From Akkermansia muciniphila (GTDB lineage Bacteria > Verrucomicrobiota > Verrucomicrobiia > Limisphaerales > UBA9464), in the NCBI GenBank assembly GCA_945861565.1, contig CAMAUY010000017.1, forward strand, positions 1 to 64,000: a DNA stretch of 64,000 nucleotides, written 5' to 3'. Positions 1 to 64,000 of the stretch are shown here, in pieces. Made by a program: the position numbers and the translations under genes. Position 1 is the first letter of the stretch. The number at the start of each line of letters is the position of its first letter. The notes under the pieces are model-generated. The model saw only the letters and a list, made by a program, of their open reading frames with translations, was not told where the DNA came from and did not search any database.

Positions 1-128
1 GTTAGCGCTCAAAGCCGCCGGGTCAGGCAAAGAAGATCCAGGAAGAAGGAAGAAGAGATCTGTTGAAGTGTTTGAAGAAAATCCATCAAGAAAACTGTGC
101 GGTTTTCAGACCGGTCGTTTTGCACGGT

Positions 129-638
129 TTAGGTCCCGGCCTCCGCAAAGCGCGTGCAGGCCGCGACGAATTCCCCCGTCCAGATCCAGAGGTCGACGAC
201 GTTGGCGACGGTGTCGATCGGAAAATGGTCGTTCAGGCAACCGGTCGGAGAACTGAAAGTGACTACGACTGCACCTCTTTGCCGCCACGAGTCGACCCGT
301 ATCAAATCATCCTGCTCCAAGGTGCCCGGCACAGCGTAAAGGACGATATCGTGCTCGCTTGGGCCACGCGGGTCCAGAGAAGCCATGGCGATCAACCCGC
401 CGGCACGGCCCGTTGCCTCGGGTATGAAGTCGGGCTGCCGGCCCGCCACCCAGATGTTCCCTCCTGCCAGGTGCTCCGCCGCCGCCAAGCCAGCCGAGTC
501 ACCGATCGCCGCCAGCTTTGAAGGGGTGAGAATGATCGCGTCGCGAAGACGTGCCAAATAGCTTTCGGCCGCCATCGCGGTCGAGGCCCAGAGTGAACGA
601 GACAAAACCAGGGCGGCAATGAGGAGGATCGCTTTCAT
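129..638 (-). CDS. Secreted SIS-like (sugar isomerase fold) hypothetical protein
   Basis: The protein has about 169 residues. The start chosen is the ATG at 638 because it opens directly into a signal peptide (MKAILLIAALVLSRSLWA, then ending near AMAA). Longer in-frame starts would bury the signal sequence. The mature part resembles small exported proteins with a SIS-type Rossmann fold: it has a GDSAGLAAAEHLAGG segment where a sugar-phosphate loop would sit, followed by alternating beta and alpha stretches. The reading frame stops shortly after GEFVAACTRF, which looks early for this kind of protein, so the C-terminus may be truncated. No operon partner is visible; decayed insertion-sequence fragments lie upstream. 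The function is unknown and the SIS assignment is tentative. Confidence 0.5.
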   Translation of the reverse strand: MKAILLIAALVLSRSLWASTAMAAESYLARLRDAIILTPSKLAAIGDSAGLAAAEHLAGGNIWVAGRQPDFIPEATGRAGGLIAMASLDPRGPSEHDIVLYAVPGTLEQDDLIRVDSWRQRGAVVVTFSSPTGCLNDHFPIDTVANVVDLWIWTGEFVAACTRFAEAGT

Positions 639-1008
639 GCGGCGTTCAAGACTTTGAGATGCTGGGAAGTTTGGAACAAACGAAATCGGCATCGAATCGG
701 TCAACCTCGATACGCGCAATCCGAACATCAAGGTGGGTGTGGCCCAGGCTGTCCGCCGAAACGCCTTGTTAGGAAAGGGCGGCAACGGGGTCAGATCCAT
801 ACAGTTGACATAATTGATCCCAGTCGAAGCGACTATGGCATGATGGCCAGGTCCTTGCGAGTGTTCCTTCCGCGGACGGTTGGAAACGGATGCGGGCCTA
901 GTTCAGGAAATACGGGGTTGCCTAGCCGGCGCCATTCAACACGATGCCGCGTTTGCAGCGGTGCCCGTCTCGGAGGAATTATTGATTAATAGATGGCATG
1001 AAGACTAG
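639..1008. other. Gene-poor spacer upstream of IS remnants
   Basis: I see no convincing coding region here. The stretch separates the secreted SIS-like gene from a cluster of insertion-sequence fragments. Short open frames on both strands lack family resemblance or ribosome binding sites. Confidence 0.4.
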
Positions 1009-1179
1009 AGGACGCGCAAAAAGACGACGATCGCGGGCTTCCTGGAGTGGGTGGCCAATCAGAAGGCCCAGGCCCGCGAGGTCATCAGTTGCTACGAAGC
1101 CGGACCGACTGGATTCTGGCTCCATCGTCAACTCACCGCCTTGGGCGTGCGCAATTATGTCGTCTACCCGACGTCGTAG
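1009..1179 (+). pseudogene. IS110-family transposase fragment
   Basis: Read in the frame of position 1009, about 56 codons give a peptide containing TIAGFLEWVANQ and CYEAGPTGFWLHRQLTALGV. This closely resembles the N-terminal DEDD-type region of IS110/IS1111 transposases. A TAG precedes the frame at about 1006 and another TAG closes it at 1177-1179, right after NYVVYPTS, so only a small part of a normal transposase of roughly 350-400 residues survives. No inverted or direct repeats bounding an element were recognised. It is a dead remnant, followed about 90 bp later by a fragment of a different transposase family. Confidence 0.5.
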
Positions 1180-1270
1180 GGTCAAAAAACTCAAACCTAC
1201 CGATATTCAACGATTTACAGGGCGCTGAGGAGATTGCTCCCAGGCCGTTAGCTCGGTCAAAGTCTCTTCG

Positions 1271-1582
1271 ATGAATTGGAAACGAACGCTGGCGTACATC
1301 TCCGGTTCGGTTGATCAGGAACTCCTCCTGCGCAACGAGTATCTGGTCACGGACAATCGGATTCGATCGGTAAAGACGGAGCTCCTGTCGAAAATGATTC
1401 TTTTCGGAGAAAGCTCTCTCCGCCACTGCCTTGAAAACTACGTGAATCATTTCCACGCGGAGCGAAATCACCAAGGCAAGAGCCACGTGATCTGGCGACC
1501 AACCCGAAGTATCTGGAGGGCTTTGGCCTGTGAAGGGGGCCGTGCTCCAGGACACCGGCCCGCTGGTGACCTTTCTGGCTAA
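1271..1582 (+). pseudogene. IS3-like integrase/transposase with internal deletion
   Basis: The first 31 codons (MNWKRTLAYISGSVDQ, then LLLRNEYLVTDNRI) match the extreme N-terminus of the DDE integrase-type transposases common in Verrucomicrobia. From codon 32 onwards (RSVKTELL, then ILFGESSLRHCLENYVNHF and HAERNHQGK) the sequence matches the C-terminal end of the same family. The HTH and most of the DDE catalytic core, normally well over 200 residues, are missing although the reading frame is kept. The junction lies near 1364. Beyond HQGK the sequence degrades. It is interpreted as a non-functional internal-deletion derivative beside an IS110 fragment. Confidence 0.55.
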
Positions 1583-1684
1583 TCTTGACTGACCCCTTGC
1601 CCGGGCGGGCGAAAGACTGGCTGTGAGGCTTAGGCGCCGGTATCACAGCGGTTCGTGGAGCGAGTGAGGAAGACTGCGTGAAGA

Positions 1685-2692
1685 TCATGAGCGGAGTGTC
1701 TTGCGCATCACATTTATAAGCTCTGGCAATTTATGAATTGATGCCGATATCCGTTTCCATTGACTCAATGGCATGGCGGGGATTCCCGCAACGATTTCGC
1801 CGGCCTTGACGTTTTTCAAAACGCCGCTTTTGGAAACTATTTTAGCGCCATTCCCGATCTTTACATTGTCTCTAATGGCTACCTGGCCACCAATCTGGCA
1901 GCCCGCACCAATCTCAACACTACCGGCGATGCCGGATTGAGCGAGAATTGCGGTGTGCGGCCCAATTTTGACATTATGCGCAACATGGACTCCATTATCG
2001 ATTTTAACGCCGTCACCAATAATTGTTTCGTCAAACGAGGCTCGATCAATCATACAATTGGCCCCTATTTCTACACTTTTGCCAATACGTACGATACCAA
2101 TCTGAGGAATCTTTAACATGCCCTTCTTAGTTGCCTGGTAGCCGTAGCCATCACTCCCTATTACTGCACCGGATTGAATAATTGAATCGTCACCAATAAT
2201 ACACCGGTCAAGCACCTTTGCTCCCGGGTGCAGCAGTACATTGTTGCCTATGTGTGCGTTTCTTCCAATAAACACGTGAGCTCCAATCACAGCTCCAGCA
2301 CCCACATGGGCGCCTGATCCTACTACGGCTGAACTGTGGATAGTCACGCCTTGTTCTATGGCTGGCGGACAGTTGGCTTCATTCTGGCTGCGATCAACAA
2401 AACCAACTAGTTGCGTATAAGCAGCCAGCGCATCGCTGACAAGAATGCATTTATTTTCGGATGCCACCGGGTGTTGCGTCAAAAATATTCCTGCTTTGCT
2501 CTGTGCTATAGTTGCCAACGAAATCGGATCAAACACTGACGCATCGCCACGTGGAAGAATTATTGCTAGATCTTGCGGTCCAGCTGATGGCAATGATCGG
2601 ATGCTATCGATGACCAAGTCTCCGTCTGCATCGCAAGAAATTACGTTGTTAAGTGCGCCTAAAATTGTTTTTAAAGAAATGTTGATGTTCAT
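1685..2692 (-). CDS. lpxD: UDP-3-O-acylglucosamine N-acyltransferase LpxD
   Basis: LpxD adds the second 3-hydroxyacyl chain to UDP-3-O-acyl-glucosamine in lipid A synthesis, in the cytoplasm. The protein has 335 residues, normal for the family. Residues 1-105 form the N-terminal uridine-binding domain. From about 115 to 300 there is a left-handed beta helix made of hexapeptide repeats ([20 protein letters not shown]). The catalytic histidine motif HVAHN is at 236-240, with H239 as the expected base, and a C-terminal helix follows. No lpxA, fabZ or bamA neighbour is present, although lpxD is often clustered with these. The gene is visibly more AT-rich than its neighbours and lies next to transposase debris, so it may be a second, acquired copy. 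The family assignment is firm. Confidence 0.93.
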
Positions 2693-3190
2693 AGGTTCCG
2701 TTGGATCGCTAAATCTGTCTCGCTGTTTCTACTTACGATTAAATCCTCGCGGGATTTGTTTGTTTTTGCAGCATTGTATTTTTACCTCTTTGGCTAAATA
2801 TTCGCGTGGTTTTCAGTCCGTGATGGGACGGGGCGTTCCGTGAACTTCAGAATTGAATGGTTGCTCGTCCTCGGTTCACGCCGCGACGGTCGTCCTAACT
2901 CTACCGTTCGTCCACGTGGACGTGTCCGAGAACTTCAAACGTTTCGAAACTTGTTGGCATTTAAGGTGTTTCGAGCGATCGGGAGGGTGACGCCGGAATC
3001 CACCAGAACCAGGACCAGGGTTGGTTCACTTTCGGGAGGTGAATCATTTGTCATGTCATGGAGGTCGTTGATTGATTGACGTTCCGCGCTGGAGCGATGA
3101 AAGTCGGAGAAAGATGGAGCCTGCAATCACAAAGAGAAATGAGCGGGGCGAACAGGCGGGAAGTATCCGTGGAAAACCGGAGAACGACTA
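2693..3190. other. Intergenic region, AT-rich on the lpxD side
   Basis: About 500 bp lie between divergent lpxD and the DUF3592 gene. The half next to lpxD is AT-rich and should contain the lpxD promoter, but I cannot point to a confident -35/-10 pair. A palindrome built on CGTCCACGTGGACG lies near 2910; it shares the CACGTG core of parS but not its flanks. No gene could be supported. Confidence 0.4.
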
Positions 3191-3670
3191 ATGGCCCAGA
3201 TCATCACCTTCCTCATCTTCGGCGGCTTTGGTCTGGTGATGCTGTTCGTGGGCCTCACCCAGTTCGTGCAGCAACGTCGCCTGTTGAGCAACTCCGAGCG
3301 TATCGACGCTGTTATCGTTCATTCACAAGTGTTCAGCAGCACGTCCGCCAACACCGATCGGCGCTTGCTCCGCAGCACCAGTACCACGACGCACCGACCC
3401 GACGTTAAGTTCCGCTATCACATTGGCGGCACCGAACACGAGAGCGACCTGATGTATCCCAACATCATCGTGCAGACGTATGCATCACGCGAAGCGGCGG
3501 AGGAGGCCCTTGTGCCGTTTCCGTTGCATGCCAAGGTTCGCTGCTATGTCAACCTGTCACTGCCTGACAAGGCCTTCCTGATCCCAACGGCCGGAAGCGG
3601 CCCCGTGGTTTTTATTGTCCTTGGCCTGCTGCTACCGCCTATTGCCTGGTTCGTCGGCAAGTACGTCTGA
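3191..3670 (+). CDS. DUF3592-type two-helix membrane protein
   Basis: The protein has 159 residues. The start at 3191 is preceded by GGAG at a suitable spacing. An N-terminal transmembrane helix covers roughly residues 3-25 (FLIFGGFGLVMLFVGL). A soluble middle segment of beta strands follows (VKFRYHIGGTEHESDLMYP), and a second helix lies near residues 133-155 (VVFIVLGLLLPPIAWFVG). This arrangement, with a YxxxG middle and a late V.CYVNLSLPDKAFL segment, is typical of DUF3592 proteins. Their role is unknown. The gene stands alone, divergent from lpxD and convergent with the VanY-like gene downstream. Confidence 0.7.
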   Translation: MAQIITFLIFGGFGLVMLFVGLTQFVQQRRLLSNSERIDAVIVHSQVFSSTSANTDRRLLRSTSTTTHRPDVKFRYHIGGTEHESDLMYPNIIVQTYASREAAEEALVPFPLHAKVRCYVNLSLPDKAFLIPTAGSGPVVFIVLGLLLPPIAWFVGKYV

Positions 3671-3821
3671 CTGTTAGCACGGCAGCCAAGCCGCGCTGCG
3701 TTTGTTTCAGTCAAATTGAGATCATAACGTGTGCTTGATCGGGAACGCTGTCACCGGTGCGTTTGCCTGTCGCCGGAACTGAGCCCCATACTGTACGTGC
3801 CCCTTCGAATAACTCCTGGCC

Positions 3822-4352
3822 TCAGCCAAAGTGGAACCAGTGCCAGGGTTCAAAAACAACTCCATGCGGATTGTCTCGGGGGAAACTCATCCGAAATCGA
3901 AACCTTTCCCCCTCCCGTCGTAACCACGCATAGGCCGTCGTACGCTCAAATGCTTCCTCCAAGGGCTCGCTCCAGGGCGTCGTTATGTCGGCGGCTCTTC
4001 CGGTATGATGTTCGCTATAACCCGGCGCGGCGCTGCTCTTGAGAATGTCCTGAATGGGCTGGCCCTTCGCCAACTTCCTGCGGATTATGGAAGTCTGATA
4101 TTCAATGCTGCGAAACCCTGAAACCAACTGTAGTGCGATCCCCTCCGCGGCAGCCGTTGCCCGGAGCATTTCCCAGGCCAGAGCCGTACTCGCAGCTAAT
4201 TTCTGTTCTCGCCCCAAAATATCAAGCCCCACCCCGACGAGTTCGGTTGCCTCCGGCTGCAGCTTCAACCCTCGCTCCTTTCCATAGTTCACCGGAATTC
4301 CAAGCTCTTCGTGGAGTGCCCGCAGAGCCGGAAGCAAAAGCTGGGTTCGCAT
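3822..4352 (-). CDS. VanY-like D-alanyl-D-alanine carboxypeptidase (peptidase M15B)
   Basis: The 176-residue protein belongs to the zinc peptidases that cut D-Ala-D-Ala ends of peptidoglycan. Zinc ligands are visible: the SxHxxGxAxD motif as SEHHTGRAAD at 113-122 (H115, D122) and the second motif EPWHWFH at 168-174 (catalytic E168, zinc H171). A conserved SGFRS segment at 78-82 fits the substrate-binding part. No clear signal peptide is present, so either export uses an upstream start or the enzyme is cytoplasmic and acts in peptidoglycan recycling. The start lies 38 bp after the YceI stop on the same strand, suggesting co-transcription. The 64-residue N-terminal helical region before the peptidase core is not recognised. 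Confidence 0.82.
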   Translation of the reverse strand: MRTQLLLPALRALHEELGIPVNYGKERGLKLQPEATELVGVGLDILGREQKLAASTALAWEMLRATAAAEGIALQLVSGFRSIEYQTSIIRRKLAKGQPIQDILKSSAAPGYSEHHTGRAADITTPWSEPLEEAFERTTAYAWLRREGERFRFRMSFPRDNPHGVVFEPWHWFHFG

Positions 4353-4390
4353 CAGAAGGACGATGCCAGCGGCTGCGGCCCGCTCCAGCG

Positions 4391-5080
4391 TTACTTAGCG
4401 GCTTCCATTTTTCGAGCGGTGATCCACTCGAACGACACCTTCACCTCATCGCCTACTTTGATTAGTCCCAAAGCGATGTTCGGGGCGGGCGGTTTGATCC
4501 CATGATTTGTCATCTTAATCGGAGTCGTCCCGACGACTTTCAGCTTATTGCCTTCGAATTTCTCCATGGTCACCGTCATCTCCACCGGCCGGGTAACTCC
4601 GCCGATAGTCAGCTCACCTTTGCTGACGAACTCGAGTGGATCGCCCGGCTTATGTTCGCCGGTCCTGGGGCTCAGCTCGGTCAGCTTAAACGTTATCTTG
4701 GGAAACTCCGGTTGCTTCATTGCCTCCAGCATCACTTCATCCATCCGTTTCGTGCCGCTCTTGATGGACTGGACCGGGATAGACACCTCGGCACTGGACC
4801 TCACCTTCAGGTTCGGCAGCTTGCCCGCCGATGTTTCGAGTGGATAATTGGAGTCGATTTCGAAGTGCCCGCCGATGATCTTGCCCTCCATCTTCCAGTC
4901 ATGAATCGTCGACGTTCCATGGACGGTTACCTTGCTGGCCGGGGTTGCCTGGTAGCGCGTCAGAGTTTCAGCGGAAGCCGAGGGGGCCGCTGAGCCGAGC
5001 GCGATGGCCAGTGTTAAGGCGAGAACGATGGCGATGGCGGGTGCGATCGTATTGGGAAGAAGGAGGCGAGGCGGTTTCAT
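4391..5080 (-). CDS. YceI family periplasmic protein
   Basis: The 229-residue protein opens with a long signal sequence (hydrophobic IAPAIAIVLALTLAIALG, cleavage near SASA). It then shows the YceI lipocalin-like barrel: SKVTVHGTSTIHDW, SIPVQSIKSG, FPKITFKL, KGELTIGGVTRPVEM and a final strand VKVSFEWI. YceI barrels bind polyisoprenoid or amphipathic ligands in the periplasm; the ligand here is unknown. The sequence around HDW and the IKMTNHGIKPP motif are typical of the subgroup found in Bacteroidetes and Verrucomicrobia. It is upstream of, and probably co-transcribed with, the VanY-like peptidase. An AT-containing spacer of about 75 bp separates it from the oxidoreductase gene on the same strand. 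Confidence 0.85.
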   Translation of the reverse strand: MKPPRLLLPNTIAPAIAIVLALTLAIALGSAAPSASAETLTRYQATPASKVTVHGTSTIHDWKMEGKIIGGHFEIDSNYPLETSAGKLPNLKVRSSAEVSIPVQSIKSGTKRMDEVMLEAMKQPEFPKITFKLTELSPRTGEHKPGDPLEFVSKGELTIGGVTRPVEMTVTMEKFEGNKLKVVGTTPIKMTNHGIKPPAPNIALGLIKVGDEVKVSFEWITARKMEAAK

Positions 5081-5155
5081 GGTTCGGAGACAGTTTGACG
5101 ACGGAGCGGTGACAATATTCGGACCGGGGTTAGGAATCCTTAGTTGGGACGAGGC

Positions 5156-6511
5156 CTAGACATGAAACCATTCGTCCTGGAATAATATTTTCTTCCCCCC
5201 GACCACTGCCTCATTGGCGGTCAGTGCCACGACGGTGGCCTCAAATCCGTCCTTCCACTTTGGAGCGGGCAGCAGTTTAAGTGTGGCTAGATGATCCGCG
5301 AGGGCCTTGGGATCATCCGCGCCAAAGTTTTCGATGAAATCCTTGGTACCGGTGGTTAATTCGTGGGCGTTGAACAGGAACGACTCGAGCGCGTAGAACA
5401 GGGGTGGGTTGGGATAGGGAGCTTCCTCCATGGGATTCTTGCCCTGGGCGCCGATTTTCGTGGCATTGGCGACCAGGGCAATGCCGAGATCCTTATAAAA
5501 ACTATCCTTGCGGGCATAGACTTCCCATCCGAGAAGCGGGGCATCCGATTCCTTGAACATCCACGCTCTGTTCTCACGCATCATGACGGCAGCGTCCGTA
5601 CCGTAGATCATTGTGTATTCGGAATCGAAGGAGTTGGTCAAAGTCAGTTCCTGGGAGAGATGGATGTCGTTGGAATACTCATAGATGCATTGAACTGTAT
5701 CGGCAGTCTGCCGATCGTCCTTCCACTGCTGGATGGATCCGAAGCCCATCACCGATTTCGGCCTCTGCCCGAGAAACCAATTGATCGTGTCGATCGGGTG
5801 AATGCCAAGCTCTCCGACGAGGCCCGGTGAGGTTTCGCGATACAATTTCCAGTTGAGCTCCTTCTCGCGCTCAGGATTTGGGGAACTGGCTCTCCAGCTC
5901 GTTTTTCGATGCCATTGCGTCCGCGCCTTGATGGTGCGGCCGGCCCCGCCCGAGCGGATGAACGGAAGAAGAAAATGGCTCTGCGGATGCGAACGTTCCT
6001 GAAGTCCTGGCTGGAAGACGACTTTACCCGCATCTCGGGCCGCCTGCGCAATGGCGCGGGCATCCTCCAGGGTGGCCGCCATCGGGACCTCCAGATAGAC
6101 GTGCTTGCCTGCGGCCAGGGCGGCCACCGCAATATCCCGGTGCTGATGCGGGGGCGTGGCAATCACAACCGCCGTGATCTCGGTATCGGCTAGAAGTTGC
6201 CGATAATCCTTGTACTGCTTTGCCTTGGGAGCTGCTGTTCCGGCGCGCTTGAGCGCCGACGGATAATGATCACACAACGCCGAGACTCGGCCATTGGAGA
6301 GGCTGCCGAGCACAGTTACGGCTTCTCGCCCCCGCGTCCCCAGGCCTATCACCCCCGTGTTGGTGACGGTGACCGCTTTCTCCGCCTCGGCTGGTTTTGC
6401 ATCTTGGGCTGCCGTTTGAACCATTCCAAAAAGGGCTGCCAGACTGGCCACGGAGCCGCCTCGGAGAAACTCCCGACGGTTGAAATCAAACGGTTCCAAG
6501 GGTGTGTTCAT
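5156..6511 (-). CDS. Tat-exported Gfo/Idh/MocA family oxidoreductase
   Basis: The 451-residue protein has a twin-arginine signal: FNRREFLRGG at 11-20 followed by a hydrophobic stretch (SVASLAALFGMV) and a cut region near AQDAKPAEA. The Rossmann domain begins at about residue 48 with TGVIGLGTRGREAV (GxGxxG) and includes EVPMA in place of the usual EKP motif. The second half is the Gfo/Idh/MocA alpha/beta domain (GELGIHPIDTINWFLGQ). Members reduce or oxidise sugar derivatives with tightly held NAD(P); exported ones are abundant in Planctomycetes and Verrucomicrobia, where they work in polysaccharide metabolism. The substrate cannot be predicted. The replacement of the EKP lysine could affect catalysis. 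Confidence 0.85.
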   Translation of the reverse strand: MNTPLEPFDFNRREFLRGGSVASLAALFGMVQTAAQDAKPAEAEKAVTVTNTGVIGLGTRGREAVTVLGSLSNGRVSALCDHYPSALKRAGTAAPKAKQYKDYRQLLADTEITAVVIATPPHQHRDIAVAALAAGKHVYLEVPMAATLEDARAIAQAARDAGKVVFQPGLQERSHPQSHFLLPFIRSGGAGRTIKARTQWHRKTSWRASSPNPEREKELNWKLYRETSPGLVGELGIHPIDTINWFLGQRPKSVMGFGSIQQWKDDRQTADTVQCIYEYSNDIHLSQELTLTNSFDSEYTMIYGTDAAVMMRENRAWMFKESDAPLLGWEVYARKDSFYKDLGIALVANATKIGAQGKNPMEEAPYPNPPLFYALESFLFNAHELTTGTKDFIENFGADDPKALADHLATLKLLPAPKWKDGFEATVVALTANEAVVGGKKILFQDEWFHV

Positions 6512-6920
6512 GGGTTCAGTAGATCAGCGATCGGCAATCTTCGGCAGGACTTTGCCTAAGTCAAGCGAGCCGGCGAGAGTCGGGACCCCTAGGGCCCATC
6601 CCGAAGTTGTTGGTAGAGGTTGTCGCGCTGCGACAACTCCGCCCGCGTCCTGCGGGCGGACAGGGCCGCTACGCGGTTCGTGCCGCGCCTGAACCGCGCC
6701 GGGTCGCCGCAGCGCAGCGTCCGCTACCGTCTCCAACAACTTCGAGATGCGCCCGGACCGCTACGGGGATCCTGAATCGGTACATAGAAGGTAACCAAGC
6801 CAACAGAGATCCTTTTTCTCTCCATTCTCCATCGGTCGCATCGTCGCCTTCTATTTAAGGTTGCTTAACTTTTGCGAAGCCTTCCGTGTATTGTGTATTT
6901 CCTGCTCCTAGGATCGGGAT
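6512..6920. other. Intergenic region carrying a short inverted-repeat element
   Basis: There is no gene here. The left half is the 163-bp element described separately (6592-6754). The rest, up to the uppS stop, is featureless apart from AT-rich stretches near 6785-6870. Confidence 0.5.
6592..6754. mobile_element. MITE/REP-like element with 22-bp terminal inverted repeats
   Basis: The two ends, 6592-6613 and 6733-6754, are inverted repeats of 22 bp with two mismatches, both reading toward CGAAGTTGTTGG inside. Next to the left end is a perfect hairpin, GTTGTCGCGCTGCGACAAC at 6619-6637 (8-bp stem, 3-nt loop). A further palindrome, CCCGC(GTCCT)GCGGG, lies at 6642-6656. The element is too short to encode a transposase. 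A second copy of the left end and hairpin occurs at 9040-9085 in this window, so the unit is dispersed. It could be mobilised in trans or could be a transcribed palindromic unit. Confidence 0.6.
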
Positions 6921-7655
6921 TTAAAGACCGCCAAATCGCCGGTTTCTCCTCGCATACTCCTCCAGGGCTGACACCAACTCCGCCTTGCGAAATTCCGGCC
7001 ATAACGTCGGTGTCACCACCAGTTCCGCGTAGGAGATCTGCCAAAGGAGAAAGTTGCTGACTCGCATCTCACCACTCGTGCGAATGAGTAAATCCGGATC
7101 CGGCCAATGCCGCGTGTACAAATGCTCCGACATCACACGCTCGTTGATTTCCGCCGGGTCAAGCCGTCCCGCCTTCGCCTCCTCGGCGATCGCCCGAGCT
7201 GCTTCCACCAGCTCCGTCCTGCCTCCATAACTCAGCGCCAGAATCAGCGTCAGTCCGTTGTTCCTCGCCAGGGCCGTCTTGGTTTTCGCCAGTTGCACCT
7301 GAACAAATTCCGGCAGCCTCCAGATCTGTCCGATTGCCTCCAGGCGGACGTTATTTCGGTTCAACTCCCCGATCTCATTCTTGAGGAATCGGGCGAGGTA
7401 CTTCATGAGGGTATCCACTTCATCCTTCGGCCGATTCCAATTCTCCACCGAAAAGGCATACAACGTCAGGTACTTGACCCCGCATTCTCCAGCTGACCGT
7501 ACGATCGCCCGGACCGATTCAACGCCTTTTCGATGTCCCTCGACTCGAGGTAGGCCTCGCTTCTTGGCCCAACGCCCATTCCCATCCATGATCACCGCAA
7601 CATGCGCCGGAATGGCCGCCTTAGCCTCGGAGCTCAACTGAAGAGCGGCGGTCAC
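6921..7655 (-). CDS. uppS: Isoprenyl transferase (undecaprenyl diphosphate synthase)
   Basis: UppS condenses isopentenyl diphosphate with farnesyl diphosphate in cis to make the C55 carrier lipid for peptidoglycan and LPS. The start chosen is the GTG at 7655 (244 residues), because GTG shares bases with the purA stop as GTGA and a longer frame upstream merely re-reads purA. The catalytic motif MDGNGRWAK is at 23-31 with D24. Other family motifs follow: GHRKGVESVRAIVR, LYAFSVENWNRP, and a RTSGEMRVSNFLLW segment near the end (usual form RTSGExRxSNFLLWQ). It is translationally coupled to purA. The assignment is firm; alternative long-chain cis-prenyl products cannot be excluded. Confidence 0.95.
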   Translation of the reverse strand: MTAALQLSSEAKAAIPAHVAVIMDGNGRWAKKRGLPRVEGHRKGVESVRAIVRSAGECGVKYLTLYAFSVENWNRPKDEVDTLMKYLARFLKNEIGELNRNNVRLEAIGQIWRLPEFVQVQLAKTKTALARNNGLTLILALSYGGRTELVEAARAIAEEAKAGRLDPAEINERVMSEHLYTRHWPDPDLLIRTSGEMRVSNFLLWQISYAELVVTPTLWPEFRKAELVSALEEYARRNRRFGGL

Positions 7656-8929
7656 AAAAACATTGTTTGCTCCCTCGCGGGTCCCACACTGGCAATCCGA
7701 AGGCTGGCTCCGGTGAGCCGGCAGATCTCGTCCAGATACCTTCGACATCGTACCGGCAGGTCGCGGAACCTTTTGATATCATGGGTAGGCTCGAGCCAGC
7801 CTGGAAACGTCGCGTATACCGGCTGGCATTGAGCGAGAGCTTCACAGTCCGCGGGCACATGATGGAGAAGGCGCTTATTCAGCCGGTAGCCCGTGCATAC
7901 CCGGATTTCCTCGACCGTATCCAATCCGTCGATGTTGGTAATGGCGAGTTCATCAATGCCATTCACCATGGTCGCGTGCCGAGTAGCCACAGAATCGAAC
8001 CAGCCGCACCGCCGAGCCCGGCCGGTGGTTGAGCCGAATTCCCGACCCATTCCGTGCAGCAAATCCGAAATTTCCGCGTTCTCCGTCGGCAAGGGTCCTT
8101 CTCCGACTCGCGTGGTGTAGGCCTTCATCACTCCGACCACTCGGTCCATGCGATTCGGCGGAACTCCTGACCCGGTGCAAGCGCCTCCCGAGGTGGTGTT
8201 TGACGACGTCACGAAGGGATAGGTGCCGTGATCGATGTCAAGAAATGTCCCCTGAGCCCCCTCGAACAGAATTCGCCTCCCGGCCTGCGTCGCCTCGTTT
8301 AACATCATCACCGTGTTGGCTACGAATGGCCGAAGGCGGTCCGCCGCCTGGGAGTACTCCGCCCATAATTTCTGATAGGAAATCACCTTTCCTCCCAACG
8401 CCCGAATGACAGCGTTGTTCTCCTTCAAACGTTCCCGTAGCATCTCCTCAAATCGCCGTGGGTTGATCAGATCCACCACCCTCAGACCCACCCTCGCCGT
8501 CTTGTCGCCGTACGTTGGCCCGATTCCTCGCTTCGTCGTCCCGATCTTTTTGCTCCCCTTCCGCTGCTCCCTCAGTCCATCCAGCTCTCGATGCCAGGGA
8601 AAGACGACGTGCGCCGTTTCCGACACCACCAAATTTCCCTTCTTTCCTCCTTTTACCCGGATCCCGAGTTTCAATAATCCGTCGATCTCCCCGACCAATC
8701 CCACAGGATCGAGTACCACCCCGTTTCCTATCACGCACTGTTTGCCTGGCCTGAGGATTCCCGACGGGATGAGGTGCAGGATGTACTTTTTCGGCCCGAG
8801 GAAGACCGTGTGTCCCGCATTGTTGCCCCCCTGGGTACGGACCACGACGTCCGCCTCCTCGGTCAGGACATCAATGATCTTGCCCTTGCCTTCGTCGCCC
8901 CATTGGGCTCCCACCAGAATCGTATTCAT
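7652..8929 (-). CDS. purA: Adenylosuccinate synthetase
   Basis: PurA joins IMP and aspartate with GTP hydrolysis, the first committed step to AMP. It has 425 residues, the normal length. The phosphate loop GDEGKGK is at 11-17, GNNAGHTV and the IMP-binding QGTFLDIDHGTYPFVTSS region (written here in part) follow, and TTGRARRCGWFD is typical. The ATG at 8927-8929 is unusual because it sits directly behind a terminator-like hairpin and its U-run (8936-8962), with no good Shine-Dalgarno sequence between. The stop overlaps the uppS GTG by the sequence GTGA. The AMP and carrier-lipid pathways are not functionally linked, so the pairing is probably just an operon of essential genes. Confidence 0.97.
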   Translation of the reverse strand: MNTILVGAQWGDEGKGKIIDVLTEEADVVVRTQGGNNAGHTVFLGPKKYILHLIPSGILRPGKQCVIGNGVVLDPVGLVGEIDGLLKLGIRVKGGKKGNLVVSETAHVVFPWHRELDGLREQRKGSKKIGTTKRGIGPTYGDKTARVGLRVVDLINPRRFEEMLRERLKENNAVIRALGGKVISYQKLWAEYSQAADRLRPFVANTVMMLNEATQAGRRILFEGAQGTFLDIDHGTYPFVTSSNTTSGGACTGSGVPPNRMDRVVGVMKAYTTRVGEGPLPTENAEISDLLHGMGREFGSTTGRARRCGWFDSVATRHATMVNGIDELAITNIDGLDTVEEIRVCTGYRLNKRLLHHVPADCEALAQCQPVYATFPGWLEPTHDIKRFRDLPVRCRRYLDEICRLTGASLRIASVGPAREQTMFL

Positions 8930-8935
8930 GACAAT

Positions 8936-8962
8936 AAAAAGCCCCGAAAGTAAAGTCGGGGC
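8936..8962 (-). terminator. Rho-independent terminator abutting the purA start
   Basis: On the minus strand a 7-bp stem, GCCCCGA pairing with TCGGGGC (8941-8947 with 8956-8962, 8-nt loop), is followed by a T-rich run (8936-8940) and then, after six more bases, the purA ATG. It can end transcripts coming from dnaN and the C39-like gene. Because it lies just before purA, it could alternatively attenuate purA. Confidence 0.7.
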
Positions 8963-9039
8963 GTTACCGGTATTTACCCCCCGACGTTAAGGACGGCTCG
9001 AATGGGTGTCAATCGCACCCGGGCCATTCAGCTTGGAGT

Positions 9040-9085
9040 GGGCGCCTCTCGAAGTTGTTGGTAGAGGTTGTCGCGCTGCGACAAC
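9040..9085. repeat. Partial second copy of the 22-bp TIR element
   Basis: Positions 9040-9061 match the terminal inverted repeat of the element at 6592-6754 (only one difference from its right end). They are followed by the same TAGAG spacer and the identical hairpin GTTGTCGCGCTGCGACAAC at 9067-9085. After that the sequence diverges and no opposite end is found, so this is a truncated copy or a solo end. Confidence 0.65.
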
Positions 9086-9127
9086 CCCTGGAGTTTGGCC
9101 TTTTTTGGCCCCCTCTGTCTTTCCTTC

Positions 9128-9167
9128 GTCGGAATCTTTGTCGGAAACTTTGTCGGAAACTTTGTCG
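9128..9167. repeat. 12-bp tandem repeat, about 3.3 copies
   Basis: The units are GTCGGAATCTTT, GTCGGAAACTTT and GTCGGAAACTTT, followed by GTCG. The 12-bp period keeps frame, giving KVSD units on the minus strand, but no gene around it is supported. Confidence 0.7.
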
Positions 9168-9303
9168 ATCCGGAATAGAATCACCTGCTTGCCAAAACTC
9201 GGAGGCTGAACCGCTATTGAACGCGAATCTTCGCTCATGGAACGCGCTTCCAGATGGGCCCGCATGGAGCGTGAGAAGACTCAATTCTTCCTTCGTTTTG
9301 GAA

Positions 9304-10476
9304 TCACCAGTGGCCGTAAGGATTTAGTGGTAACGGGCGATCGTCAGGCCACACGAGATAGATGGTGTTCCTGGACCGCCACCAGGCGTCGCGGAAGTGT
9401 CGACGTGCAAACGGCCGCCTCACCCTGCTCTGATTGACACCCGGATCGTTGACCAGGACGTCTCCGGCTGGATTGAAACCCACCACCACCACGAGATGTC
9501 CATCTGCGGCATCCGGAGCTGGCTTTCCCTTGAGCATGGCGTAGGAAACGGAAGCCGCGACGGGAATGTCATGTTCGATCAGCAATTCCAGCTCCTGCAG
9601 ATCGGTTAATCGACAAACCATCGCTCGCAGGCCTTTGCGTGAGCCCAGATACGCGGCATTGAACGCCCAGTTTCCCGTGCCCGGCCACTGAGGATCGAAT
9701 ACCCCCCCCGCCACCACTGGAACTTCCGCATCCACCTCGGGTCGACGTAACTCGCGCGCCCACCACCCCAACAGCATTGAGCTGGCCGCGGGGCTGCACC
9801 AACTTTGAATACCCTCTGGATAGTCCGCCTGCGATCGCGACGGTGGGGTCAGGTTGTGTCCCCATGCTTTCCGATGCGGCGCCAACGGCGGGGGCGATAC
9901 CCGGGTGTCCAGCAAACTAACCGCCAACTGTTTGAAATCCTTTATTGGATCCCCCGCCGCCCACCCGACTCTCACCTGATACCGACGTCCCGCCTCCTTC
10001 AGTACCAGGGTGTCGGTCTCCACAGTCCCCTCCCCTTCCCGTTGTCCGCCTACGCTGCTTCGCGGATACCGATTGGTATCCGAACTCCAGTTCCCCATGT
10101 GATACCATCGACCCGGCCGATCTTTTACCCAGACCCGGACCTCGACGCTGATGGCCGCCTGGGTCGAAACGTTCCAAGAGGGAACCAATTGGTTCCACTC
10201 AATCGGGGGGGTGATCACGGGCGACAGCAGCGTCCGTTGCGTCTCAAGCCCTTTCGTTTGTTTTTCTTCGCGGGTATAGTCCGAGAGGGATTCCCACCGC
10301 TGAAGCGTCACGCCTCGGTAGTCTACGCCCCCCTGGATTGGCCAACCGCTCCAAATCATCAACCCTCCGAGCCCTATTCGCGCGGCCGTCACGCCGGCAT
10401 CAAAAGGCCATCCTCCCTTTGTCCGCAACGGATTCGCGCGGGGCTCGACTGCCTTGCTGCCGTGGCTCACTACCAT
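9304..10476 (-). CDS. Peptidase C39-like family protein
   Basis: The 390-residue protein has a C-terminal half that looks like the papain-fold C39-like domain: the Cys motif QSWCSPAASSMLLGWW (about residues 224-239), the His motif ADGHLVVVVGF and the following VNDPG. These supply the expected Cys-His-Asp/Asn triad. The N-terminal half (about 40-200) is beta-rich (ISVEVRVWVKDRPGRWYHMG, RYQVRVGWAAG) and may be a binding domain. A short hydrophobic stretch near residues 29-45 could be a weak export signal. The gene starts only 10 bp after the dnaN stop, so the two are almost certainly co-transcribed. The substrate is unknown; bacteriocin-leader cleavage is not implied, since no ABC transporter is attached. 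Confidence 0.72.
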   Translation of the reverse strand: MVVSHGSKAVEPRANPLRTKGGWPFDAGVTAARIGLGGLMIWSGWPIQGGVDYRGVTLQRWESLSDYTREEKQTKGLETQRTLLSPVITPPIEWNQLVPSWNVSTQAAISVEVRVWVKDRPGRWYHMGNWSSDTNRYPRSSVGGQREGEGTVETDTLVLKEAGRRYQVRVGWAAGDPIKDFKQLAVSLLDTRVSPPPLAPHRKAWGHNLTPPSRSQADYPEGIQSWCSPAASSMLLGWWARELRRPEVDAEVPVVAGGVFDPQWPGTGNWAFNAAYLGSRKGLRAMVCRLTDLQELELLIEHDIPVAASVSYAMLKGKPAPDAADGHLVVVVGFNPAGDVLVNDPGVNQSRVRRPFARRHFRDAWWRSRNTIYLVWPDDRPLPLNPYGHW

Positions 10477-10486
10477 TGCTCGGCTT

Positions 10487-11596
10487 TCAGGTCATCCGCA
10501 TGGGCATTATTACGTACAGGAATGGCTCGTTGATTTTCAATACCCCGGGGCTTAATTCGTCGATCAGCTCGAAGTACACCTCTTCACATTCCACCGCCCT
10601 CAGGGGATCCATCAGGTAGGTGGGGTTGAAGGCGATGGCCATTTCCTTGCCTTTATAGTTAATCGCCAGAGTTTCCTGGCCTTCTCCGACTTCCGGCGTA
10701 TTGGCGGTTATGGTTAACTGATTGCGCCCAAAGGCCAGCTTGACCGAGTTCGACTTGTCGCTAGTCATGATCTCCGCTCGTTTCAGCGCGGCGAGCAATT
10801 CTTCCCGCGGCAGGGCGACCCGTTCTTGGGGATCAGCCGGGATCACCTGCCGATAGTTCGGATAGCTTCCATCGACGAGTTTTGAAGTAATCACTGTATC
10901 AAAGCCGTTCTCCGCTTTCAGCGTAAAGGCGACCTGATTTTCTGAGAAATTGAGCTCCAGGTTGCCCGTTCCTTGGAGCAGTCGGGTGAGTTCATTGATC
11001 GCTTTGGTCGGGACGATGAAATCGCCCTGAGATTCCGTGGGGATTTCCGCTTCGCCGTCGGTCAGAGCCAGCCTCCGGCCGTCAGTGGCCACCAACGTCG
11101 CCCGGTGGTCCTTAAGGCTGAAGAAGATGCCATTGAGAACGAAGCGGGACTCATCCGCCGAAACGGCGAAGGCTGTCTTCTTGAGCATCGCTCGAAGCTT
11201 CTCCTGTTGGAGAACAACCCTGCGAACTTCCTTGAATTGAGGTAGCGGCGGGTAATCTTCGGCCGGAAGCCCGTTGATTTTGTAAAAGGAAGATCCCGAC
11301 CGAATCGAGCACTGTTGCTTCTCGTCAACGGAGAGTTCGATCTCCGGGGATCCAAGCTCGCGCACGATGCCAATAAATTTCCTGGCCGGGAGTGTGATCG
11401 CTCCCGGGGTCGAGACTTGGGCGGCGACCGGGCAACTGACGGAGATGTCGAGGTCCGTGCCGGTTACGACCAGCCGCCCATCACGGGCGTTGAGCAGAAT
11501 GTTGTTGAGGATCGGCATCGTGGTGCGGGAGCCCACAACGTTTTGGACGGCCTGGAGCCCAAGCATCAGTTGATCTTTGCCAATCGAAAGCTTCAT
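10487..11596 (-). CDS. dnaN: DNA polymerase III sliding clamp, beta subunit
   Basis: DnaN is the ring clamp that tethers the replicative polymerase. It has 369 residues with the three clamp domains in order and the canonical end YVIMPMRMT. Typical segments are LQAVQNVVGSRTTMPILNN near the N-terminus, FSLKDHRATLVATDGRRLAL in the middle and IAFNPTYLMDPLRA late. dnaA, its usual upstream neighbour, is absent here; instead a TPR gene on the same strand lies 220 bp upstream. Downstream is the C39-like gene, 10 bp away. Its presence, together with mnmG at 17 kb and parS sites, points to an origin-proximal segment. Confidence 0.97.
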   Translation of the reverse strand: MKLSIGKDQLMLGLQAVQNVVGSRTTMPILNNILLNARDGRLVVTGTDLDISVSCPVAAQVSTPGAITLPARKFIGIVRELGSPEIELSVDEKQQCSIRSGSSFYKINGLPAEDYPPLPQFKEVRRVVLQQEKLRAMLKKTAFAVSADESRFVLNGIFFSLKDHRATLVATDGRRLALTDGEAEIPTESQGDFIVPTKAINELTRLLQGTGNLELNFSENQVAFTLKAENGFDTVITSKLVDGSYPNYRQVIPADPQERVALPREELLAALKRAEIMTSDKSNSVKLAFGRNQLTITANTPEVGEGQETLAINYKGKEMAIAFNPTYLMDPLRAVECEEVYFELIDELSPGVLKINEPFLYVIMPMRMT

Positions 11597-11816
11597 GCAC
11601 TAAGTATTGGTGTCTCCTTCTGAAAGAAAAGACCGTATTAAGGGTGGTGAATAATCGGAATAACTGCAGCAAGCCACGTTAGACCGGTCTGGTAGGGGAA
11701 AAGCGCTGTGAAGAACTTTGTGAAAGACCGGCGGAAATGGAGAATCCGGAGGTTGCTCACAAACAAAGGCTGATAAGCGCCCATCCGAAGCGCAGGGAAA
11801 AATTCGGGGCTAGCCA
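11597..11816. other. dnaN upstream intergenic region
   Basis: This 220-bp spacer must hold the dnaN promoter. It contains DnaA-box-like words TGTGAAGAA (11707-11715, one mismatch to the reverse consensus TGTGNATAA) and TGTGAAAGA (11719-11727, two mismatches). In sampled sequence lines the plus strand is C-rich to the left of dnaN and G-rich to the right, so a replication switch point could lie here. No AT-rich unwinding element is obvious. Confidence 0.25.
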
Positions 11817-12314
11817 TCAGAGAGTCTCGATGTAGTCGTGAAGCGGAGCAAGGTCAGAGTCAGCGAGAGCCATGGACTTGAATTCCGCTTTTGGCAGGAG
11901 CTTGCGCGCCCGGAGAAGCCACTCGCGGGCCTCGGTAAGGTTGCCGAGGTGGCAAGCGTAGCAGGCGAGGTTGAAGGGAATGATAGAGTCTTTAGGGAAG
12001 CGGTTGGCTAGGGGTAGAAGCAAATCGCGGGCTTCGCCAGTTCTCTTCAGCTCGTGGAGACTGAAACTTTGATGGATCCAGCCGCTGGGACGAGCGGGGT
12101 CGATTTGAGAGACGACTCGGGCGACGTCCAGGGCGAAGTCCCAGGCTCCTTTGGCGGCATACAGGCGCCAGCGCAGTTCCAAAACGTCAGGATGCGACTC
12201 AGCGGCCCTTGAAATGAGGCGAAGTTCTTGGGCGGCCTCCGCTGAACTGCCGAGTTCGAGCCAACCCTCCGCGGAGAGAACCCTATGGCGGTCGGGAAAA
12301 TCGAGGAGACGCAC
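11817..12314 (-). CDS. Tetratricopeptide-repeat protein
   Basis: The protein has about 166 residues from a GTG at 12314; the true start is uncertain because the frame remains open upstream to 12464, overlapping the divergent dacB gene. Repeating helical pairs are visible: DVLELRWRLYAAKGAWDFAL, GWIHQSFSLHELKRTGEARD and FNLACYACHLGNLTEAREWL have the W/L/G/A/P spacing of TPRs. The end (SDLAPLHDYIETL) matches the short verrucomicrobial TPR proteins. It probably mediates protein-protein contact; partners are unknown. It has no signal peptide from this start. Confidence 0.6.
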   Translation of the reverse strand: MRLLDFPDRHRVLSAEGWLELGSSAEAAQELRLISRAAESHPDVLELRWRLYAAKGAWDFALDVARVVSQIDPARPSGWIHQSFSLHELKRTGEARDLLLPLANRFPKDSIIPFNLACYACHLGNLTEAREWLLRARKLLPKAEFKSMALADSDLAPLHDYIETL

Positions 12315-12438
12315 GACGGGAGGAATACAGGCGGGGCGAACGTAAAGCAAAAAGGATTTGAAGGTGAGGAGGATCCGGCGGGAGAATGGCTGCCATCGGG
12401 TAGAACAAGTCCCCGGGGAGAATTCCAGGCATCTTACG

Positions 12439-13935
12439 ATGAAATCACCCAAGCAAAGAACCATTGAACTGGCAGTACTGGCGCTGTTCTGGCTGCTGGT
12501 GTTGGTAGGGAGAGCAAGCGATCAGCGAGAACTGGGAAGGAGGATCGAGGATCGTTTGAAAGAGGGCAAAGGGCGCGAGGCGAACTGGGGGATAGAGGTG
12601 CGGAAGTTGTCGAGCGGATGTGTCCTCTTCGCAACCAATGAGCACCGGCTATTCACGCCCGCTTCGAACATGAAATTGGTGGTGGTAGCCGCGGCCCTGA
12701 ATCGGTTGGGAGCCGATTTCCGAATAAAAACCAGCTTGCAGACGGGAGGGAGATTGCGCCGAGGAGGGGAGTTGGATGGAGGACTCGTCGTTGTGGGGTA
12801 CGGAGATCCGTCATTCTTGGATGGGCGAAGGGGGGAAGACGGCACGAAGATGGAGCAGCTTGTGGAGGAGGTCCGGAAGTTGGGAATCCGGAGGATCCGA
12901 AGAGGGTTGGGGGCGGATGAGAGCTATTTCCGTGGATCCAACTACGGGAAGGGGGTGGCTTGGGAGGATCTCCAAACCCGCTACGGAGCCGCCGCCGGCG
13001 TTCTGAACATCAATGATAACTACGTGGAATTGCAGATCCGAGGAGGCGAACGGCAAGGAGAGAGGGCGGTCGTGGAGGACGGAATCGAGCTAAGCTTGTT
13101 CGACATCGAGAACCGAGTTCGAACGGTTGATTCGAAGGAAAAAGCGTCAGTAACGGCAGAAAGAAGGCCAGGTGAGAAATTATTAACGTTAAAGGGAACA
13201 ATTCCGGAAAGAGGCGAAGCAATGGTCTGGGTATCCGTTCCGGACGCGACGCAGTATTTCTTGGAATCGCTGCGGCGGGCGTTGATTCGGAAGGGAGTTA
13301 GAGTTGATAGGGAGAAGGGGCAAAGAAAAAAGGATACGATGAAGAGCTCGAACAGGCGCGAGCTGGTAGTGCACTATTCGGAATCGCTGGGAGAGTTGAT
13401 CAAGGAGGTCCAAAAAAATTCCAACAATCTTCATGCTCAATTGCTTCTGCTCGTGATGGGCGCGGAGGCTGATCAGAATCCGAATGAGTTAGAAAAGGGG
13501 TGGCCGCGAGCGGAAACGACGGAGGAATCGGGCATCCGGGTGGTGAACGAATTCCTGGCCAAAGCAGGGGTAGTAACCAACGAGGTACGGATAACGGAGG
13601 GAGCCGGGCTGTCGAGGGAAAACTACCTAAGTCCAGCGGCAATCGTACAGTTGCTCCGATACATGGACCAACACAGCGGGGCGGAGGCTTGGCGGGAGGC
13701 CTTACCGGTGGCGGGTGAAGAGGGCACTTTGAAGAACCGAATGAGAGAAGGTCTCGCGGTGCGAAACATACGGGCTAAGACGGGAACCCTGAGGAACATT
13801 AGCGCGTGTTCGGGATACGGAACGAACGCGGCGGGAGAGCGAGTGGCCTTCTCGATCCTGGTAAATGGCTACCCGGGAACTTCCAGAGAGGCCAATTTGG
13901 AGATCGACCGGATCGTGGAAGAAATAATTCATTAA
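12439..13935 (+). CDS. dacB: D-alanyl-D-alanine carboxypeptidase/endopeptidase (PBP4 type)
   Basis: This is a penicillin-binding protein that trims or cleaves peptidoglycan in the periplasm (MEROPS S13). The ATG at 12439 is preferred over an earlier frame because it starts a signal peptide (IELAVLALFWLLVLVG). With 498 residues it has the family motifs: SxxK as SNMK at 76-79, the SxN motif as SNN within QKNSNNLHAQ, and KTG in RAKTGTLRN near the C-terminus. The large insert domain typical of PBP4 lies between SxxK and SxN. The gene is divergent from the TPR gene and convergent with argH. The plus strand through this gene is markedly G-rich. Confidence 0.9.
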   Translation: MKSPKQRTIELAVLALFWLLVLVGRASDQRELGRRIEDRLKEGKGREANWGIEVRKLSSGCVLFATNEHRLFTPASNMKLVVVAAALNRLGADFRIKTSLQTGGRLRRGGELDGGLVVVGYGDPSFLDGRRGEDGTKMEQLVEEVRKLGIRRIRRGLGADESYFRGSNYGKGVAWEDLQTRYGAAAGVLNINDNYVELQIRGGERQGERAVVEDGIELSLFDIENRVRTVDSKEKASVTAERRPGEKLLTLKGTIPERGEAMVWVSVPDATQYFLESLRRALIRKGVRVDREKGQRKKDTMKSSNRRELVVHYSESLGELIKEVQKNSNNLHAQLLLLVMGAEADQNPNELEKGWPRAETTEESGIRVVNEFLAKAGVVTNEVRITEGAGLSRENYLSPAAIVQLLRYMDQHSGAEAWREALPVAGEEGTLKNRMREGLAVRNIRAKTGTLRNISACSGYGTNAAGERVAFSILVNGYPGTSREANLEIDRIVEEIIH

Positions 13936-14000
13936 GGCCGAAGGGGTCGGTCAATAGTATTGTAGTATTTTCACGTTGGAAACCAAGGGTCGAGGTGTGC

Positions 14001-15416
14001 TCAGGGCAGGACTCGATCCCAATAGCGAAGTCGGGCGAGCACTCCCCGGGTTCCAGGAGAACCGGTAGCGGTGCGACGAAGCATCGCCCGATCAAGGTCG
14101 AAAACCTGGTGAACATCCTTGGCAAAGAAGGAGGAAATGGACTGGAACTCTAGCAGGCTGACACGATTGAGGGGTTGACGATTTTTCTCAGCCAGAGCGA
14201 CAACGGCGCCGACGGCGTGATGGGCTTTGCGGAAGGGCATTCCTTTCCGAACGAGGTAGTCGGCAAGATCGGTGGCTAAGAGCAGGGGGTCTGAAGCAGC
14301 CGCTCGGCAGCGAGCGTCTAGCACGGTCGAGTGATCCAAAAGAGCGGACATAAGGCGCAGACAGGAGCGGACGGTGTCCGCGGAATCAAACAACCGTTCC
14401 TTATCCTCTTGCAGGTCACGATTATAGGTCATAGGGAGCCCCTTAAGGAGAGTCAGGAGAGAAACAAGATTACCGATGACGCGGCCCGATTTACCACGGG
14501 TTAATTCAGCGATGTCGGGATTCTTTTTTTGCGGCATGAGCGATGATCCGGTGGTATAGGAATCAGCGATTGAGATAAATGAAAACTCGGTCGAAGCCCA
14601 GAGTATAACATCCTCGGAGAGTCGGCTAAGGTGAACGGCAATCAGAGCCGCCGCGGCCGCGAATTCAACGACAAAATCCCGGTCACTGACGGCGTCCATT
14701 GAATTCTGTGTCAGGCGAGGCCGTCCACGGGAATCAACAAAACCGAGCAATCGGGCTATCTCTTCGCGATCGAGAGGTAGAGTCGATCCGGCGATGGCAC
14801 CACTGCCGAGCGGACAAATATTGACGCGACCGAGGCAGTCGGCCATCCGTTCGCGATCGCGCTGAAGCATTTCGACATAGGCTAATAGATGATGAGCAAA
14901 AAAGACGGGCTGGGCGCGTTGAAGATGGGTATAACCCGGGATGATAACCGTGGGGTGGCGCGAGGCGAGGGAGACGAGACTCCGTTGGAGTTGTTTAATT
15001 TCGATGACGAGGGCGGAAATCTCATCGCGCAACCAGAGTCTGACGTCGAGAGCGACCTGGTCATTGCGGGAACGGCCAGTATGAAGCTTAGCACCCGCCG
15101 GGACCCGCCGGGTAAGCTCCGCCTCGATGTTCATATGGACGTCTTCGAGTTCGGACTTCCATTGGAACCGGCCGGCGGCAATTTCGCGAGCAATGAGTTC
15201 AAGGCCGCGAAGGATGGCAGAGCATTCCCTCCGAGACAGGATTCCAATTTTGGCCAGCATGCGAGCCTGGGCGCAGGAGCCGAGGATATCGTGCCGCCAC
15301 AGGCGCCAGTCGAAAGAGATGGATTCGGAAAATGCGGCGACCTCCGCCGCAGGGCCGGAGGCAAAGCGTCCGGAACGAGAGACGGGGGAGGGCGAGGGAC
15401 TGGATTTCCTAGTCAT
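14001..15416 (-). CDS. argH: Argininosuccinate lyase
   Basis: ArgH splits argininosuccinate to arginine and fumarate, the last step of arginine synthesis. It has 471 residues. The fumarase-superfamily signature is present as GSSLMPQKKNPD, with its catalytic serine in the GSS loop. Earlier family motifs are HTGRSRNDQVALDVRLWLRD and PGYTHLQRAQPV. No other arg genes are in the window. Its C-terminal end is about 65 bp from the dacB stop in convergent orientation. The fold class also includes adenylosuccinate lyase and fumarase, but the HTGRSRND motif is specific to ArgH. Confidence 0.95.
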   Translation of the reverse strand: MTRKSSPSPSPVSRSGRFASGPAAEVAAFSESISFDWRLWRHDILGSCAQARMLAKIGILSRRECSAILRGLELIAREIAAGRFQWKSELEDVHMNIEAELTRRVPAGAKLHTGRSRNDQVALDVRLWLRDEISALVIEIKQLQRSLVSLASRHPTVIIPGYTHLQRAQPVFFAHHLLAYVEMLQRDRERMADCLGRVNICPLGSGAIAGSTLPLDREEIARLLGFVDSRGRPRLTQNSMDAVSDRDFVVEFAAAAALIAVHLSRLSEDVILWASTEFSFISIADSYTTGSSLMPQKKNPDIAELTRGKSGRVIGNLVSLLTLLKGLPMTYNRDLQEDKERLFDSADTVRSCLRLMSALLDHSTVLDARCRAAASDPLLLATDLADYLVRKGMPFRKAHHAVGAVVALAEKNRQPLNRVSLLEFQSISSFFAKDVHQVFDLDRAMLRRTATGSPGTRGVLARLRYWDRVLP

Positions 15417-15497
15417 GTATGGACGAAAGTAATGTCAGGAATTGGGAAGACGGGCAATGGCATTGCGAGGGCCGGGCACGCCGTGTAGAGTCAAACG

Positions 15498-15758
15498 ATG
15501 ACGCAGATCGAAAATGAACTATATCGGAAACTATGTGAGTTGGAGGCAGCTGTGGGCGGCATGAACCGGGAGGGAACCAAGCCGGATCTAGTGAGGATGT
15601 TCGACGAACTCGAAGCGCTAAGTAAGACATTGCCAGACGGGACCTCACCGGATCTGCGGCACTATTTAATGAAGAAGAGCTACCAGAAGGCACGACACTT
15701 TCTGGAGGGCAAGCCGCCGGAGAACGACCGGATCCGGGACGGTGTAGGACGTTGCTGA
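15498..15758 (+). CDS. Small conserved-looking hypothetical protein
   Basis: The 86-residue protein is acidic at the N-terminus and predicted helical (ENELYRKLCELEAAVGGM, LEALSKTLPDGTSPDLRHYL). It has no signal peptide, membrane helix or cysteine pair motif. The gene is divergent from argH, starting 81 bp from the argH start, and is convergent with the aldo/keto reductase. The regular pattern of charged and hydrophobic residues suggests a real protein, but I do not recognise the family. Confidence 0.5.
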   Translation: MTQIENELYRKLCELEAAVGGMNREGTKPDLVRMFDELEALSKTLPDGTSPDLRHYLMKKSYQKARHFLEGKPPENDRIRDGVGRC

Positions 15759-15871
15759 GAAGGTGGAGGGAAGGGAGCAGCAGCAGCCAACGGATCAGGA
15801 ATGCCCGGGGAGCATGGAGGCGGGGAGACGAGCTGCGGCTAGGATAACGCCAAAGAGGGGAGAGGGGAGGA

Positions 15872-17011
15872 TTAAGGATCGTGAGTGCAAGCCAGATCGC
15901 GAACCGGATCGATAAGCCAGCGACGCCCGGCTGCTTCGAGATCAGGGGTGAGCGACCACTTGTCGGGCTCTGGACTGGAAGTGTGGAGACGGTTGGCACC
16001 TTTAAGATTCATGCACCCTCGGTTGTCACCGACGCGAGAGATCAAGGAAAGTTCCGGCGGGGTCAGTTGTTTTGCAGAAAGCGAGGCAAGATCGTCAACC
16101 TTGGATTCGATTGGCCGAGTTCCAGCACCTATTTCCTGGATCAGAGTGGGAACGACGCATTGGACAGGAGCGTGTTGGAGGTTCCAGGAACAGGCGAGTT
16201 GCAGCAACGAGAGATTGTGAAGCTCTGCGATCGGGCGGAGAGGATCGAGTTTCTTGCAAGCGTCTTCGACCCAACCGAGCGGTCGAAACGATCGATGATC
16301 TGACGGACCGAAGACATGGCCAGGATGGACGTCCCCGTGGAAAAGGCCACCGTAGTCGACAACGCGGGTTATCAACTGAACATTGTGATGGCGGGCGGCG
16401 GGAAGGATCAAAGATGCGGGCCAGGATTCGAAAGGATTAAGAATGACCATGGCCCAATCGATCAGGGCGCCGAAGCGTTCGAAAGCGAGGAGCAAATCGA
16501 GCGTAAAACCGTTGGCGGGACCCGGGGCTATTCCCAAGCGATCGGTGAGTTTAGCTTGGCGCAGAGCGTCCATTCCGAGCCAGACCGCATCGTTGGAGTA
16601 GCCTAGATAGTCGGGATTATGGAGGAGAAGGAGATCAAATCGATCGGTCTGGCATCGCTCGAGCGAGCGTTCGGTGGCCATACGCAGGTAGGCGGGGAAA
16701 TCTTGGGGAGACCGGAGCTCAGGGTTGGAGAACCGAGGAAACCCCTTCGCACCGTCCCGTTTAGCGGAGTAGAAATCGTGACCGATGGAACCGACGAGGC
16801 AATAAGAGTTCCGGGGGAAGCCAGCGAGGGCAATCCCGAGGAGGGTATCGGCCTCCCCTCGTCCGTAAACATCAGCGGTTAGGAATGTGCGGATCCCCCG
16901 ATGGTAGGCATGTTGAACCAAGGCAATCCAACGATCCTCGTTGAGGGCGAGGCCGAAGTGCATGAAGCGGCCCCCATTCCAGGCTCCGAATGCGGTCTGT
17001 GAGAGATCCAT
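15872..17011 (-). CDS. Aldo/keto reductase family protein
   Basis: The start chosen is the ATG at 17011 (MDLSQTAFGAWNGG), because the 20 codons before it read as a low-complexity leader. The protein of about 379 residues is a TIM-barrel aldo/keto reductase: RGIRTFLTADVYGRGEAD carries the catalytic Asp/Tyr of the tetrad, DRFDLLLLHNPDY carries the histidine, and LGIAPGPANG and CVVPTL follow at later strands. The family reduces aldehydes or sugar derivatives with NAD(P)H. The C-terminal 80 residues are less typical and poor in recognised motifs. The substrate is unknown. It is divergent from mnmG across a short AT-rich region. Confidence 0.78.
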   Translation of the reverse strand: MDLSQTAFGAWNGGRFMHFGLALNEDRWIALVQHAYHRGIRTFLTADVYGRGEADTLLGIALAGFPRNSYCLVGSIGHDFYSAKRDGAKGFPRFSNPELRSPQDFPAYLRMATERSLERCQTDRFDLLLLHNPDYLGYSNDAVWLGMDALRQAKLTDRLGIAPGPANGFTLDLLLAFERFGALIDWAMVILNPFESWPASLILPAARHHNVQLITRVVDYGGLFHGDVHPGHVFGPSDHRSFRPLGWVEDACKKLDPLRPIAELHNLSLLQLACSWNLQHAPVQCVVPTLIQEIGAGTRPIESKVDDLASLSAKQLTPPELSLISRVGDNRGCMNLKGANRLHTSSPEPDKWSLTPDLEAAGRRWLIDPVRDLACTHDP

Positions 17012-17071
17012 GGGGGGAGTATGGGGAATAGGGAGGAGAAAGCAGGCAGAAAAATGGGGGAATGGATTCAA

Positions 17072-17190
17072 AGTCTCGCTTGGATCCGGAGAAGAGGAGC
17101 AGGGTAGAGGTCGCCACAGTACCGGGAGCGGAGCGAATGAGAGTTAATTAAGTCTACTAATTATAAGATTAGACATGTGGATATATAACT
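17072..17190. other. AT-rich mnmG leader with a DnaA-box-like word
   Basis: The last 50 bp before mnmG are strongly AT-rich in an otherwise GC-rich neighbourhood (TTAATTAAG, TAATTATAAG, GTGGATATATAAC). TGTGGATAT at 17176-17184 differs from the reverse DnaA box TGTGGATAA by one base. It should hold the mnmG promoter and could be an unwinding region. No ribosome binding site is obvious. Confidence 0.3.
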
Positions 17191-19257
17191 ATGTATATTT
17201 ACCCTAAGAGATACGATGTGATTGTCGTAGGGGCGGGCCATGCGGGAGTCGAAGCGGCCTTAGCTTCGGCAAGAATGGGGTGTGAAACGTTACTATTAAC
17301 GATAAACCTCGACACAATTGGTCAGATGTCGTGCAACCCAGCGATCGGCGGGTTAGCGAAAGGGCATTTGGCGAGGGAAATTGATGCTCTGGGAGGCGAG
17401 ATGGGTTTGACTACGGATATGACGGGTTTGCAGTTTCGAATGCTCAATACCAAGAAGGGCCCTTCCGTGTGGGCACCCAGGGCGCAGTGTGACAAAAAGG
17501 CATACCAATTTCGTATGAAATGGGTATGTGAGAGGCAGCCCCGCTTGGATTGCAAACAAGGACAAACCATCCGATTGCTGCACGAAGACGGGCGAGTTTT
17601 CGGGGTGGAAACATCGTTGGAGGTGCGATTTCACGCCGAAACGGTTGTGATTACGACGGGAACATTCCTGCGGGGGCTAATGCACGTGGGATCCAATCAA
17701 CAGATGGGAGGCAGGGCGGGCGAAGCCGCGGCGATGGGATTGTCGGGATCACTCCGCGAGATTGGCATAGAGTTGGGAAGACTTAAGACGGGGACCCCGC
17801 CCAGGCTAGTGAGGAAATCGATCGATTTCAAAAGATTTGAGATTCAGGCTGGCGATGAACCGGTGCCGTATTTTAGCTACTGGGGGGAAGAACTTTGGGA
17901 TCAGGGATTGTTCCACGTGGAACATTCAGCGGGGTGGGAGGCCGGGAATCTTGGCTGCAGCCGAGGACTAAGCGCCGGAAGGAAGCAGTTATCCACAGAG
18001 AACTCAGAAATGTTCCACGTGGAACAATCCGTCTCATCGGCGCCGACTCCGTATCCGCCAGGATCGATTCTTGCTCAAATCGGAGGCCAACTTCCATGTC
18101 ACATCACTTACACGTCGCAGCGAACTCGGGAGTTGGTTTTGGCGAATCTTCATAAGTCCCCAATGTACTCGGGAGTGATCGAAGGGGTGGGGCCAAGGTA
18201 TTGTCCGTCGATTGAAGACAAGTTCGTTCGGTTTGCGGAAAAGGAGAAGCACCAAATTTTTTTGGAGCCAGAGGGAATCCAGACGGATGAGATATACGTG
18301 AATGGATTCTCCACCTGCCTTCCGTTTGAAGTACAGGTCGAGATGGTGCGCAGTATTGAAGGATGCGAAAAGGCCGAGATCATGCGACCAGCGTATGCGG
18401 TTGAGTATGATTTTGCTCCGCCAACGCAGCTCCGAAGCAATTTGGAGGCAAAGGTTTGCCGTAATCTGTTCCTGGCTGGGCAGATAAACGGGACCTCCGG
18501 CTATGAAGAAGCGGGAGCCCAGGGGATTATCGCCGGCATCAACGCGGCCCGCCGGGTCCAAGGTAGAGAGTCGATCGTGCTCCGACGGGATCAGGCCTAC
18601 ATCGGAGTTCTGGTCGACGACCTGATAACCAAGGGCACGGTGGAACCGTATCGGATGTTTACTTCGCGGGCCGAGTATCGCCTTCTGCTTCGCCAGGACA
18701 ATGCGGACCTGCGCTTGTGCGACATCGGGCATACCATCGGGTTACTCTCGGATCGTCGCCATCAACGTCTCACTGCGAAACGAAATCGAATTGAAGCCGA
18801 ATTGGAGAGGCTTGAGACGACTCGAGAGGGGGTGGAAACCTTGGCCCAATTATTGCGAAGGCCGGAGGTCAGTTACCGTCAGCTTCCGAAAGCAGACCTA
18901 GCACTCCCGGACGAGGTAACTCAGCAGGTGGAAATCTACCTCAAGTACGAGGGGTATATTCGTCGTCAGGAGGCTGATGTCGAACGGTTCAAAACGCTGG
19001 AAGAAAAGCAACTGCCTAGCTGGCTAAACTACGCGTCGGTCCAGGGTCTTCGGACGGAAGCCAGGGCTAAGTTAGCAAGTGGCCAGCCGAGGACGATCGG
19101 TCAGGCATCGAGAATTTCCGGAGTATCGCCAGCCGACATAAGTCTGCTGCTGGTACATCTGAAGAGGGGTCAGACTGCAGCGGACACTGCAATTCAACCG
19201 GATCCGGCCGACCCATCGAATTGTGGGGCCGCCCCAGAGAATTTCGAAAAACCCTAA
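17191..19257 (+). CDS. mnmG: tRNA uridine-5-carboxymethylaminomethyl synthesis enzyme MnmG (GidA)
   Basis: MnmG, with MnmE, modifies U34 of tRNAs in an FAD-dependent reaction. The N-terminal FAD motif is VVGAGHAGVEAALAS, followed by SCNPAIGGLAKGHL; later hallmarks YSGVIEGVGPRYCPSIEDK and NGTSGYEEAGAQG (FAD binding) are intact. The protein has 688 residues, about 60 more than usual. The excess lies at about 232-297, between PVPYFSYWG and QLPCHITYT, where other MnmG proteins have a short linker. That insertion contains LFHVEH (240-245), QLSTEN (266-271) and MFHVEQ (274-279), which are translations of two parS sites and a DnaA box. Core motifs on both sides are preserved, so the enzyme is probably active. 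Confidence 0.95.
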   Translation: MYIYPKRYDVIVVGAGHAGVEAALASARMGCETLLLTINLDTIGQMSCNPAIGGLAKGHLAREIDALGGEMGLTTDMTGLQFRMLNTKKGPSVWAPRAQCDKKAYQFRMKWVCERQPRLDCKQGQTIRLLHEDGRVFGVETSLEVRFHAETVVITTGTFLRGLMHVGSNQQMGGRAGEAAAMGLSGSLREIGIELGRLKTGTPPRLVRKSIDFKRFEIQAGDEPVPYFSYWGEELWDQGLFHVEHSAGWEAGNLGCSRGLSAGRKQLSTENSEMFHVEQSVSSAPTPYPPGSILAQIGGQLPCHITYTSQRTRELVLANLHKSPMYSGVIEGVGPRYCPSIEDKFVRFAEKEKHQIFLEPEGIQTDEIYVNGFSTCLPFEVQVEMVRSIEGCEKAEIMRPAYAVEYDFAPPTQLRSNLEAKVCRNLFLAGQINGTSGYEEAGAQGIIAGINAARRVQGRESIVLRRDQAYIGVLVDDLITKGTVEPYRMFTSRAEYRLLLRQDNADLRLCDIGHTIGLLSDRRHQRLTAKRNRIEAELERLETTREGVETLAQLLRRPEVSYRQLPKADLALPDEVTQQVEIYLKYEGYIRRQEADVERFKTLEEKQLPSWLNYASVQGLRTEARAKLASGQPRTIGQASRISGVSPADISLLLVHLKRGQTAADTAIQPDPADPSNCGAAPENFEKP
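17909..17924. promoter_or_regulatory. parS site 1 (ParB binding)
   Basis: The 16-bp perfect palindrome TGTTCCACGTGGAACA matches the bacterial chromosomal parS consensus (TGTTNCACGTGAAACA in Bacillus; the TGTTCCACGTGGAAC form is used in Pseudomonas). It lies in frame inside mnmG and is translated as part of LFHVEH. Confidence 0.9.
17989..17997 (+). promoter_or_regulatory. Perfect DnaA box
   Basis: TTATCCACA is identical to the strong DnaA-box consensus TTATNCACA. It lies between the two parS palindromes inside the mnmG insertion, 14 bp upstream of the second, and is translated as LST. Confidence 0.65.
18011..18026. promoter_or_regulatory. parS site 2 (ParB binding)
   Basis: This is the same 16-bp palindrome TGTTCCACGTGGAACA, 102 bp downstream of the first and in the same codon phase, translated as MFHVEQ. 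Two identical copies in one gene make chance very unlikely. Confidence 0.9.
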
Positions 19258-19294
19258 GCCCACAATCGATGTTGTGGTGATCTCTGAGTGGATA

Positions 19295-19708
19295 TTACGA
19301 ATCAATCACCAGGACCGTTGGGAGGCGAATGTGAACGTCCTCGAAGCGATTACGGAGTTCACTAAACAGTAAGGATAGCGTCAACTCGACGGAGATGCCC
19401 GCACCTACGAGGTCTCCGAAATCAATTTCATGGCAGACGACGGGTGCGGTCCAAGAGCCAAATTCGATCGTCCCGCGGATCCCGCCCGACTCGGGATTAT
19501 CGAGAACTTGAAAGGTGTGATTGACCCAGCCCTTCACGCCACCAGACGGAAGGTAGATGCGGTTGAGGCGAATAATCGGCTCAACGACGTCGTCAACGAG
19601 AAAGAATGGATCCAGACGCAGAGTGATCCCGAATCCGAGGGGACCTTGTTTAGCCCGGGCAGTGCTGGCGACGAGCAACTCAGCGGGAAATTCATCAATC
19701 TTAGTCAT
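19295..19708 (-). CDS. Hypothetical protein, beta-rich, possibly conserved
   Basis: The 137-residue protein begins FPAELLVASTARAKQGPLGF and continues with alternating strands (GITLRLDPFFLVDDVVEP, HTFQVLDNPESGG). It has no signal peptide and no cysteine motif. It is convergent with mnmG, ending 37 bp after the mnmG stop. The composition and codon regularity look coding. The family is not recognised. Confidence 0.5.
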   Translation of the reverse strand: MTKIDEFPAELLVASTARAKQGPLGFGITLRLDPFFLVDDVVEPIIRLNRIYLPSGGVKGWVNHTFQVLDNPESGGIRGTIEFGSWTAPVVCHEIDFGDLVGAGISVELTLSLLFSELRNRFEDVHIRLPTVLVIDS

Positions 19709-19911
19709 GGAATGGACGGCAGATTCACAACTATTTCATCATAAACACGTTGGGAATTAATCATAAAATTATCCAGCGGCAATAATGAAAAAACGAGGAA
19801 CACATGGCGAGTTCATTATAAGCATTAATCATGCCATTAATGCTGTGAAATAGAAATCATTTTCAATAACTCCGAAGCGTTTGCAGCGCGGAAGATTGCC
19901 GGCGGGAGACA

Positions 19912-21372
19912 TCAATCCGAGTTGGGGGTGGGTTTTTCCCGGAACAAAGCGAGATGGTCAGCCGTGCGCACCAGCAATGTGTCACCGACAGGAACCGGGC
20001 TCGCCTGGGTAACCTCTCCGAGGTCGTTCCGAGACAGGACTTCGAACGAATCGCCCGCCTTGACCACCGTAACAACTCCCCGCTGCGAGGTCACATAAAT
20101 GCGTCCATCAGCCGCGATCAGGCTGGCGTAGTAGTCGCCGATGGCGCCGAGCCGTTCTTCCTGATAGGAGTGTGTTCCGGTCTGAGGGTCTAGGCAGGTC
20201 AACATCCCGCCGTTCTTAACCATATAGAAACGCCCTCGGTAAAATAGCGGCGAGGCAACGTAGGGAAGGCCCTTTTTGAATCGCCACAACACCCCAGCGT
20301 TGGACAAAAGGCCCTGAGCATCCGGTTTGACCGCGAACGCCTGATTCTCCGCTCGCTCGAAGATGGCGGCCATGGACTCCCATTCGGCCCGTTCGATGAA
20401 GCCGCTTCGGTCGCCATCCATGTGCTTGAAGCGCTGCTTCGCCGGCCCAGGCGGGAGTTCATCGAGGCTGAACTTACCATCCTTGTTCCGATCGTGTTCC
20501 GCGAGGAAATCATCGAATTTAGCCATCGCGATGTGTTCTGTGTTTCGGTCACCGCCGGTGGTCCAGCTCGCCGTGAAAAGCATCCCGTCACCCACCACCG
20601 GGGATGTGCAGGTAATGCGAGCAAGTCCACTGACCCGCCAACGCTCCAAGCCGGTGCGTGGATCCAGGCCTTTGAGCCAAAGTGTACCGGGGACAACCAG
20701 ATCAGTGAAGCCCTGGTGTTCCCAGACAATGGGAGTGCCGAAACCGCGGCGCATCTCGGGCCGATCCAAGCGCCAAACGACGTCGCCGGTGCGCTTGTCC
20801 AGTGCGATCAAGTGGGAGCCGCCGTCCTGATCGAGCAGTTGGAACAAGTTATCGCCAACCAGCACGGGCGATGAGCTGGCGCCGTATTCGGTTTTTGTGA
20901 GGGCCATCGGCCGGCGCCACAATTCGTGCCCGTCCAAATCGTAGGCGAGCATACCCACCGATCCGAAGTGGACGTAGACGCGCTCACCGTCGGTTCGCGG
21001 CGTGGCGGAGGCGGGATTGCCGAGGGACAGGTGAACCTCCTCGACTTTGTCGGGGACGATCCCACGGCGCCACAGTTCGCGTCCAGAATCGCGGTCAAGC
21101 GCAATCGTGAGCAGATTTCCGCCGGAGAAAGCGGTGAGAAAGATACGTTTACCCCAGACAATGGGCGACGAATTGCCGGGCGGCATTTCGATTCGCCAAG
21201 CGACATTGTTGCTCGGGCCGAACGTCAGCGGCGGGTGGGCGTTGGGCGCGCCGACGCCGAGCCCGCCCGGGCCGCGGAACTGCGGCCAGTCGGTCTCCGA
21301 GGCGAGGGTGGAGGGGAGGCGGATTGAGCCGAGAATGAGCGTCGCGGCCAAGCCAACCGGGAAGAAGTTCAC
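19912..21372 (-). CDS. Secreted PQQ-like beta-propeller protein with embedded EF-hands
   Basis: The 486-residue protein has a signal peptide (MNFFPVGLAATLILGSIRLP, cut near TLAS), then DWPQFRGPGGLGVG, the opening of the planctomycete/verrucomicrobial PQQ-like family. Repeated blades follow (LLTIALDRDSGRELWRR, HLIALDKRTGDVVWRL, LTCLDPQTGT). Between two blades, at about residues 285-335, lies an EF-hand pair: DRNKDGKFSLDE and DGDRSGFIERAE, both with complete Ca2+-ligand loops. Propellers of this class bind partners or sugars outside the cytoplasm; PQQ binding itself is not established for them. The gene is separated from the 19295-19708 gene by about 200 bp of AT-rich DNA. Confidence 0.85.
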   Translation of the reverse strand: MNFFPVGLAATLILGSIRLPSTLASETDWPQFRGPGGLGVGAPNAHPPLTFGPSNNVAWRIEMPPGNSSPIVWGKRIFLTAFSGGNLLTIALDRDSGRELWRRGIVPDKVEEVHLSLGNPASATPRTDGERVYVHFGSVGMLAYDLDGHELWRRPMALTKTEYGASSSPVLVGDNLFQLLDQDGGSHLIALDKRTGDVVWRLDRPEMRRGFGTPIVWEHQGFTDLVVPGTLWLKGLDPRTGLERWRVSGLARITCTSPVVGDGMLFTASWTTGGDRNTEHIAMAKFDDFLAEHDRNKDGKFSLDELPPGPAKQRFKHMDGDRSGFIERAEWESMAAIFERAENQAFAVKPDAQGLLSNAGVLWRFKKGLPYVASPLFYRGRFYMVKNGGMLTCLDPQTGTHSYQEERLGAIGDYYASLIAADGRIYVTSQRGVVTVVKAGDSFEVLSRNDLGEVTQASPVPVGDTLLVRTADHLALFREKPTPNSD

Positions 21373-21521
21373 AACGTCATCTAGGCACGTCTTCGCCCTG
21401 GGGGCAAGCCGGGAGGATTCTTAGGCAGTCTCTCGCCGGCCGGGATCGGGGCCGTGCAAGACTCCGCCCTTGGCCTAACGGGGACTTTCCTTCGAAGGCT
21501 CCTTGGGGCAGCCTTGCACCC

Positions 21522-23288
21522 ATGACATCCCTTCTCCTGCGATGCTGGCTCTGCGCCGAAATATGGTTCCGCTGCTTCCCGGCCCTAGGCGCATCGGTCG
21601 AACAATTGCCCGACGGTCGTATCCTATTCCCATCGCCGACTACGGGCGACACCGCGAACTGGGAATTCAAGCCCACTCGGTGGGGCCGCTATGACATCGA
21701 GGCGACGGTTTCGGTTCTGGCGGCCGGCCCGGAATTGCAGGTCGACATCGCCGGGGAGACTATGACGGTCCGTTTGCCGGCGAACGCCGCCGGGGCGGAC
21801 CGGACGACGGTACGGGTTGGCCGATTCTACCTGGCGAAGGCGGAGCCGTTGAGGGTGAGCGCCGGCCCTAAGCCGGGTTCGACGGCTCCGTTTACCCTCC
21901 GAGGCATCGCGCTGCACCCGGCCCCAGAGGGCGAAGTGGTGGTGCAGAAGCCGACCGGCGAGATCCTGCTAAGGGCCCACGATGCGACGACGCACAGTGT
22001 GACGATGCGATATGAACCGGCGACGAACAAGAACTGCCTTGGCTACTGGGTGAACCCAGCCGACTGGGCCGACTGGGAGTTCACAGTGCTGAAGCCTGGC
22101 GCCTTTAACGTCGAGGTTTGGCAGGGTTGTGGCAACGGGAACGGCGGCAGCGACGTCGATGTCGAAGTGGGGGGCGAGCGGTTGAGTTTTGTGGTTGAGG
22201 AGACCGGTCACTTTCAGAACTTTGTCCCGCGCAGGCTGGGGCGAGTGAAACTGGCGACTCCTGGAAAGCATACCCTGGTCATCCAGCCGCAGCGCAAGCA
22301 GGCCTCGGCGGTCATGGATGTTCGGAAGGTGCGGCTGGTACCTGTCGGCAGCGGAGCTGAGCCTGCACCGGAGCCTGCACCGGGCGCACGCGACTTCCTC
22401 GCAGCGAGGCGGGTGGTGTTCCTAGGCGACAGCATCACCTATGGCGGTGAATGGGTGGAATTTGTCGAGACGTGGTTGCGGTTGACGTATCCCGGCACCG
22501 AAGTGGAGTTGCTCAATCTCGGCCTGCCGAGTGAGACCGTTTCGGGGTTGTCGGAGCCTGGCCACGCGGGCGGTGCGTTCCCGAGGCCGGGCGTGCATGA
22601 ACGCCTCGGCCGCGTGCTGGAGAAGGCAAGGCCCGACCTAATCGTGGCCTGTTATGGGATGAACGACGGCATCTATTACCCGTGGAGCGAAGAACGGGCG
22701 AAGGCATTCCAGGATTCGATGCGCCGTCTGCGTGAGCGAGCCGCCCATCAAGGCGTGCGTGTTCTTCACGTCACGCCGCCTGTCTTCGACCCGATCCCGA
22801 TTCTCGGTCGGACTCTCCCGGCAGGTCTCGCGGAATATCCGTCTCCCTATCGAGGCTACAACGAAGTGCTGGATCGATACTCCGAGTGGCTCGTTGCCCA
22901 GCGCAAGAGTGGATGGGAGGTCGTGGATGCACACGGGCCGATGAACCGCGTCCTCGACGGACATCGCCGCACCGATCCAAAATTTCTGTTGGCGGGCGAC
23001 GGAGTCCACGCCAACACGCAGGGTAACTGGCTCATCGCCCGCGAATTCCTTCGCCACCTAGGCGCACCCAGCGCTCTGGTCTCCTCCGAGACACCGGATG
23101 CGCTCGTGAAGTCGCATCCCCACGGAGTGGAAGTGCTGAAGCTGGTTCAGCGGCGCCAGCGGGGACAGAAGGATGCCTGGCTTACGCACGTCGGCCACGT
23201 TCGTCCGGGCATGAGCAAAGGCAAGCCTTTAGCCGAAGCCGACAGGGAGGCGGCGGCGGTGGCGGAAGAGCTGCGAGCGCTGCGATAG
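21522..23288 (+). CDS. SGNH/GDSL hydrolase with N-terminal beta-sandwich domains
   Basis: The 588-residue protein is probably secreted: its N-terminus is hydrophobic (SLLLRCWLC, FRCFPALGAS). Residues 25-300 contain two sandwich-like domains; the second (GYWVNPADWADWEF, KPGAFNVEVWQGCG) resembles the carbohydrate-binding fold found on alpha-fucosidase-like proteins. The catalytic SGNH domain spans about 300-530: block I VVFLGDSITYGG with the nucleophile Ser, block III VACYGMNDGIYYPW (GxND), and block V GDGVHANTQG with Asp and His. Such enzymes remove acetyl or other acyl groups from polysaccharides. The start is uncertain by a few codons. It is divergent from the PQQ-like gene. Confidence 0.82.
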   Translation: MTSLLLRCWLCAEIWFRCFPALGASVEQLPDGRILFPSPTTGDTANWEFKPTRWGRYDIEATVSVLAAGPELQVDIAGETMTVRLPANAAGADRTTVRVGRFYLAKAEPLRVSAGPKPGSTAPFTLRGIALHPAPEGEVVVQKPTGEILLRAHDATTHSVTMRYEPATNKNCLGYWVNPADWADWEFTVLKPGAFNVEVWQGCGNGNGGSDVDVEVGGERLSFVVEETGHFQNFVPRRLGRVKLATPGKHTLVIQPQRKQASAVMDVRKVRLVPVGSGAEPAPEPAPGARDFLAARRVVFLGDSITYGGEWVEFVETWLRLTYPGTEVELLNLGLPSETVSGLSEPGHAGGAFPRPGVHERLGRVLEKARPDLIVACYGMNDGIYYPWSEERAKAFQDSMRRLRERAAHQGVRVLHVTPPVFDPIPILGRTLPAGLAEYPSPYRGYNEVLDRYSEWLVAQRKSGWEVVDAHGPMNRVLDGHRRTDPKFLLAGDGVHANTQGNWLIAREFLRHLGAPSALVSSETPDALVKSHPHGVEVLKLVQRRQRGQKDAWLTHVGHVRPGMSKGKPLAEADREAAAVAEELRALR

Positions 23289-23470
23289 AAATCGATATCC
23301 CTTGCCTTTGGCCGGTTTTCGGGTATCTCCAGTGCTCCTTTTGGGCGGTTCTGCTGCGAAGCGGGACCGTTTTACTTTCTGGCCGGTTCCTGTTTTGGAT
23401 GGGGTCTGTGGGCTGGACGCGGAGTTCTGACTGTTCGGAAACCGTGAGCGAGGAAGGATGTGAACTTGAT

Positions 23471-23668
23471 TTGAGCGAAATCAAACTGAAGAAAGGCGAA
23501 CCCGTGGACCGGGCATTGCGCCGATTGAAAAAGAAGGTGGACCGCGAGGGCACCTTGAAGGAAGTCCGCAACCATCGTCACTACGAGAAACCCAGTGAGC
23601 GCCGGCGGCGGAAGATGAAGGTTGCTCGTTTCAGCGCCATGCTTTCCGCACGATACGCGGATGTCTGA
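23471..23668 (+). CDS. rpsU: 30S ribosomal protein S21
   Basis: S21 is a small basic protein of the 30S subunit that helps initiation. The body EIKLKKGEPVDRALRRLKKK and SERRRRKMKVARFSAML is diagnostic. The start is not an ATG: family length (about 65 residues) points to the TTG at 23471, with AGGAAGG 13 nt upstream. A GTG at 23444 would add nine atypical residues. A strong terminator follows at 23727-23760. The gene appears monocistronic. Confidence 0.92.
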   Translation: MSEIKLKKGEPVDRALRRLKKKVDREGTLKEVRNHRHYEKPSERRRRKMKVARFSAMLSARYADV

Positions 23669-23726
23669 TGTGCGGTGATACGCGGGGAATTATTCCCGCG
23701 GTCTCCAAACAAATTGAATTATGAAG

Positions 23727-23760
23727 AGCCGGATGCTTTATTAGGCGTCCGGCTTTTTTT
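23727..23760 (+). terminator. Rho-independent terminator of rpsU
   Basis: A 10-bp stem, AGCCGGATGC pairing with GCGTCCGGCT with one G-T pair and an eight-base loop, is followed by a T-run reaching 23760. It ends three bases before the ATG of the next gene at 23764. Confidence 0.85.
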
Positions 23761-23763
23761 GTC

Positions 23764-24774
23764 ATGTATTCTCTCTCCTCCTGCTGGAACTCGGGTCGCC
23801 ACACCGACGGACGGGCGATGCTGCGTGAAATTCGCGACCTCGGCTTTGAATACGCGGAACTCAGTCACGGCATCCGCCTGAGCTTGGTCCCCGGTATTAT
23901 CGAAGCCGTCGAAGCCGGGGAGATCAAGATTTCAACCGTTCACAATTTCTGCCCGCTGCCGATGGGCGTCAATTACCCCGCCCCCAACATTTTCAAGTTC
24001 TCATCCACCGACCGCCGGGAGCGGGAGTACGCCTGGAAACATTCCCTGAAGAGCGTCGAAACGGCGGAACGGGTGGGTGCGCGGTTGATCGTGCTTCACT
24101 CCGGCCAAGCGGACCTGAAGGACTACAATGAGCCCTTGGAGGAACTTCGAAGCCAAATGAAGGCGATTGAGGCCACCGCGGTAGAGTTGCTCGCGGAGGG
24201 CAAACAGGATTCCCGGGAGTTCCGCAAAAACCACGATCAAACGGAAAAGCTGGACCGGCAGTTCCACAAGTTGCTGGAGGAAATCGAGTACAAGCGGGAA
24301 CGTCGCAAAGAGGAGCCGATGCAGCTTGCCCTGGAAATAATTGGCCGCCTGGCCGAGGAGGCGGGCCGGCGAGGAATTCTTCTCGGCATTGAGAACCGTG
24401 AAGCCGTGGAGGAAATCCCCTTCGATCATGACCTCCCCTTCTTCCTCGATTCCCTGCCGGAAGCTGTCGTGAAATACTGGCATGATTGTGGCCATGCTCA
24501 GATTAAGGAACACCTCGGGCTGATTCCCAGTCACGTGATGCATTTGGAAACGCTCGCTCCACGCCTCGGGGGGTTTCACATCCATGACGTTATTTTGGAG
24601 AAGGACGGGGCTCACGATCATTGCCCGCCTGGATCGGGCATTGTCCCGTTCGCCCAATTGGCGACTTTCGTAAAGCCAGAGCATATCAAAGTGGTCGAAT
24701 TGAGCCCGGGCGTTCCGGCTGAGGACGTTCGTCGAGGGTACGAAATCATCCGATCCCTCTGGGGTCCGGAATAG
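23764..24774 (+). CDS. Sugar phosphate isomerase/epimerase-like TIM-barrel protein
   Basis: The 336-residue protein belongs to the xylose-isomerase-like TIM-barrel superfamily (AP endonuclease 2 family). The N-terminus YSLSSCWNSGRHTDGRAMLR and LGFEYAELSHGI support the ATG at 23764 rather than the internal one at 23818. Metal-ligand candidates are in GILLGIENREA (Glu), YWHDCGHAQ (His/Asp) and GGFHIHDV (His), and E in KVVELSPG. A long charged helical insertion occurs at about 125-190 (QDSREFRKNHDQTEKLDRQF). The substrate is unknown. The start codon abuts the rpsU terminator, leaving no room for a normal leader between them. Confidence 0.8.
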   Translation: MYSLSSCWNSGRHTDGRAMLREIRDLGFEYAELSHGIRLSLVPGIIEAVEAGEIKISTVHNFCPLPMGVNYPAPNIFKFSSTDRREREYAWKHSLKSVETAERVGARLIVLHSGQADLKDYNEPLEELRSQMKAIEATAVELLAEGKQDSREFRKNHDQTEKLDRQFHKLLEEIEYKRERRKEEPMQLALEIIGRLAEEAGRRGILLGIENREAVEEIPFDHDLPFFLDSLPEAVVKYWHDCGHAQIKEHLGLIPSHVMHLETLAPRLGGFHIHDVILEKDGAHDHCPPGSGIVPFAQLATFVKPEHIKVVELSPGVPAEDVRRGYEIIRSLWGPE

Positions 24775-24864
24775 TTTTCCAACCGCCTTGAGTCATCGCC
24801 CGTCGCCCCGTCGCCCCGTCGCCTGGCTCAGTCCAACCCAAACCCCCGTCCGTCCGGAGAGATC

Positions 24865-26010
24865 ATGGTCAACCGGGAGACATGTGCCAACCGTTCCCGG
24901 CCCGCTCCGGCCTGGCGAAGGCTTGCGGGGCAGCTGGCCCGGATTGCCGTTTGCGCACTGCTGTTGCTTTGGATCTTTCACGTCATTTTCTGCAACGAAG
25001 CCCAACTCTTTCTGAGCGAAACCGGCGGCACTTGGTCTTCCATGACCAAGTGGGAACAACGCAGCCTCGCATGGACCCGCGGTCCTTCCGAGCTGTGGCG
25101 GATGACCCGGCGAATCCATCCGCTCGCCCTCGCTGCCGCGTTTGTTCAATGCGGTCTGCTGGTTGTCCTCGGTGGATTCCGATGGCGTCAGGTGATGCGC
25201 ATTCAGGGGTTAGAGTTGTCGTATCGCGAGACAACCCGGATCTCATTCGTTGCTCATTTCTTTAACGCCTTCCTCTTGGGTTCAACGGGGGGAGATGTGG
25301 TCAAGGCCTGGTATGCCGCGCGAACCACCCACCACAAGAAGGCGGAAGCGGTGCTCAGCGTTTTTGTGGATCGGTTGATCGGGATCCTCGCACTGCTGCT
25401 TTCCGCCGTTGCCCTGATGCCGTGGAACATCCCCTTGATCCTGCAGTACAAGCGGTACGCGGGTGCCTGCGGGGTGATTGTCGCGATGGCGGTGACCGCC
25501 GGAGGTTTGGTGGTTATCGCGTTTCATACCGACGCCTTGCATCACGAGGGTCGCTTCGCACACCTCTTCCGTCGACTGCCATTGGGGGCTTCTGTTGGGC
25601 GGGCCTTGGCTGCCTGCCGGCTGTTTGGACGTCACCCAGGCTTTACTCAATCCATGGCGGCTTGGTCGCTCGTGATCAATTTTCTGCTCGTCGGAAGCTT
25701 TGCCGTCCTCGCCTGGGGTTTACATATTTCGATCCCCCCGCAAGCACTTTGGATGGTGGTGCCCATGATCATTTGCATCGCCGCGATCCCGGTGACGCCC
25801 AGTGGACTGGGAGTTCGGGAGAACCTGTTCTTCTACCTGTTGTCGGTGCCCATGTTGGGCGTGAAACCCTCGGAAGCCGTCACACTTTCCCTCCTCGCGT
25901 ACTCAATAAATCTTTCTTGGTCCGCCCTGGGAGGAGTTGTCTACCTCTTCATGCCCGACCGGGGCGCGCTGAAAACAGCCGACCTGGAGGAGGAAGACGT
26001 CACCAGTTGA
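24865..26010 (+). CDS. Lysylphosphatidylglycerol synthase transmembrane region / flippase-like membrane protein
   Basis: The 381-residue polytopic protein has about seven to eight hydrophobic helices, among them IAVCALLLLWIFHVIF near residue 30, PLALAAAFVQCGLLVVLGG near 90 and LWMVVPMIICIAAIPVTPSG near 295. The motif FNAFLLGSTGGDVVKAWYA is characteristic of the LPG_synthase_TM family (UPF0104), as is PVTPSGLGVRENLFFYLL. These proteins move lipids or lipid-linked precursors across the inner membrane; no MprF-type synthase domain is attached. The last 11 bp overlap the end of the convergent exonuclease-like gene. The lead ATG at 24865 has GAGAGATC just upstream. Confidence 0.82.
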   Translation: MVNRETCANRSRPAPAWRRLAGQLARIAVCALLLLWIFHVIFCNEAQLFLSETGGTWSSMTKWEQRSLAWTRGPSELWRMTRRIHPLALAAAFVQCGLLVVLGGFRWRQVMRIQGLELSYRETTRISFVAHFFNAFLLGSTGGDVVKAWYAARTTHHKKAEAVLSVFVDRLIGILALLLSAVALMPWNIPLILQYKRYAGACGVIVAMAVTAGGLVVIAFHTDALHHEGRFAHLFRRLPLGASVGRALAACRLFGRHPGFTQSMAAWSLVINFLLVGSFAVLAWGLHISIPPQALWMVVPMIICIAAIPVTPSGLGVRENLFFYLLSVPMLGVKPSEAVTLSLLAYSINLSWSALGGVVYLFMPDRGALKTADLEEEDVTS

Positions 26011-26533
26011 TAGCCACGCTGAGTCGGGCTCCGAAACGATTTTTGTAAAACAACTGGCGGTGCGCTGCCCCATATTCGTGGACAAGCTTGGTGATCTTCA
26101 CATCGAAACAGCAGTACTCCGCAATTTCCGCCATTCGTCCTTCCTTGAACCAGGCTAGCGCCAGCAGGCCTTCGCTCGTTTTTTCGAGCCCCAGAGTGGC
26201 TGAGGCAATGGAATCCAAAGAAAGCCGGTGCTGCAGAATCCGCTGCACTTCAACCAGCATATCCAGGGTCGGCACTTGAGTGAGGTCCAGCACGGTGTAG
26301 CCGTGCAGCACTTCATAGTCGAATCGGAGGTTGTTGAACCCGACCACAAGATCCGCCCGCTGCAACTCGCGTATCAGCTCGTTGACGCGTTTCTCCGAAT
26401 AAATTTCGTAGGTGCCGCGCGCCGTGCTGTAAGTCACCCCAATGCTCATGCGCATGTCGCGGATCTTATCCCAGCCCCCGACCTCGTCGGCGGATTTCTG
26501 AGTCTCCAGATCGAAATAGACGATATTCTTCAT
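26000..26533 (-). CDS. Ribonuclease H-like (DEDD) exonuclease-type protein
   Basis: The start chosen is the ATG at 26533 (MKNIVYFDLETQ), because the longer frame adds 40 residues unlike the family. The 177-residue protein has the DEDD exonuclease motifs: Exo I YFDLETQ (D, E), Exo II in LVVGFNNLRFDYEVL (D) and Exo III EYCCFDVKITKLVHEYG (Y/C and D). It resembles the predicted 3'-5' exonuclease/RNase H-like proteins (YprB-type) without a helicase or TPR partner. The likely role is nucleic acid processing, unproven. Its 3' end overlaps the membrane-protein gene by 11 bp in tail-to-tail orientation. Confidence 0.78.
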   Translation of the reverse strand: MKNIVYFDLETQKSADEVGGWDKIRDMRMSIGVTYSTARGTYEIYSEKRVNELIRELQRADLVVGFNNLRFDYEVLHGYTVLDLTQVPTLDMLVEVQRILQHRLSLDSIASATLGLEKTSEGLLALAWFKEGRMAEIAEYCCFDVKITKLVHEYGAAHRQLFYKNRFGARLSVAINW

Positions 26534-26641
26534 GGCTCGACCGGAGGATGGCCGACGGATCCGTAAACGCCAAGCGCGGGTCGGCCAGCAGTTCCTTGAC
26601 ACCGTTCCGCCGCTGCCCCCTTCATAGCCCTTCTCAATCTC

Positions 26642-27364
26642 ATGGGCGCTCAATGGAAACAGGCCGGCCGCGAGGCCGCCGCTTTAAAAAAGGGCCAGGT
26701 TGTCGGAAAACTGGTTCGCGAAATAATCATCTCCGCCAAGCTGGGCGGACCGGATCCTGACCTCAACGCCCGGCTGGCGGTGGCGGTCGAGAAGGCCAAG
26801 AAGGCTTCGGTAACACGCGATACGATCGAACGGGGGATCAAGAAGGGCAGTGGTCAGACCGACGACGCGGTCCAGTTCGAGTTGATCACCTTTGAAGGAT
26901 TCGCTCCCCACAAGGTGCCTGTGGTCGTGGAGTGCCTAACCGACAACCGTAATCGCACCGCTGCCGACATTCGTCACCTCTTCAAACACGGAGCGCTTGG
27001 TCAGCCCGGTAGCATGGCGTTTTTCTTCGATCGACTGGGCGTGGTGGAGGCGACTCACACCGGCAAATCCCGCGATCCGGAAGGGGACGCCATTGAAGCG
27101 GGAGCTCAAAACGAGGAGCCGCTCGAAGCCGAGGAAATTCCAGAAGGAAGCATCGGAGCCCGTTTTCTAACCGACATCAAGGACTTGGCGAGTGTCACGT
27201 CTTGGCTGGCGAAGGCGGGCTGGAAAATTGTCGCCAGCGAGCTCCGGTATGTGGCCAAGACACCCATCGAACTCGAGTCCGCCGTGCGCACAGACGTCGC
27301 TCGATTCCTGAACGACCTCGATGATCACGATGATGTCCATCGGGTGTACACCGCCCTGAAATAA
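26642..27364 (+). CDS. YebC/PmpR family regulator or translation factor
   Basis: The 240-residue protein has normal length for the YebC/TACO1 family. The N-terminal basic helical domain reads MGAQWKQAGREAAALKKGQ and ends with VTRDTIERGIKKGSGQ; the central part has FEGFAPHKVPVVVECLTDNR and the typical RTAADIRHLFKHGALGQPGS; the end is DDHDDVHRVYTALK. Members were first described as transcription regulators; more recent work ties them to translation of proline-rich stretches. The genome encodes long Pro/Arg-rich tails (rnr), which makes the latter role plausible. No ruvC neighbour is seen, although that is common elsewhere. Confidence 0.92.
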   Translation: MGAQWKQAGREAAALKKGQVVGKLVREIIISAKLGGPDPDLNARLAVAVEKAKKASVTRDTIERGIKKGSGQTDDAVQFELITFEGFAPHKVPVVVECLTDNRNRTAADIRHLFKHGALGQPGSMAFFFDRLGVVEATHTGKSRDPEGDAIEAGAQNEEPLEAEEIPEGSIGARFLTDIKDLASVTSWLAKAGWKIVASELRYVAKTPIELESAVRTDVARFLNDLDDHDDVHRVYTALK

Positions 27365-27482
27365 TTCCCAACCGTCCACCTTCCGAAATAGAGCCCGTTT
27401 TGGAACGGTGACCCGCAACCGGAGCGGAGACACCGACTGCCACCACCGCTCCGCCCTCTTTTGGGGGCCTCCCGTCTGAGCC

Positions 27483-29603
27483 ATGGAACTTCGAGAATTT
27501 GCAGAGCGAATTCTGTTCGCCACCACGCTGGACGAAAAGCTGGCCGCGCCCGAGAATCTAGTCGACGAACGACCGGGCCCCGCGATCGACGCTCCCGAAA
27601 TGCCGGGAAGGCCATCCGGATTGACGTTTAAACCAGCAGGCTCGGGTCGGTCGGATTTCCCCGGACTGAATCGGCTGGAACAAGAAACCGAACGGGGACG
27701 GCTGCTGCATTTCTTTGCGAATCACGAGCTGCTGGCCACGGAATTGATGGCCCTGGTTCTGCTCCGATTTCCCGAGGCTCCCGCCTCGTTTCGCCGCGGT
27801 GTCCTCCAGACCCTGCGGGAAGAACAGGAGCACATCCGCCTTTACCTAAAACGAATGCGGGAATGCGGGATCGAATTCGGAGCCTTGCCGGTCAGTGGCT
27901 ATTTTTGGCGGGCGGTGTCGCCCATGGATTCCCCGCTGGATTTTGTTACGGGGATCAGCTTGACCTTCGAACAGGCCAATTTGGACTTCGCCCGGCACTA
28001 CGCCCGAGCGTTCACCACCGTGGGCGACACTGCGACCGCCGAACTTCTCGACCGAATTTACCACGACGAAATCGCCCACGTGGCCCACGGACTCAAATGG
28101 TTCCGACGATGGAAGGAACCGGGCGTTAGCGACTGGCAGGCCTTTTGCCAGCAATTGAGGTTTCCCCTGTCGCCCCAGCGGGCGAAGGGCATCAATCTCA
28201 ATGTCGAGGGACGTCGCGCTGCCGGATTCGACCCGGAGTTCATCGCCGCCCTCAATGTATTTTCGCAGTCGCGCGGGCGGACTCCGGTGGTCTATCTCTT
28301 CAATCCGTTCACGGAAGGGTATCTCGCCTACGGACGCCAATTCACCCCGGTGAAACATCAAATGCTCCTGGCCGCGGATTTGGCACCTTTGCCGCAATTT
28401 CTCGCCAGTCCTGATGATATCGTCCTGGTGCCCCGCCGGCCGTCGGTGGCGTTTCGGAGCAACCTCAAGAATGCCGGGTTCCCGCCGCCGGAATTTGTGG
28501 AACTAGAGCGCGAAAACCCGAACCCTCCGGCGGCCTTGATGGAACGGAAACTGGGTGGACTTCGGCCCTGGGCATGGGGTCCCGACAGCCTAGAACTTCT
28601 AGGCCCCTTGTCTGCGAAGCTAGGGAAGTTGGAAGGAGAAGAACCGGGCTTTCATTCCGGGATGACCCCGCTCTATTCGAAGGCGTGGAGCGCCGAATTT
28701 CTCCGCCGGTTTCTTACCGACTTTAAATCCATGGGGTGGCTTTGCACCGAGGCGGAGACGGGGGTGGTGGTGAAGAACTTCGAGGCAGTCCTGGCTGCGG
28801 TGGATGCTATCCGCAGGCGCGGTCATCACAAAGTGGTCGTCAAGGAGTCATTCGGGCTGGCGGGCCGCAATATGATCCGCCTCTGGGAACCAGAAATCCT
28901 CGCGTCTCAGCAGAGGTGGATTACGGGGGCTTTGGCCAGCGGCCATCCCTTGGTTGTCGAGCCATGGTTGGAGCGGGTGGTTGATTTTTCCGTCCATTGG
29001 GAAATGAGTTCCGCCGGCCTCCAGTTGCGCGGATTCACGGGACTCATGACCGACCCTCGGGGCCAATTTCAGGCTAATTGGGCCGAACCCAGCTATCGGC
29101 GGCGGCCGCCGTCCGCCGTCCTCGCGTGCCTTCCTCCCCCGATGGGTTTTTTGCCGGGTATCATGCCACTGTATGAATCACTCCGCACTCGCCTGGAGTC
29201 CGAGCTTCGGTTGGTCCGGTACCAAGGGCCGGTGGGAATCGATGCCTTTGTTTACCGTTTGGCGGATGGCTCCTACCGTTTGAAGCCGGTGGTCGAGATC
29301 AACCCCCGGTACACCATGGGCCGCCTGACCCTGGAGTTGATGCGTCGAGTCGCTCCCGGAGCTGTGGGTTTCTTTCGCTTGCTCTCAATCAAGGAAGTGA
29401 TTGCGGCCGGGTTCCACGGTTTCGACGATTTCTCCGAACGTTGGGTCAAACAGTTTCCTATTCGCCTGACAGGCTCTCCGTTGCCCAAAATACAGGGAGG
29501 GGCGATCTGTTTAACCGACCCCCTTGAAGCCCGTGTCAGCCTCGCACTCTTCCAGGTCGGCAGCGCGTTGGCGACCCTCCGGCGCCTACTCCAAACGTTT
29601 TGA
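27483..29603 (+). CDS. DUF455 ferritin-like protein fused to an ATP-grasp domain
   Basis: The 706-residue protein has two recognisable halves. Residues 1-260 are a DUF455/MiaE-like four-helix ferritin fold with di-iron ligand candidates: E and H in ANHELLATEL (79-88), REEQEHIRLY (112-121), FEQANLDFARH (162-172) and YHDEIAHVAHG (193-203). A middle section (260-440) is unlike anything I know (TPVVYLFNPFTEGYLAYG). The end, about 440-660, looks like ATP-grasp: HKVVVKESFGLAGRNMI supplies the nucleotide lysine and glycine loop, PLVVEPWLERVVDFSVHW the hinge, and KPVVEINPRYTMGR the Mg-binding Glu/Asn. The combination suggests a ligase plus an oxygen- or iron-dependent step. The function is unknown. 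Confidence 0.75.
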   Translation: MELREFAERILFATTLDEKLAAPENLVDERPGPAIDAPEMPGRPSGLTFKPAGSGRSDFPGLNRLEQETERGRLLHFFANHELLATELMALVLLRFPEAPASFRRGVLQTLREEQEHIRLYLKRMRECGIEFGALPVSGYFWRAVSPMDSPLDFVTGISLTFEQANLDFARHYARAFTTVGDTATAELLDRIYHDEIAHVAHGLKWFRRWKEPGVSDWQAFCQQLRFPLSPQRAKGINLNVEGRRAAGFDPEFIAALNVFSQSRGRTPVVYLFNPFTEGYLAYGRQFTPVKHQMLLAADLAPLPQFLASPDDIVLVPRRPSVAFRSNLKNAGFPPPEFVELERENPNPPAALMERKLGGLRPWAWGPDSLELLGPLSAKLGKLEGEEPGFHSGMTPLYSKAWSAEFLRRFLTDFKSMGWLCTEAETGVVVKNFEAVLAAVDAIRRRGHHKVVVKESFGLAGRNMIRLWEPEILASQQRWITGALASGHPLVVEPWLERVVDFSVHWEMSSAGLQLRGFTGLMTDPRGQFQANWAEPSYRRRPPSAVLACLPPPMGFLPGIMPLYESLRTRLESELRLVRYQGPVGIDAFVYRLADGSYRLKPVVEINPRYTMGRLTLELMRRVAPGAVGFFRLLSIKEVIAAGFHGFDDFSERWVKQFPIRLTGSPLPKIQGGAICLTDPLEARVSLALFQVGSALATLRRLLQTF

Positions 29604-30079
29604 TTCCCCGCCTTGATCCGCGGATAGGAATCTGAAAATGAGAAAAAAAGCTCTCGACGGTGCCTTTTCTCCGGGTGCAGTTGTTATATATGCTGTATTG
29701 AACACGGGCACGCAGCCCTATTTCCCAGAAGACAGTGCTTGCCATGAGTATTGAATTCGTCGCCCCCCACGAAAGGGGAGTGGGAACCGCGGATAAACGC
29801 CGATCGACCCAGATTCCAGGCCTATTCTATCCGCGTCAATCCGAGTTCATCCGCGGTTCTTCTTCGCGGCTTCCTTATCCGCGGATTTGGGCCCCGGTTG
29901 ACGGCTGGACCTCGGAGGCCACTGCCCAGTAACCTATATTGGCCCTGCGGCATAAGTCTCTGACCCAACTCATCGAATCGGAGTCCAGAGTGGCAGCCCG
30001 GTTCCAGCTCAACTTCACTCGAATGCTTTGTGTCAAACTCGCCGGCGGCTGCAGACCGGAGTAAGAGAGGTCGCGGTCC
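29604..30079. other. Intergenic region with an imperfect inverted repeat
   Basis: About 475 bp lie between the DUF455 fusion and the trmL stop. It holds an imperfect 30-bp inverted repeat (29785-29858). The rest shows no supported gene. Confidence 0.45.
29785..29858. repeat. Imperfect 30-bp inverted repeat of the ATCCGCGG type
   Basis: Left arm 29785-29814 and right arm 29829-29858 pair with 24 of 30 positions. Both arms begin AACCGCGGAT when read inward. Similar ATCCGCGG words recur just outside (near 29875-29890). It can fold into a long hairpin with a 14-nt loop. Such units are scattered intergenic repeats in environmental genomes. Confidence 0.6.
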
Positions 30080-30586
30080 TCATTTCAGAACCTCCGCAAA
30101 ACCATTTTGCCTCAGCGCTTCATATAATACAATCGCCGCGCAATTCGCCACATTTAGCGAACGCGCCGCGCTGTTTCCCATCGGAATTCGCAGCCACGTC
30201 TTGCGTTCCGCCTCCAAGAGCGTGTTAGGCAATCCCGCTGTCTCGCGTCCGAAGACCAGGTAATCCCCCCGATGATACTGAACATCGGTGTACAACCGCG
30301 GACCGCCAGATTCGATGAACCAGATGCGATTCGCGTCAGAAACCCCGGCTCGAAAGGTTGGCCAATCCGGCCAACGGTGCCATGTCACGTGTTGCCAGTA
30401 GTCCATGCCCGCCCTTCGCAACTGAGCGTCATCGAGACGAAAACCGAAAGGCTCGATCAAATGAAGTCTAGAATTTGTAGCCGCGCAAAGGCGGGCGATG
30501 TTCCCTGTGTTCGGCGGGATTTCAGGCTCGAGGAGGACAATGTTCAACGCGTCGGATCCTACCTCCGGAGAGGGAGAGAATGACAA
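30080..30586 (-). CDS. trmL: tRNA (cytidine/uridine-34-2'-O)-methyltransferase TrmL
   Basis: TrmL is a SPOUT methyltransferase that 2'-O-methylates the wobble base of leucine tRNAs using S-adenosylmethionine. The 168-residue protein has the trefoil-knot motifs in order: motif 1 LLEPEIPPNTGNIARLC (18-34), motif 2 DYLVFGRETAGLP, and motif 3 IPMGNSAARSLNVANCAAIV near the C-terminus. The N-terminal seven residues before DALNIVLLEP are not conserved-looking, so a start a few codons later is possible. It is divergent from the giant repeat protein gene, starting 60 bp away. The assignment is firm. Confidence 0.93.
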   Translation of the reverse strand: MSFSPSPEVGSDALNIVLLEPEIPPNTGNIARLCAATNSRLHLIEPFGFRLDDAQLRRAGMDYWQHVTWHRWPDWPTFRAGVSDANRIWFIESGGPRLYTDVQYHRGDYLVFGRETAGLPNTLLEAERKTWLRIPMGNSAARSLNVANCAAIVLYEALRQNGFAEVLK

Positions 30587-30645
30587 CGCGCAAACCTCTT
30601 TTAATTTGAGTATTCCTCGAGGGGGGAGTATTCGAATTACGTCTT

Positions 30646-31023
30646 ATGCAACCCATCCGCTGGTTCACTGGGCCACTTCTTACGGTGCCAATATCGGCTT
30701 TGGTATCTCTAGCGGGACTTCAAGGATTAGCCGCACCGGCCTCATTCGCGATTGTACTCGGCCAGACGGTCACCACGAATGTCCCCGGACCGGGTGCGGG
30801 GGTGATTGAAAGCGCGGGTGGACAGGATGTTTACACGTTCACGGTGCCGGCCGGGAAGGCCGTGTATTTCGATGAACTTACGGGCTACAACTGTGACGGT
30901 AAATTGCGGTGGCAATGTATCGGTTCGAAAGGGGAACAGGTATTCGACGAGCAGTTCGGAGCCGTGGGTCCATGCGATACACGAGATGTCGGGATGCGGA
31001 TTCTGACAAACGGGGGGGAGTAA
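30646..31023 (+). pseudogene. 5' part of giant repeat protein, ended by in-frame TAA
   Basis: It opens with a signal peptide (MQPIRWFTGPLLTVPISALV, cut near GLAAPA) and the first 118-residue repeat unit. The frame is closed at codon 126 by TAA at 31021-31023, where sister repeats read GGDYTIT (here GGE-stop-TIT). The same frame continues open from 31024 for about 2,935 codons as the rest of the protein. The downstream part has no signal peptide of its own, so both parts look like one gene broken by a nonsense codon (or a sequence error). Confidence 0.75.
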
Positions 31024-32514
31024 ACCATTACCGTTTCCGGCGTAGATGGCAAGGTGAGTGGCTACGATTTCCGTTTGGTGCCGGTCGAAGTTCAAGGGTT
31101 CAGCCTCGGGTTTGATCAGACGGTCACGACCAATTTTCCGGGGCCGGGAGCAGGTGTGATCGAGAAGCCGGGCAGTCAGGATGTCTACACGTTCACGGCA
31201 TCGGCCGGGAAGGCCGTGTATTTCGATGAACTTACGGGCTACAACTGTGACGGTAAATTGCGGTGGCGGTGCATCGGTCCGAAAGGGGAACAGGTATTCT
31301 ACGAGCAGTTCGGAGCCGTGGGTCCATGCGACACGCGGGATGCCGGAATGCGCATTCTGACAAATGGGGGAGACTACACGATCACGGTTGACGGTGTGGA
31401 AGACGCGGTGGGCGGCTATGATTTCAGAATTGTGCCCGTGCAAGTCCAGTCGTTTGATATTGCATTGAACCAGCTCGTGACCACAAACGTTCCGGGACCG
31501 GGCGCGGGAATGATCGAAAAACCCGGCGGTCGTGACGTGTTTAACTTCATCATTCCGGCAAGGAAAGTAGTCTATTTCGACGAGCTTTCGCGGAACAACT
31601 GCGACTCGGGCCTACGGTGGCGATGCATCGGTCCAACCGGGCAACAGATCTTCGACGAACGGTTTGGAGCAATCGGTCCCTGCAACACCCGAGACGCGGG
31701 TGCGCACGTCTTGGAGACCGCCGGTGCTTACACGCTGACGGTATACGGCGATGAGGATATCGTGGGCAGCTATGATTTCCGCCTTGTGCCGGTAGAGACG
31801 CAAACTTTCACCCTCGGTTTGGATCAGACCGTGACCACGAATGTGCCGGGACCCGGCGCGGGCGCCATCGAGCATCCGGGATGGCAGGATGTGTATAACT
31901 TTAGAGTGCCGGCTGAATCGCTAATATATTTTGACGAGTTGTCTCGCAACAACTGTGATTCAGGCCAGCGCTGGCGATGCGTCGGACCGCAAGGGGAGCA
32001 GATTTTTGACGAGAGGTTCGGTGCAATCGGGCCGTGCGATACGCATGACGCTGGACTCAAGCTGCTGACAAACGGCGGTGATTATACAATCACTGTATAC
32101 GGAGTCGAGGATACCGTGGGCGGTTACGACTTTCGATTGGTGTCCACTTCCGAACAATCATTCGCTCTGCATCTGAATGAAACGGTGACCAATGGCCTCT
32201 CGGCGACCGGAGCGGGACTCGTTCAAGTCCCCGGCGAGACAGACACCTTTTCGCTAGAAATCGATACGAACACGACCGTCTATTTCGATGCTCGAACTGG
32301 AAACAGTTGCGTTTCCGGGCTTCGATGGCGGGGAGTCACTCCCTCGGGTGTAACCCTCTTCGATCGCGTGCTCTCGGCCGATGGTCCATGCGGTGGTGGG
32401 GATCCCGGGGTGATCACACTGACCAATTCGGGGATTTACAAGATCGTTGTTTCTGGGATCGAAGACGGCATCGGTGGGTATTCCTTTCGAGTATGGTCTC
32501 AGTCGCCGAGCATT
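30745..32514 (+). repeat. Five tandem 354-bp repeats (118 aa each)
   Basis: Repeat starts fall at 30745, 31099, 31453, 31807 and 32161, a constant 354 bp. Each begins with a Phe-Thr/Ser-Leu-like strand and DQTVTTNVPGPGAGVIE and contains a three-cysteine pattern (NC, RC, PC). Units 1 and 2 are nearly identical at DNA level over 50 bp and more (30868 onward against 31222 onward), while unit 5 is most divergent, indicating recent duplication at the 5' end. The nonsense codon is in unit 1. Confidence 0.85.
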
Positions 32515-35500
32515 GCGGTACAACCGGAAGATACGATCGGCGCTATCGGGGAACGGGTCGTTTTGGGGATTGAGGCGGGGATCTTTCAACCGTTGCACTA
32601 CCAATGGCAGCGTGGCATCGAAAATCTGCCGGGTCAGAATGGATCCACGTTGGCCCTGGACCCCGTTCAGGCGAGCCAGGCGGGTACCTACCGGGTGGTG
32701 GTGACCAATGGGTTCGGATCAGTGACGAGCCGCGATGCATTGGTTCGAGTGTTCAACGGACGCTATATCCCGGTAAGCCAGGCTATCCGGAGGTCTCTTC
32801 CGGTCCTGGTCGGCGACGGCGTACGCATCCAGTTGTTCAACGGAATCGGAGGGGGCACGCCGCCGACAGCTGCCCTGTTGAACGGCCGGACGGCTGATGG
32901 CAACACCCTCTCACCCGAGATCGATTTCCCGCGTCCCGGAAACATCATTCAGGTGGGCGACAAGTTCGATGTTTTCTTTGCGAACACGACGATTCCGCCG
33001 GAGGCGGTTCGCAATCTCAGCGCCCGAAATTTCGTCCTGCAACACGACTTTCTGCTGCGCGTGAGCAGGGATTTGGACCTGAATCCAACCACTCCCGAGA
33101 TCGAGATCAAGCTGGGCGTGGGCAGTGATGACGGGTTCGATCTGCGTATTGGCGACATATTCATTGGGAATGCAAATGATCGGTCGTTTAACTATTCGTG
33201 GAGGGACGTGGCTTTTGCGGGGGAAGGATTGTATCCGGTGACCTTACTATTCTCGGCCAATGCGGCTGGGCAAAGTGGCCTCGAATTTGGCTGGCAGACC
33301 GCCATGAGCGGAGGCGCACAAATTGTGCCTCAGAAGGTGCTCTACACCGCGCCGGATGTCGGTGCCGAACAAATTACTTTTGAGGAGACCGGAGTGGGCA
33401 CGGTGCTGTCGAACCAGTACGCGCCACTCGGAGTTGTCTTTGCCGTCAATCCGGCTGCTGCGATCACCAAGAATCGTCCGCTGGAACTCGTGCCAGTGTC
33501 GCCACCCACCGTGTGGGCCTATCCGGATTCTAAGACAAATGCACCGGGAGAACTTTCGTGGCAATTCTCGGCTTCGGGTGGTAACACGCCAGGGTATACC
33601 GATCTCGTTGGGTTCTATCTGATTAATGCCCGGGCGCCTGGAACGGAGGTGACCGCCTATGATCCGGCAGGAGCTCAAGTGTATTCGAATCGGATTGCGG
33701 CGGGAGGCGGAAGTCAGGAACGAGTCTTGATCACGAGTCCGGCAATTCACCGCGTGGTCTTGCGCTGGCCGGCGGGTGTGCTTTCGCCCGCAGTCGACAA
33801 TCTAACATTTGATTCGATCATCGCAGTACCGCGGTCTGTCCAATTTTCCGCGGTGTCCGATCGCACGGCCCTGCCGGGCGGCGAAATCGCTTTCCGCGTC
33901 CCAATCGTTCCGGAGACTGCCGCCGTGGTGTTTGAGTTGATCGCAGGCCCGGCTGGGGCGTCGATCGATCCGGCGACGGGAATCTTTCGTTGGAATCTGC
34001 CGCCGTCGGCCAGAGGCATTTATCCAGTCGTACTCCGTGTACGTGACGCATTTGGTGGCGATGACACGGTGGCGTTTTCGGTCACGGTGCCCACGCTTCC
34101 AAACTTGGCGATCTCAAGACTCGAAGCGCCGACTTCCGGTGAAACGTCGGGCACGTTTTCCTTGACAGTACGTGAGGTCAACCGCGGGACGGGGCCGGCA
34201 ACGGGAAGTTGGAAGCTGGGCTTGTGGATTTCCCCAAATCAAAATATCGGAGCGGGGGCACAGCTGCTGGCTGAGGTGCCTTTTACCGGCACATTGCCAG
34301 CCGGACAATTCATCGAGCGCACCTTGCAGTATCGCCTGCCGGGTGGGCCCGGCGATTATTACATCATCGCCCGGAGCGACGCGTCGGATTCCGTCATCGA
34401 GCTCAACGAGTCTGACAATGAGGCCATCACCGGTGTGCCGGTTCATGTCGATTATGCGTATACTGCAATCGTCGGCACATCGTTCGAGCGGGGGGTGGCG
34501 GGGATTCCAATTCCTCTGGAGGGGCAGGCCCTTCGGCGGGACAATCGGCCGGCAGTGGGTGAACTCGTGAATGTCTTTGTGGGCGTCAAAGGCACCACAC
34601 GCATTCTCTCAGCACTGACGGATGATCAAGGCCGATTTCGGGTCGTCTTCCGCCCGCTATTAGGCGAGGCAGGAACGTATACAGTTGGTGCGGCGCATCC
34701 GGCGGCGGTGGACGCTCCCGTGCAGGATCAGTTCACATTGTTAGGAATGGGATTGGAACAGCGCGAAGGTCGCATTGTCGTACCTGCTACCACCAAGGGC
34801 ACACATATGGTGGCGCTTCGAAACAATGGGGATGTTCCGCTGACCGGAGTAACGATAGCGGTCATCGAGGGAGCGGATGCGTTGCCGGGAATTGCGGTGA
34901 CGCCATCGATTCCAGGGACGCTGGCGGGCAACGGCAACATTCAGGCCGAAATCCAAGTTCAATCGACGCGCGATGAAACGGTGGCCGGGCGGATCCTTTT
35001 GCGTATCACGACCACCGAGGGACTAAGTGCCGACTATCATCTGGCGGTGCAGGTTGTCGGCAAGCAGGCCCATCTTATATCGGAGCCCGCTTCACTCACC
35101 GCGGCGGTGTTGCGCGGTGATCAAACTGCCGTTCGATTTGACGTGGAGAATACCGGAGGATTGCCGAGTGGGCCGCTGAAGGTGCTGTTGCCGGTGTCGT
35201 GGATGAGCGTCGGCGATGGCATGCCGCTCCCGGCTTTGCCAGCCGGCGGCGTGCGCCGGGTAACACTCTTGGTGAGGCCCCCGGGGGATTTGCCTCTGAC
35301 CGATCACCAAGGTTCGCTGGTGGTGACCGACGGCACCAATCACCTCAATGTACCCTTTGTGTTCCGGGCTGTCTCGGATGCGCGAGCGAGTCTGACTCTC
35401 GAGGCTACCGACGAGTACACGTTTTACGCGGCGAGTTCGCCACGAGTGGCCGGAGCGAAGGCTGTTGTACGGGAGCAAGGTTCCACGACGGTTGTGACAA

Positions 35501-38500
35501 ATGGAGTAACGGGCGTGGATGGACGGGTCGTTTTCTCGGGGCTGCGCGAAGCGGCTTACGACGTCGAGGTGAGCGCCGAAAAGCACAGCACGTTTCGCGG
35601 CACCCTGTTTGTGAGCGCCGGACGGGAAAATGTTTACCAGACATTTCTAGCGCGGGAGACGGTGCAATATCTATTCACCGTTGTTCCGACGGAGATCGAG
35701 GACAAGGTGAAGATCGCGATCGAGACGGTGTTTGAAACCTTCGTGCCGATTCCGGTCGTCACGATGGATCCACCCATGATCGATATGGCGGATATTCAAT
35801 CCGACCGGACCGAGATCGAATTGAAGATTACGAACCACGGGCTGGTGGCGGCGCAAAACCTGAGGCTCAATTTCAATGGGAATGCCAAATGGCAATTCAC
35901 ACCGTTGTTGAATGACCTGGGCGATCTCGCGGCGAGAACCAGCATCACGGTTCCCTTGGTAATAGAACGGAGATCGGGCAGTGCCGTTGCAGCACGGCCT
36001 CAGCTTTTGGCTGGAGGCGACGATTGCGGCCTGGGTGGAAACCTCCTGTGGTCGTTGATTTGTGCGACGAATGAGAACACCTACAGCGTTCCATTCGGAG
36101 CGCAGGCGGATTGTCCGGGCGGAGTCGGTGGTTATTTTATTCCGAAAGGCGGAGGCTGTTGTGGAGCATTCACCTATTTCCCGGTCGTTTGCTACTGCGT
36201 TCCGTCGCCGTGCGATCCCTGCGGTGCAAAACTCGCTGGAGCGCTGGTCGATTGTGTCATAGGATTCTTGCCCTTGGGTCCGCTTCTGAGTTGCATGAAG
36301 GACACGAAGGGGTGCGCCGATTCGGCGGGAAATTGTCACAGTAATTATACCCACGGCCTGGTGTGCGACACGCAGGATCTCGGATTAAGTTGCGCGGCGG
36401 CTTTGGTAAGTTGTGCGGAGCTTGCCGGGAGGGAAGTGCCGTACTTGGGTCAGATACTGTCGGCGCTGGATTGCGCTAAAAAATTGCGCGACGCCTGCAA
36501 GCCGGAGAGCGGTGGAGCTTCCGGTGGCGGGGGTGGCAAGGGTAGTTTGGCGCGCCGCGGACGATTGGCGACCGCAGGCGGCACGACGCCGACCTTCTTT
36601 CCGGGCCAGGCGGGCGTTGCGGAAGAGATTCGCCGGTTGGAAGCGATCATCGGAGCGCTGGAGTTTTTGATCGGTGATCCGGCGTGGTTCCATCCCCAGC
36701 AAGGCACGAACTTCAGCCGCTTCCTGGCTGGCTTCATACGAGGCATCGATTTGAGCAGCCCGGATGGGCGCCGCGTGAACGCCACCGAGCGGGCCGCGCT
36801 TCTCACAGGGACGCTTCCGGACCTGGTCACGGGCGTCCAGGTGGGCAAATTCGTCGACCGCTGGAACCGATCCATCGACTACAATCAACGCGGGATCTTC
36901 ACGCTTAGCGAAGTGCCGAGCGGTGAGAGCACGGATTTCCTGGCCTTGGATTCGATGATGGCTGCGTTTGACGGAGCCGGCGATGCGATTTCGGCTCAGG
37001 AGAGGGACGGGTTCATTGGCGACCCGCTCGCGGGGCTTCGTCATGCAATGGAAAGGGTTCGTAGCAATTTGGCCGAAAGCGGTGGCGGGGTTTGCGCGCG
37101 GGTCCGTCTGCGGCTTGACCAGGAGGCGGTCACAACGCGTTCTGCGTTCAAGGCCACGCTGGAGCTGGTCAACAATTCCGGCGATCCTTTGACGAACGTA
37201 CTGGTGGAACTGAAAATCACCGATGCGAACGGGGTTGATGCCGGGCCGCGATTTGGAATACTGCCACCCGACCTGACGGGACTGACCGATGTGAGTGGTG
37301 GTGGCACGGTGGGAACCAACCAAACGGGGGGCGTGGCATGGTTGCTGGTGCCGAGTCATGAGGCAGCCCCGACTTCGGATCCGGAGCGATACTTTGTCGG
37401 TGGCCGGATGCGCTATTTTCAGGGGGGCACGGCAATCGACGTGCCGCTGACTCCGGCACCCATCCTTGTCTACCCCACGCCACGAATCGCCCTCACGTAT
37501 TTCCATGAGCGCGATGTTCGATCTGACGATCCATTTACCGAAACCATCGAACCCAGCATTCCCTATTCCCTGGCCGTCATGGTGCAGAACAAGGGAGTCG
37601 GGGCGGCGAAAAATCTCCGCATCACCTCGAGCCAACCAAAGATCATCGAGAACGAAAAGGGGCTGCTGATCGAATTTCAATTGATTGCCACGGAGATCGC
37701 CGGGCAATCGTTGTCGCCGTCGCTGACCGCTGATTTCGGCGACTTGCTCCCGGGTGGAATCAAGATTGGACGTTGGTTGTTTAAATCGACTCTCCAAGGG
37801 CAGTTCATCGACTACTCGGTGACATTTGAAAACGTTGGCCCGCTCCGAAACTTCCCCGAACTATCCACCCTTGAGCAGACATCGATTCATGAATTGATCC
37901 ACATCGTGCGTGCAGTCGGCCCGGCCGATGATGGTCAACCGGACTTCCTGGTGAACGATGTCGTGGATGACGACTACCTGCCGGATGCGCTATATCTGAG
38001 TCAGGGAACCACCAATTCGGTGAATGTGATCCGGACCGGGTTATTTGGGCTCCCGCCGACTGCCTCGCAGCTTGAGCACCCTTTGGAGATCAATGCCGCC
38101 GCCGGTTGGACCTACTGCCGCCTGCTGGATCCATCGCTGGCACAGTGGCGGCTCGCGAAAGTCCTGCGCGGAGATGGATCCGAGGTTCCCTTCGGCGACA
38201 ATGCCTGGTCGACAGATCGAACATTTATCGCTGGGGGACGTCGACCGAGATACGAGAATACGCTTCACATCTTCGATCGCACGACGGCGGGAAAAGTTAA
38301 CTATCGCCTTGTCTATGCACCGCTCGGGCCGATCGACTCAAAAACTCCGGTAAGCCAAGTTCAGCCGCTGGCGGCCAGCAGTTTAGCCGAAATCCCTTTG
38401 CAGTGGTCGGGACAGGACGATTCGGGTTCGTCCCTTACGTTTGACATCTTTGCGTCGAAGGACGCGGGGCCATTTGAGGTGTGGCGGTCCAATTTGACGG

Positions 38501-39828
38501 CGTTGGGCGCGATTTATACCGGACAATCAGGCCATCGTTACCGGTTCTATTCGGTCGCTGTTGATGCCGCGGGCAACCGAGAGGTGGCGCCCTTGATAGC
38601 CGATGCATCGACCACGGTCGATCGGGTGAATCACGCGCCGTCCTTGGTATTGCCGGAGTTCCCAGTGGTGATAGACGAGGGATTGGTCGCGGTGGTAAAC
38701 GCTCGCGCGATGGACGGGGATAATCCGCCGGACACCGTCGCGTTCGAGTTGGACCCCGGCTCCGCCCATGGCGCAACCCTTGATTCGCGCGCGGGCACGC
38801 TTCGATGGTCAACGGGTGAAGGCAATGGTCCTGGAACAAACCGATTCACCGTTTATGCCACGGACAATGGATTTCCGCCGCTGAGTGCCACGGGTTATGT
38901 CACCGTGATTGTTCGCGAAGTAAATGAACCTCCGGTGGTGGCAAGCCTCGGCCGAAGGGTGGTCAACGAGGGAGATTTGCTTGAGGTTTACGTGATGGCA
39001 ACCGACTCGGATCTGCCCCCGCAGAAGCTAATCTACAGCTTGAAGCCGCCGGCACCGATCGGGATGAAGATTGACTCGGCGACAGGGGTGTTGCGCTGGC
39101 GGCCGGGGCCTTCGGACGGGCCGGCAACCAATATCGTGACCGTGTTAGTTTCGGACGGTGTGGCGTCCGAGTCTAAGGAACTAACCGTGGTGGTTCGTGA
39201 CACCAAGCCGGAGTTCGAATTGGCGCTGGAAGAAACCAATCTTTTCCTCAGCGAATCGGGTGAGGTTCCCCTTCGATTAGTGTCGGGCATAGACCTGGAT
39301 GAAATCACGGTGGAATTGAATCCGTCGAGCGATCATCTGGCTGAAATTGCGCTCGCACCGACGTCCCCAATGGTTGGTTCGGCGAGTGTGACGCCATCTG
39401 GCAACAACCGCTATAAATTGAAGGTCACCGCTGCGATTGGTACGGTGTTGAACGGAGATTTCGAACTCGGGCGTCTGCGGTTCTTCGTGGTGCCCGGTCA
39501 TTCGTCCGCGGTGGTATCCCTTGCGCTGGCAGCGGGGCAGGCACGTTCGACATCGGGAACTATATTACTCCGCCCGAAGCTGACCTATGGCCGCGTTGCT
39601 GTGGTGGGAGTTGAGCCCTTGCTGGATTTTTCCGGAGCAAGCCGTGGGATTCGGATCTACGGGCATGCGGGCGAGACAATCGCACTCGAATATCGCAATG
39701 AAATTGCGCCGAGCACGTGGGTGCCGTGGAGGACAATCACCATCGGCAACGAATATGAGGACGTTCCGGCCGCGGACGCAATCGCCCCGGGTGAATCCCG
39801 GTTTATCCGAGGCATCCGCAGGCGGTGA
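31054..39828 (+). CDS. Giant multidomain secreted protein (main part)
   Basis: Counting from the first in-frame ATG after the nonsense codon this is 2,924 residues; with the upstream signal peptide and first repeat it would be 3,060. Domains in order: completion of five 118-residue PPC-like Cys-containing repeats to about 32,514; an Ig-like domain (IAVQPEDTIGAIGERVVLGI); a PA14-like region; two He_PIG/cadherin-like folds; a CARDB-like domain (PNLAISRLEAPTSGETSGTF); carboxypeptidase-regulatory-like segments; a Cys-rich stretch (36,016-36,510); further Ig-like and cadherin-like repeats to the C-terminus (FIRGIRRR). No sorting signal such as PEP-CTERM is seen. Probably extracellular, possibly adhesive or a scaffold; no catalytic domain is recognised. 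Confidence 0.75.
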   Translation: MSGYDFRLVPVEVQGFSLGFDQTVTTNFPGPGAGVIEKPGSQDVYTFTASAGKAVYFDELTGYNCDGKLRWRCIGPKGEQVFYEQFGAVGPCDTRDAGMRILTNGGDYTITVDGVEDAVGGYDFRIVPVQVQSFDIALNQLVTTNVPGPGAGMIEKPGGRDVFNFIIPARKVVYFDELSRNNCDSGLRWRCIGPTGQQIFDERFGAIGPCNTRDAGAHVLETAGAYTLTVYGDEDIVGSYDFRLVPVETQTFTLGLDQTVTTNVPGPGAGAIEHPGWQDVYNFRVPAESLIYFDELSRNNCDSGQRWRCVGPQGEQIFDERFGAIGPCDTHDAGLKLLTNGGDYTITVYGVEDTVGGYDFRLVSTSEQSFALHLNETVTNGLSATGAGLVQVPGETDTFSLEIDTNTTVYFDARTGNSCVSGLRWRGVTPSGVTLFDRVLSADGPCGGGDPGVITLTNSGIYKIVVSGIEDGIGGYSFRVWSQSPSIAVQPEDTIGAIGERVVLGIEAGIFQPLHYQWQRGIENLPGQNGSTLALDPVQASQAGTYRVVVTNGFGSVTSRDALVRVFNGRYIPVSQAIRRSLPVLVGDGVRIQLFNGIGGGTPPTAALLNGRTADGNTLSPEIDFPRPGNIIQVGDKFDVFFANTTIPPEAVRNLSARNFVLQHDFLLRVSRDLDLNPTTPEIEIKLGVGSDDGFDLRIGDIFIGNANDRSFNYSWRDVAFAGEGLYPVTLLFSANAAGQSGLEFGWQTAMSGGAQIVPQKVLYTAPDVGAEQITFEETGVGTVLSNQYAPLGVVFAVNPAAAITKNRPLELVPVSPPTVWAYPDSKTNAPGELSWQFSASGGNTPGYTDLVGFYLINARAPGTEVTAYDPAGAQVYSNRIAAGGGSQERVLITSPAIHRVVLRWPAGVLSPAVDNLTFDSIIAVPRSVQFSAVSDRTALPGGEIAFRVPIVPETAAVVFELIAGPAGASIDPATGIFRWNLPPSARGIYPVVLRVRDAFGGDDTVAFSVTVPTLPNLAISRLEAPTSGETSGTFSLTVREVNRGTGPATGSWKLGLWISPNQNIGAGAQLLAEVPFTGTLPAGQFIERTLQYRLPGGPGDYYIIARSDASDSVIELNESDNEAITGVPVHVDYAYTAIVGTSFERGVAGIPIPLEGQALRRDNRPAVGELVNVFVGVKGTTRILSALTDDQGRFRVVFRPLLGEAGTYTVGAAHPAAVDAPVQDQFTLLGMGLEQREGRIVVPATTKGTHMVALRNNGDVPLTGVTIAVIEGADALPGIAVTPSIPGTLAGNGNIQAEIQVQSTRDETVAGRILLRITTTEGLSADYHLAVQVVGKQAHLISEPASLTAAVLRGDQTAVRFDVENTGGLPSGPLKVLLPVSWMSVGDGMPLPALPAGGVRRVTLLVRPPGDLPLTDHQGSLVVTDGTNHLNVPFVFRAVSDARASLTLEATDEYTFYAASSPRVAGAKAVVREQGSTTVVTNGVTGVDGRVVFSGLREAAYDVEVSAEKHSTFRGTLFVSAGRENVYQTFLARETVQYLFTVVPTEIEDKVKIAIETVFETFVPIPVVTMDPPMIDMADIQSDRTEIELKITNHGLVAAQNLRLNFNGNAKWQFTPLLNDLGDLAARTSITVPLVIERRSGSAVAARPQLLAGGDDCGLGGNLLWSLICATNENTYSVPFGAQADCPGGVGGYFIPKGGGCCGAFTYFPVVCYCVPSPCDPCGAKLAGALVDCVIGFLPLGPLLSCMKDTKGCADSAGNCHSNYTHGLVCDTQDLGLSCAAALVSCAELAGREVPYLGQILSALDCAKKLRDACKPESGGASGGGGGKGSLARRGRLATAGGTTPTFFPGQAGVAEEIRRLEAIIGALEFLIGDPAWFHPQQGTNFSRFLAGFIRGIDLSSPDGRRVNATERAALLTGTLPDLVTGVQVGKFVDRWNRSIDYNQRGIFTLSEVPSGESTDFLALDSMMAAFDGAGDAISAQERDGFIGDPLAGLRHAMERVRSNLAESGGGVCARVRLRLDQEAVTTRSAFKATLELVNNSGDPLTNVLVELKITDANGVDAGPRFGILPPDLTGLTDVSGGGTVGTNQTGGVAWLLVPSHEAAPTSDPERYFVGGRMRYFQGGTAIDVPLTPAPILVYPTPRIALTYFHERDVRSDDPFTETIEPSIPYSLAVMVQNKGVGAAKNLRITSSQPKIIENEKGLLIEFQLIATEIAGQSLSPSLTADFGDLLPGGIKIGRWLFKSTLQGQFIDYSVTFENVGPLRNFPELSTLEQTSIHELIHIVRAVGPADDGQPDFLVNDVVDDDYLPDALYLSQGTTNSVNVIRTGLFGLPPTASQLEHPLEINAAAGWTYCRLLDPSLAQWRLAKVLRGDGSEVPFGDNAWSTDRTFIAGGRRPRYENTLHIFDRTTAGKVNYRLVYAPLGPIDSKTPVSQVQPLAASSLAEIPLQWSGQDDSGSSLTFDIFASKDAGPFEVWRSNLTALGAIYTGQSGHRYRFYSVAVDAAGNREVAPLIADASTTVDRVNHAPSLVLPEFPVVIDEGLVAVVNARAMDGDNPPDTVAFELDPGSAHGATLDSRAGTLRWSTGEGNGPGTNRFTVYATDNGFPPLSATGYVTVIVREVNEPPVVASLGRRVVNEGDLLEVYVMATDSDLPPQKLIYSLKPPAPIGMKIDSATGVLRWRPGPSDGPATNIVTVLVSDGVASESKELTVVVRDTKPEFELALEETNLFLSESGEVPLRLVSGIDLDEITVELNPSSDHLAEIALAPTSPMVGSASVTPSGNNRYKLKVTAAIGTVLNGDFELGRLRFFVVPGHSSAVVSLALAAGQARSTSGTILLRPKLTYGRVAVVGVEPLLDFSGASRGIRIYGHAGETIALEYRNEIAPSTWVPWRTITIGNEYEDVPAADAIAPGESRFIRGIRRR

Positions 39829-40003
39829 CGGCTGCGGGATAAAATGGCAACGCGCCGAGGCAATGGAAATGGCAGGAGGAGTCGCCAGTATTGCTCCCCA
39901 CGGGTTCGACGATTAATGGCCGCCGAGCAAACCTGTGGAATTGGGGTTCCGCGGGTCAGTACTGCCTTGACGGCAGATGGACCAGGGCCAAGTCTGACCA
40001 GGA

Positions 40004-41674
40004 GTGAACGCCCTACCGAAGCAAAATTTCCTCAATCTTGAAGCGTCAAAGGCGATACGATCAATAGTCTCTGGAATTATGGGCCTGGTGGACTGGATTG
40101 GCAGAATTCGCAATTCGGCCGAAGGATTGATCGTCCGAAGTAAAACGTTCGAATTTGCGTCCTTGATTGTTGTCGCGGGGTTGGTGGTTTCGTTACACGC
40201 GCACTATCTGATCTGGAAGCCGGTCGAGCTTGGATACAACGTTGATTATGGAATGTACATAACCGGTGCAAAAGCCCTCGCTCAGGGCGAGGGATACCGG
40301 CTTATCACCAGTGTCGGAAAACCGGCGATCACTCTGTATCCTCCGGGTCAATCTGCTTTCTTGTCTCTACTCTGGTCGCCCTTGCAATCATATAGTGCCA
40401 ACCTCACCCGCTTGAGGTATGGAATGCTATTCCTCGATTATCTTTCGCTCGTGGTATGCTACTACTGCCTGGCAATGGCAACGCTGCCGCGGGTGCTCGC
40501 CGCAGGTGCTGCCGCCCTCATCGGGACTTCTCCTATTTGGTATAAGATGGTCGCCTTGATCTGCTCTGAGCCATTGTTTTGTTCCGTGCTGGGTTTGATC
40601 TTCCTGATTTACGCTCGATGGCAGAGAGAAAAAGGCGGGCATTTAATTCTGGGGATCTTCCTTGCTGCTCTCTACTTGACGAGGACGGCGATTGCTCCGG
40701 CTATTCTTGTGATCTCAATTGTCGTTCTTGTGCGGGCATGGTCCTCGCGCAATGTCGCTTCGGCTCTTCAGTTTCTGCTTCCGGTCGTTGTTGCGGTTGG
40801 CGGTTGGAAACTGATGATTCAGCAGAGCGGTTCCGGAAACTATGGGAATGCGTTCACTGCCAGATTCGAATCCCTCGGCGGAACTTTGGGTTATCTTCAC
40901 GCCTGCTTGCACAATGGATGGCTTTTCGCTTCGGGAAGGGTTTGGTTGGAGGCGGTGGCTCCGATGATTATTCGATTTTCGGAGATGCGGTTGCTGCACA
41001 CTTTGCACCTCAAGATTCCGGCTCAAATCGCGGTCGCAACCCTTGGATTCGGATCGACGCTGCTACTCAGTGTGGGGCTCTGGAAGTGGATTCGTTCGGG
41101 TGAGCTTTACCTAACGACCTCCGTGATCGCATACATCGCACTTCTTTGTGTCTGGCCCTATGATGTAGTCCGGCTTGCTTTGCCCATCATTCCAATCGTA
41201 TTTGGAATCGCGTGGGCAGGATTCAGCGAACTCGCCACTAGCCCCGGTTGGCGGCAGCGTTTGGTCACGCTGGGAATGCTACTCCTGATGGTAAGCACCG
41301 GAGGAAATGTATTTGTTCTGAGAACGGAAGCCCCCTCGATGAAGGAGTACTGCCGGTTGGCTGAACTGCGCGAGATTGCAGCGGTCGTAAGGGAGCTTGA
41401 TCCTGCGAGCCGGCTCGAGACCGAATGGTATGTCCCGGAGCTGGATTTGTATGAAATGACAGGACATCCGCTATCGGCGACGTCCGCTTCGACTCGTCAG
41501 GACGTGCGATATACTCAGCCGGTTTCGGGCACCGGATTACCCAAGGAATTCTTCAGACTGACCGTGGAGACAACGGAGCCGAAGTTTCAGGTGCCGGGTA
41601 ACTCCGAGACGCGTCAGTTAATCAAGCGTTCCTCAGGAGGCCGTTACGAGTTGTGGAAGATTCAATTGAATTGA
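40004..41674 (+). CDS. GT-C fold membrane glycosyltransferase-like protein
   Basis: The 556-residue protein is mostly transmembrane helices (about 11), for example FEFASLIVVAGLVVSLHAHYL, LLPVVVAVGGWKLMI and VIAYIALLCVWPYDVVRLAL. The first loop NVDYGMYITGAKALAQGEGY carries an acidic residue where PMT/ArnT-type GT-C enzymes place their catalytic Asp, and YPPGQSAFLSLLW is typical of the next helix. Such enzymes transfer sugars from polyprenyl-phosphate donors outside the inner membrane. The start is uncertain: GTG at 40004 or ATG at 40079 (MGLVDW). It follows the giant secreted protein by 175 bp and may glycosylate exported proteins; that is inference. Confidence 0.72.
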   Translation: MNALPKQNFLNLEASKAIRSIVSGIMGLVDWIGRIRNSAEGLIVRSKTFEFASLIVVAGLVVSLHAHYLIWKPVELGYNVDYGMYITGAKALAQGEGYRLITSVGKPAITLYPPGQSAFLSLLWSPLQSYSANLTRLRYGMLFLDYLSLVVCYYCLAMATLPRVLAAGAAALIGTSPIWYKMVALICSEPLFCSVLGLIFLIYARWQREKGGHLILGIFLAALYLTRTAIAPAILVISIVVLVRAWSSRNVASALQFLLPVVVAVGGWKLMIQQSGSGNYGNAFTARFESLGGTLGYLHACLHNGWLFASGRVWLEAVAPMIIRFSEMRLLHTLHLKIPAQIAVATLGFGSTLLLSVGLWKWIRSGELYLTTSVIAYIALLCVWPYDVVRLALPIIPIVFGIAWAGFSELATSPGWRQRLVTLGMLLLMVSTGGNVFVLRTEAPSMKEYCRLAELREIAAVVRELDPASRLETEWYVPELDLYEMTGHPLSATSASTRQDVRYTQPVSGTGLPKEFFRLTVETTEPKFQVPGNSETRQLIKRSSGGRYELWKIQLN

Positions 41675-41698
41675 GCGCGTATACTGCGAGCCAGCTAT

Positions 41699-43024
41699 CT
41701 ATTGCATCGGAAGAGTGAGATCCAAGCGCTGTTGACCGCGCAGCACGGAGGCTTTAATTTTTTCCCCGGGACGATGTTTTTGGAGCAAGTATCCAATGAG
41801 TTCGCTCTCGGTCATTCGCCCGGAAATCCCGGCAATGTCGACGACGACATCGCCCTTAAGGAACCCGGATTTCTTGGCGGCGGCATGGGAGCCGTATTCA
41901 CCAACGTGCTTGACGAGGAGTGCCATCCGATCCGTTCCGATCTGCTGTTGACGGCGTTCGCCATCGGCCAAATCCTCCAACAGAAGGCCTCCGGTGGCCA
42001 TGCCGCGCATTCCCCAGGTGCCAACCCGTCGCGCGATATCCGACTTGCTGCGCCACCCGGCCGGAAGCTCGATGGCAAGTCCCATCTCCGCACTTCCACG
42101 CTTGATGACGGCCACGAGGGATCCGACCTCTGGCGCACGATGGAGAGCCCAGCTAACGTCGGCAACGGAGAGGAGATATTGTCCCGATAGCGTGACGATT
42201 CTATCGCCGGACTCGAAACCCGCGCGCGCCCCAATCGAATCTTTTCGGACGGACTCGACCGTTGCGGCTGCCTCCGGAGCCATTACGAGGCCGATGGTTT
42301 CCGGCGCGGGCATGGGGTAGATCAACTCGGCGGGAATCGCCTCGTTTTTGTTACGATGCACGATGCGCAATGCGTCCGCGATCTGATGACAATGGACGCA
42401 ACTCGGCACCACTTTCCCCTTCCAATCCAGTTCAAGCCGATATTTGCCGTCGAGCGTGGGAATGTTCACCGGCGTCTGGTATGGGCTGGGGGTACCCTGC
42501 TTCCCCAAAAGCATCGGCTTGTTCTCGGGATACGCGTGATGAATTTCAAGGGCTCCTTCCATAGCCCGGCTCAGACTGGCGGTGGATTTTTCGTGCTGAT
42601 TCTTTTGATGAGTCCAGGAACCAAAGCGGCCATAGAGAGTCCCGTCGGCGTTGAAGAAAAGCACCGAGAACGAGAGATCGTAATCGAACTGAAACAGGGA
42701 AAGATCTAAGGCATTGGCATTGATGAGTCGCACACAGACAAAGTTGTCCAGCAACGGTGCCAGGGAGGGTTCAGTAAGCACGCTGGCATCGATGCCGGCG
42801 CAGGCGAGGCAAGGAACACAGCGCAATACAGCCATCAACGGCTTGCCGGTTTTCTTCGCACGGGCGAAGCCACTCTTCATGTCGTTATACGCCCATCGGG
42901 CATCGGTCTCGAGAGCGGCCTTGTCCTGACGAACCGCCGCTTCGCGATCTTTGACGGTTTCAGCGAGTGCCAGAGGGGCAATCAGGCACGATAGGCAGAG
43001 GATAAAATGACCCGAGGCTTTCAT
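41699..43024 (-). CDS. Exported thioredoxin-fold/CXXCH/PDZ protein
   Basis: The 441-residue protein starts with a signal peptide (FILCLSCLIAPLALA). Residues 40-165 look thioredoxin-like: AKKTGKPLMAVLRCVPC with cysteines at 69, 72 and 75, then FVCVRL and SFSVLFFNADGTLYGRF. A CXXCH motif (CVHCH at 209-213) could attach one heme c. Two PDZ domains follow, at about 235-325 (GARAGFESGDRIVTLSG) and 345-440 (AKKSGFLKGDVVVDIAG). It likely acts in the periplasm in redox sensing or folding. It is convergent with the GT-C gene and on the same strand as the operon upstream. The exact role is unknown. Confidence 0.75.
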   Translation of the reverse strand: MKASGHFILCLSCLIAPLALAETVKDREAAVRQDKAALETDARWAYNDMKSGFARAKKTGKPLMAVLRCVPCLACAGIDASVLTEPSLAPLLDNFVCVRLINANALDLSLFQFDYDLSFSVLFFNADGTLYGRFGSWTHQKNQHEKSTASLSRAMEGALEIHHAYPENKPMLLGKQGTPSPYQTPVNIPTLDGKYRLELDWKGKVVPSCVHCHQIADALRIVHRNKNEAIPAELIYPMPAPETIGLVMAPEAAATVESVRKDSIGARAGFESGDRIVTLSGQYLLSVADVSWALHRAPEVGSLVAVIKRGSAEMGLAIELPAGWRSKSDIARRVGTWGMRGMATGGLLLEDLADGERRQQQIGTDRMALLVKHVGEYGSHAAAKKSGFLKGDVVVDIAGISGRMTESELIGYLLQKHRPGEKIKASVLRGQQRLDLTLPMQ

Positions 43025-43245
43025 GCGGCGGTAGTGCGCCGGACTGCCTGAAAATGCAATGCTGCAGTTCGACCGGTGAGAATAGAGGAAATCAACACGG
43101 TCCCTCGTTCCCGGCCGCGAAGCGAGCCTCCGATGATGCGGAAAACTTTCCTCAGGCGGCGATCCGCATCTTCAAAGCGGCCAAACTCCGGAGTTCCGAA
43201 GGGCTTGAGCGGTATTCGGCCTTGAGGCTGCCCAGCTCCTTGAAA

Positions 43246-44163
43246 TCAAGGGCGGGCATCCTCGGCGAAGCGAAACGGCGGACGTCCCGTAATATCGCTG
43301 CTGGTGAAGGAGGGGCACCAGTGCTGTTCGACATGCTGCACGACCAGATCGGTGCCGGTGAAATGATCAACACCGGGCGGACGCTCAGGATTATACATCG
43401 AATCCGTAAAATCACGCATCAGTGCCACCTGTTTGCCAAGGTAGACCATCTGTCGGATCGCAAAGGGGCGTCCCAGCACACACATGTTCAAATGAACCCC
43501 GGACAGGATGACATGGTCGATTTTGCGATCGACGAGCAGATTCCAGATCTCCTGGCCGCTGTCGCTGAGGGCGTCCTCGGGCGCGAGTTCGAGCGTGGCG
43601 ATCTGGCGGGTCCAGGCCTCGCGCACGGTGCATTTGAGACCGACACACGAGCAGCCCATATCCGAGTCATCAATGGGCAACACTCGCTCGCGCTTGGGAT
43701 CGGTCCAGCACCACTTTGTGCCCCAGCGCTCGGCGGTGGCGAGGGGTACCGGAGTCGGGGCAAACGGAGCCGCGAGAGCCCGCCGGCGTTGGGGAGTATC
43801 TTTATAGAAACCCGTGACACTGCTGGGAGCATGGATGACAAACACGCCCCGAGCCCGGGCCTGTTTGAGCATGGCGTTCATCGGTCCGGCGAGCTCACCG
43901 ACTCGGCGCGAAGCGGATTTGCACCAGTGATCGTCCCACATATCGCAAACAATGATCGCGGTCTGCTTCGGCTCCCAGGACGCAGTGCGCACTATCTCTG
44001 TGGGCGGGTGAGGCGGACTCGCGGTTCGCGAGCGGAGAGTAAGCTGCAATGGGGAATCCGCCGCGACAGCGGGGAGAAGAGCACTCATAAGGTTGGCAAG
44101 AATGAGGACGAAACTCTGGCCGAATAAGCTGATTCGACTCGAGGAGAGGGAGGGGATGTTCAT
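43246..44163 (-). CDS. Isochorismatase-like cysteine hydrolase, exported
   Basis: The start chosen is the ATG at 44163, which overlaps the preceding stop as ATGA. The protein of about 305 residues has a signal-like N-terminus (LFGQSFVLILANLMSALLPA, cut near AVAAD). The hydrolase core has the catalytic Asp in TAIIVCDMWDDHWC, the cis-peptide region near HVILSGVHLNMCVLG with the nucleophile Cys, and an aromatic/acidic loop. The family hydrolyses nicotinamide, isochorismate or related amides; exported forms are common in Verrucomicrobia with unknown substrates. It is the third gene of a probable operon with the TPR and metallophosphoesterase genes. Confidence 0.82.
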   Translation of the reverse strand: MNIPSLSSSRISLFGQSFVLILANLMSALLPAVAADSPLQLTLRSRTASPPHPPTEIVRTASWEPKQTAIIVCDMWDDHWCKSASRRVGELAGPMNAMLKQARARGVFVIHAPSSVTGFYKDTPQRRRALAAPFAPTPVPLATAERWGTKWCWTDPKRERVLPIDDSDMGCSCVGLKCTVREAWTRQIATLELAPEDALSDSGQEIWNLLVDRKIDHVILSGVHLNMCVLGRPFAIRQMVYLGKQVALMRDFTDSMYNPERPPGVDHFTGTDLVVQHVEQHWCPSFTSSDITGRPPFRFAEDARP

Positions 44164-45146
44164 GAGCGCGATCTTAAGCCGAAGTAGCGCCTGCAAGGAA
44201 GCCTCTCATCATCCTTTTCGGTCCCGGCAATAAAGGCAGGGCAAATCTGGAGTGTCCAGAGGTGATGAATCAGTTTGGGTCGGCCGATGTTTGGCCTGGC
44301 GACGGCGTTGTGAGCTTTCGTTGAACACTCGCCGCCAGATCCGAGGTTGCTTGGCGAGTCCTTACGTGGGGCGGCAGGTTCGCAATGGCATTGATTCGAG
44401 GCGTGATAACTCTCCCGGGCCTCGTGCACCCGCCCCGCCTGCATGAGGACGTCTCCCCGGCGAGCGAGCCACGTCTCCCGCCGTGCCGACGTCGTACTGA
44501 GCCGTTGTATCCTGGCCAAGGCTGCATCGAAGCGCTCGAGTCTCACTTCCAGATCGAGGGCAGGAACTCCGAGGGACGGCAGATTGCCGAGTTTGGCGAT
44601 ACCCTGGTCCAATACGCCAATCGCTACCCCAGTGTGCTCCGCGTCAATCGACGAAAGCGTCTGGGCGCATTCGAGGTAAAGCTCCGGTTCCGGATGGGGT
44701 GCCAACTCAATTGCCCGGAGAAAATCCACCCCCGCCGCGCGCGGTCGGCCGAGACGGGCTTCGACCCGTGCCCGAGTGATAAGGCCATCCACGTGCAGAG
44801 GCACTTTCGTTAGAAACTTGTCGAGCTCGGATTTGGCATCTTCGAGGCGGGCCGCGGCGAGCAGCATCTGGCCCCGACCGAGTCGGATGGCATCCAGGGT
44901 CGGTGCCAGCGTTTCAGCACGTTGGTAATCGGCGCTCGCGGCGGCCCAATCTTGATGCAGATGGTTAAGCCGGGCACGCCGCAGATAGAGGTCGACCTCC
45001 AGCGGAGATTGTCGGATTTGTGAAGTGATTCGGCTGATTTGTTCGTGCAGATCACCATGGCCGCAGGCGATCTCCAACGTCAGCAACCACGCGGCCATCG
45101 CGATCATTCGCGCTCGCCTTTCCAATCTTCCCGGGAGGGTTTTCAT
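44160..45146 (-). CDS. TPR protein with probable C-terminal frameshift
   Basis: The 328-residue frame starts with a signal peptide (MIAMAAWLLTLEIACG; the ATG at 45146 shares ATGA with the upstream stop). Repeats of TPR type follow: LYLRRARLNHLHQDWAAASA, AIRLGRGQMLLAAARLEDAK and LITRARVEARLGRPRAAGVD. The frame is coherent to ARESYHAS at about 44392. After that it reads NQCHCEPAAPRKDS and loses TPR character, while a different frame reads INAIANLPPHVRTRQATSDL and ends at 44270, the expected end for this family. A one-base shift near 44391 is therefore likely. Whether it is real or an error cannot be decided here. Confidence 0.75.
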   Translation of the reverse strand: MKTLPGRLERRARMIAMAAWLLTLEIACGHGDLHEQISRITSQIRQSPLEVDLYLRRARLNHLHQDWAAASADYQRAETLAPTLDAIRLGRGQMLLAAARLEDAKSELDKFLTKVPLHVDGLITRARVEARLGRPRAAGVDFLRAIELAPHPEPELYLECAQTLSSIDAEHTGVAIGVLDQGIAKLGNLPSLGVPALDLEVRLERFDAALARIQRLSTTSARRETWLARRGDVLMQAGRVHEARESYHASNQCHCEPAAPRKDSPSNLGSGGECSTKAHNAVARPNIGRPKLIHHLWTLQICPAFIAGTEKDDERLPCRRYFGLRSRS

Positions 45147-47548
45147 CTTTTCGGTGTCTTGGCGGATGCGGTGTTCGAGTAGGCGGATGATCCGGCGGAA
45201 TTGGTGGCCCGTATCCGGTAGTAATACGTCTTGTTGGCGGCCAGCCCGGTGCTGGAATAGGTCGTTGCATTCGCGCCGGTGACGGCGATCTGGGTGAACG
45301 ACGTGCCATTGAGCGAACGCTCAATCCGATAGCCGGTCTCGTTGTTGGCGTTGTCCGTCCAGTTTAAGTTAATCTGCGATTTCGAGACAGGTATCGCGAC
45401 GAGGCCGGTCGGCGTGGCGGGGACAGTTCCATTGACGGTGATATTCACCGCGGCGGAGGCGGTGCTCGCTCCCAGATTGTCGGTGGCGGCGGCGGTCAAA
45501 GCGTAGGTGCCAGCGGCGACGTCGTTCCAATTGAAAGTGAAAGGTTGGCTGGCGACACTGGCGAGGAGAGAGCCGTTGGCGTAGAAATCAACCTGCCGAA
45601 CACTCCCATCGGTGTCGGCCGCGGCCGCGGTGATCGTCACGCTGGCTGGGGCGGTAAACGTTGCGCTTTCCGACGGGCTACTCAGGCTGACCGAGGGCGG
45701 CGTGTTGGGCAGGTTTTTGACGAGGGTGAAATAGTCATCCACGGCACCCGTTTCTCGGATCAATTTTGCGTCCAAACGATTGTTGACGACATCGATTGCC
45801 AGCGAACCGGTGTGCAATGCGGAGTAGAACATTGCGGGATGGGGTGTCGGGTTATACTCGGCCGTGCTGCCACCGGTCCAGCTTGTGACGTGCCCGCCGT
45901 TGCCGGCGACGAGATAGACGACTCCTTGGTTGGCTGCAAGGCCGAGGGGCTTGGTGTAGGTGCCATCAATACCCTCACGTCCGCCGCCCGGATTGAGTTT
46001 CATGAGCGCATTGAAGGTCGTCGAAAGGCCGTAGTGGCCGTTGATAAGAAAAGACCGTTCATAGCTGTGGCTGTGGCCACAGAGCACCAGATCCACGCCG
46101 CCCGCCTCCAGTATTGGCAGCACGTTGCTCCGCATTTCGATCAATTCCGTCTCGGTGTCGGAATTGTGCGAGCCCTTGGTATAAGGAGGATGGTGCCAGA
46201 AGGCGATGATCCAGTCCTGGGTGGTGGCGGTGAGATCGGCCTGCAGCCAGGTCAGCATCGCGCTTCCCGGCAGGCGCGAAGAAGTCATCGAATCCAGCGC
46301 GATAAAGTGAATCCGGCCGTAGTCGAACGAATAGTATTTCTCAGTGCCCGACGCCACCCCGCCCGCCTCGGCCGCCGTCGGCAGGTTGAAGATCTGAAAA
46401 TAGGGGATCGTCAGCGGCGGGTTGACGGACTGTGCGGTTTCGTGATTGCCGATGGCCGACCAGAGAACCGATTGCCGAAGATAGGAAGGGTACATGTTAA
46501 AAACCGCCGCCTGAAACTCCGCGTCGGTTCCGGTGTTATAAGCGTCGTCACCGAGCATCAACCAGACGTCGGTATAGCGTCCAGCGGCATACCCGGTATA
46601 GCCATTGCGGACCGCTGCCGCCGTGGTGTTGGCCGTGCCGGAATCTCCCAGCACCCAAATACGGGTTGGGTGTGACGTGCCCACGGCGGGCGCGGTGTAG
46701 AAGGCATAATCGGGACCACTGGCGAGGGTGCCGACCGTGGTCCCGACGCCATAGTAATACAATGTATCCGACGTCAAACCACTGACCTGAATTGCGTGCT
46801 CGGTGGTGACGGTGGCATCCTCAAAGGCGACACTGAGGCTGCCCGGCGAAGTACCGACGGTGACTCGACTGTTGGCGGCCACATCGGTACGCCAGCGGAG
46901 GATCACCCCAGTCGGTGTTGCGAGTTGCAGATAGGGGCCGCGGGTGAGAACGGGACCGGTCGCCCCGTCCGTGAGGCGCAAATCGAAGCTGATGTCCGAG
47001 CTGGTACCCGATTGTTGATGGATCTCAACGGCCAGGATGTTAGATCCCGCGACCAATTGCGTTGGACTCAGGGTGAACGGGTAAAAGGTCGTGGTCTCAT
47101 CCGCACCGCTCACCGCCACCAAGGCGGGGGTCGATGAGTCGATGGCTCCCGTTGGCAGGTTGCTGCGAGCCACCTCGGTTCCATTCAGGTAGACCACTGC
47201 CCCATCATCGCGCAGCAGTTCGAGCTTCAGTCCCGTCAGGACGTTTGGATCCGCCACGGTGAAAACCTTCCGGAAGTAGGTCGTGATGTACTTCGCTGTG
47301 GAGTTGGGTCCGAAACTGACGACGGTGACCTCATCGCCATCGCCGTAGCCCAGTTGGGCGGGGCCATTCGGCCAGGAACCGTCGTCATAGGTCAGTGTGG
47401 CCCACTCCGGGGACAAGCTGGTTCCGGTGTCCAGATACTTCCACGTGGCACCCTTCGGAACGAAGGTAGTTTGAGCCGGTAGCTGGCCCAGCGTTGCCGC
47501 GACAGCGATGAAGGCTGCGACGGAGGTGAGGCGAGGGTAAAGATTCAT
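45143..47548 (-). CDS. Secreted metallophosphoesterase with Ig-like and fibronectin type III domains
   Basis: The start chosen is the ATG at 47548, giving about 801 residues with a signal peptide (LTSVAAFIAVAATLGQLPA). Residues 30-220 are a beta-sandwich domain; a purple-acid-phosphatase-like N-terminal domain follows (LTRGPYLQLATPTGVILRWR). The catalytic metallophosphoesterase has the motifs WVLGDSGTANTT, LMLGDDAYNTG, AIGNHETAQ, WHHPPY and CGHSHSYERS, giving the metal ligands D, D, N, H, H, H. A C-terminal Ig-like domain (PPSVSLSSPSESATFTAPAS) and a fibronectin type III domain (YYYRIRATNSAGSSAYSNTA) complete it. Likely a secreted phosphatase or phosphodiesterase. First gene of the operon, overlapping the TPR gene by ATGA. 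Confidence 0.9.
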   Translation of the reverse strand: MNLYPRLTSVAAFIAVAATLGQLPAQTTFVPKGATWKYLDTGTSLSPEWATLTYDDGSWPNGPAQLGYGDGDEVTVVSFGPNSTAKYITTYFRKVFTVADPNVLTGLKLELLRDDGAVVYLNGTEVARSNLPTGAIDSSTPALVAVSGADETTTFYPFTLSPTQLVAGSNILAVEIHQQSGTSSDISFDLRLTDGATGPVLTRGPYLQLATPTGVILRWRTDVAANSRVTVGTSPGSLSVAFEDATVTTEHAIQVSGLTSDTLYYYGVGTTVGTLASGPDYAFYTAPAVGTSHPTRIWVLGDSGTANTTAAAVRNGYTGYAAGRYTDVWLMLGDDAYNTGTDAEFQAAVFNMYPSYLRQSVLWSAIGNHETAQSVNPPLTIPYFQIFNLPTAAEAGGVASGTEKYYSFDYGRIHFIALDSMTSSRLPGSAMLTWLQADLTATTQDWIIAFWHHPPYTKGSHNSDTETELIEMRSNVLPILEAGGVDLVLCGHSHSYERSFLINGHYGLSTTFNALMKLNPGGGREGIDGTYTKPLGLAANQGVVYLVAGNGGHVTSWTGGSTAEYNPTPHPAMFYSALHTGSLAIDVVNNRLDAKLIRETGAVDDYFTLVKNLPNTPPSVSLSSPSESATFTAPASVTITAAAADTDGSVRQVDFYANGSLLASVASQPFTFNWNDVAAGTYALTAAATDNLGASTASAAVNITVNGTVPATPTGLVAIPVSKSQINLNWTDNANNETGYRIERSLNGTSFTQIAVTGANATTYSSTGLAANKTYYYRIRATNSAGSSAYSNTASAKTPKR

Positions 47549-47936
47549 GGCGCAGCGGTTGGTGAAAATCGCAAAGGTAAATTGCTTCCGAAATCCCACG
47601 GATAGACAGTCGTCAGGTTCATTGACAGGGCCCTCGACGTGAACGGTCTGCAACGGTAATGCCGGCACAATCGGCATTTCGCACTAAAAGGCAAGCTAAT
47701 GATAAGATATTTCTTCTGAGTGATTTATCAGCGGGATTGCATGTGTAACCTTGGCGATTTTTTAGCGTCGTTCAGCTGAGAGTGAGCGTTTGTGGACCGA
47801 GCAACCTTGATTTCATTCGTCGAAATAAGAGGTTTTCGGGTGAACGCCGCCTCCTGAGGTGGCGGATTCAGGAAGACAGCAATCTCTGCCGCGCAGTTAT
47901 TGCGATTCGACCCGTTCAAGCGTCATACTTCGATCC
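47549..47936. other. Divergent promoter region between metallophosphoesterase and rnr
   Basis: This 390-bp spacer separates two divergent genes and should hold both promoters. An AT-rich stretch around 47690-47760 is visible. A possible earlier start of rnr (GTG at 47859) lies inside. No other gene is supported. Confidence 0.4.
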
Positions 47937-50492
47937 GTGAAAGAGCTACTCCTGAAACTGCTGGGGCAGGAAACGTACGTCCCATCGAACGTGCCGGAAT
48001 TGCTCCGGCTGCTGGCGCAGCCGCCCGAACGCCAACAGGACTTACAGCGTACGATCCGCGATCTGGAGCAATCCGGCCAGATCGCGCGCATTAAGGGAAA
48101 TCGGTACGTCATTCCACGCGAGGCCGACCTGATTCCGGGACGTATTCGCATGAACCGTCAGGGGAAGGGATTTCTTATTCCGGACGATCCCACCCTGAAG
48201 GAGATTGCCATTCCGGAGAGTGCCACCGGGACGGCCATGCACGAAGATCGGGTGCTCGTGCGCCGCGATCTCTCATTGCGACCGCCGCGCTCGGGCGAGG
48301 AAATTCAAGCCACGGGCACGGTCCTGCGGGTGCTGGAACGTCATCGCACGCAAATTGTCGGCACGCTCCAGCGCAGCCCGCGTTTTCTGTATGTGATCCC
48401 CGACGACCCCCGTACCCCGCATGACATCTATGTGCCGGAGCCGCGAGACGTCGGGCGCAAAGCGCTGGTTGGCGACAAGGTCGTGGTCGAGCTGCGGGCT
48501 TGGGAATCGCGACACACGAATCCGGAGGGGGAGATTGTGGAGGTTCTTGGCGCGCCCGATGCCGAGGGGGTGGACATGCTTTCCGTGCTCCGTCAGTACA
48601 ACCTCCCGCTACACTTTCCGAAGAAGGTTCTCGACGAGGCGCGTGGCATCGGCGGAACGGTGCGTCCCGAGGAAATTGCGGGGCGTGAGGATTGCCGGCG
48701 GCATCCGGTCATCACCATCGATCCGGACGATGCCAAGGACTTCGACGACGCGATCTGTTTGGAACGGGTTTCCGGGGACCACTGGAAACTCTGGGTCCAT
48801 ATCGCCGATGTTTCGCACTATGTGACACCGGGGACCGCGCTCGATGACGAGGCGCGCCGGCGGGGCAATTCAACGTATCTCGTGGACCGTGTCATTCCGA
48901 TGCTACCGGAGGCGTTAAGCAATGAACTCTGTTCGCTTAAGTCCAATGTGGATCGCCTGACCAAGTGCGTGGAATTTCTGATTGCGCACGACGGCCGAGT
49001 GCTGAAGACGCGGTTTTATGCTGCGGTGATTCATTCTCAACGCCGATACACCTACCGCGAGGCATTCGAGATTCTGCAACGCCCGCCGTCGGGTCCGATC
49101 GAGGAGATGTTGCATCACGCGAACGATCTCGCGCAGAGGATTCGGCGACTACGCTTCAAGGCGGGTGCGCTCGAACTCGATTTCCCGGAGATGAAAATCC
49201 GTCTCGATGAACAAGGCCAGGTGGCGCGGATTGAAAGGGTGGAGAACGACATCTCTCATCAGTTGATTGAAGAATTCATGTTGTTGGCCAACGAAGCCGT
49301 GGCGGCGCGTTTGCTGCATTTGAAGCGGGCCGCCGTTCACCGGGTGCATGAGGAACCGGACGCGCGACGTCTCCAGGAATACCGCGACGAAGTCCTCAGT
49401 CATCATGTCCCGTGCGGAAACCTGGGTCTCCGCGTCGAAGTGCAGAAGTTGCTGCATCGCCTGGGCACGCTGCCAATCGGTCCCGCGCTGAAGATCGGTT
49501 TTCTCAAATCACTGATGCGAGCCCGTTACGCCGTCGAGCCGCTCGGTCATTATGGTTTGGCGAAGAAACACTACGCGCACTTCACTTCGCCGATCCGGCG
49601 CTACGCGGACTTGGTGGCGCATCGTGCGTTATTTGAGGATGGGCACGGTCCGAAACATTCGCTCCGGGAAACGGCCGAGCATATTTCCACAACCGAGCGC
49701 AACTCAGCCGACGCTGAGCGTGACAGCAAGGACGTGAAGCTGTACGCATTTCTGAATGCTCAACTCAAGTCAGCGCGGCCGCAGATCTATTCCGCACTCG
49801 TGACGGACCTGAGGAACTTCGGATTTTTCGTCGATGTGACGAACCTAGGCATGAGCGGCCTCGTTCCATTCTCCGAGCTGAAGGACGACTTCTACGTCTT
49901 CGACCCGGCACGGCTCCATGTCGTCGGACGCCGCACCCGCCGGATCATCAAGCTGGGCGATCGATTGGACGTGCAGGTTGCCAAGATCGATCGCTTCAAG
50001 AAGCGGGTCGACTTCCGATTGGCGAAGAGCCCGCTGTCGCAGCCCTCGAGAACTGCACGACCCGCGCCGTCCGCCCAAAGCCGCCGGAACCCTCCTCGTT
50101 CCCAGCCGTTCGACCGCCGTGTTTCACTCAAGCAGGATCGTGCCGGCACCCAACGCCCGTCGGGATTGTCCCGTCCGCCCGCGCCGGGCCGCACCCTGGC
50201 TTCCTCTCACTCCAGGCGTCCTGTGTTACCGAGCGCGAGTCAAAGCGATACAAGGCGCCCCGCCGGTCGGCCCAATTCACAGCGGCCGGGCCGCGATCAG
50301 AATTCCACGAGAGCGCGGCAGCCGGGTTCGCAGCAGCCGCGCCGCGATACCCGACCCTTGCAGGCGGCAACGTCTAATCAACCGCAGCGACACGGGACGC
50401 AACGCCCAACTCGACCATTTCGCGCCGGGGTTGGCTCCGGTGGGACAAAAGTTCCGAACCCGGAAGGCACGAGGTCATCCTCACGTTATTGA
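47937..50492 (+). CDS. rnr: Ribonuclease R
   Basis: RNase R is a processive 3'-5' exoribonuclease that degrades structured RNA. The preferred start is the GTG at 47937 ([14 protein letters not shown]), giving about 851 residues; a GTG at 47859 would add 26. Domains: an N-terminal winged-helix-like region (about 1-65), cold-shock OB domains, the RNB catalytic core with [17 protein letters not shown] (Asp cluster) and [12 protein letters not shown], and an S1 domain ([26 protein letters not shown]). From about residue 700 the tail becomes low-complexity and rich in Arg, Pro, Ser and Gln (to the end), which may bind RNA. Its stop overlaps the recombinase remnant on the other strand by 7 bp. Confidence 0.92.
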
Positions 50493-50869
50493 CCAAAGTG
50501 GGGGCGTATCCCGAACTTCACCGCCAGCCCCGGTTTCTTCATCACATGGGTATAAATCTGTGTCGTCGACACATCCGCACGTCCGAGCAGATCCTGTAAC
50601 GTGCGGATGTCCGTGCCGCTTTCCAGCAGATGCGCCTTCAATCCCTCCAGCAGGCGCATGCCGCTGCCGTATAGAAGCCGTCCGATCAAACCCAGCGAGC
50701 CCGCCATTTTTTTCAACACCGCTTGCACCTCTTCCCGGCTCAAGAGGTACGCCCATAAATCGGCCAAACAATTGATTGCGAACCTCGGCGGAAGAACTTT
50801 AAAGTCCGCAAAAATGGAACATGCTCGGCCAAACCCACGTTTGGCGGAATATCTGTTCGGTCGAGCCAA
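50486..50869 (-). pseudogene. Integron-type tyrosine recombinase, internally deleted
   Basis: The frame of 127 codons starts atypically and reads [20 protein letters not shown] and [13 protein letters not shown], the start of the tyrosine recombinase catalytic domain. At codon 78 it jumps to [20 protein letters not shown] and TTQIYTHVM, the C-terminal end with the active-site Tyr (Y106). The segment between, about 100 residues with the Arg/Lys and the HxxR motif, is absent although the frame is intact. It is inactive. The motif set resembles integron integrases. Two large palindromic repeats flank the next gene. Confidence 0.65.
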
Positions 50870-51100
50870 TCTCCACGTTCAACATGAGTACCAGGTTTTC
50901 ATTCGTGTGATTGGTGTGATTCGTGGGCACACCCGCATTTTCTTTTGCCCACGAATCACACCAATCACACGAATGCCCGAGCCGATTGACGCGGGTGTTC
51001 TTCGAGGTCCGGAAGCCGAACCAGGCTGCTCCAGTGAACACGCCGGTTGCGCACCGAGTGCATGCTGGGCACACTCGACGCGCGTCACTGAGCAGCGACG
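50866..51100. repeat. Palindromic repeat, copy 1 (about 235 bp)
   Basis: It contains a perfect 29-bp inverted repeat: arms 50901-50929 and 50946-50974 with a 16-nt loop, both built on ATTCGTGTGATTGGTGTGAT. Downstream, the sequence to about 51100 is also shared with copy 2 at 52344-52580, 1,478 bp away. Open frames within it (NHTNHTNEN peptides) are artefacts of the repeat. Confidence 0.85.
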
Positions 51101-51104
51101 GTAG

Positions 51105-51575
51105 GTGTCCGTCGATTATCGCGAACATATGCCACTTTGTATGATGGAGATTTGGACCGTGGTTGAGAAGGGAAGATTGTCGTCTCCTGCTGTTTCACCT
51201 GACGATTTGAATTCCATGCTGACTGTGTGCAATAGCCAGTGCCGACCGGGACAGATGATGGCATCTGAGGCCAGTCGTTCAATTGAAGCGATTCATCGGG
51301 AGCTTGAGCGTCGTGAGGTGGAGCAGGCAAAGAAGGACTCGGGGGCTGCCGCTCAGATTGGGGCACAAAGGCATCAGGAGACGGTTGCGCTGGATCGGGA
51401 AACGATTGAGGCTAGCCATTACTCGAACCGCTTGTCGGTGTGGGCGATTGTAGTCGCCCTCGCAGCACTGGCTATAGCCATTCTCGGATGGATGTTTCCC
51501 CGTGAACCTCACGCCGGAAGTCCGAAGGAAAGTACTCCGGTAGAATATCCGGCTCCATTCGCAACGAACGGGTAG
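51105..51575 (+). CDS. Hypothetical protein with C-terminal membrane anchor
   Basis: The 156-residue frame probably starts a little later than 51105, for example at MEIWTVVEKGRLSS. A charged helical central part (ASEASRSIEAIHRELERREV, QKKDSGAAAQIG-like) resembles a coiled coil. A single transmembrane helix is at about 118-135 (VWAIVVALAALAIAILGWMF), with a short extracytoplasmic tail. I do not recognise the family. It lies between two copies of the 235-bp palindromic repeat, next to the recombinase remnant, which is reminiscent of a cargo position. Confidence 0.55.
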   Translation: MSVDYREHMPLCMMEIWTVVEKGRLSSPAVSPDDLNSMLTVCNSQCRPGQMMASEASRSIEAIHRELERREVEQAKKDSGAAAQIGAQRHQETVALDRETIEASHYSNRLSVWAIVVALAALAIAILGWMFPREPHAGSPKESTPVEYPAPFATNG

Positions 51576-51838
51576 CGATTGCCAACGGGAGCTCGTTTTC
51601 AGAGGATCACGATTCCTCGTATGCGCCTGTTGGAGGAGGTGTCGCTGATCACAGACAATAGCAGCCCCTACCGCAGCTCGCTGAAATTGCGCGCTACGAT
51701 TGGCTGGAAGGCTTGGCGGGTGATGGATCTTCCACCCCGAACTGTAACAACGTCTCCGCAGCGGCAATAAACGGCAGCGTATAGATCGCCTGCTGGTTCT
51801 GTAGAGCCAGGCGCCCTGGAGATTGGCCATGTTCTGAT

Positions 51839-52133
51839 TGTCCCGGAGGGACATCGTGAGAATAGCCCGGCGTTTCAACGCCGGGAACGGTGGATTGAAT
51901 TATGCGAGTCCCGAAGGGACGGTTGAGTCGGTGGCATGTTCATGCACGAAGAATGTTGTCCCCGATCGTGGGCTTGATTGTCAGCCGTCCCTCCGGGACG
52001 AACGGACAAATATGCCCAATCTCCAGCCACGGCGTGAGCCGTGGGATAGTGTGCGCGCAAAACGTAAGCCCCGTCAGGGGCGACAGAGCCAGAGGATAAT
52101 GCGCCCTATTGTGGCTATATTCTCTGTCGCCCC
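51839..52133. repeat. Cluster of short hairpins
   Basis: At least six hairpins in 295 bp: TGTCCCGGAGGGACA (51839), CCCGGCGTTTCAACGCCGGG (51866-51885), GTCCCGAAGGGAC (51908-51920), GTCCCTCCGGGAC (51987-51999), CCACGGCGTGAGCCGTGG (52027-52044), GCCCCGTCAGGGGC (52068-52081). In addition a longer-range pairing joins GGGGCGACAGAG (52077-52088) and CTCTGTCGCCCC (52122-52133). Confidence 0.8.
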
Positions 52134-52343
52134 TCCAGCAGGTGACTGATCCAGTCGGTATAAGCCTCGACGGTACGGCGCGCCTTCTGTTTGAAGGATG
52201 AGATAATCGATGAAGCGCTGGCGAAGGGGCGATTTATTGTGATGGCGTATAGCGACCGGAGTCTTCGCTGGGGAACCTGTGGAAGTGGCAACAGAACTTA
52301 TGGATGATTTAGTCATAAGACCGGAGACTGAGCTCCAGTCCCC

Positions 52344-52580
52344 CCAATCTCCACGTTCAACATGAGCACCAGGTTTTCATTCGTGTGATTGGTGTGATTC
52401 GTGGGCACACCCGCATTTTCTTTTGCCCACGAATCACGCCAATCACACGAATGCCTGAGCCCATTGACGCTGGAGTTCTTCGAGGTCTGGAGGCCGAGCC
52501 AGGCTGCTCCAGTGAACGGGCCGGTTGCGTCGTGATTCCATGCTGGGTGCCCTCGGTGGTGCGTCAGTGAGCAGCGGCGC
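52344..52580. repeat. Palindromic repeat, copy 2
   Basis: This is the second copy of the 50866-51100 repeat. Its inverted-repeat arms are 52379-52407 and 52424-52452 and differ by one base (G in place of A), which still allows a G-T pair. The similarity with copy 1 extends downstream to about 52578 but becomes more divergent. Confidence 0.85.
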
Positions 52581-52880
52581 TCGGCGTTTATGCGCCCTTG
52601 CTCCATGTGACGAGCCTGAGTATCGTTCCTCTATGTCTACGGTAACCCTTCAAGCGCAAGGTTTACTATTCGAGAGATAAGAGACGAAAGAACGCAGGCT
52701 AATCTCTTTGAACAGAAGCACACGAAGAGAACTAAGATTCGTCCTGTCGTTATTGGCCTTCGTTTCCTTGGTTTTCTTCGTTGCCATTCCGACAACTTCA
52801 AGATGCACCGGCGGACGCGCGGACGCACGGGTTCAATCATGACGCTTGTCCACCTTGCTGTGTCTCCCTATCGTTCCGGG

Positions 52881-54152
52881 ATGTCTACCCTCCGAGTGAT
52901 GCTTCGATGGCAGGTCACCGCCGTGATCCTGGTGCTGGCGACGAGCCCGGTGGCGTCGGGAGCACCGGACTGGCCGCAATTCCGTGGCCCGCTCGGCGAT
53001 GGGCATTCGAGTGCCAGCCATTTGCCTTTGTCGTGGAATACCACAAACAACATCGCCTGGAAGACCGCAATCCCTGGCAGCGGCTGGTCTTCGCCGGTGC
53101 TCTCGGAGGGGCGTCTCTATCTAACCACGGCCGCCCCGATTGAGGGTGGAGCGGATCTTTCACTCCGGACACTCTGTCTGGCGGCCAGTAACGGTCGGGT
53201 ATTGTGGGACGTGGAAGTTTTCCGCGAACTGGCCGGCAAGGCACCCCGCATCCATGGTAAGAACAGCCATGCCAGTCCGACGCCGGTCGTCGATGGGAAT
53301 CGCGTCTTCGTCCACTTCGGTCATGAGGGAACGGCCAGCCTGAATTCCGACGGCGGAATCCTTTGGACCAACACCTCCCAGCGTTACGCGCCGGTGCATG
53401 GCAACGGGGGATCGCCGATCCGGGTTGGAGATTCCCTGATCTTCAGCGTGGATGGCGGTAGCGACCCAGCGGTGGTCGCCCTGGATGCGGCGACGGGGAT
53501 GCTGCAGTGGAAAACTCCGAGGCAGACCACGGCGAAGAAGACGTTTTCGTTCGGCACGCCCCAATCCATCGAGATCGACGGCCGGACCCAAGTAATCAGC
53601 CCTGGCAGTGGATTCGTCGGGGGTTACGAACCTGCATCTGGCAAGGAGCTTTGGCGGGTTCGTTATGGGGAAGGGTACTCGGTCATTCCACGCCCGGTAT
53701 TCGCGCTGGGACTGCTGTTTATCGGAACCGGTTACGATCGCCCCAGTGTCCTCGCGATCCGAGCGGCCGGGGCCTCGGGAGATTGCACGGACTCGCAGAT
53801 TGTCTGGAATACGGCAAAAGGAGCTCCCAACACACCCTCGATGCTTGTGGTGGGTGCTGAACTCTATTTTGTGTCCGACGCGGGCATCGCCACGTGTGCC
53901 GACGCCCGAACGGGAACGGTACATTGGAGCGAGCGGTTGGGCGGGGATTTTTCCGCCTCACCCCTTTACGGGGATGGCCGGATTTATATGCAGAACGAAT
54001 CGGGCACAGGGTTTGTTCTCAAGCCAGGCAAGACGTACCAGCTTCTGGCTCGAAACGAGCTAGACGAGCGCAGTTTGAGCAGCTACGCGGCGACGGACCG
54101 TTCGTTATTCATCCGGACCGCCGGTCATCTTTGGAAGGTTGCGACGCCTTGA
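52881..54152 (+). CDS. Secreted PQQ-like beta-propeller protein
   Basis: The start chosen is the ATG at 52881, which opens a signal peptide (MLRWQVTAVILVLATSPVA, cut near ASGA). The protein of about 423 residues begins its mature part with DWPQFRGPLGDGHSSASHLP and continues with repeated blades (LCLAASNGRVLWDVEVF, VVALDAATGMLQWKT, GGYEPASGKELWRVRYG, ATCADARTGTVHWSER). It is a paralogue of the protein at 19912-21372 but lacks the EF-hand insertion. Function: extracytoplasmic scaffold or binding propeller, not demonstrated. The pilT gene starts 50 bp downstream on the same strand. Confidence 0.85.
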   Translation: MSTLRVMLRWQVTAVILVLATSPVASGAPDWPQFRGPLGDGHSSASHLPLSWNTTNNIAWKTAIPGSGWSSPVLSEGRLYLTTAAPIEGGADLSLRTLCLAASNGRVLWDVEVFRELAGKAPRIHGKNSHASPTPVVDGNRVFVHFGHEGTASLNSDGGILWTNTSQRYAPVHGNGGSPIRVGDSLIFSVDGGSDPAVVALDAATGMLQWKTPRQTTAKKTFSFGTPQSIEIDGRTQVISPGSGFVGGYEPASGKELWRVRYGEGYSVIPRPVFALGLLFIGTGYDRPSVLAIRAAGASGDCTDSQIVWNTAKGAPNTPSMLVVGAELYFVSDAGIATCADARTGTVHWSERLGGDFSASPLYGDGRIYMQNESGTGFVLKPGKTYQLLARNELDERSLSSYAATDRSLFIRTAGHLWKVATP

Positions 54153-54202
54153 CTCGAATTTGGCGACTGACAGCCTGCCGGTGACGGTTCACGCTGGCAC
54201 CT

Positions 54203-55270
54203 GTGATCCACCCACAGTTGGACCGTCTGTTTTTGGGTGCCGTCGAGATGCAGGCGTCTGACCTGCACATTATGGCCGGGGTTCCCGCTGCGTTTCGCGT
54301 CACCGGAGAGATCATTCTGGCCGACGAAGATTCCTTCTCCGCTGAACAGGTGACAGCGATGGCGTACTCGCTGATCACGGATTCTCAGCGGCTGAAATTC
54401 GAGCAGGACTGGGAATTGTGCCTGTCGGTGAAACATCCCCGGGTCGGTCGAATCCGCGTCACGCTATACCGCCGGAATGGTGTGGTGGAAATGTGCTTCC
54501 GATTCTGCGGTGAATCCATTTCCACCCGGCAGGATCTGGGACTGCCCGCAAAACTCGATGACCTAGTCCGCCGCCCGAATGGCCTCGTATTGATCGTCGG
54601 CTCGACCGGAGCTGGCAAGACCACGACGCTCAACTATCTCGTTGACCTCATCAACAGCGAGCGCCGCTGCAAGATTCTCACGCTGGAAGATCCGATTGAA
54701 TTCGTGCACGAAAACCGCCGTGCAATCATCGTTCAGCAGGAGGTTTTGACGGATGTCCGCTCATTCAATCGAGCGCTTATTCATGCGCTGCGACAAGATC
54801 CCGACGTCATCGTGGTCGGCGAGATTCGTGACCACGAGGCCATCGCAACCGCGTTGACCGCGGCGGAAACGGGTCATCTAGTCCTGGCGACCATGCATTC
54901 CCCGGGAGTCAGTCATGCTTTGGAGCGAATTATCGGCGTCTTTGAAGGCGCCGCGCAGCGGCAAGTCATCCTCCAACTGGCCAACACGCTCCAGGGGATC
55001 ATCGCCCAGGAACTGCTGCCGTCGGTGGATCGTCTGCGACGGGTGTTGGGTTACGAGCTCTTGGTCGCCAATCACGCCATCCGCACGGTCATCCGTCAGA
55101 ACGAACTCCATCATCTCTACAACGTGATGCAGACCAGCCAGCGAGATGGAATGGTGCTGATGGACAATTGCCTCCACGATCTTTACGCACGGGCACAAAT
55201 CAGCTACGACACCGCGGTTAGCCGGGCCCGCCATCCCGATCGATTCAAACTGAGCGATGCCGCCGCGTGA
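54203..55270 (+). CDS. pilT: Twitching motility ATPase PilT
   Basis: PilT is the hexameric ATPase that retracts type IV pili. The 355-residue protein starts with GTG at 54203, needed to keep the N-terminal PAS-like domain (EMQASDLHIMAG). Motifs: Walker A GSTGAGKTT (133-141), Asp box LEDPIEFVHEN, Walker B-like DPDVIVVGEIRDHE, His box LATMHSPG. The C-terminal region diverges from the canonical AIRNLIRE motif. It lies 50 bp behind the PQQ-like gene. No pilB, pilC or pilin gene is in the window, so the rest of the machine is elsewhere. A PilU-type paralogue cannot be excluded. Confidence 0.9.
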   Translation: MIHPQLDRLFLGAVEMQASDLHIMAGVPAAFRVTGEIILADEDSFSAEQVTAMAYSLITDSQRLKFEQDWELCLSVKHPRVGRIRVTLYRRNGVVEMCFRFCGESISTRQDLGLPAKLDDLVRRPNGLVLIVGSTGAGKTTTLNYLVDLINSERRCKILTLEDPIEFVHENRRAIIVQQEVLTDVRSFNRALIHALRQDPDVIVVGEIRDHEAIATALTAAETGHLVLATMHSPGVSHALERIIGVFEGAAQRQVILQLANTLQGIIAQELLPSVDRLRRVLGYELLVANHAIRTVIRQNELHHLYNVMQTSQRDGMVLMDNCLHDLYARAQISYDTAVSRARHPDRFKLSDAAA

Positions 55271-55686
55271 TGGGAGCGGCATTCGCGGGATGAGCCCAAC
55301 CTGGGTTGTGGGATTAGGAATCGATTGAACGGCACCCCCAAACATTGCCTCGCACCCATGATGGCTTTAATGATCATTCCTTGTTCTGACCCTATGACAA
55401 CCGTTGTCTGACCCCATGAGCGACTCTCGCGCTCGTGAAAACATCCAGCAGTCGTACCACGAATCAACTGACCTTCGGCCTAGCGGTTCCTAATCGGCGC
55501 GGCGCCGCGTCCCGGCGATGCCCGCCCGCCCGAGCTGCCTGGTGGTTTGCAAAAATGCGACAATTGGTCGCCGAGGGCTCCGAGAGACCCCCGGCTCTCC
55601 GTGACTGCCCGGATGGGTCGCGCTGAACAACGGGGGCTGTCAGCTTTTTAGTGGGAGAATCCTCCGGACTCCGGCAGTCTCGGGCG
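55271..55686. other. Intergenic region before the TIM-barrel gene
   Basis: About 415 bp. It contains two CTGACCC(C/T)ATG words (near 55388 and 55410) and a weak small open frame (55435-55626). No regulatory element was recognised. Confidence 0.35.
55435..55626 (+). CDS. Possible small WWF-motif protein
   Basis: A GTG-started frame of 63 codons contains PARAAWWFAKMRQLV, a pattern I associate with short verrucomicrobial hypothetical proteins (ARxxWWFxxMR). It has no ribosome binding site and no partner. The frame may simply be chance; treat as tentative. Confidence 0.25.
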   Translation: MKTSSSRTTNQLTFGLAVPNRRGAASRRCPPARAAWWFAKMRQLVAEGSERPPALRDCPDGSR

Positions 55687-56502
55687 GTGAAATTTTGCAT
55701 CTGTAACGAGATCTACCAGGGGTGGCCGTTGCCCGAGATTTTTCGCCACGCCCGAGCCGCTGGTTACGACGCCGTGGAGATTGCTCCGTTTACGATAGCC
55801 ACCTACGTCACGGACATATCCGCCGCCCGGCGCCGCGAAATCCGAGATCAGGCCGCCGCCGCCGGTATCGCCATCTCGGGAATTCACTGGCTGCTCGCCA
55901 AGACCGAAGGCCTCCACATTACGACGGAGGACGCCGCGGTGCGCCGGCGTACGGCGGCCTACCTTGTTGACCTCGTTCGATTTTCCAAGGAACTCGGGGG
56001 AAAGTTCCTCATTCTCGGGTCGCCCAAACAGCGTGACCTCGCCCCGGGCGTTTCGGTCGAGGAGGGTTGTGCCCGAACGCTGGAAGTAGTGCGGGATGCG
56101 GTAAAGGTCGCCGAGGATTTGGGCCAGACACTCTGCTTCGAGCCCCTCGCTCCGAGTGAAACAAATTTCATTAACCGGGCGGCGGACGCTATAGCCTTGA
56201 CGCACCGTCTGCCGTCACCGGCTTTCAAGATTCTGCTGGACGTGAAAGCGATGTGCTCGGAAGCCAAACCGATTCCCCAGATCATCCAGGAATCCCGGGG
56301 CGAGTTCGCCTATTTCCACGCCAACGATCAAAACCTCAAGGGCCCCGGGTTCGGTTCGGTTGATTTTCTCCCCATTGGCTCGGCGTTGCGCGAGGTGGGT
56401 TATGACGGGTATGTTTCGGTGGAGGTCTTCGTTTTCGACGAAGGTCCGGATGCCATTGCCACCCGAAGCCGCGCACATCTGCGGCGCACTTTTGGAAAGT
56501 GA
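55687..56502 (+). CDS. Sugar phosphate isomerase/epimerase-like TIM-barrel protein
   Basis: The start chosen is the GTG at 55687 (KFCICNEIYQGWPLPEIF), because the 12 codons upstream are not protein-like. The protein of about 271 residues has the xylose-isomerase-like barrel: AGYDAVEIAPFTI (first strand Glu), ISGIHWLLAKTEG (His), LCFEPLAPSETNFI (metal Glu), FKILLDVKAMC (Asp), FAYFHANDQN (His) and YVSVEVFVF (Glu). It is only distantly similar to the barrel at 23764-24774. Family members isomerise sugars or sugar acids; the substrate here is unknown. It precedes the toxin-antitoxin pair by about 115 bp. Confidence 0.82.
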   Translation: MKFCICNEIYQGWPLPEIFRHARAAGYDAVEIAPFTIATYVTDISAARRREIRDQAAAAGIAISGIHWLLAKTEGLHITTEDAAVRRRTAAYLVDLVRFSKELGGKFLILGSPKQRDLAPGVSVEEGCARTLEVVRDAVKVAEDLGQTLCFEPLAPSETNFINRAADAIALTHRLPSPAFKILLDVKAMCSEAKPIPQIIQESRGEFAYFHANDQNLKGPGFGSVDFLPIGSALREVGYDGYVSVEVFVFDEGPDAIATRSRAHLRRTFGK

Positions 56503-56616
56503 CTCCGGGTGATTTTGGGGCTAGCAGCGATCGCTGAGCCTGCATCTGGATTGCGCTGCAACGTCCGCCGCCTGAACGAATGTTGACAACCGGACAATAA
56601 CTGTTTCATTCGATGC

Positions 56617-56859
56617 ATGAAGACAATCACGGTCAATGTATCTGAACCGGTCTATGAGGAATTCCGGGCTTATGCGGAAAAAAAAGATAGGAAGGCGTCC
56701 GAGTTGATCCGCGAGGCGATGGAGATGTATCGGCAAATGCATATGCAACGGCGTACGACACTCCGGGATCGGAGGCCGACCAGTGTGGGCGGGCCGATCC
56801 AGGCGATCAGTGGCGGGGATGATCTGCTCGAGGAAATGCTCGATGACACACGGAATTGA
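56617..56859 (+). CDS. Ribbon-helix-helix antitoxin (VapB-like)
   Basis: The 80-residue protein has an N-terminal ribbon-helix-helix motif (MKTITVNVSEPVYEEFRAYA, then KASELIREAMEMY) typical of CopG-type antitoxins. The C-terminal part (GGDDLLEEMLDD) is acidic, as in toxin-binding tails. It overlaps the PIN gene by 17 bp, the usual antitoxin-first order. Such proteins bind their own promoter and neutralise the toxin. Confidence 0.8.
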   Translation: MKTITVNVSEPVYEEFRAYAEKKDRKASELIREAMEMYRQMHMQRRTTLRDRRPTSVGGPIQAISGGDDLLEEMLDDTRN

Positions 56860-57277
56860 CACCGATTTTTTGGTCGCCGTGGAGATACGCGACCATCCTT
56901 TCCACCGTCCGGCGGATGCTTTGCTGGAAAGCCTCCTAGCGGGCGGGCATGACTTCGCGGTGGCACCACAGACTTTGGCCGAATTCGTTCATATCGTCAC
57001 TGATTCGAAGCGGATGCCGCAGCCACTGACGATTTCCGGGGCTATCTCCCGGGCTGAGCATTGGTGGCAGGCCGCGGAGGTGCAGCGGGTCTTTCCAGAT
57101 GGGGAGTGCGTGACAAATTTCCTAGAATGGTTGACTCGGCACCAACTGGGGCGAAAAAGGCTCTTGGATACCCTGCTGGCAGCGACCTATCAGCGGGCCG
57201 GCATTCGGCGACTCGTGTCGAACAATGAACGGGACTTTCGCGTCTTCGACTGGTTCGCGATCGTTACGTTTCGGTAG
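56843..57277 (+). CDS. PIN domain toxin (VapC-like ribonuclease)
   Basis: The start chosen is the ATG at 56843, within the antitoxin gene, giving a protein of about 144 residues. The PIN-domain acidic residues are visible: GIDTDFLVAVE (D), QTLAEFVHIVTD (E), LLDTLLAATYQRAG (D) and VSNNERDFRVFDW (D/N). PIN toxins cut tRNA or mRNA. The overlap with the antitoxin gene implies coupled translation. VapC assignment follows from gene order and motifs; the target is unknown. Confidence 0.82.
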   Translation: MTHGIDTDFLVAVEIRDHPFHRPADALLESLLAGGHDFAVAPQTLAEFVHIVTDSKRMPQPLTISGAISRAEHWWQAAEVQRVFPDGECVTNFLEWLTRHQLGRKRLLDTLLAATYQRAGIRRLVSNNERDFRVFDWFAIVTFR

Positions 57278-57426
57278 GGTTGCTTTCGAGGTTGCGCCGG
57301 GCGACTCGAGGAAGCCGATGCCACTCACAGCCGAGGCGATGAGCACTGTAACCTGACGAGGGTCGCTCGAATCCGCTATTCGCTGTTCCGCGGAATGCGA
57401 ATTATGCAAATCCTGAAGCCTACTGA

Positions 57427-60400
57427 ATGAAAACCCTACGTTCATTGCGAAGCCTGGTTTTTTTGGTCCTGTTGGTCATCGCAGACGGACCAAGGGCTGC
57501 CAATGCGGCGGCAGCCAGTCCGCCTGAGATGTCGTTGAAATTGCTCCCTGATCTCAGGATTTTGATCCAAGGCACCAATCTAAGTTCCGGTCATATCCTG
57601 CAGAGTACTCCCTCGCTCGATCCCCCGGTGGCGTGGCAAGCCATCCGTCCCAACCCAATCGTGGTTGATGGCAAATTCAGCTTCGTGACCTCGCCGAGCA
57701 TCGCAGCCACTTTTTATCGAGTTCATCTGGCGGGGTTGACGACCGTGGCTTCCACGTCTCCCTCCAGCGGAGAAACGGGAGTGGCCGTGAGTCGCGAGAC
57801 CATTTTCCGTTTCAGCCAACCGCTTGCCTCCGGCACCATGTTCACCTCGAACAGTCTGTTTGCCAGCTTGGGCACCCGCCGCCTGCTGAGTCGCGCGGAG
57901 CTCTCCTTGGATCGGCGCACCGTAACGTTATTTTATCTGGCACCGCTTCCCGCCAGCTCTCAAATCACAGTGGTTCTCGACGGATCTCTGCTCGCCGATG
58001 AGTCGGGTTCAAATATCGATGCGGACGGAAAGGGCGTCTCCGGTAGCAGTCGGAGCGTGGTCTTTGAGACGTTGGGAATCCAGCCAGTGCCCGGCACGGC
58101 AATCTCGGGGCGTATTTTTGCGTCCGATCTAGTCCCGGGCATCGGGAGTGCCATGCCGGTGAACCGACCCTTGGAGGGAGTTTACATCAGCGTCGACGGT
58201 GCCGAGGACCGATTATACACCTTCACGGATCTCGACGGAAACTTCCGCCTGGACCCATGCCCGGCCGGCCGATTCTTTGTACATGTGGACGGCCGCAACG
58301 CCACCGGGAGCATCTGGCCGGATGGCGCATACTATCCAACCGTCGGCAAAGCTTGGGAAGCGGTGGCCGGGCGGACGGATAACCTGGCTGCCGGCAGCGG
58401 CGAAATCTTCCTGCCGTTGATCCGCAGCAATACCCTTCAAGTCGTCAGCGCATTCATCGATACTAAGATCACTTTTCCGCCCGAAGTGATTGCGGCAAAC
58501 CCGGCGCTTAATGGCGTCGCGATCACCGTGCCCGCCAACGCCCTTTTCAGCGACGATGGCGGTCGAGGTGGGACTGTGGGGATAGCTCCGGTGGCACCGG
58601 ATCGATTGCCCGAACCGCTTCCGTCCGGATTGAGCTTTCCGCTGGTGATCACCATTCAAACCGATGGTCCGAGTAACTTTGATCGCCCCGTTCCGGTCCG
58701 CTTTCCCAATCTCCCGGACGCGGCAACTGGCAAGAAACTTCCGCCCGGAGCCAAGACGGCGCTTTGGAGCTATAATCACGATACAGGCCGCTGGGAGATC
58801 CAAGGGAGCATGACGGTCAGTCTAGATGGAACGTTTGTGGACAGTGATCCAGGCGTGGGCGTTCGACAACCCGGATGGCACGGGGTGGCTCCGGGTACCA
58901 GCGGGGATGGCGGCGACGAGAGAGAAGACGAATGCGAGAGCGCAAACCCGCCCGAGGAATGTACATCCTGTCAAGACGATGATGATTGTGATGATGGCAA
59001 CGAGTGCACGAAGGACTCTTGCACGGATGGAAAATGCGAAAACCAGGAGCCATCGAACCCGTGTGGCAGCAACTCGGCCGCCGCAATTAATTACGACAAT
59101 TGGACGGCGAGCATCACAACCGACGCCACCTCCACGGCCCAGCCGACCAAATGGACCTTTGACGCGGAAGTTTGTTATGATAACTCGGCACCTGGGTGGC
59201 GACTCCGGGTGACGCAATTGAACTCGTTTGGGGAAGTTAAGATTAGCAATGCCTATTATGAACCCTCCATCGGAACCGGCGGCAATATTACCAATCAGAC
59301 GGACTATTGTTATGCGATCGACGATTTGAGTCACTACTATGGCGGGCCAACGGGTGTCAAAACCTATTACCGCATGTTTGAGGCAACCCGGGCTCACGAA
59401 AATTATCATAAAACGGTGGAAGTGCCGCTCTCCGTCTCTCGTACGTGGCCTGCGAAGGAACTCGAAATTGAGTCTTTAGTCGCCCCGTGCTCCCTCAGTG
59501 CTGGCGAGGCGGAGAGTTTTCTGAGAGCGCAGGCAAAATCTATCTTCGCGAACTTCATCATCGCCTTTACAAAGGATTGGGATATTGACGATCCCGAGCA
59601 CAACCTCCGGCACGAGGGTGGGGCGTACCGCGCCGGACAGGCTGTTCACGACGTACGGATCGCGATACTAGAGGCGTATGCAGTGACTCAGGGTTGGACT
59701 TGCCTCGGTGCCGCGCCGGCGCATTCCCGGGCGCATCCGCTGGCAGAACCCGTACCCTCTGGGCAATGGCTGTCCAATCTCACTGCCGCCGCCACGGCGA
59801 CGCGGCTGGCGGTCGGTGCCGAGGCGGCGATTACCGCGCAGGGTTTGTTTCGGGACGGAACACACCTGACCCTACCGTTGGCAAGTATCCCACTTCGTTT
59901 CATCTCCACCGCGACCGATGTCGTAACCGTCAGTTCCAACGGAATGGTGCGAGGGGTGGGTCCCGGCCACGCCACGGTTTTGATTCGCGGCCTCCCCACG
60001 GATCAGACAGTGGATTATAAAACGACCTCGATTCTATTCACCGTTCCGTCACCCGCGGATGCGGACGAAGACAAACTACCGGGCAACTTTGAATTGAAAT
60101 ACGGACTCGACGACCAGAATGCGTCGGATGCCCGACAGGATGCGGATGGGGATGGTTTGTCGAATCTGGAAGAGTTCCTTCGCGGCACCAATCCAATGGC
60201 CGCGGACACCGATGGCGATGGACTCGACGACGGTCTGGAAATCCAAAGGGGCGCGAACCCGAAATCCCAGCAAGCCCGGCGGCTTCGACCCGTCACGGGC
60301 ACGCAATACTTTGCCCTTTTCGATATCGACAACCAACTCGAGCAGCGTGGTCAGGCGGATGGCAACGGCGTCGCTCACAGCCAGCTCATTCTTGCCCCGA

Positions 60401-63400
60401 ATACCCACTACCGGCATTGGCTACTGCACGTGGCGACCTTGCGATTGGCGGTGCAGGAGTATGTGAGCGGTGACAATGGGGCCAGTTTCCGTCTGCCCGC
60501 TTTCATCTACCATACGGATCTATCGGGTGACAGCGATGGAGATGGACTCTCGGATACCGCAGAGTTTGTGGTCGGTACCGTGGCGAACCGCGCGGATACC
60601 GATGGGGACGGAATAAATGACGGTGCGGAAGTGCAGCAGGGTAGCAATCCGCTGGACGGACGCCTGGCGAACGTTGGTATCGTCGCTAGCGCGGACACCG
60701 CCGGAACGGCTTTGGATGTCTGCGTGCAGGGAGATCGGGCGCTGATTGCTGATGGCTCTGCGGGTGTCGCCATTTTTAACATCTTCAATCCACTGCAACC
60801 CATGCTCATCGGGCAGGTGGATACCCCCGGAACCGCTCAGGCCATCGCCTGTTGGGCTTCTTTGGCTGCGGTGGCGGATGGATCCGCCGGTCTGGCCATC
60901 GTGGAGGTTGGGGCTCCCGCCAACGCTCGTATCCGGCATCAATTGAGCTTCGGTGCCGTGGCCAGTGCGGTGGTGATCCGTGAGGGAGTTGCCTATGTCG
61001 CTCTGGGGAACGGGGGTGTCGCGGTTGTGGATCTGGCAGTTGGAACTGAACTGGCACGGCTAACCGGTCTGGGCGATGTGGACGACGTGAGCGTGCAGGG
61101 AGGAAATCTTTTCGTGCTAACGGGCACGGAATTGATCTGCTATCACGACTACTTCCACGGCTTGCAACGGCGGGGTTCGTTGGCCATCGCCGGACAGGCA
61201 GCGCCATTGGAATCCGGGCGAAAGTTGTTTGTGTGTGGTGCCCGAGCCTATGTCGGCACGTCTACCGGTTGGCATCATATTGATCTCAGTAACGCCGATG
61301 TCCCGAGGTTGCTCGGTTCCCCGACCGGCACCCAGGCGGCGATCCACGACCTCGCGCACGATGGCAACGATTTGCTCGTTACGATCGCGAGTTTTTCTGG
61401 AATCGGTACCCTGGCCGTTTCGAGCTATGATACTTCGATAAATTCTGACACCACTCGGCTCCTCACTTCGTTTGATACGCCGGGAGCTTGCCGCGCCGTG
61501 GCGCTGAGCGGTGGGTTGGCATTAGTCTCCGACAGCAACCAGGGACTTCAGGTACTTAACTTGCGGGCTTTCGACCGTCGAGATGCTGCGCCGAGTGTCC
61601 GTTTCTCCGAGGCCTTTCCGGACGAAGATCCCGCTCCCGGCGTGCAACTCTCCGGTGGCCGGGTTGTCACATTGTCTGCGGATGCGACGGATGATGTCGT
61701 AGTGCGGCAGGTCGAACTTTGGATGGATGGACGGGTTGTGGGCATCGATCGCACCTGTCCCTTCGAATTTGCTCTCACTCTGCCGCCCGCCACCCCCGGG
61801 GGCACTCAGGTTGTACTGCAACTTCGCGCGATCGATACCGGCGGTAACGTCGGCTTCGCCACCGCCCAGAACATCCAACTGAGCGCTGGAAGGGGCGCAC
61901 CGTTGTTTGTCGCTTCCTATCCGTCCGCGAACGCGACCGTTGTGGATCGAGTAATTCCAACCCTGACCTTCAACGAAGCTCTCGATCCCGAACAGATCTC
62001 TCTCAGCGGAATGACCCTGACGTATCTCGGCGCCGATGGACAATTGGGAAGCGGTGACGACGTGACCACCAAGCTCGCACGCCTGAGTTTGGCTGTGGGA
62101 AATCGCGTGATCGTCCTGACGCCTGAGCAGCCCCTGCTGCTTCCGGGATCCTGGCTGCTCCGCTGTGAACCGTCGGCCATCCAGGACACCGGCGGAGTGG
62201 CAATGGAGGCGCCGATAGCAATTCCGTTTGTTGTCACCCTTCCCGTGGCGACGGCAGAGTGGATCTCCGATACGAGCGGCGATTGGAATGATCCGACGCG
62301 ATGGAGCAACGGGCGCGTGCCGGGCGCCAATGACCACGTCCGCATCGAGCGGCCCGATGGCAATCCCCTCATCAGTCTCTCCGGGAACGCCCGTTTGCGC
62401 AGCTTGGCCTCGACGGAAACCCTCCTCCTGACGAGCGCGAAGTTAACGGTCTCGAATGCCCACCGATCCAAACTCACCGGCCCCATTATCGCCAGTAACA
62501 GTACGTTCACTGTGTCGGGGCCGGGTGCTTGGATAGAAATGGACGGATTAAGCACTGCGGCCGAGTGCAGCTTTATAGCGGAGGGAGGCTCGGTGATATC
62601 ACTCGCCAATTTGAAATCGTTCACAGGGGGTGCGCTTGTGGATAAGGCCTTCGCCGCCAGAGGTGTCGGCAGCCGCATCGAGGCGCCGCAACTCGCTCAA
62701 ATCGATGGGCCGTTTGGCGGCACATTGTTTTTCTTTTTTCCAGTTCTCCAGTTTACGGCCCAGGACGGCGGCGTCCTTGATCTCCCGCGTGTCGGTCCCG
62801 CGCTCAACGGGCGAGTGGATATCGAGGCATTGGGGAGCGGTAGCCTCATCCACTTACCCACTCTTGAGAGTATGGAGGGACCCTCTCGAATTCCACACGG
62901 ACTCGAGACTCGGGGTGGAGGCGTGATTTTGGCTAGTAATCTGACCTCACTGAAATGGGTCAATACCCTCACCGACCAGCCTTCCAGTTTGTCGCTAAGG
63001 CACCTAGCCAAGGCTACCAACGTGACCCTCGCGTTTCACGGCGGCAACGCCGAGTTACCCTTATTGGCGGATGTCGCCACTCTGGAAATCATCGCCCGTA
63101 GCAATGCCATCGTCACGGTTCCTACCCTCACGAGATATCCAATCGGGGGCGGTGCGGCAAATTGGTTGGCCGACGGACCGGGTTCGCGGTTGGAATTCCC
63201 GAACCTCGTAGCCCTTTCCGGACCAACGACGTCGGCGGCAATCCCAAAATTGCATATCACTTCAACCCATGGGGGCACCGTAAATCTCAGCCAAGTGACA
63301 ACGCTGACCAACGGCCGCGTCGCGATGAAAGCCGAAGGCCCAGGCAGCTCAGTAAACCTGGCTTCTCTCGTGCAGATGGCGGGTTCGGATAGCACATTTC

Positions 63401-64000
63401 GCTCTTCTCTGGAGGCACGTGATGGTGGCGTGTTGGCGACCTCCAACATGCGACGATTGGAGCGAGTCGACTTGGTATTCGACGCGAGCAGTTCGCTGCC
63501 CACCAGCCAGTTGACTCACTACATCGGTGGAGAATTTCAAGGGGTGCGCGTCTCGCCGGATCTGAGCGCGGTGATCGACGCCACGGGGGCAGGCTTTCTC
63601 GCACTGGAAGGCGCGGTGATCCAGCTTCCCGGCGTCCGCAGCAACGCCGTTTCGTCCGCCCGTCGCTGGAGGGCGGATGGCGTTGGGAGCCGAATCGCAT
63701 TTGGGAATGTTACCAACGTGACCGGTCCGACCGCCTCGGGTGGGGTTCCGAGTTTGGATCTTGAAGCGGTCAATGGCGGCGTCGTCGAGCTCGATGGCTT
63801 GTTAGCTCTGACGCGTGGCCGGTTTTCTGTTCTCGCGGATGGGACTGGCAGTAAAGTTAGCCTAAGCCAACTCGCACGATTTGAAGTCAGTAACTTCTCG
63901 AGCCTCAAGGCACAGAACGGCGGGCGCCTCGTGTTGTCTTCCGGCAGGGTGGAAGTTACCAGGGCCGACGTGCAGATCACGTTGACGGGCGAAATCGAAA
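57427..64000 (+). CDS. Giant multidomain secreted protein (partial, runs off window)
   Basis: The frame opens at 57427 with a signal peptide (MKTLRSLRSLVFLVLLVIA, then DGPRAANA) and stays open to 64,000, more than 2,190 codons; the 3' end is missing. Domains in order: a Big_5-like domain (ASTSPSSGETGVAVSRETIF), a carboxypeptidase-regulatory-like fold (TFTDLDGNFRLDPCPAG), a Dickkopf-like Cys-rich segment at 58,933-59,070 (CDDGNECTKDSCTDGKCE), an HExxH motif (AHENYH at about 59,392-59,409), thrombospondin type 3-like Ca2+ loops (DADGDGLSNLEE), LVIVD-type repeats at 60,660-61,560, another Big_5-like domain, and a beta-helix-like tail starting with WNDPTRWSNGRVPGANDHV. Probably secreted and anchored or adhesive; enzymatic activity of the HExxH is unproven. 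Confidence 0.8.
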   Translation, partial: MKTLRSLRSLVFLVLLVIADGPRAANAAAASPPEMSLKLLPDLRILIQGTNLSSGHILQSTPSLDPPVAWQAIRPNPIVVDGKFSFVTSPSIAATFYRVHLAGLTTVASTSPSSGETGVAVSRETIFRFSQPLASGTMFTSNSLFASLGTRRLLSRAELSLDRRTVTLFYLAPLPASSQITVVLDGSLLADESGSNIDADGKGVSGSSRSVVFETLGIQPVPGTAISGRIFASDLVPGIGSAMPVNRPLEGVYISVDGAEDRLYTFTDLDGNFRLDPCPAGRFFVHVDGRNATGSIWPDGAYYPTVGKAWEAVAGRTDNLAAGSGEIFLPLIRSNTLQVVSAFIDTKITFPPEVIAANPALNGVAITVPANALFSDDGGRGGTVGIAPVAPDRLPEPLPSGLSFPLVITIQTDGPSNFDRPVPVRFPNLPDAATGKKLPPGAKTALWSYNHDTGRWEIQGSMTVSLDGTFVDSDPGVGVRQPGWHGVAPGTSGDGGDEREDECESANPPEECTSCQDDDDCDDGNECTKDSCTDGKCENQEPSNPCGSNSAAAINYDNWTASITTDATSTAQPTKWTFDAEVCYDNSAPGWRLRVTQLNSFGEVKISNAYYEPSIGTGGNITNQTDYCYAIDDLSHYYGGPTGVKTYYRMFEATRAHENYHKTVEVPLSVSRTWPAKELEIESLVAPCSLSAGEAESFLRAQAKSIFANFIIAFTKDWDIDDPEHNLRHEGGAYRAGQAVHDVRIAILEAYAVTQGWTCLGAAPAHSRAHPLAEPVPSGQWLSNLTAAATATRLAVGAEAAITAQGLFRDGTHLTLPLASIPLRFISTATDVVTVSSNGMVRGVGPGHATVLIRGLPTDQTVDYKTTSILFTVPSPADADEDKLPGNFELKYGLDDQNASDARQDADGDGLSNLEEFLRGTNPMAADTDGDGLDDGLEIQRGANPKSQQARRLRPVTGTQYFALFDIDNQLEQRGQADGNGVAHSQLILAPNTHYRHWLLHVATLRLAVQEYVSGDNGASFRLPAFIYHTDLSGDSDGDGLSDTAEFVVGTVANRADTDGDGINDGAEVQQGSNPLDGRLANVGIVASADTAGTALDVCVQGDRALIADGSAGVAIFNIFNPLQPMLIGQVDTPGTAQAIACWASLAAVADGSAGLAIVEVGAPANARIRHQLSFGAVASAVVIREGVAYVALGNGGVAVVDLAVGTELARLTGLGDVDDVSVQGGNLFVLTGTELICYHDYFHGLQRRGSLAIAGQAAPLESGRKLFVCGARAYVGTSTGWHHIDLSNADVPRLLGSPTGTQAAIHDLAHDGNDLLVTIASFSGIGTLAVSSYDTSINSDTTRLLTSFDTPGACRAVALSGGLALVSDSNQGLQVLNLRAFDRRDAAPSVRFSEAFPDEDPAPGVQLSGGRVVTLSADATDDVVVRQVELWMDGRVVGIDRTCPFEFALTLPPATPGGTQVVLQLRAIDTGGNVGFATAQNIQLSAGRGAPLFVASYPSANATVVDRVIPTLTFNEALDPEQISLSGMTLTYLGADGQLGSGDDVTTKLARLSLAVGNRVIVLTPEQPLLLPGSWLLRCEPSAIQDTGGVAMEAPIAIPFVVTLPVATAEWISDTSGDWNDPTRWSNGRVPGANDHVRIERPDGNPLISLSGNARLRSLASTETLLLTSAKLTVSNAHRSKLTGPIIASNSTFTVSGPGAWIEMDGLSTAAECSFIAEGGSVISLANLKSFTGGALVDKAFAARGVGSRIEAPQLAQIDGPFGGTLFFFFPVLQFTAQDGGVLDLPRVGPALNGRVDIEALGSGSLIHLPTLESMEGPSRIPHGLETRGGGVILASNLTSLKWVNTLTDQPSSLSLRHLAKATNVTLAFHGGNAELPLLADVATLEIIARSNAIVTVPTLTRYPIGGGAANWLADGPGSRLEFPNLVALSGPTTSAAIPKLHITSTHGGTVNLSQVTTLTNGRVAMKAEGPGSSVNLASLVQMAGSDSTFRSSLEARDGGVLATSNMRRLERVDLVFDASSSLPTSQLTHYIGGEFQGVRVSPDLSAVIDATGAGFLALEGAVIQLPGVRSNAVSSARRWRADGVGSRIAFGNVTNVTGPTASGGVPSLDLEAVNGGVVELDGLLALTRGRFSVLADGTGSKVSLSQLARFEVSNFSSLKAQNGGRLVLSSGRVEVTRADVQITLTGEIE

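Follow-up and report, generated by a model that had tools for sequence, protein, structure and literature searches.

What might an enzyme do that joins a DUF455 ferritin-like domain and an ATP-grasp domain in a single polypeptide? The question is raised by one gene in the window (the whole stretch of 64,000 nucleotides analyzed here), for which the original prediction was an oxidase or hydroxylase combined with an amide- or thioester-forming step, possibly as part of a natural-product route. DUF455 is found in several phyla; no function for it was found in the literature that was accessible in part, and no report of a DUF455/ATP-grasp fusion was found in a search that leaves out most subscription papers. 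We give a probability of about 0.5 to the protein being a bifunctional cytoplasmic enzyme, composed of a di-iron oxidase half and an ATP-grasp ligase half of the amino-acid or peptide type.

The Fused Gene and Its Protein

Both domains had been predicted to lie in one chain of 706 residues, and the open reading frame is found exactly there, on the forward strand (Table 1). The full-length AlphaFold2 model of this protein, built with 42 aligned sequences, has a pLDDT of 91.5 and a pTM of 0.89. Both halves are under purifying selection, with dN/dS values of 0.03–0.13 (N-terminal half) and 0.09–0.18 (C-terminal half) across six pairs of fused proteins. Two tests of the original prediction had been set beforehand, namely an ATP-grasp fold in the C-terminal half and the retention of the metal ligands in homologues: the fold is found in the model, and the ligands are invariant in all 42 aligned fused proteins, as well as in 40 of 40 sequences in an alignment with stand-alone DUF455 proteins.

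Table 1. Positions of the fused gene, its two domains, and the predicted functional codons in the window.
Feature	Position	Strand	Description or basis
Fused gene, DUF455 + ATP-grasp	27483..29603	+	706 aa, ATG start; ORF list, homologues, AlphaFold2 model
DUF455 di-iron ferritin-like domain, residues 36-254	27588..28244	+	Pfam E 1.9e-48
Predicted di-iron ligand codons, whole span	27726..28079	+	E82, E114, H117, E163, E196, H199
E82 codon	27726-27728	+	Predicted di-iron ligand
E114 codon	27822-27824	+	Predicted di-iron ligand
H117 codon	27831-27833	+	Predicted di-iron ligand
E163 codon	27969-27971	+	Predicted di-iron ligand
E196 codon	28068-28070	+	Predicted di-iron ligand
H199 codon	28077-28079	+	Predicted di-iron ligand
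ATP-grasp ligase-like domain + pre-ATP-grasp lobe, residues 265-706	28275..29600	+	VIA-align fold matches
ATP-grasp catalytic codons (predicted), whole span	28842..29309	+	K454, E493, D587, E605, N607, R609
K454 codon	28842-28844	+	ATP-grasp catalytic residue, predicted
E493 codon	28959-28961	+	ATP-grasp catalytic residue, predicted
D587 codon	29241-29243	+	ATP-grasp catalytic residue, predicted
E605 codon	29295-29297	+	ATP-grasp catalytic residue, predicted
N607 codon	29301-29303	+	ATP-grasp catalytic residue, predicted
R609 codon	29307-29309	+	ATP-grasp catalytic residue, predicted

The DUF455 Half

The N-terminus had been recognized as a DUF455 ferritin-like domain, and residues 36–254 match PF04305 with 165.6 bits, above the gathering score of 34.3. 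The motifs on which that recognition drew are all present: HE (H81–E82), REEQEHI (E114 and H117), and YHDEIAHVAHG (E196 and H199); a further ligand, E163, within LTFEQANLDF, had been overlooked. By comparison with the ferritin-like pattern, E82, E114, H117, E163, E196, and H199 are the predicted iron ligands. These six residues are identical in every row of three alignments, two of fused proteins that have rows in common (A1, 42/42; A2, 42/42), and a third (A3, 40/40) that adds three stand-alone DUF455 proteins (Sinorhizobium, Azospirillum, and Geobacillus). The main helices of the bundle span residues 68–95, 101–127, 151–179, and 183–210 in the predicted model. Of the features of the di-iron ferritin-like superfamily, a four-helix bundle, two ExxH motifs, and two further Glu are found in the model and sequence of this half.

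When modeled alone, the N-terminal domain has a pLDDT of 94.9. Its ferritin-like matches to solved folds have Z scores of 13.6–15.1 among the rows shown, a range to be read against the value of about 13 that helical bundles reach by arrangement alone; because scores near 13–14 are attainable in this way, the di-iron assignment leans more on the conserved ligands. These matches include Dps, bacterioferritin, rubrerythrin, and aldehyde deformylating oxygenases, with tied Z scores, and the longest aligned spans (183–187 residues, 61–260) are those with aldehyde deformylating oxygenases. Foldseek returns no close solved relative of the di-iron half (best E 0.045), and its sequence matches to aldehyde decarbonylases are weak (E 0.16 and above).

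The stand-alone DUF455 proteins, which we take to be COG2833, belong to the same Pfam family and have the same six metal ligands, but lack the ATP-grasp half (275 aa in Sinorhizobium). Aldehyde deformylating oxygenase and BioE have a ferritin-like di-iron fold like that of the DUF455 half, although the spacing of the ligands is different, and the substrates of both are acyl chains. According to the accessible part of the source (PMC12915131), BioE binds iron through four Glu and two His, and the predicted ligand set of the DUF455 half is of this kind.

The ATP-Grasp Half

No Pfam or NCBIfam model calls the C-terminal half of the window protein ATP-grasp. The Pfam PreAtp-grasp model (PF18604) gives 13.7 bits (E 0.099) against a cut-off of 27.5 bits, and there is no match to the NCBIfam LdmS model (NF047900; cut-off 475 bits). 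In an alignment of 32 rows that includes two stand-alone homologues and four ferritin-less proteins (A5), PF18604 is matched by four homologues, and the LdmS model by three, at E 0.01 or better; the profile of this alignment matches 7r8p at E 0.016.

The predicted fold agrees with the ATP-grasp-like C-terminus of the original prediction, and the motifs KESFG (K454) and VVEINPR (E605, N607, and R609) lie in this half. In the VIA-align comparison, the C-terminal half (about residues 266–706) is closest to 3wvr (Z 29.2, rmsd 3.1, 374 residues), followed by 3wvq (Z 28.7), 8ynd (26.9), 8ynq (26.0), 7r8q (25.2), 7r8p (25.0), and 8yi6 (BesA, 25.0). Ranks 1–7 (Z 29.2–25.0) are all ligases of the PGM1/LdmS/BesA type, with the next class running from 3orq (N5-CAIR synthetase, PurK-type) at Z 21.1 downward; PGM1, 8ynd, LdmS, and BesA all outrank the listed folds of PurK, GAR synthetase, and biotin carboxylase. 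The title of entry 3wvr reads only ATP grasp protein; we take it to be PGM1, the pheganomycin peptide ligase (3wvr/3wvq), with which the whole C-terminal domain aligns at 16% identity. Likewise, 7r8p and 7r8q (SAOUHSC_02373) are presumably LdmS, an L-aspartate–L-methionine ligase (349 residues aligned), whereas BesA aligns over 374 residues with 14% identity. PGM1 and the Streptomyces peptide ligase 8ynd differ from the window protein in that the solved chains have no di-iron domain.

Because sequence identity to the solved ligases is 14–17%, the type of substrate is read from the fold only. The nearest solved folds are amino-acid or peptide ligases, and amide formation would therefore be favored over thioester formation.

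K454, D587, E605, N607, and R609 are identical in every row of A1, A2, and A5, and E493 is identical in all of A1 and A2 (42/42 each) and in 31 of the 32 rows of A5. The roles that we assume for these six residues (including the lid Lys and the Mg ligands D, E, and N) are those usual in the ATP-grasp family. Taking fold, lid Lys, and Mg ligands together, the modeled C-terminal half would belong to the ATP-grasp superfamily.

Stand-Alone Relatives of Each Half

Stand-alone homologues of the C-terminal half were identified by tblastn of plasmid records in Parabacteroides, Phocaeicola, and Streptomyces, then in Bacteroides and Prevotella; all are unannotated or "hypothetical". The Parabacteroides homologue matches the LdmS model at E 8.4e-8, with 31.4 bits of the 475-bit cut-off. 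The Streptomyces homologue (L113:8953-10149), on a plasmid record, lies among genes for an acyl carrier protein, radical SAM, condensation-domain, sugar, and oxidoreductase functions. Unannotated ATP-grasp homologues in Bacteroidales are located at L112:8992-10200, L114:8995-10254, L175:5986-7191, and L177:5995-7110. In B. finegoldii and P. nigrescens, two genes beside the homologue are annotated, one as an ATPase and one as a pyruvate:ferredoxin oxidoreductase, and ORFs that are similar by eye lie beside the homologue in Phocaeicola.

A check proposed with the original prediction was to look for relatives that encode the two domains in separate neighboring genes, and none were found. No annotated ATP-grasp gene lies near the stand-alone DUF455 genes of the plasmid records (L115, L116, and L117), and no annotated DUF455 gene lies near the stand-alone C-terminal homologues of Bacteroidota and Streptomyces; for other phyla the search covered plasmid records, of which L114 and L176 bear no annotation, and the absence is not to be taken as general.

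Distribution in Verrucomicrobiota

A scan of genome contigs yields 342 stretches that encode relatives, and the fusion is thus far from a chance event. In the best 80 of these 342, the matching frame spans residues of both halves in every case (80/80), some of the frames ending at contig ends. Across a sample of the phylum, 47 of 387 genomes match PF04305: the match is strong in 22 (142–170 bits, in frames of 648–776 aa) and ≤54 bits in the others. All 22 genomes with a strong match encode ATP-grasp in the same frame, and the C-terminal profile recovers the same 22 genomes plus two marginal ones. At the level of the order, the fused profile matches 71 of 196 genomes (a count that includes partial genes at contig ends and five ferritin-less genomes), and 46 of the 111 of good quality. 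The fused gene is absent from a genome of the same genus as the window (G576), which indicates a patchy distribution. No relative of either half was found in the viral contigs searched.

The weaker DUF455 matches (≤54 bits) were considered as further cases of the fusion and rejected, the eight examined (L104–L111) having no sign of it. These eight are proteins of 393–444 aa in which repeated ferritin-like motifs can be seen by eye, and a single genome of Verrucomicrobiota contains up to four matches.

A Clade Without the Di-iron Domain

Five Limisphaerales genomes (L122–L126) have frames of 481–532 aa in which little or nothing of the di-iron domain is left; in L126, the first 27 residues are joined to residue 266 onward in one frame. 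PF04305 matches none of the five, two of which are <90% complete, and matches 3/3 fused-gene controls; a further search for the domain (A4) gave no match in nine genomes, with no positive control among them. In a tree of 104 C-terminal domains (a short search with no bootstrap, five truncated loci being excluded), the five ferritin-less proteins fall on one branch (SH-aLRT 97) beside fused proteins, and a single loss of the di-iron domain in this clade is therefore most likely.

The ligase half of the ferritin-less clade is under purifying selection, with dN/dS about 0.2 (0.18–0.23 in three pairs, vs. 0.09–0.18 for the same half in the six fused pairs). The retention of the ligase alone in one clade does not support an obligatory coupling of two steps, and the best reading is that the ligase half can act alone. 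Because this clade makes use of the ligase half on its own, the di-iron half is more likely to be an added modification step than integral to ligation.

Gene Neighborhood

The natural-product route of the original prediction is not borne out by the surroundings of the gene, which has no conserved partner and ordinary genes around it. In the window, a YebC family gene lies upstream and a SpoU methylase gene downstream on the opposite strand, and at a greater distance there are genes for MnmG, argininosuccinate lyase, and an RNase R-like protein; no biosynthetic gene cluster is seen around the fused gene. The window also contains a 2924-aa ORF (31054-39828) with an immunoglobulin-like domain and, by eye, repeated similar segments at its start, which is probably a large surface protein.

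Among the loci of the best 80 of the 342 relatives, the commonest neighboring family occurs in only 15. All that 19 distant fused loci have in common is the fused gene with its shadow frames, other genes recurring only within small groups of near relatives. Of the 203 immediate neighbors at 108 loci, those on the same strand at ≤120 bases were read by eye, and no general partner is among them. With no conserved neighbor, the fused gene looks like that of a self-contained, patchily distributed enzyme. A link to natural products is unproven: the patchy spread and the setting of the Streptomyces relative speak for it, and the lack of a cluster and of a conserved partner against it.

Proposed Function and Alternatives

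We propose that the C-terminal half, by its structural class (PGM1/LdmS/BesA), would convert a carboxylate to an acyl phosphate with MgATP, and would join the acyl phosphate to an amine, the substrates most likely being amino acids or short peptides. The DUF455 half would activate O2 (or peroxide) at a complete di-iron site, and would oxidize (e.g., hydroxylate, desaturate, or cleave) the substrate or product of the ligase. We infer that ligation of amino-acid-like substrates by the C-terminal half and oxidation by the di-iron half take place on one molecule. Counted for the oxidase–ligase reading are the fold ranking, the LdmS matches, the Streptomyces setting, the invariant ligands, the same-frame fusion, selection, and the mbo precedent; counted against it are the lack of a conserved neighbor or cluster, the ferritin-less clade, the 14–17% identity, and the best Foldseek E of 0.045. 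With regard to the precedent, the accessible part of the source describes heme-oxygenase-like di-iron oxidases beside ATP-grasp ligases as separate genes, such as MboA with MboC and MboD (PMC13185094). As far as that part goes, the di-iron oxidase and amino-acid ligases of mangotoxin mbo are functionally paired, as the two domains would be here, but mbo has a heme-oxygenase-like fold and is a gene cluster, whereas here an orphan gene encodes both domains as a fusion and the fold of the di-iron half is ferritin-like.

The DUF455 half might, rather than being an oxygenase, be a peroxidase, an iron store, or a sensor of iron or oxygen, with a protective or regulatory role toward the ligase half. 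The Z scores of bacterioferritin, Dps, and rubrerythrin, tied with those of aldehyde deformylating oxygenases, are consistent with such a role, as is a di-iron domain that is dispensable where the ligase is kept; however, the metal site is fully invariant and the longest spans are those with aldehyde deformylating oxygenases (though Z is tied), and we regard a non-oxygenase role as unlikely. A different ATP-grasp activity of the C-terminal half (e.g., that of a carboxylase, or of a ligase for another acid) appears quite unlikely: the amino-acid and peptide ligases are only 14–17% identical to it, and one Streptomyces homologue matches a biotin carboxylase model (E 3.9e-6, far under the cut-off), but the ranking of folds places PGM1, 8ynd, LdmS, and BesA above PurK, GAR synthetase, and biotin carboxylase.

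Very doubtful, in our estimate, is a nucleic-acid substrate; in that case, the di-iron half would be distantly related to the tRNA hydroxylase MiaE, and an amino acid would be added to a modified tRNA base by the ATP-grasp half. The stand-alone DUF455 protein L115 does match MiaE weakly (E 0.0036; 17.6 bits vs. a cut-off of 27); PF06175 (MiaE) is not among the Pfam matches of the window protein, and the structure matches of the di-iron half list no MiaE structure, which is not evidence against kinship. The gene miaA (tRNA dimethylallyltransferase) is the next gene downstream in L122–L125, four of the five ferritin-less genomes (identified as IPP transferase by Pfam in three loci and by BLAST in the fourth). 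At one distant locus, a gene that by eye resembles rlmN precedes the fused gene with a gap of 6 bases, and the cluster of this rlmN-like gene covers three distant loci. However, no miaA gene is found at the loci of the best 80 of 342 relatives or at any of the 19 distant loci with a fused gene, the four miaA neighbors lie within one clade and so amount to about one event, and the closest ligase folds are small-molecule enzymes; the miaA adjacency may be a gene order common to that clade.

Implications

If the oxidase–ligase reading is extended, a single dedicated gene might suffice to make an oxidized amino-acid conjugate in Verrucomicrobiota, and one lineage, through a clean loss of the di-iron domain, might have reverted to making the unoxidized form, although we hold this extension only tentatively. 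The fusion is a variant of two known kinds rather than a new kind. The clade in which the di-iron half is naturally deleted is a built-in control for the contribution of that half. The fusion to a ligase-like domain missed by sequence libraries is a concrete clue to the type of substrate of DUF455, for which a single-gene oxidase–ligase, if true, would be the first function.
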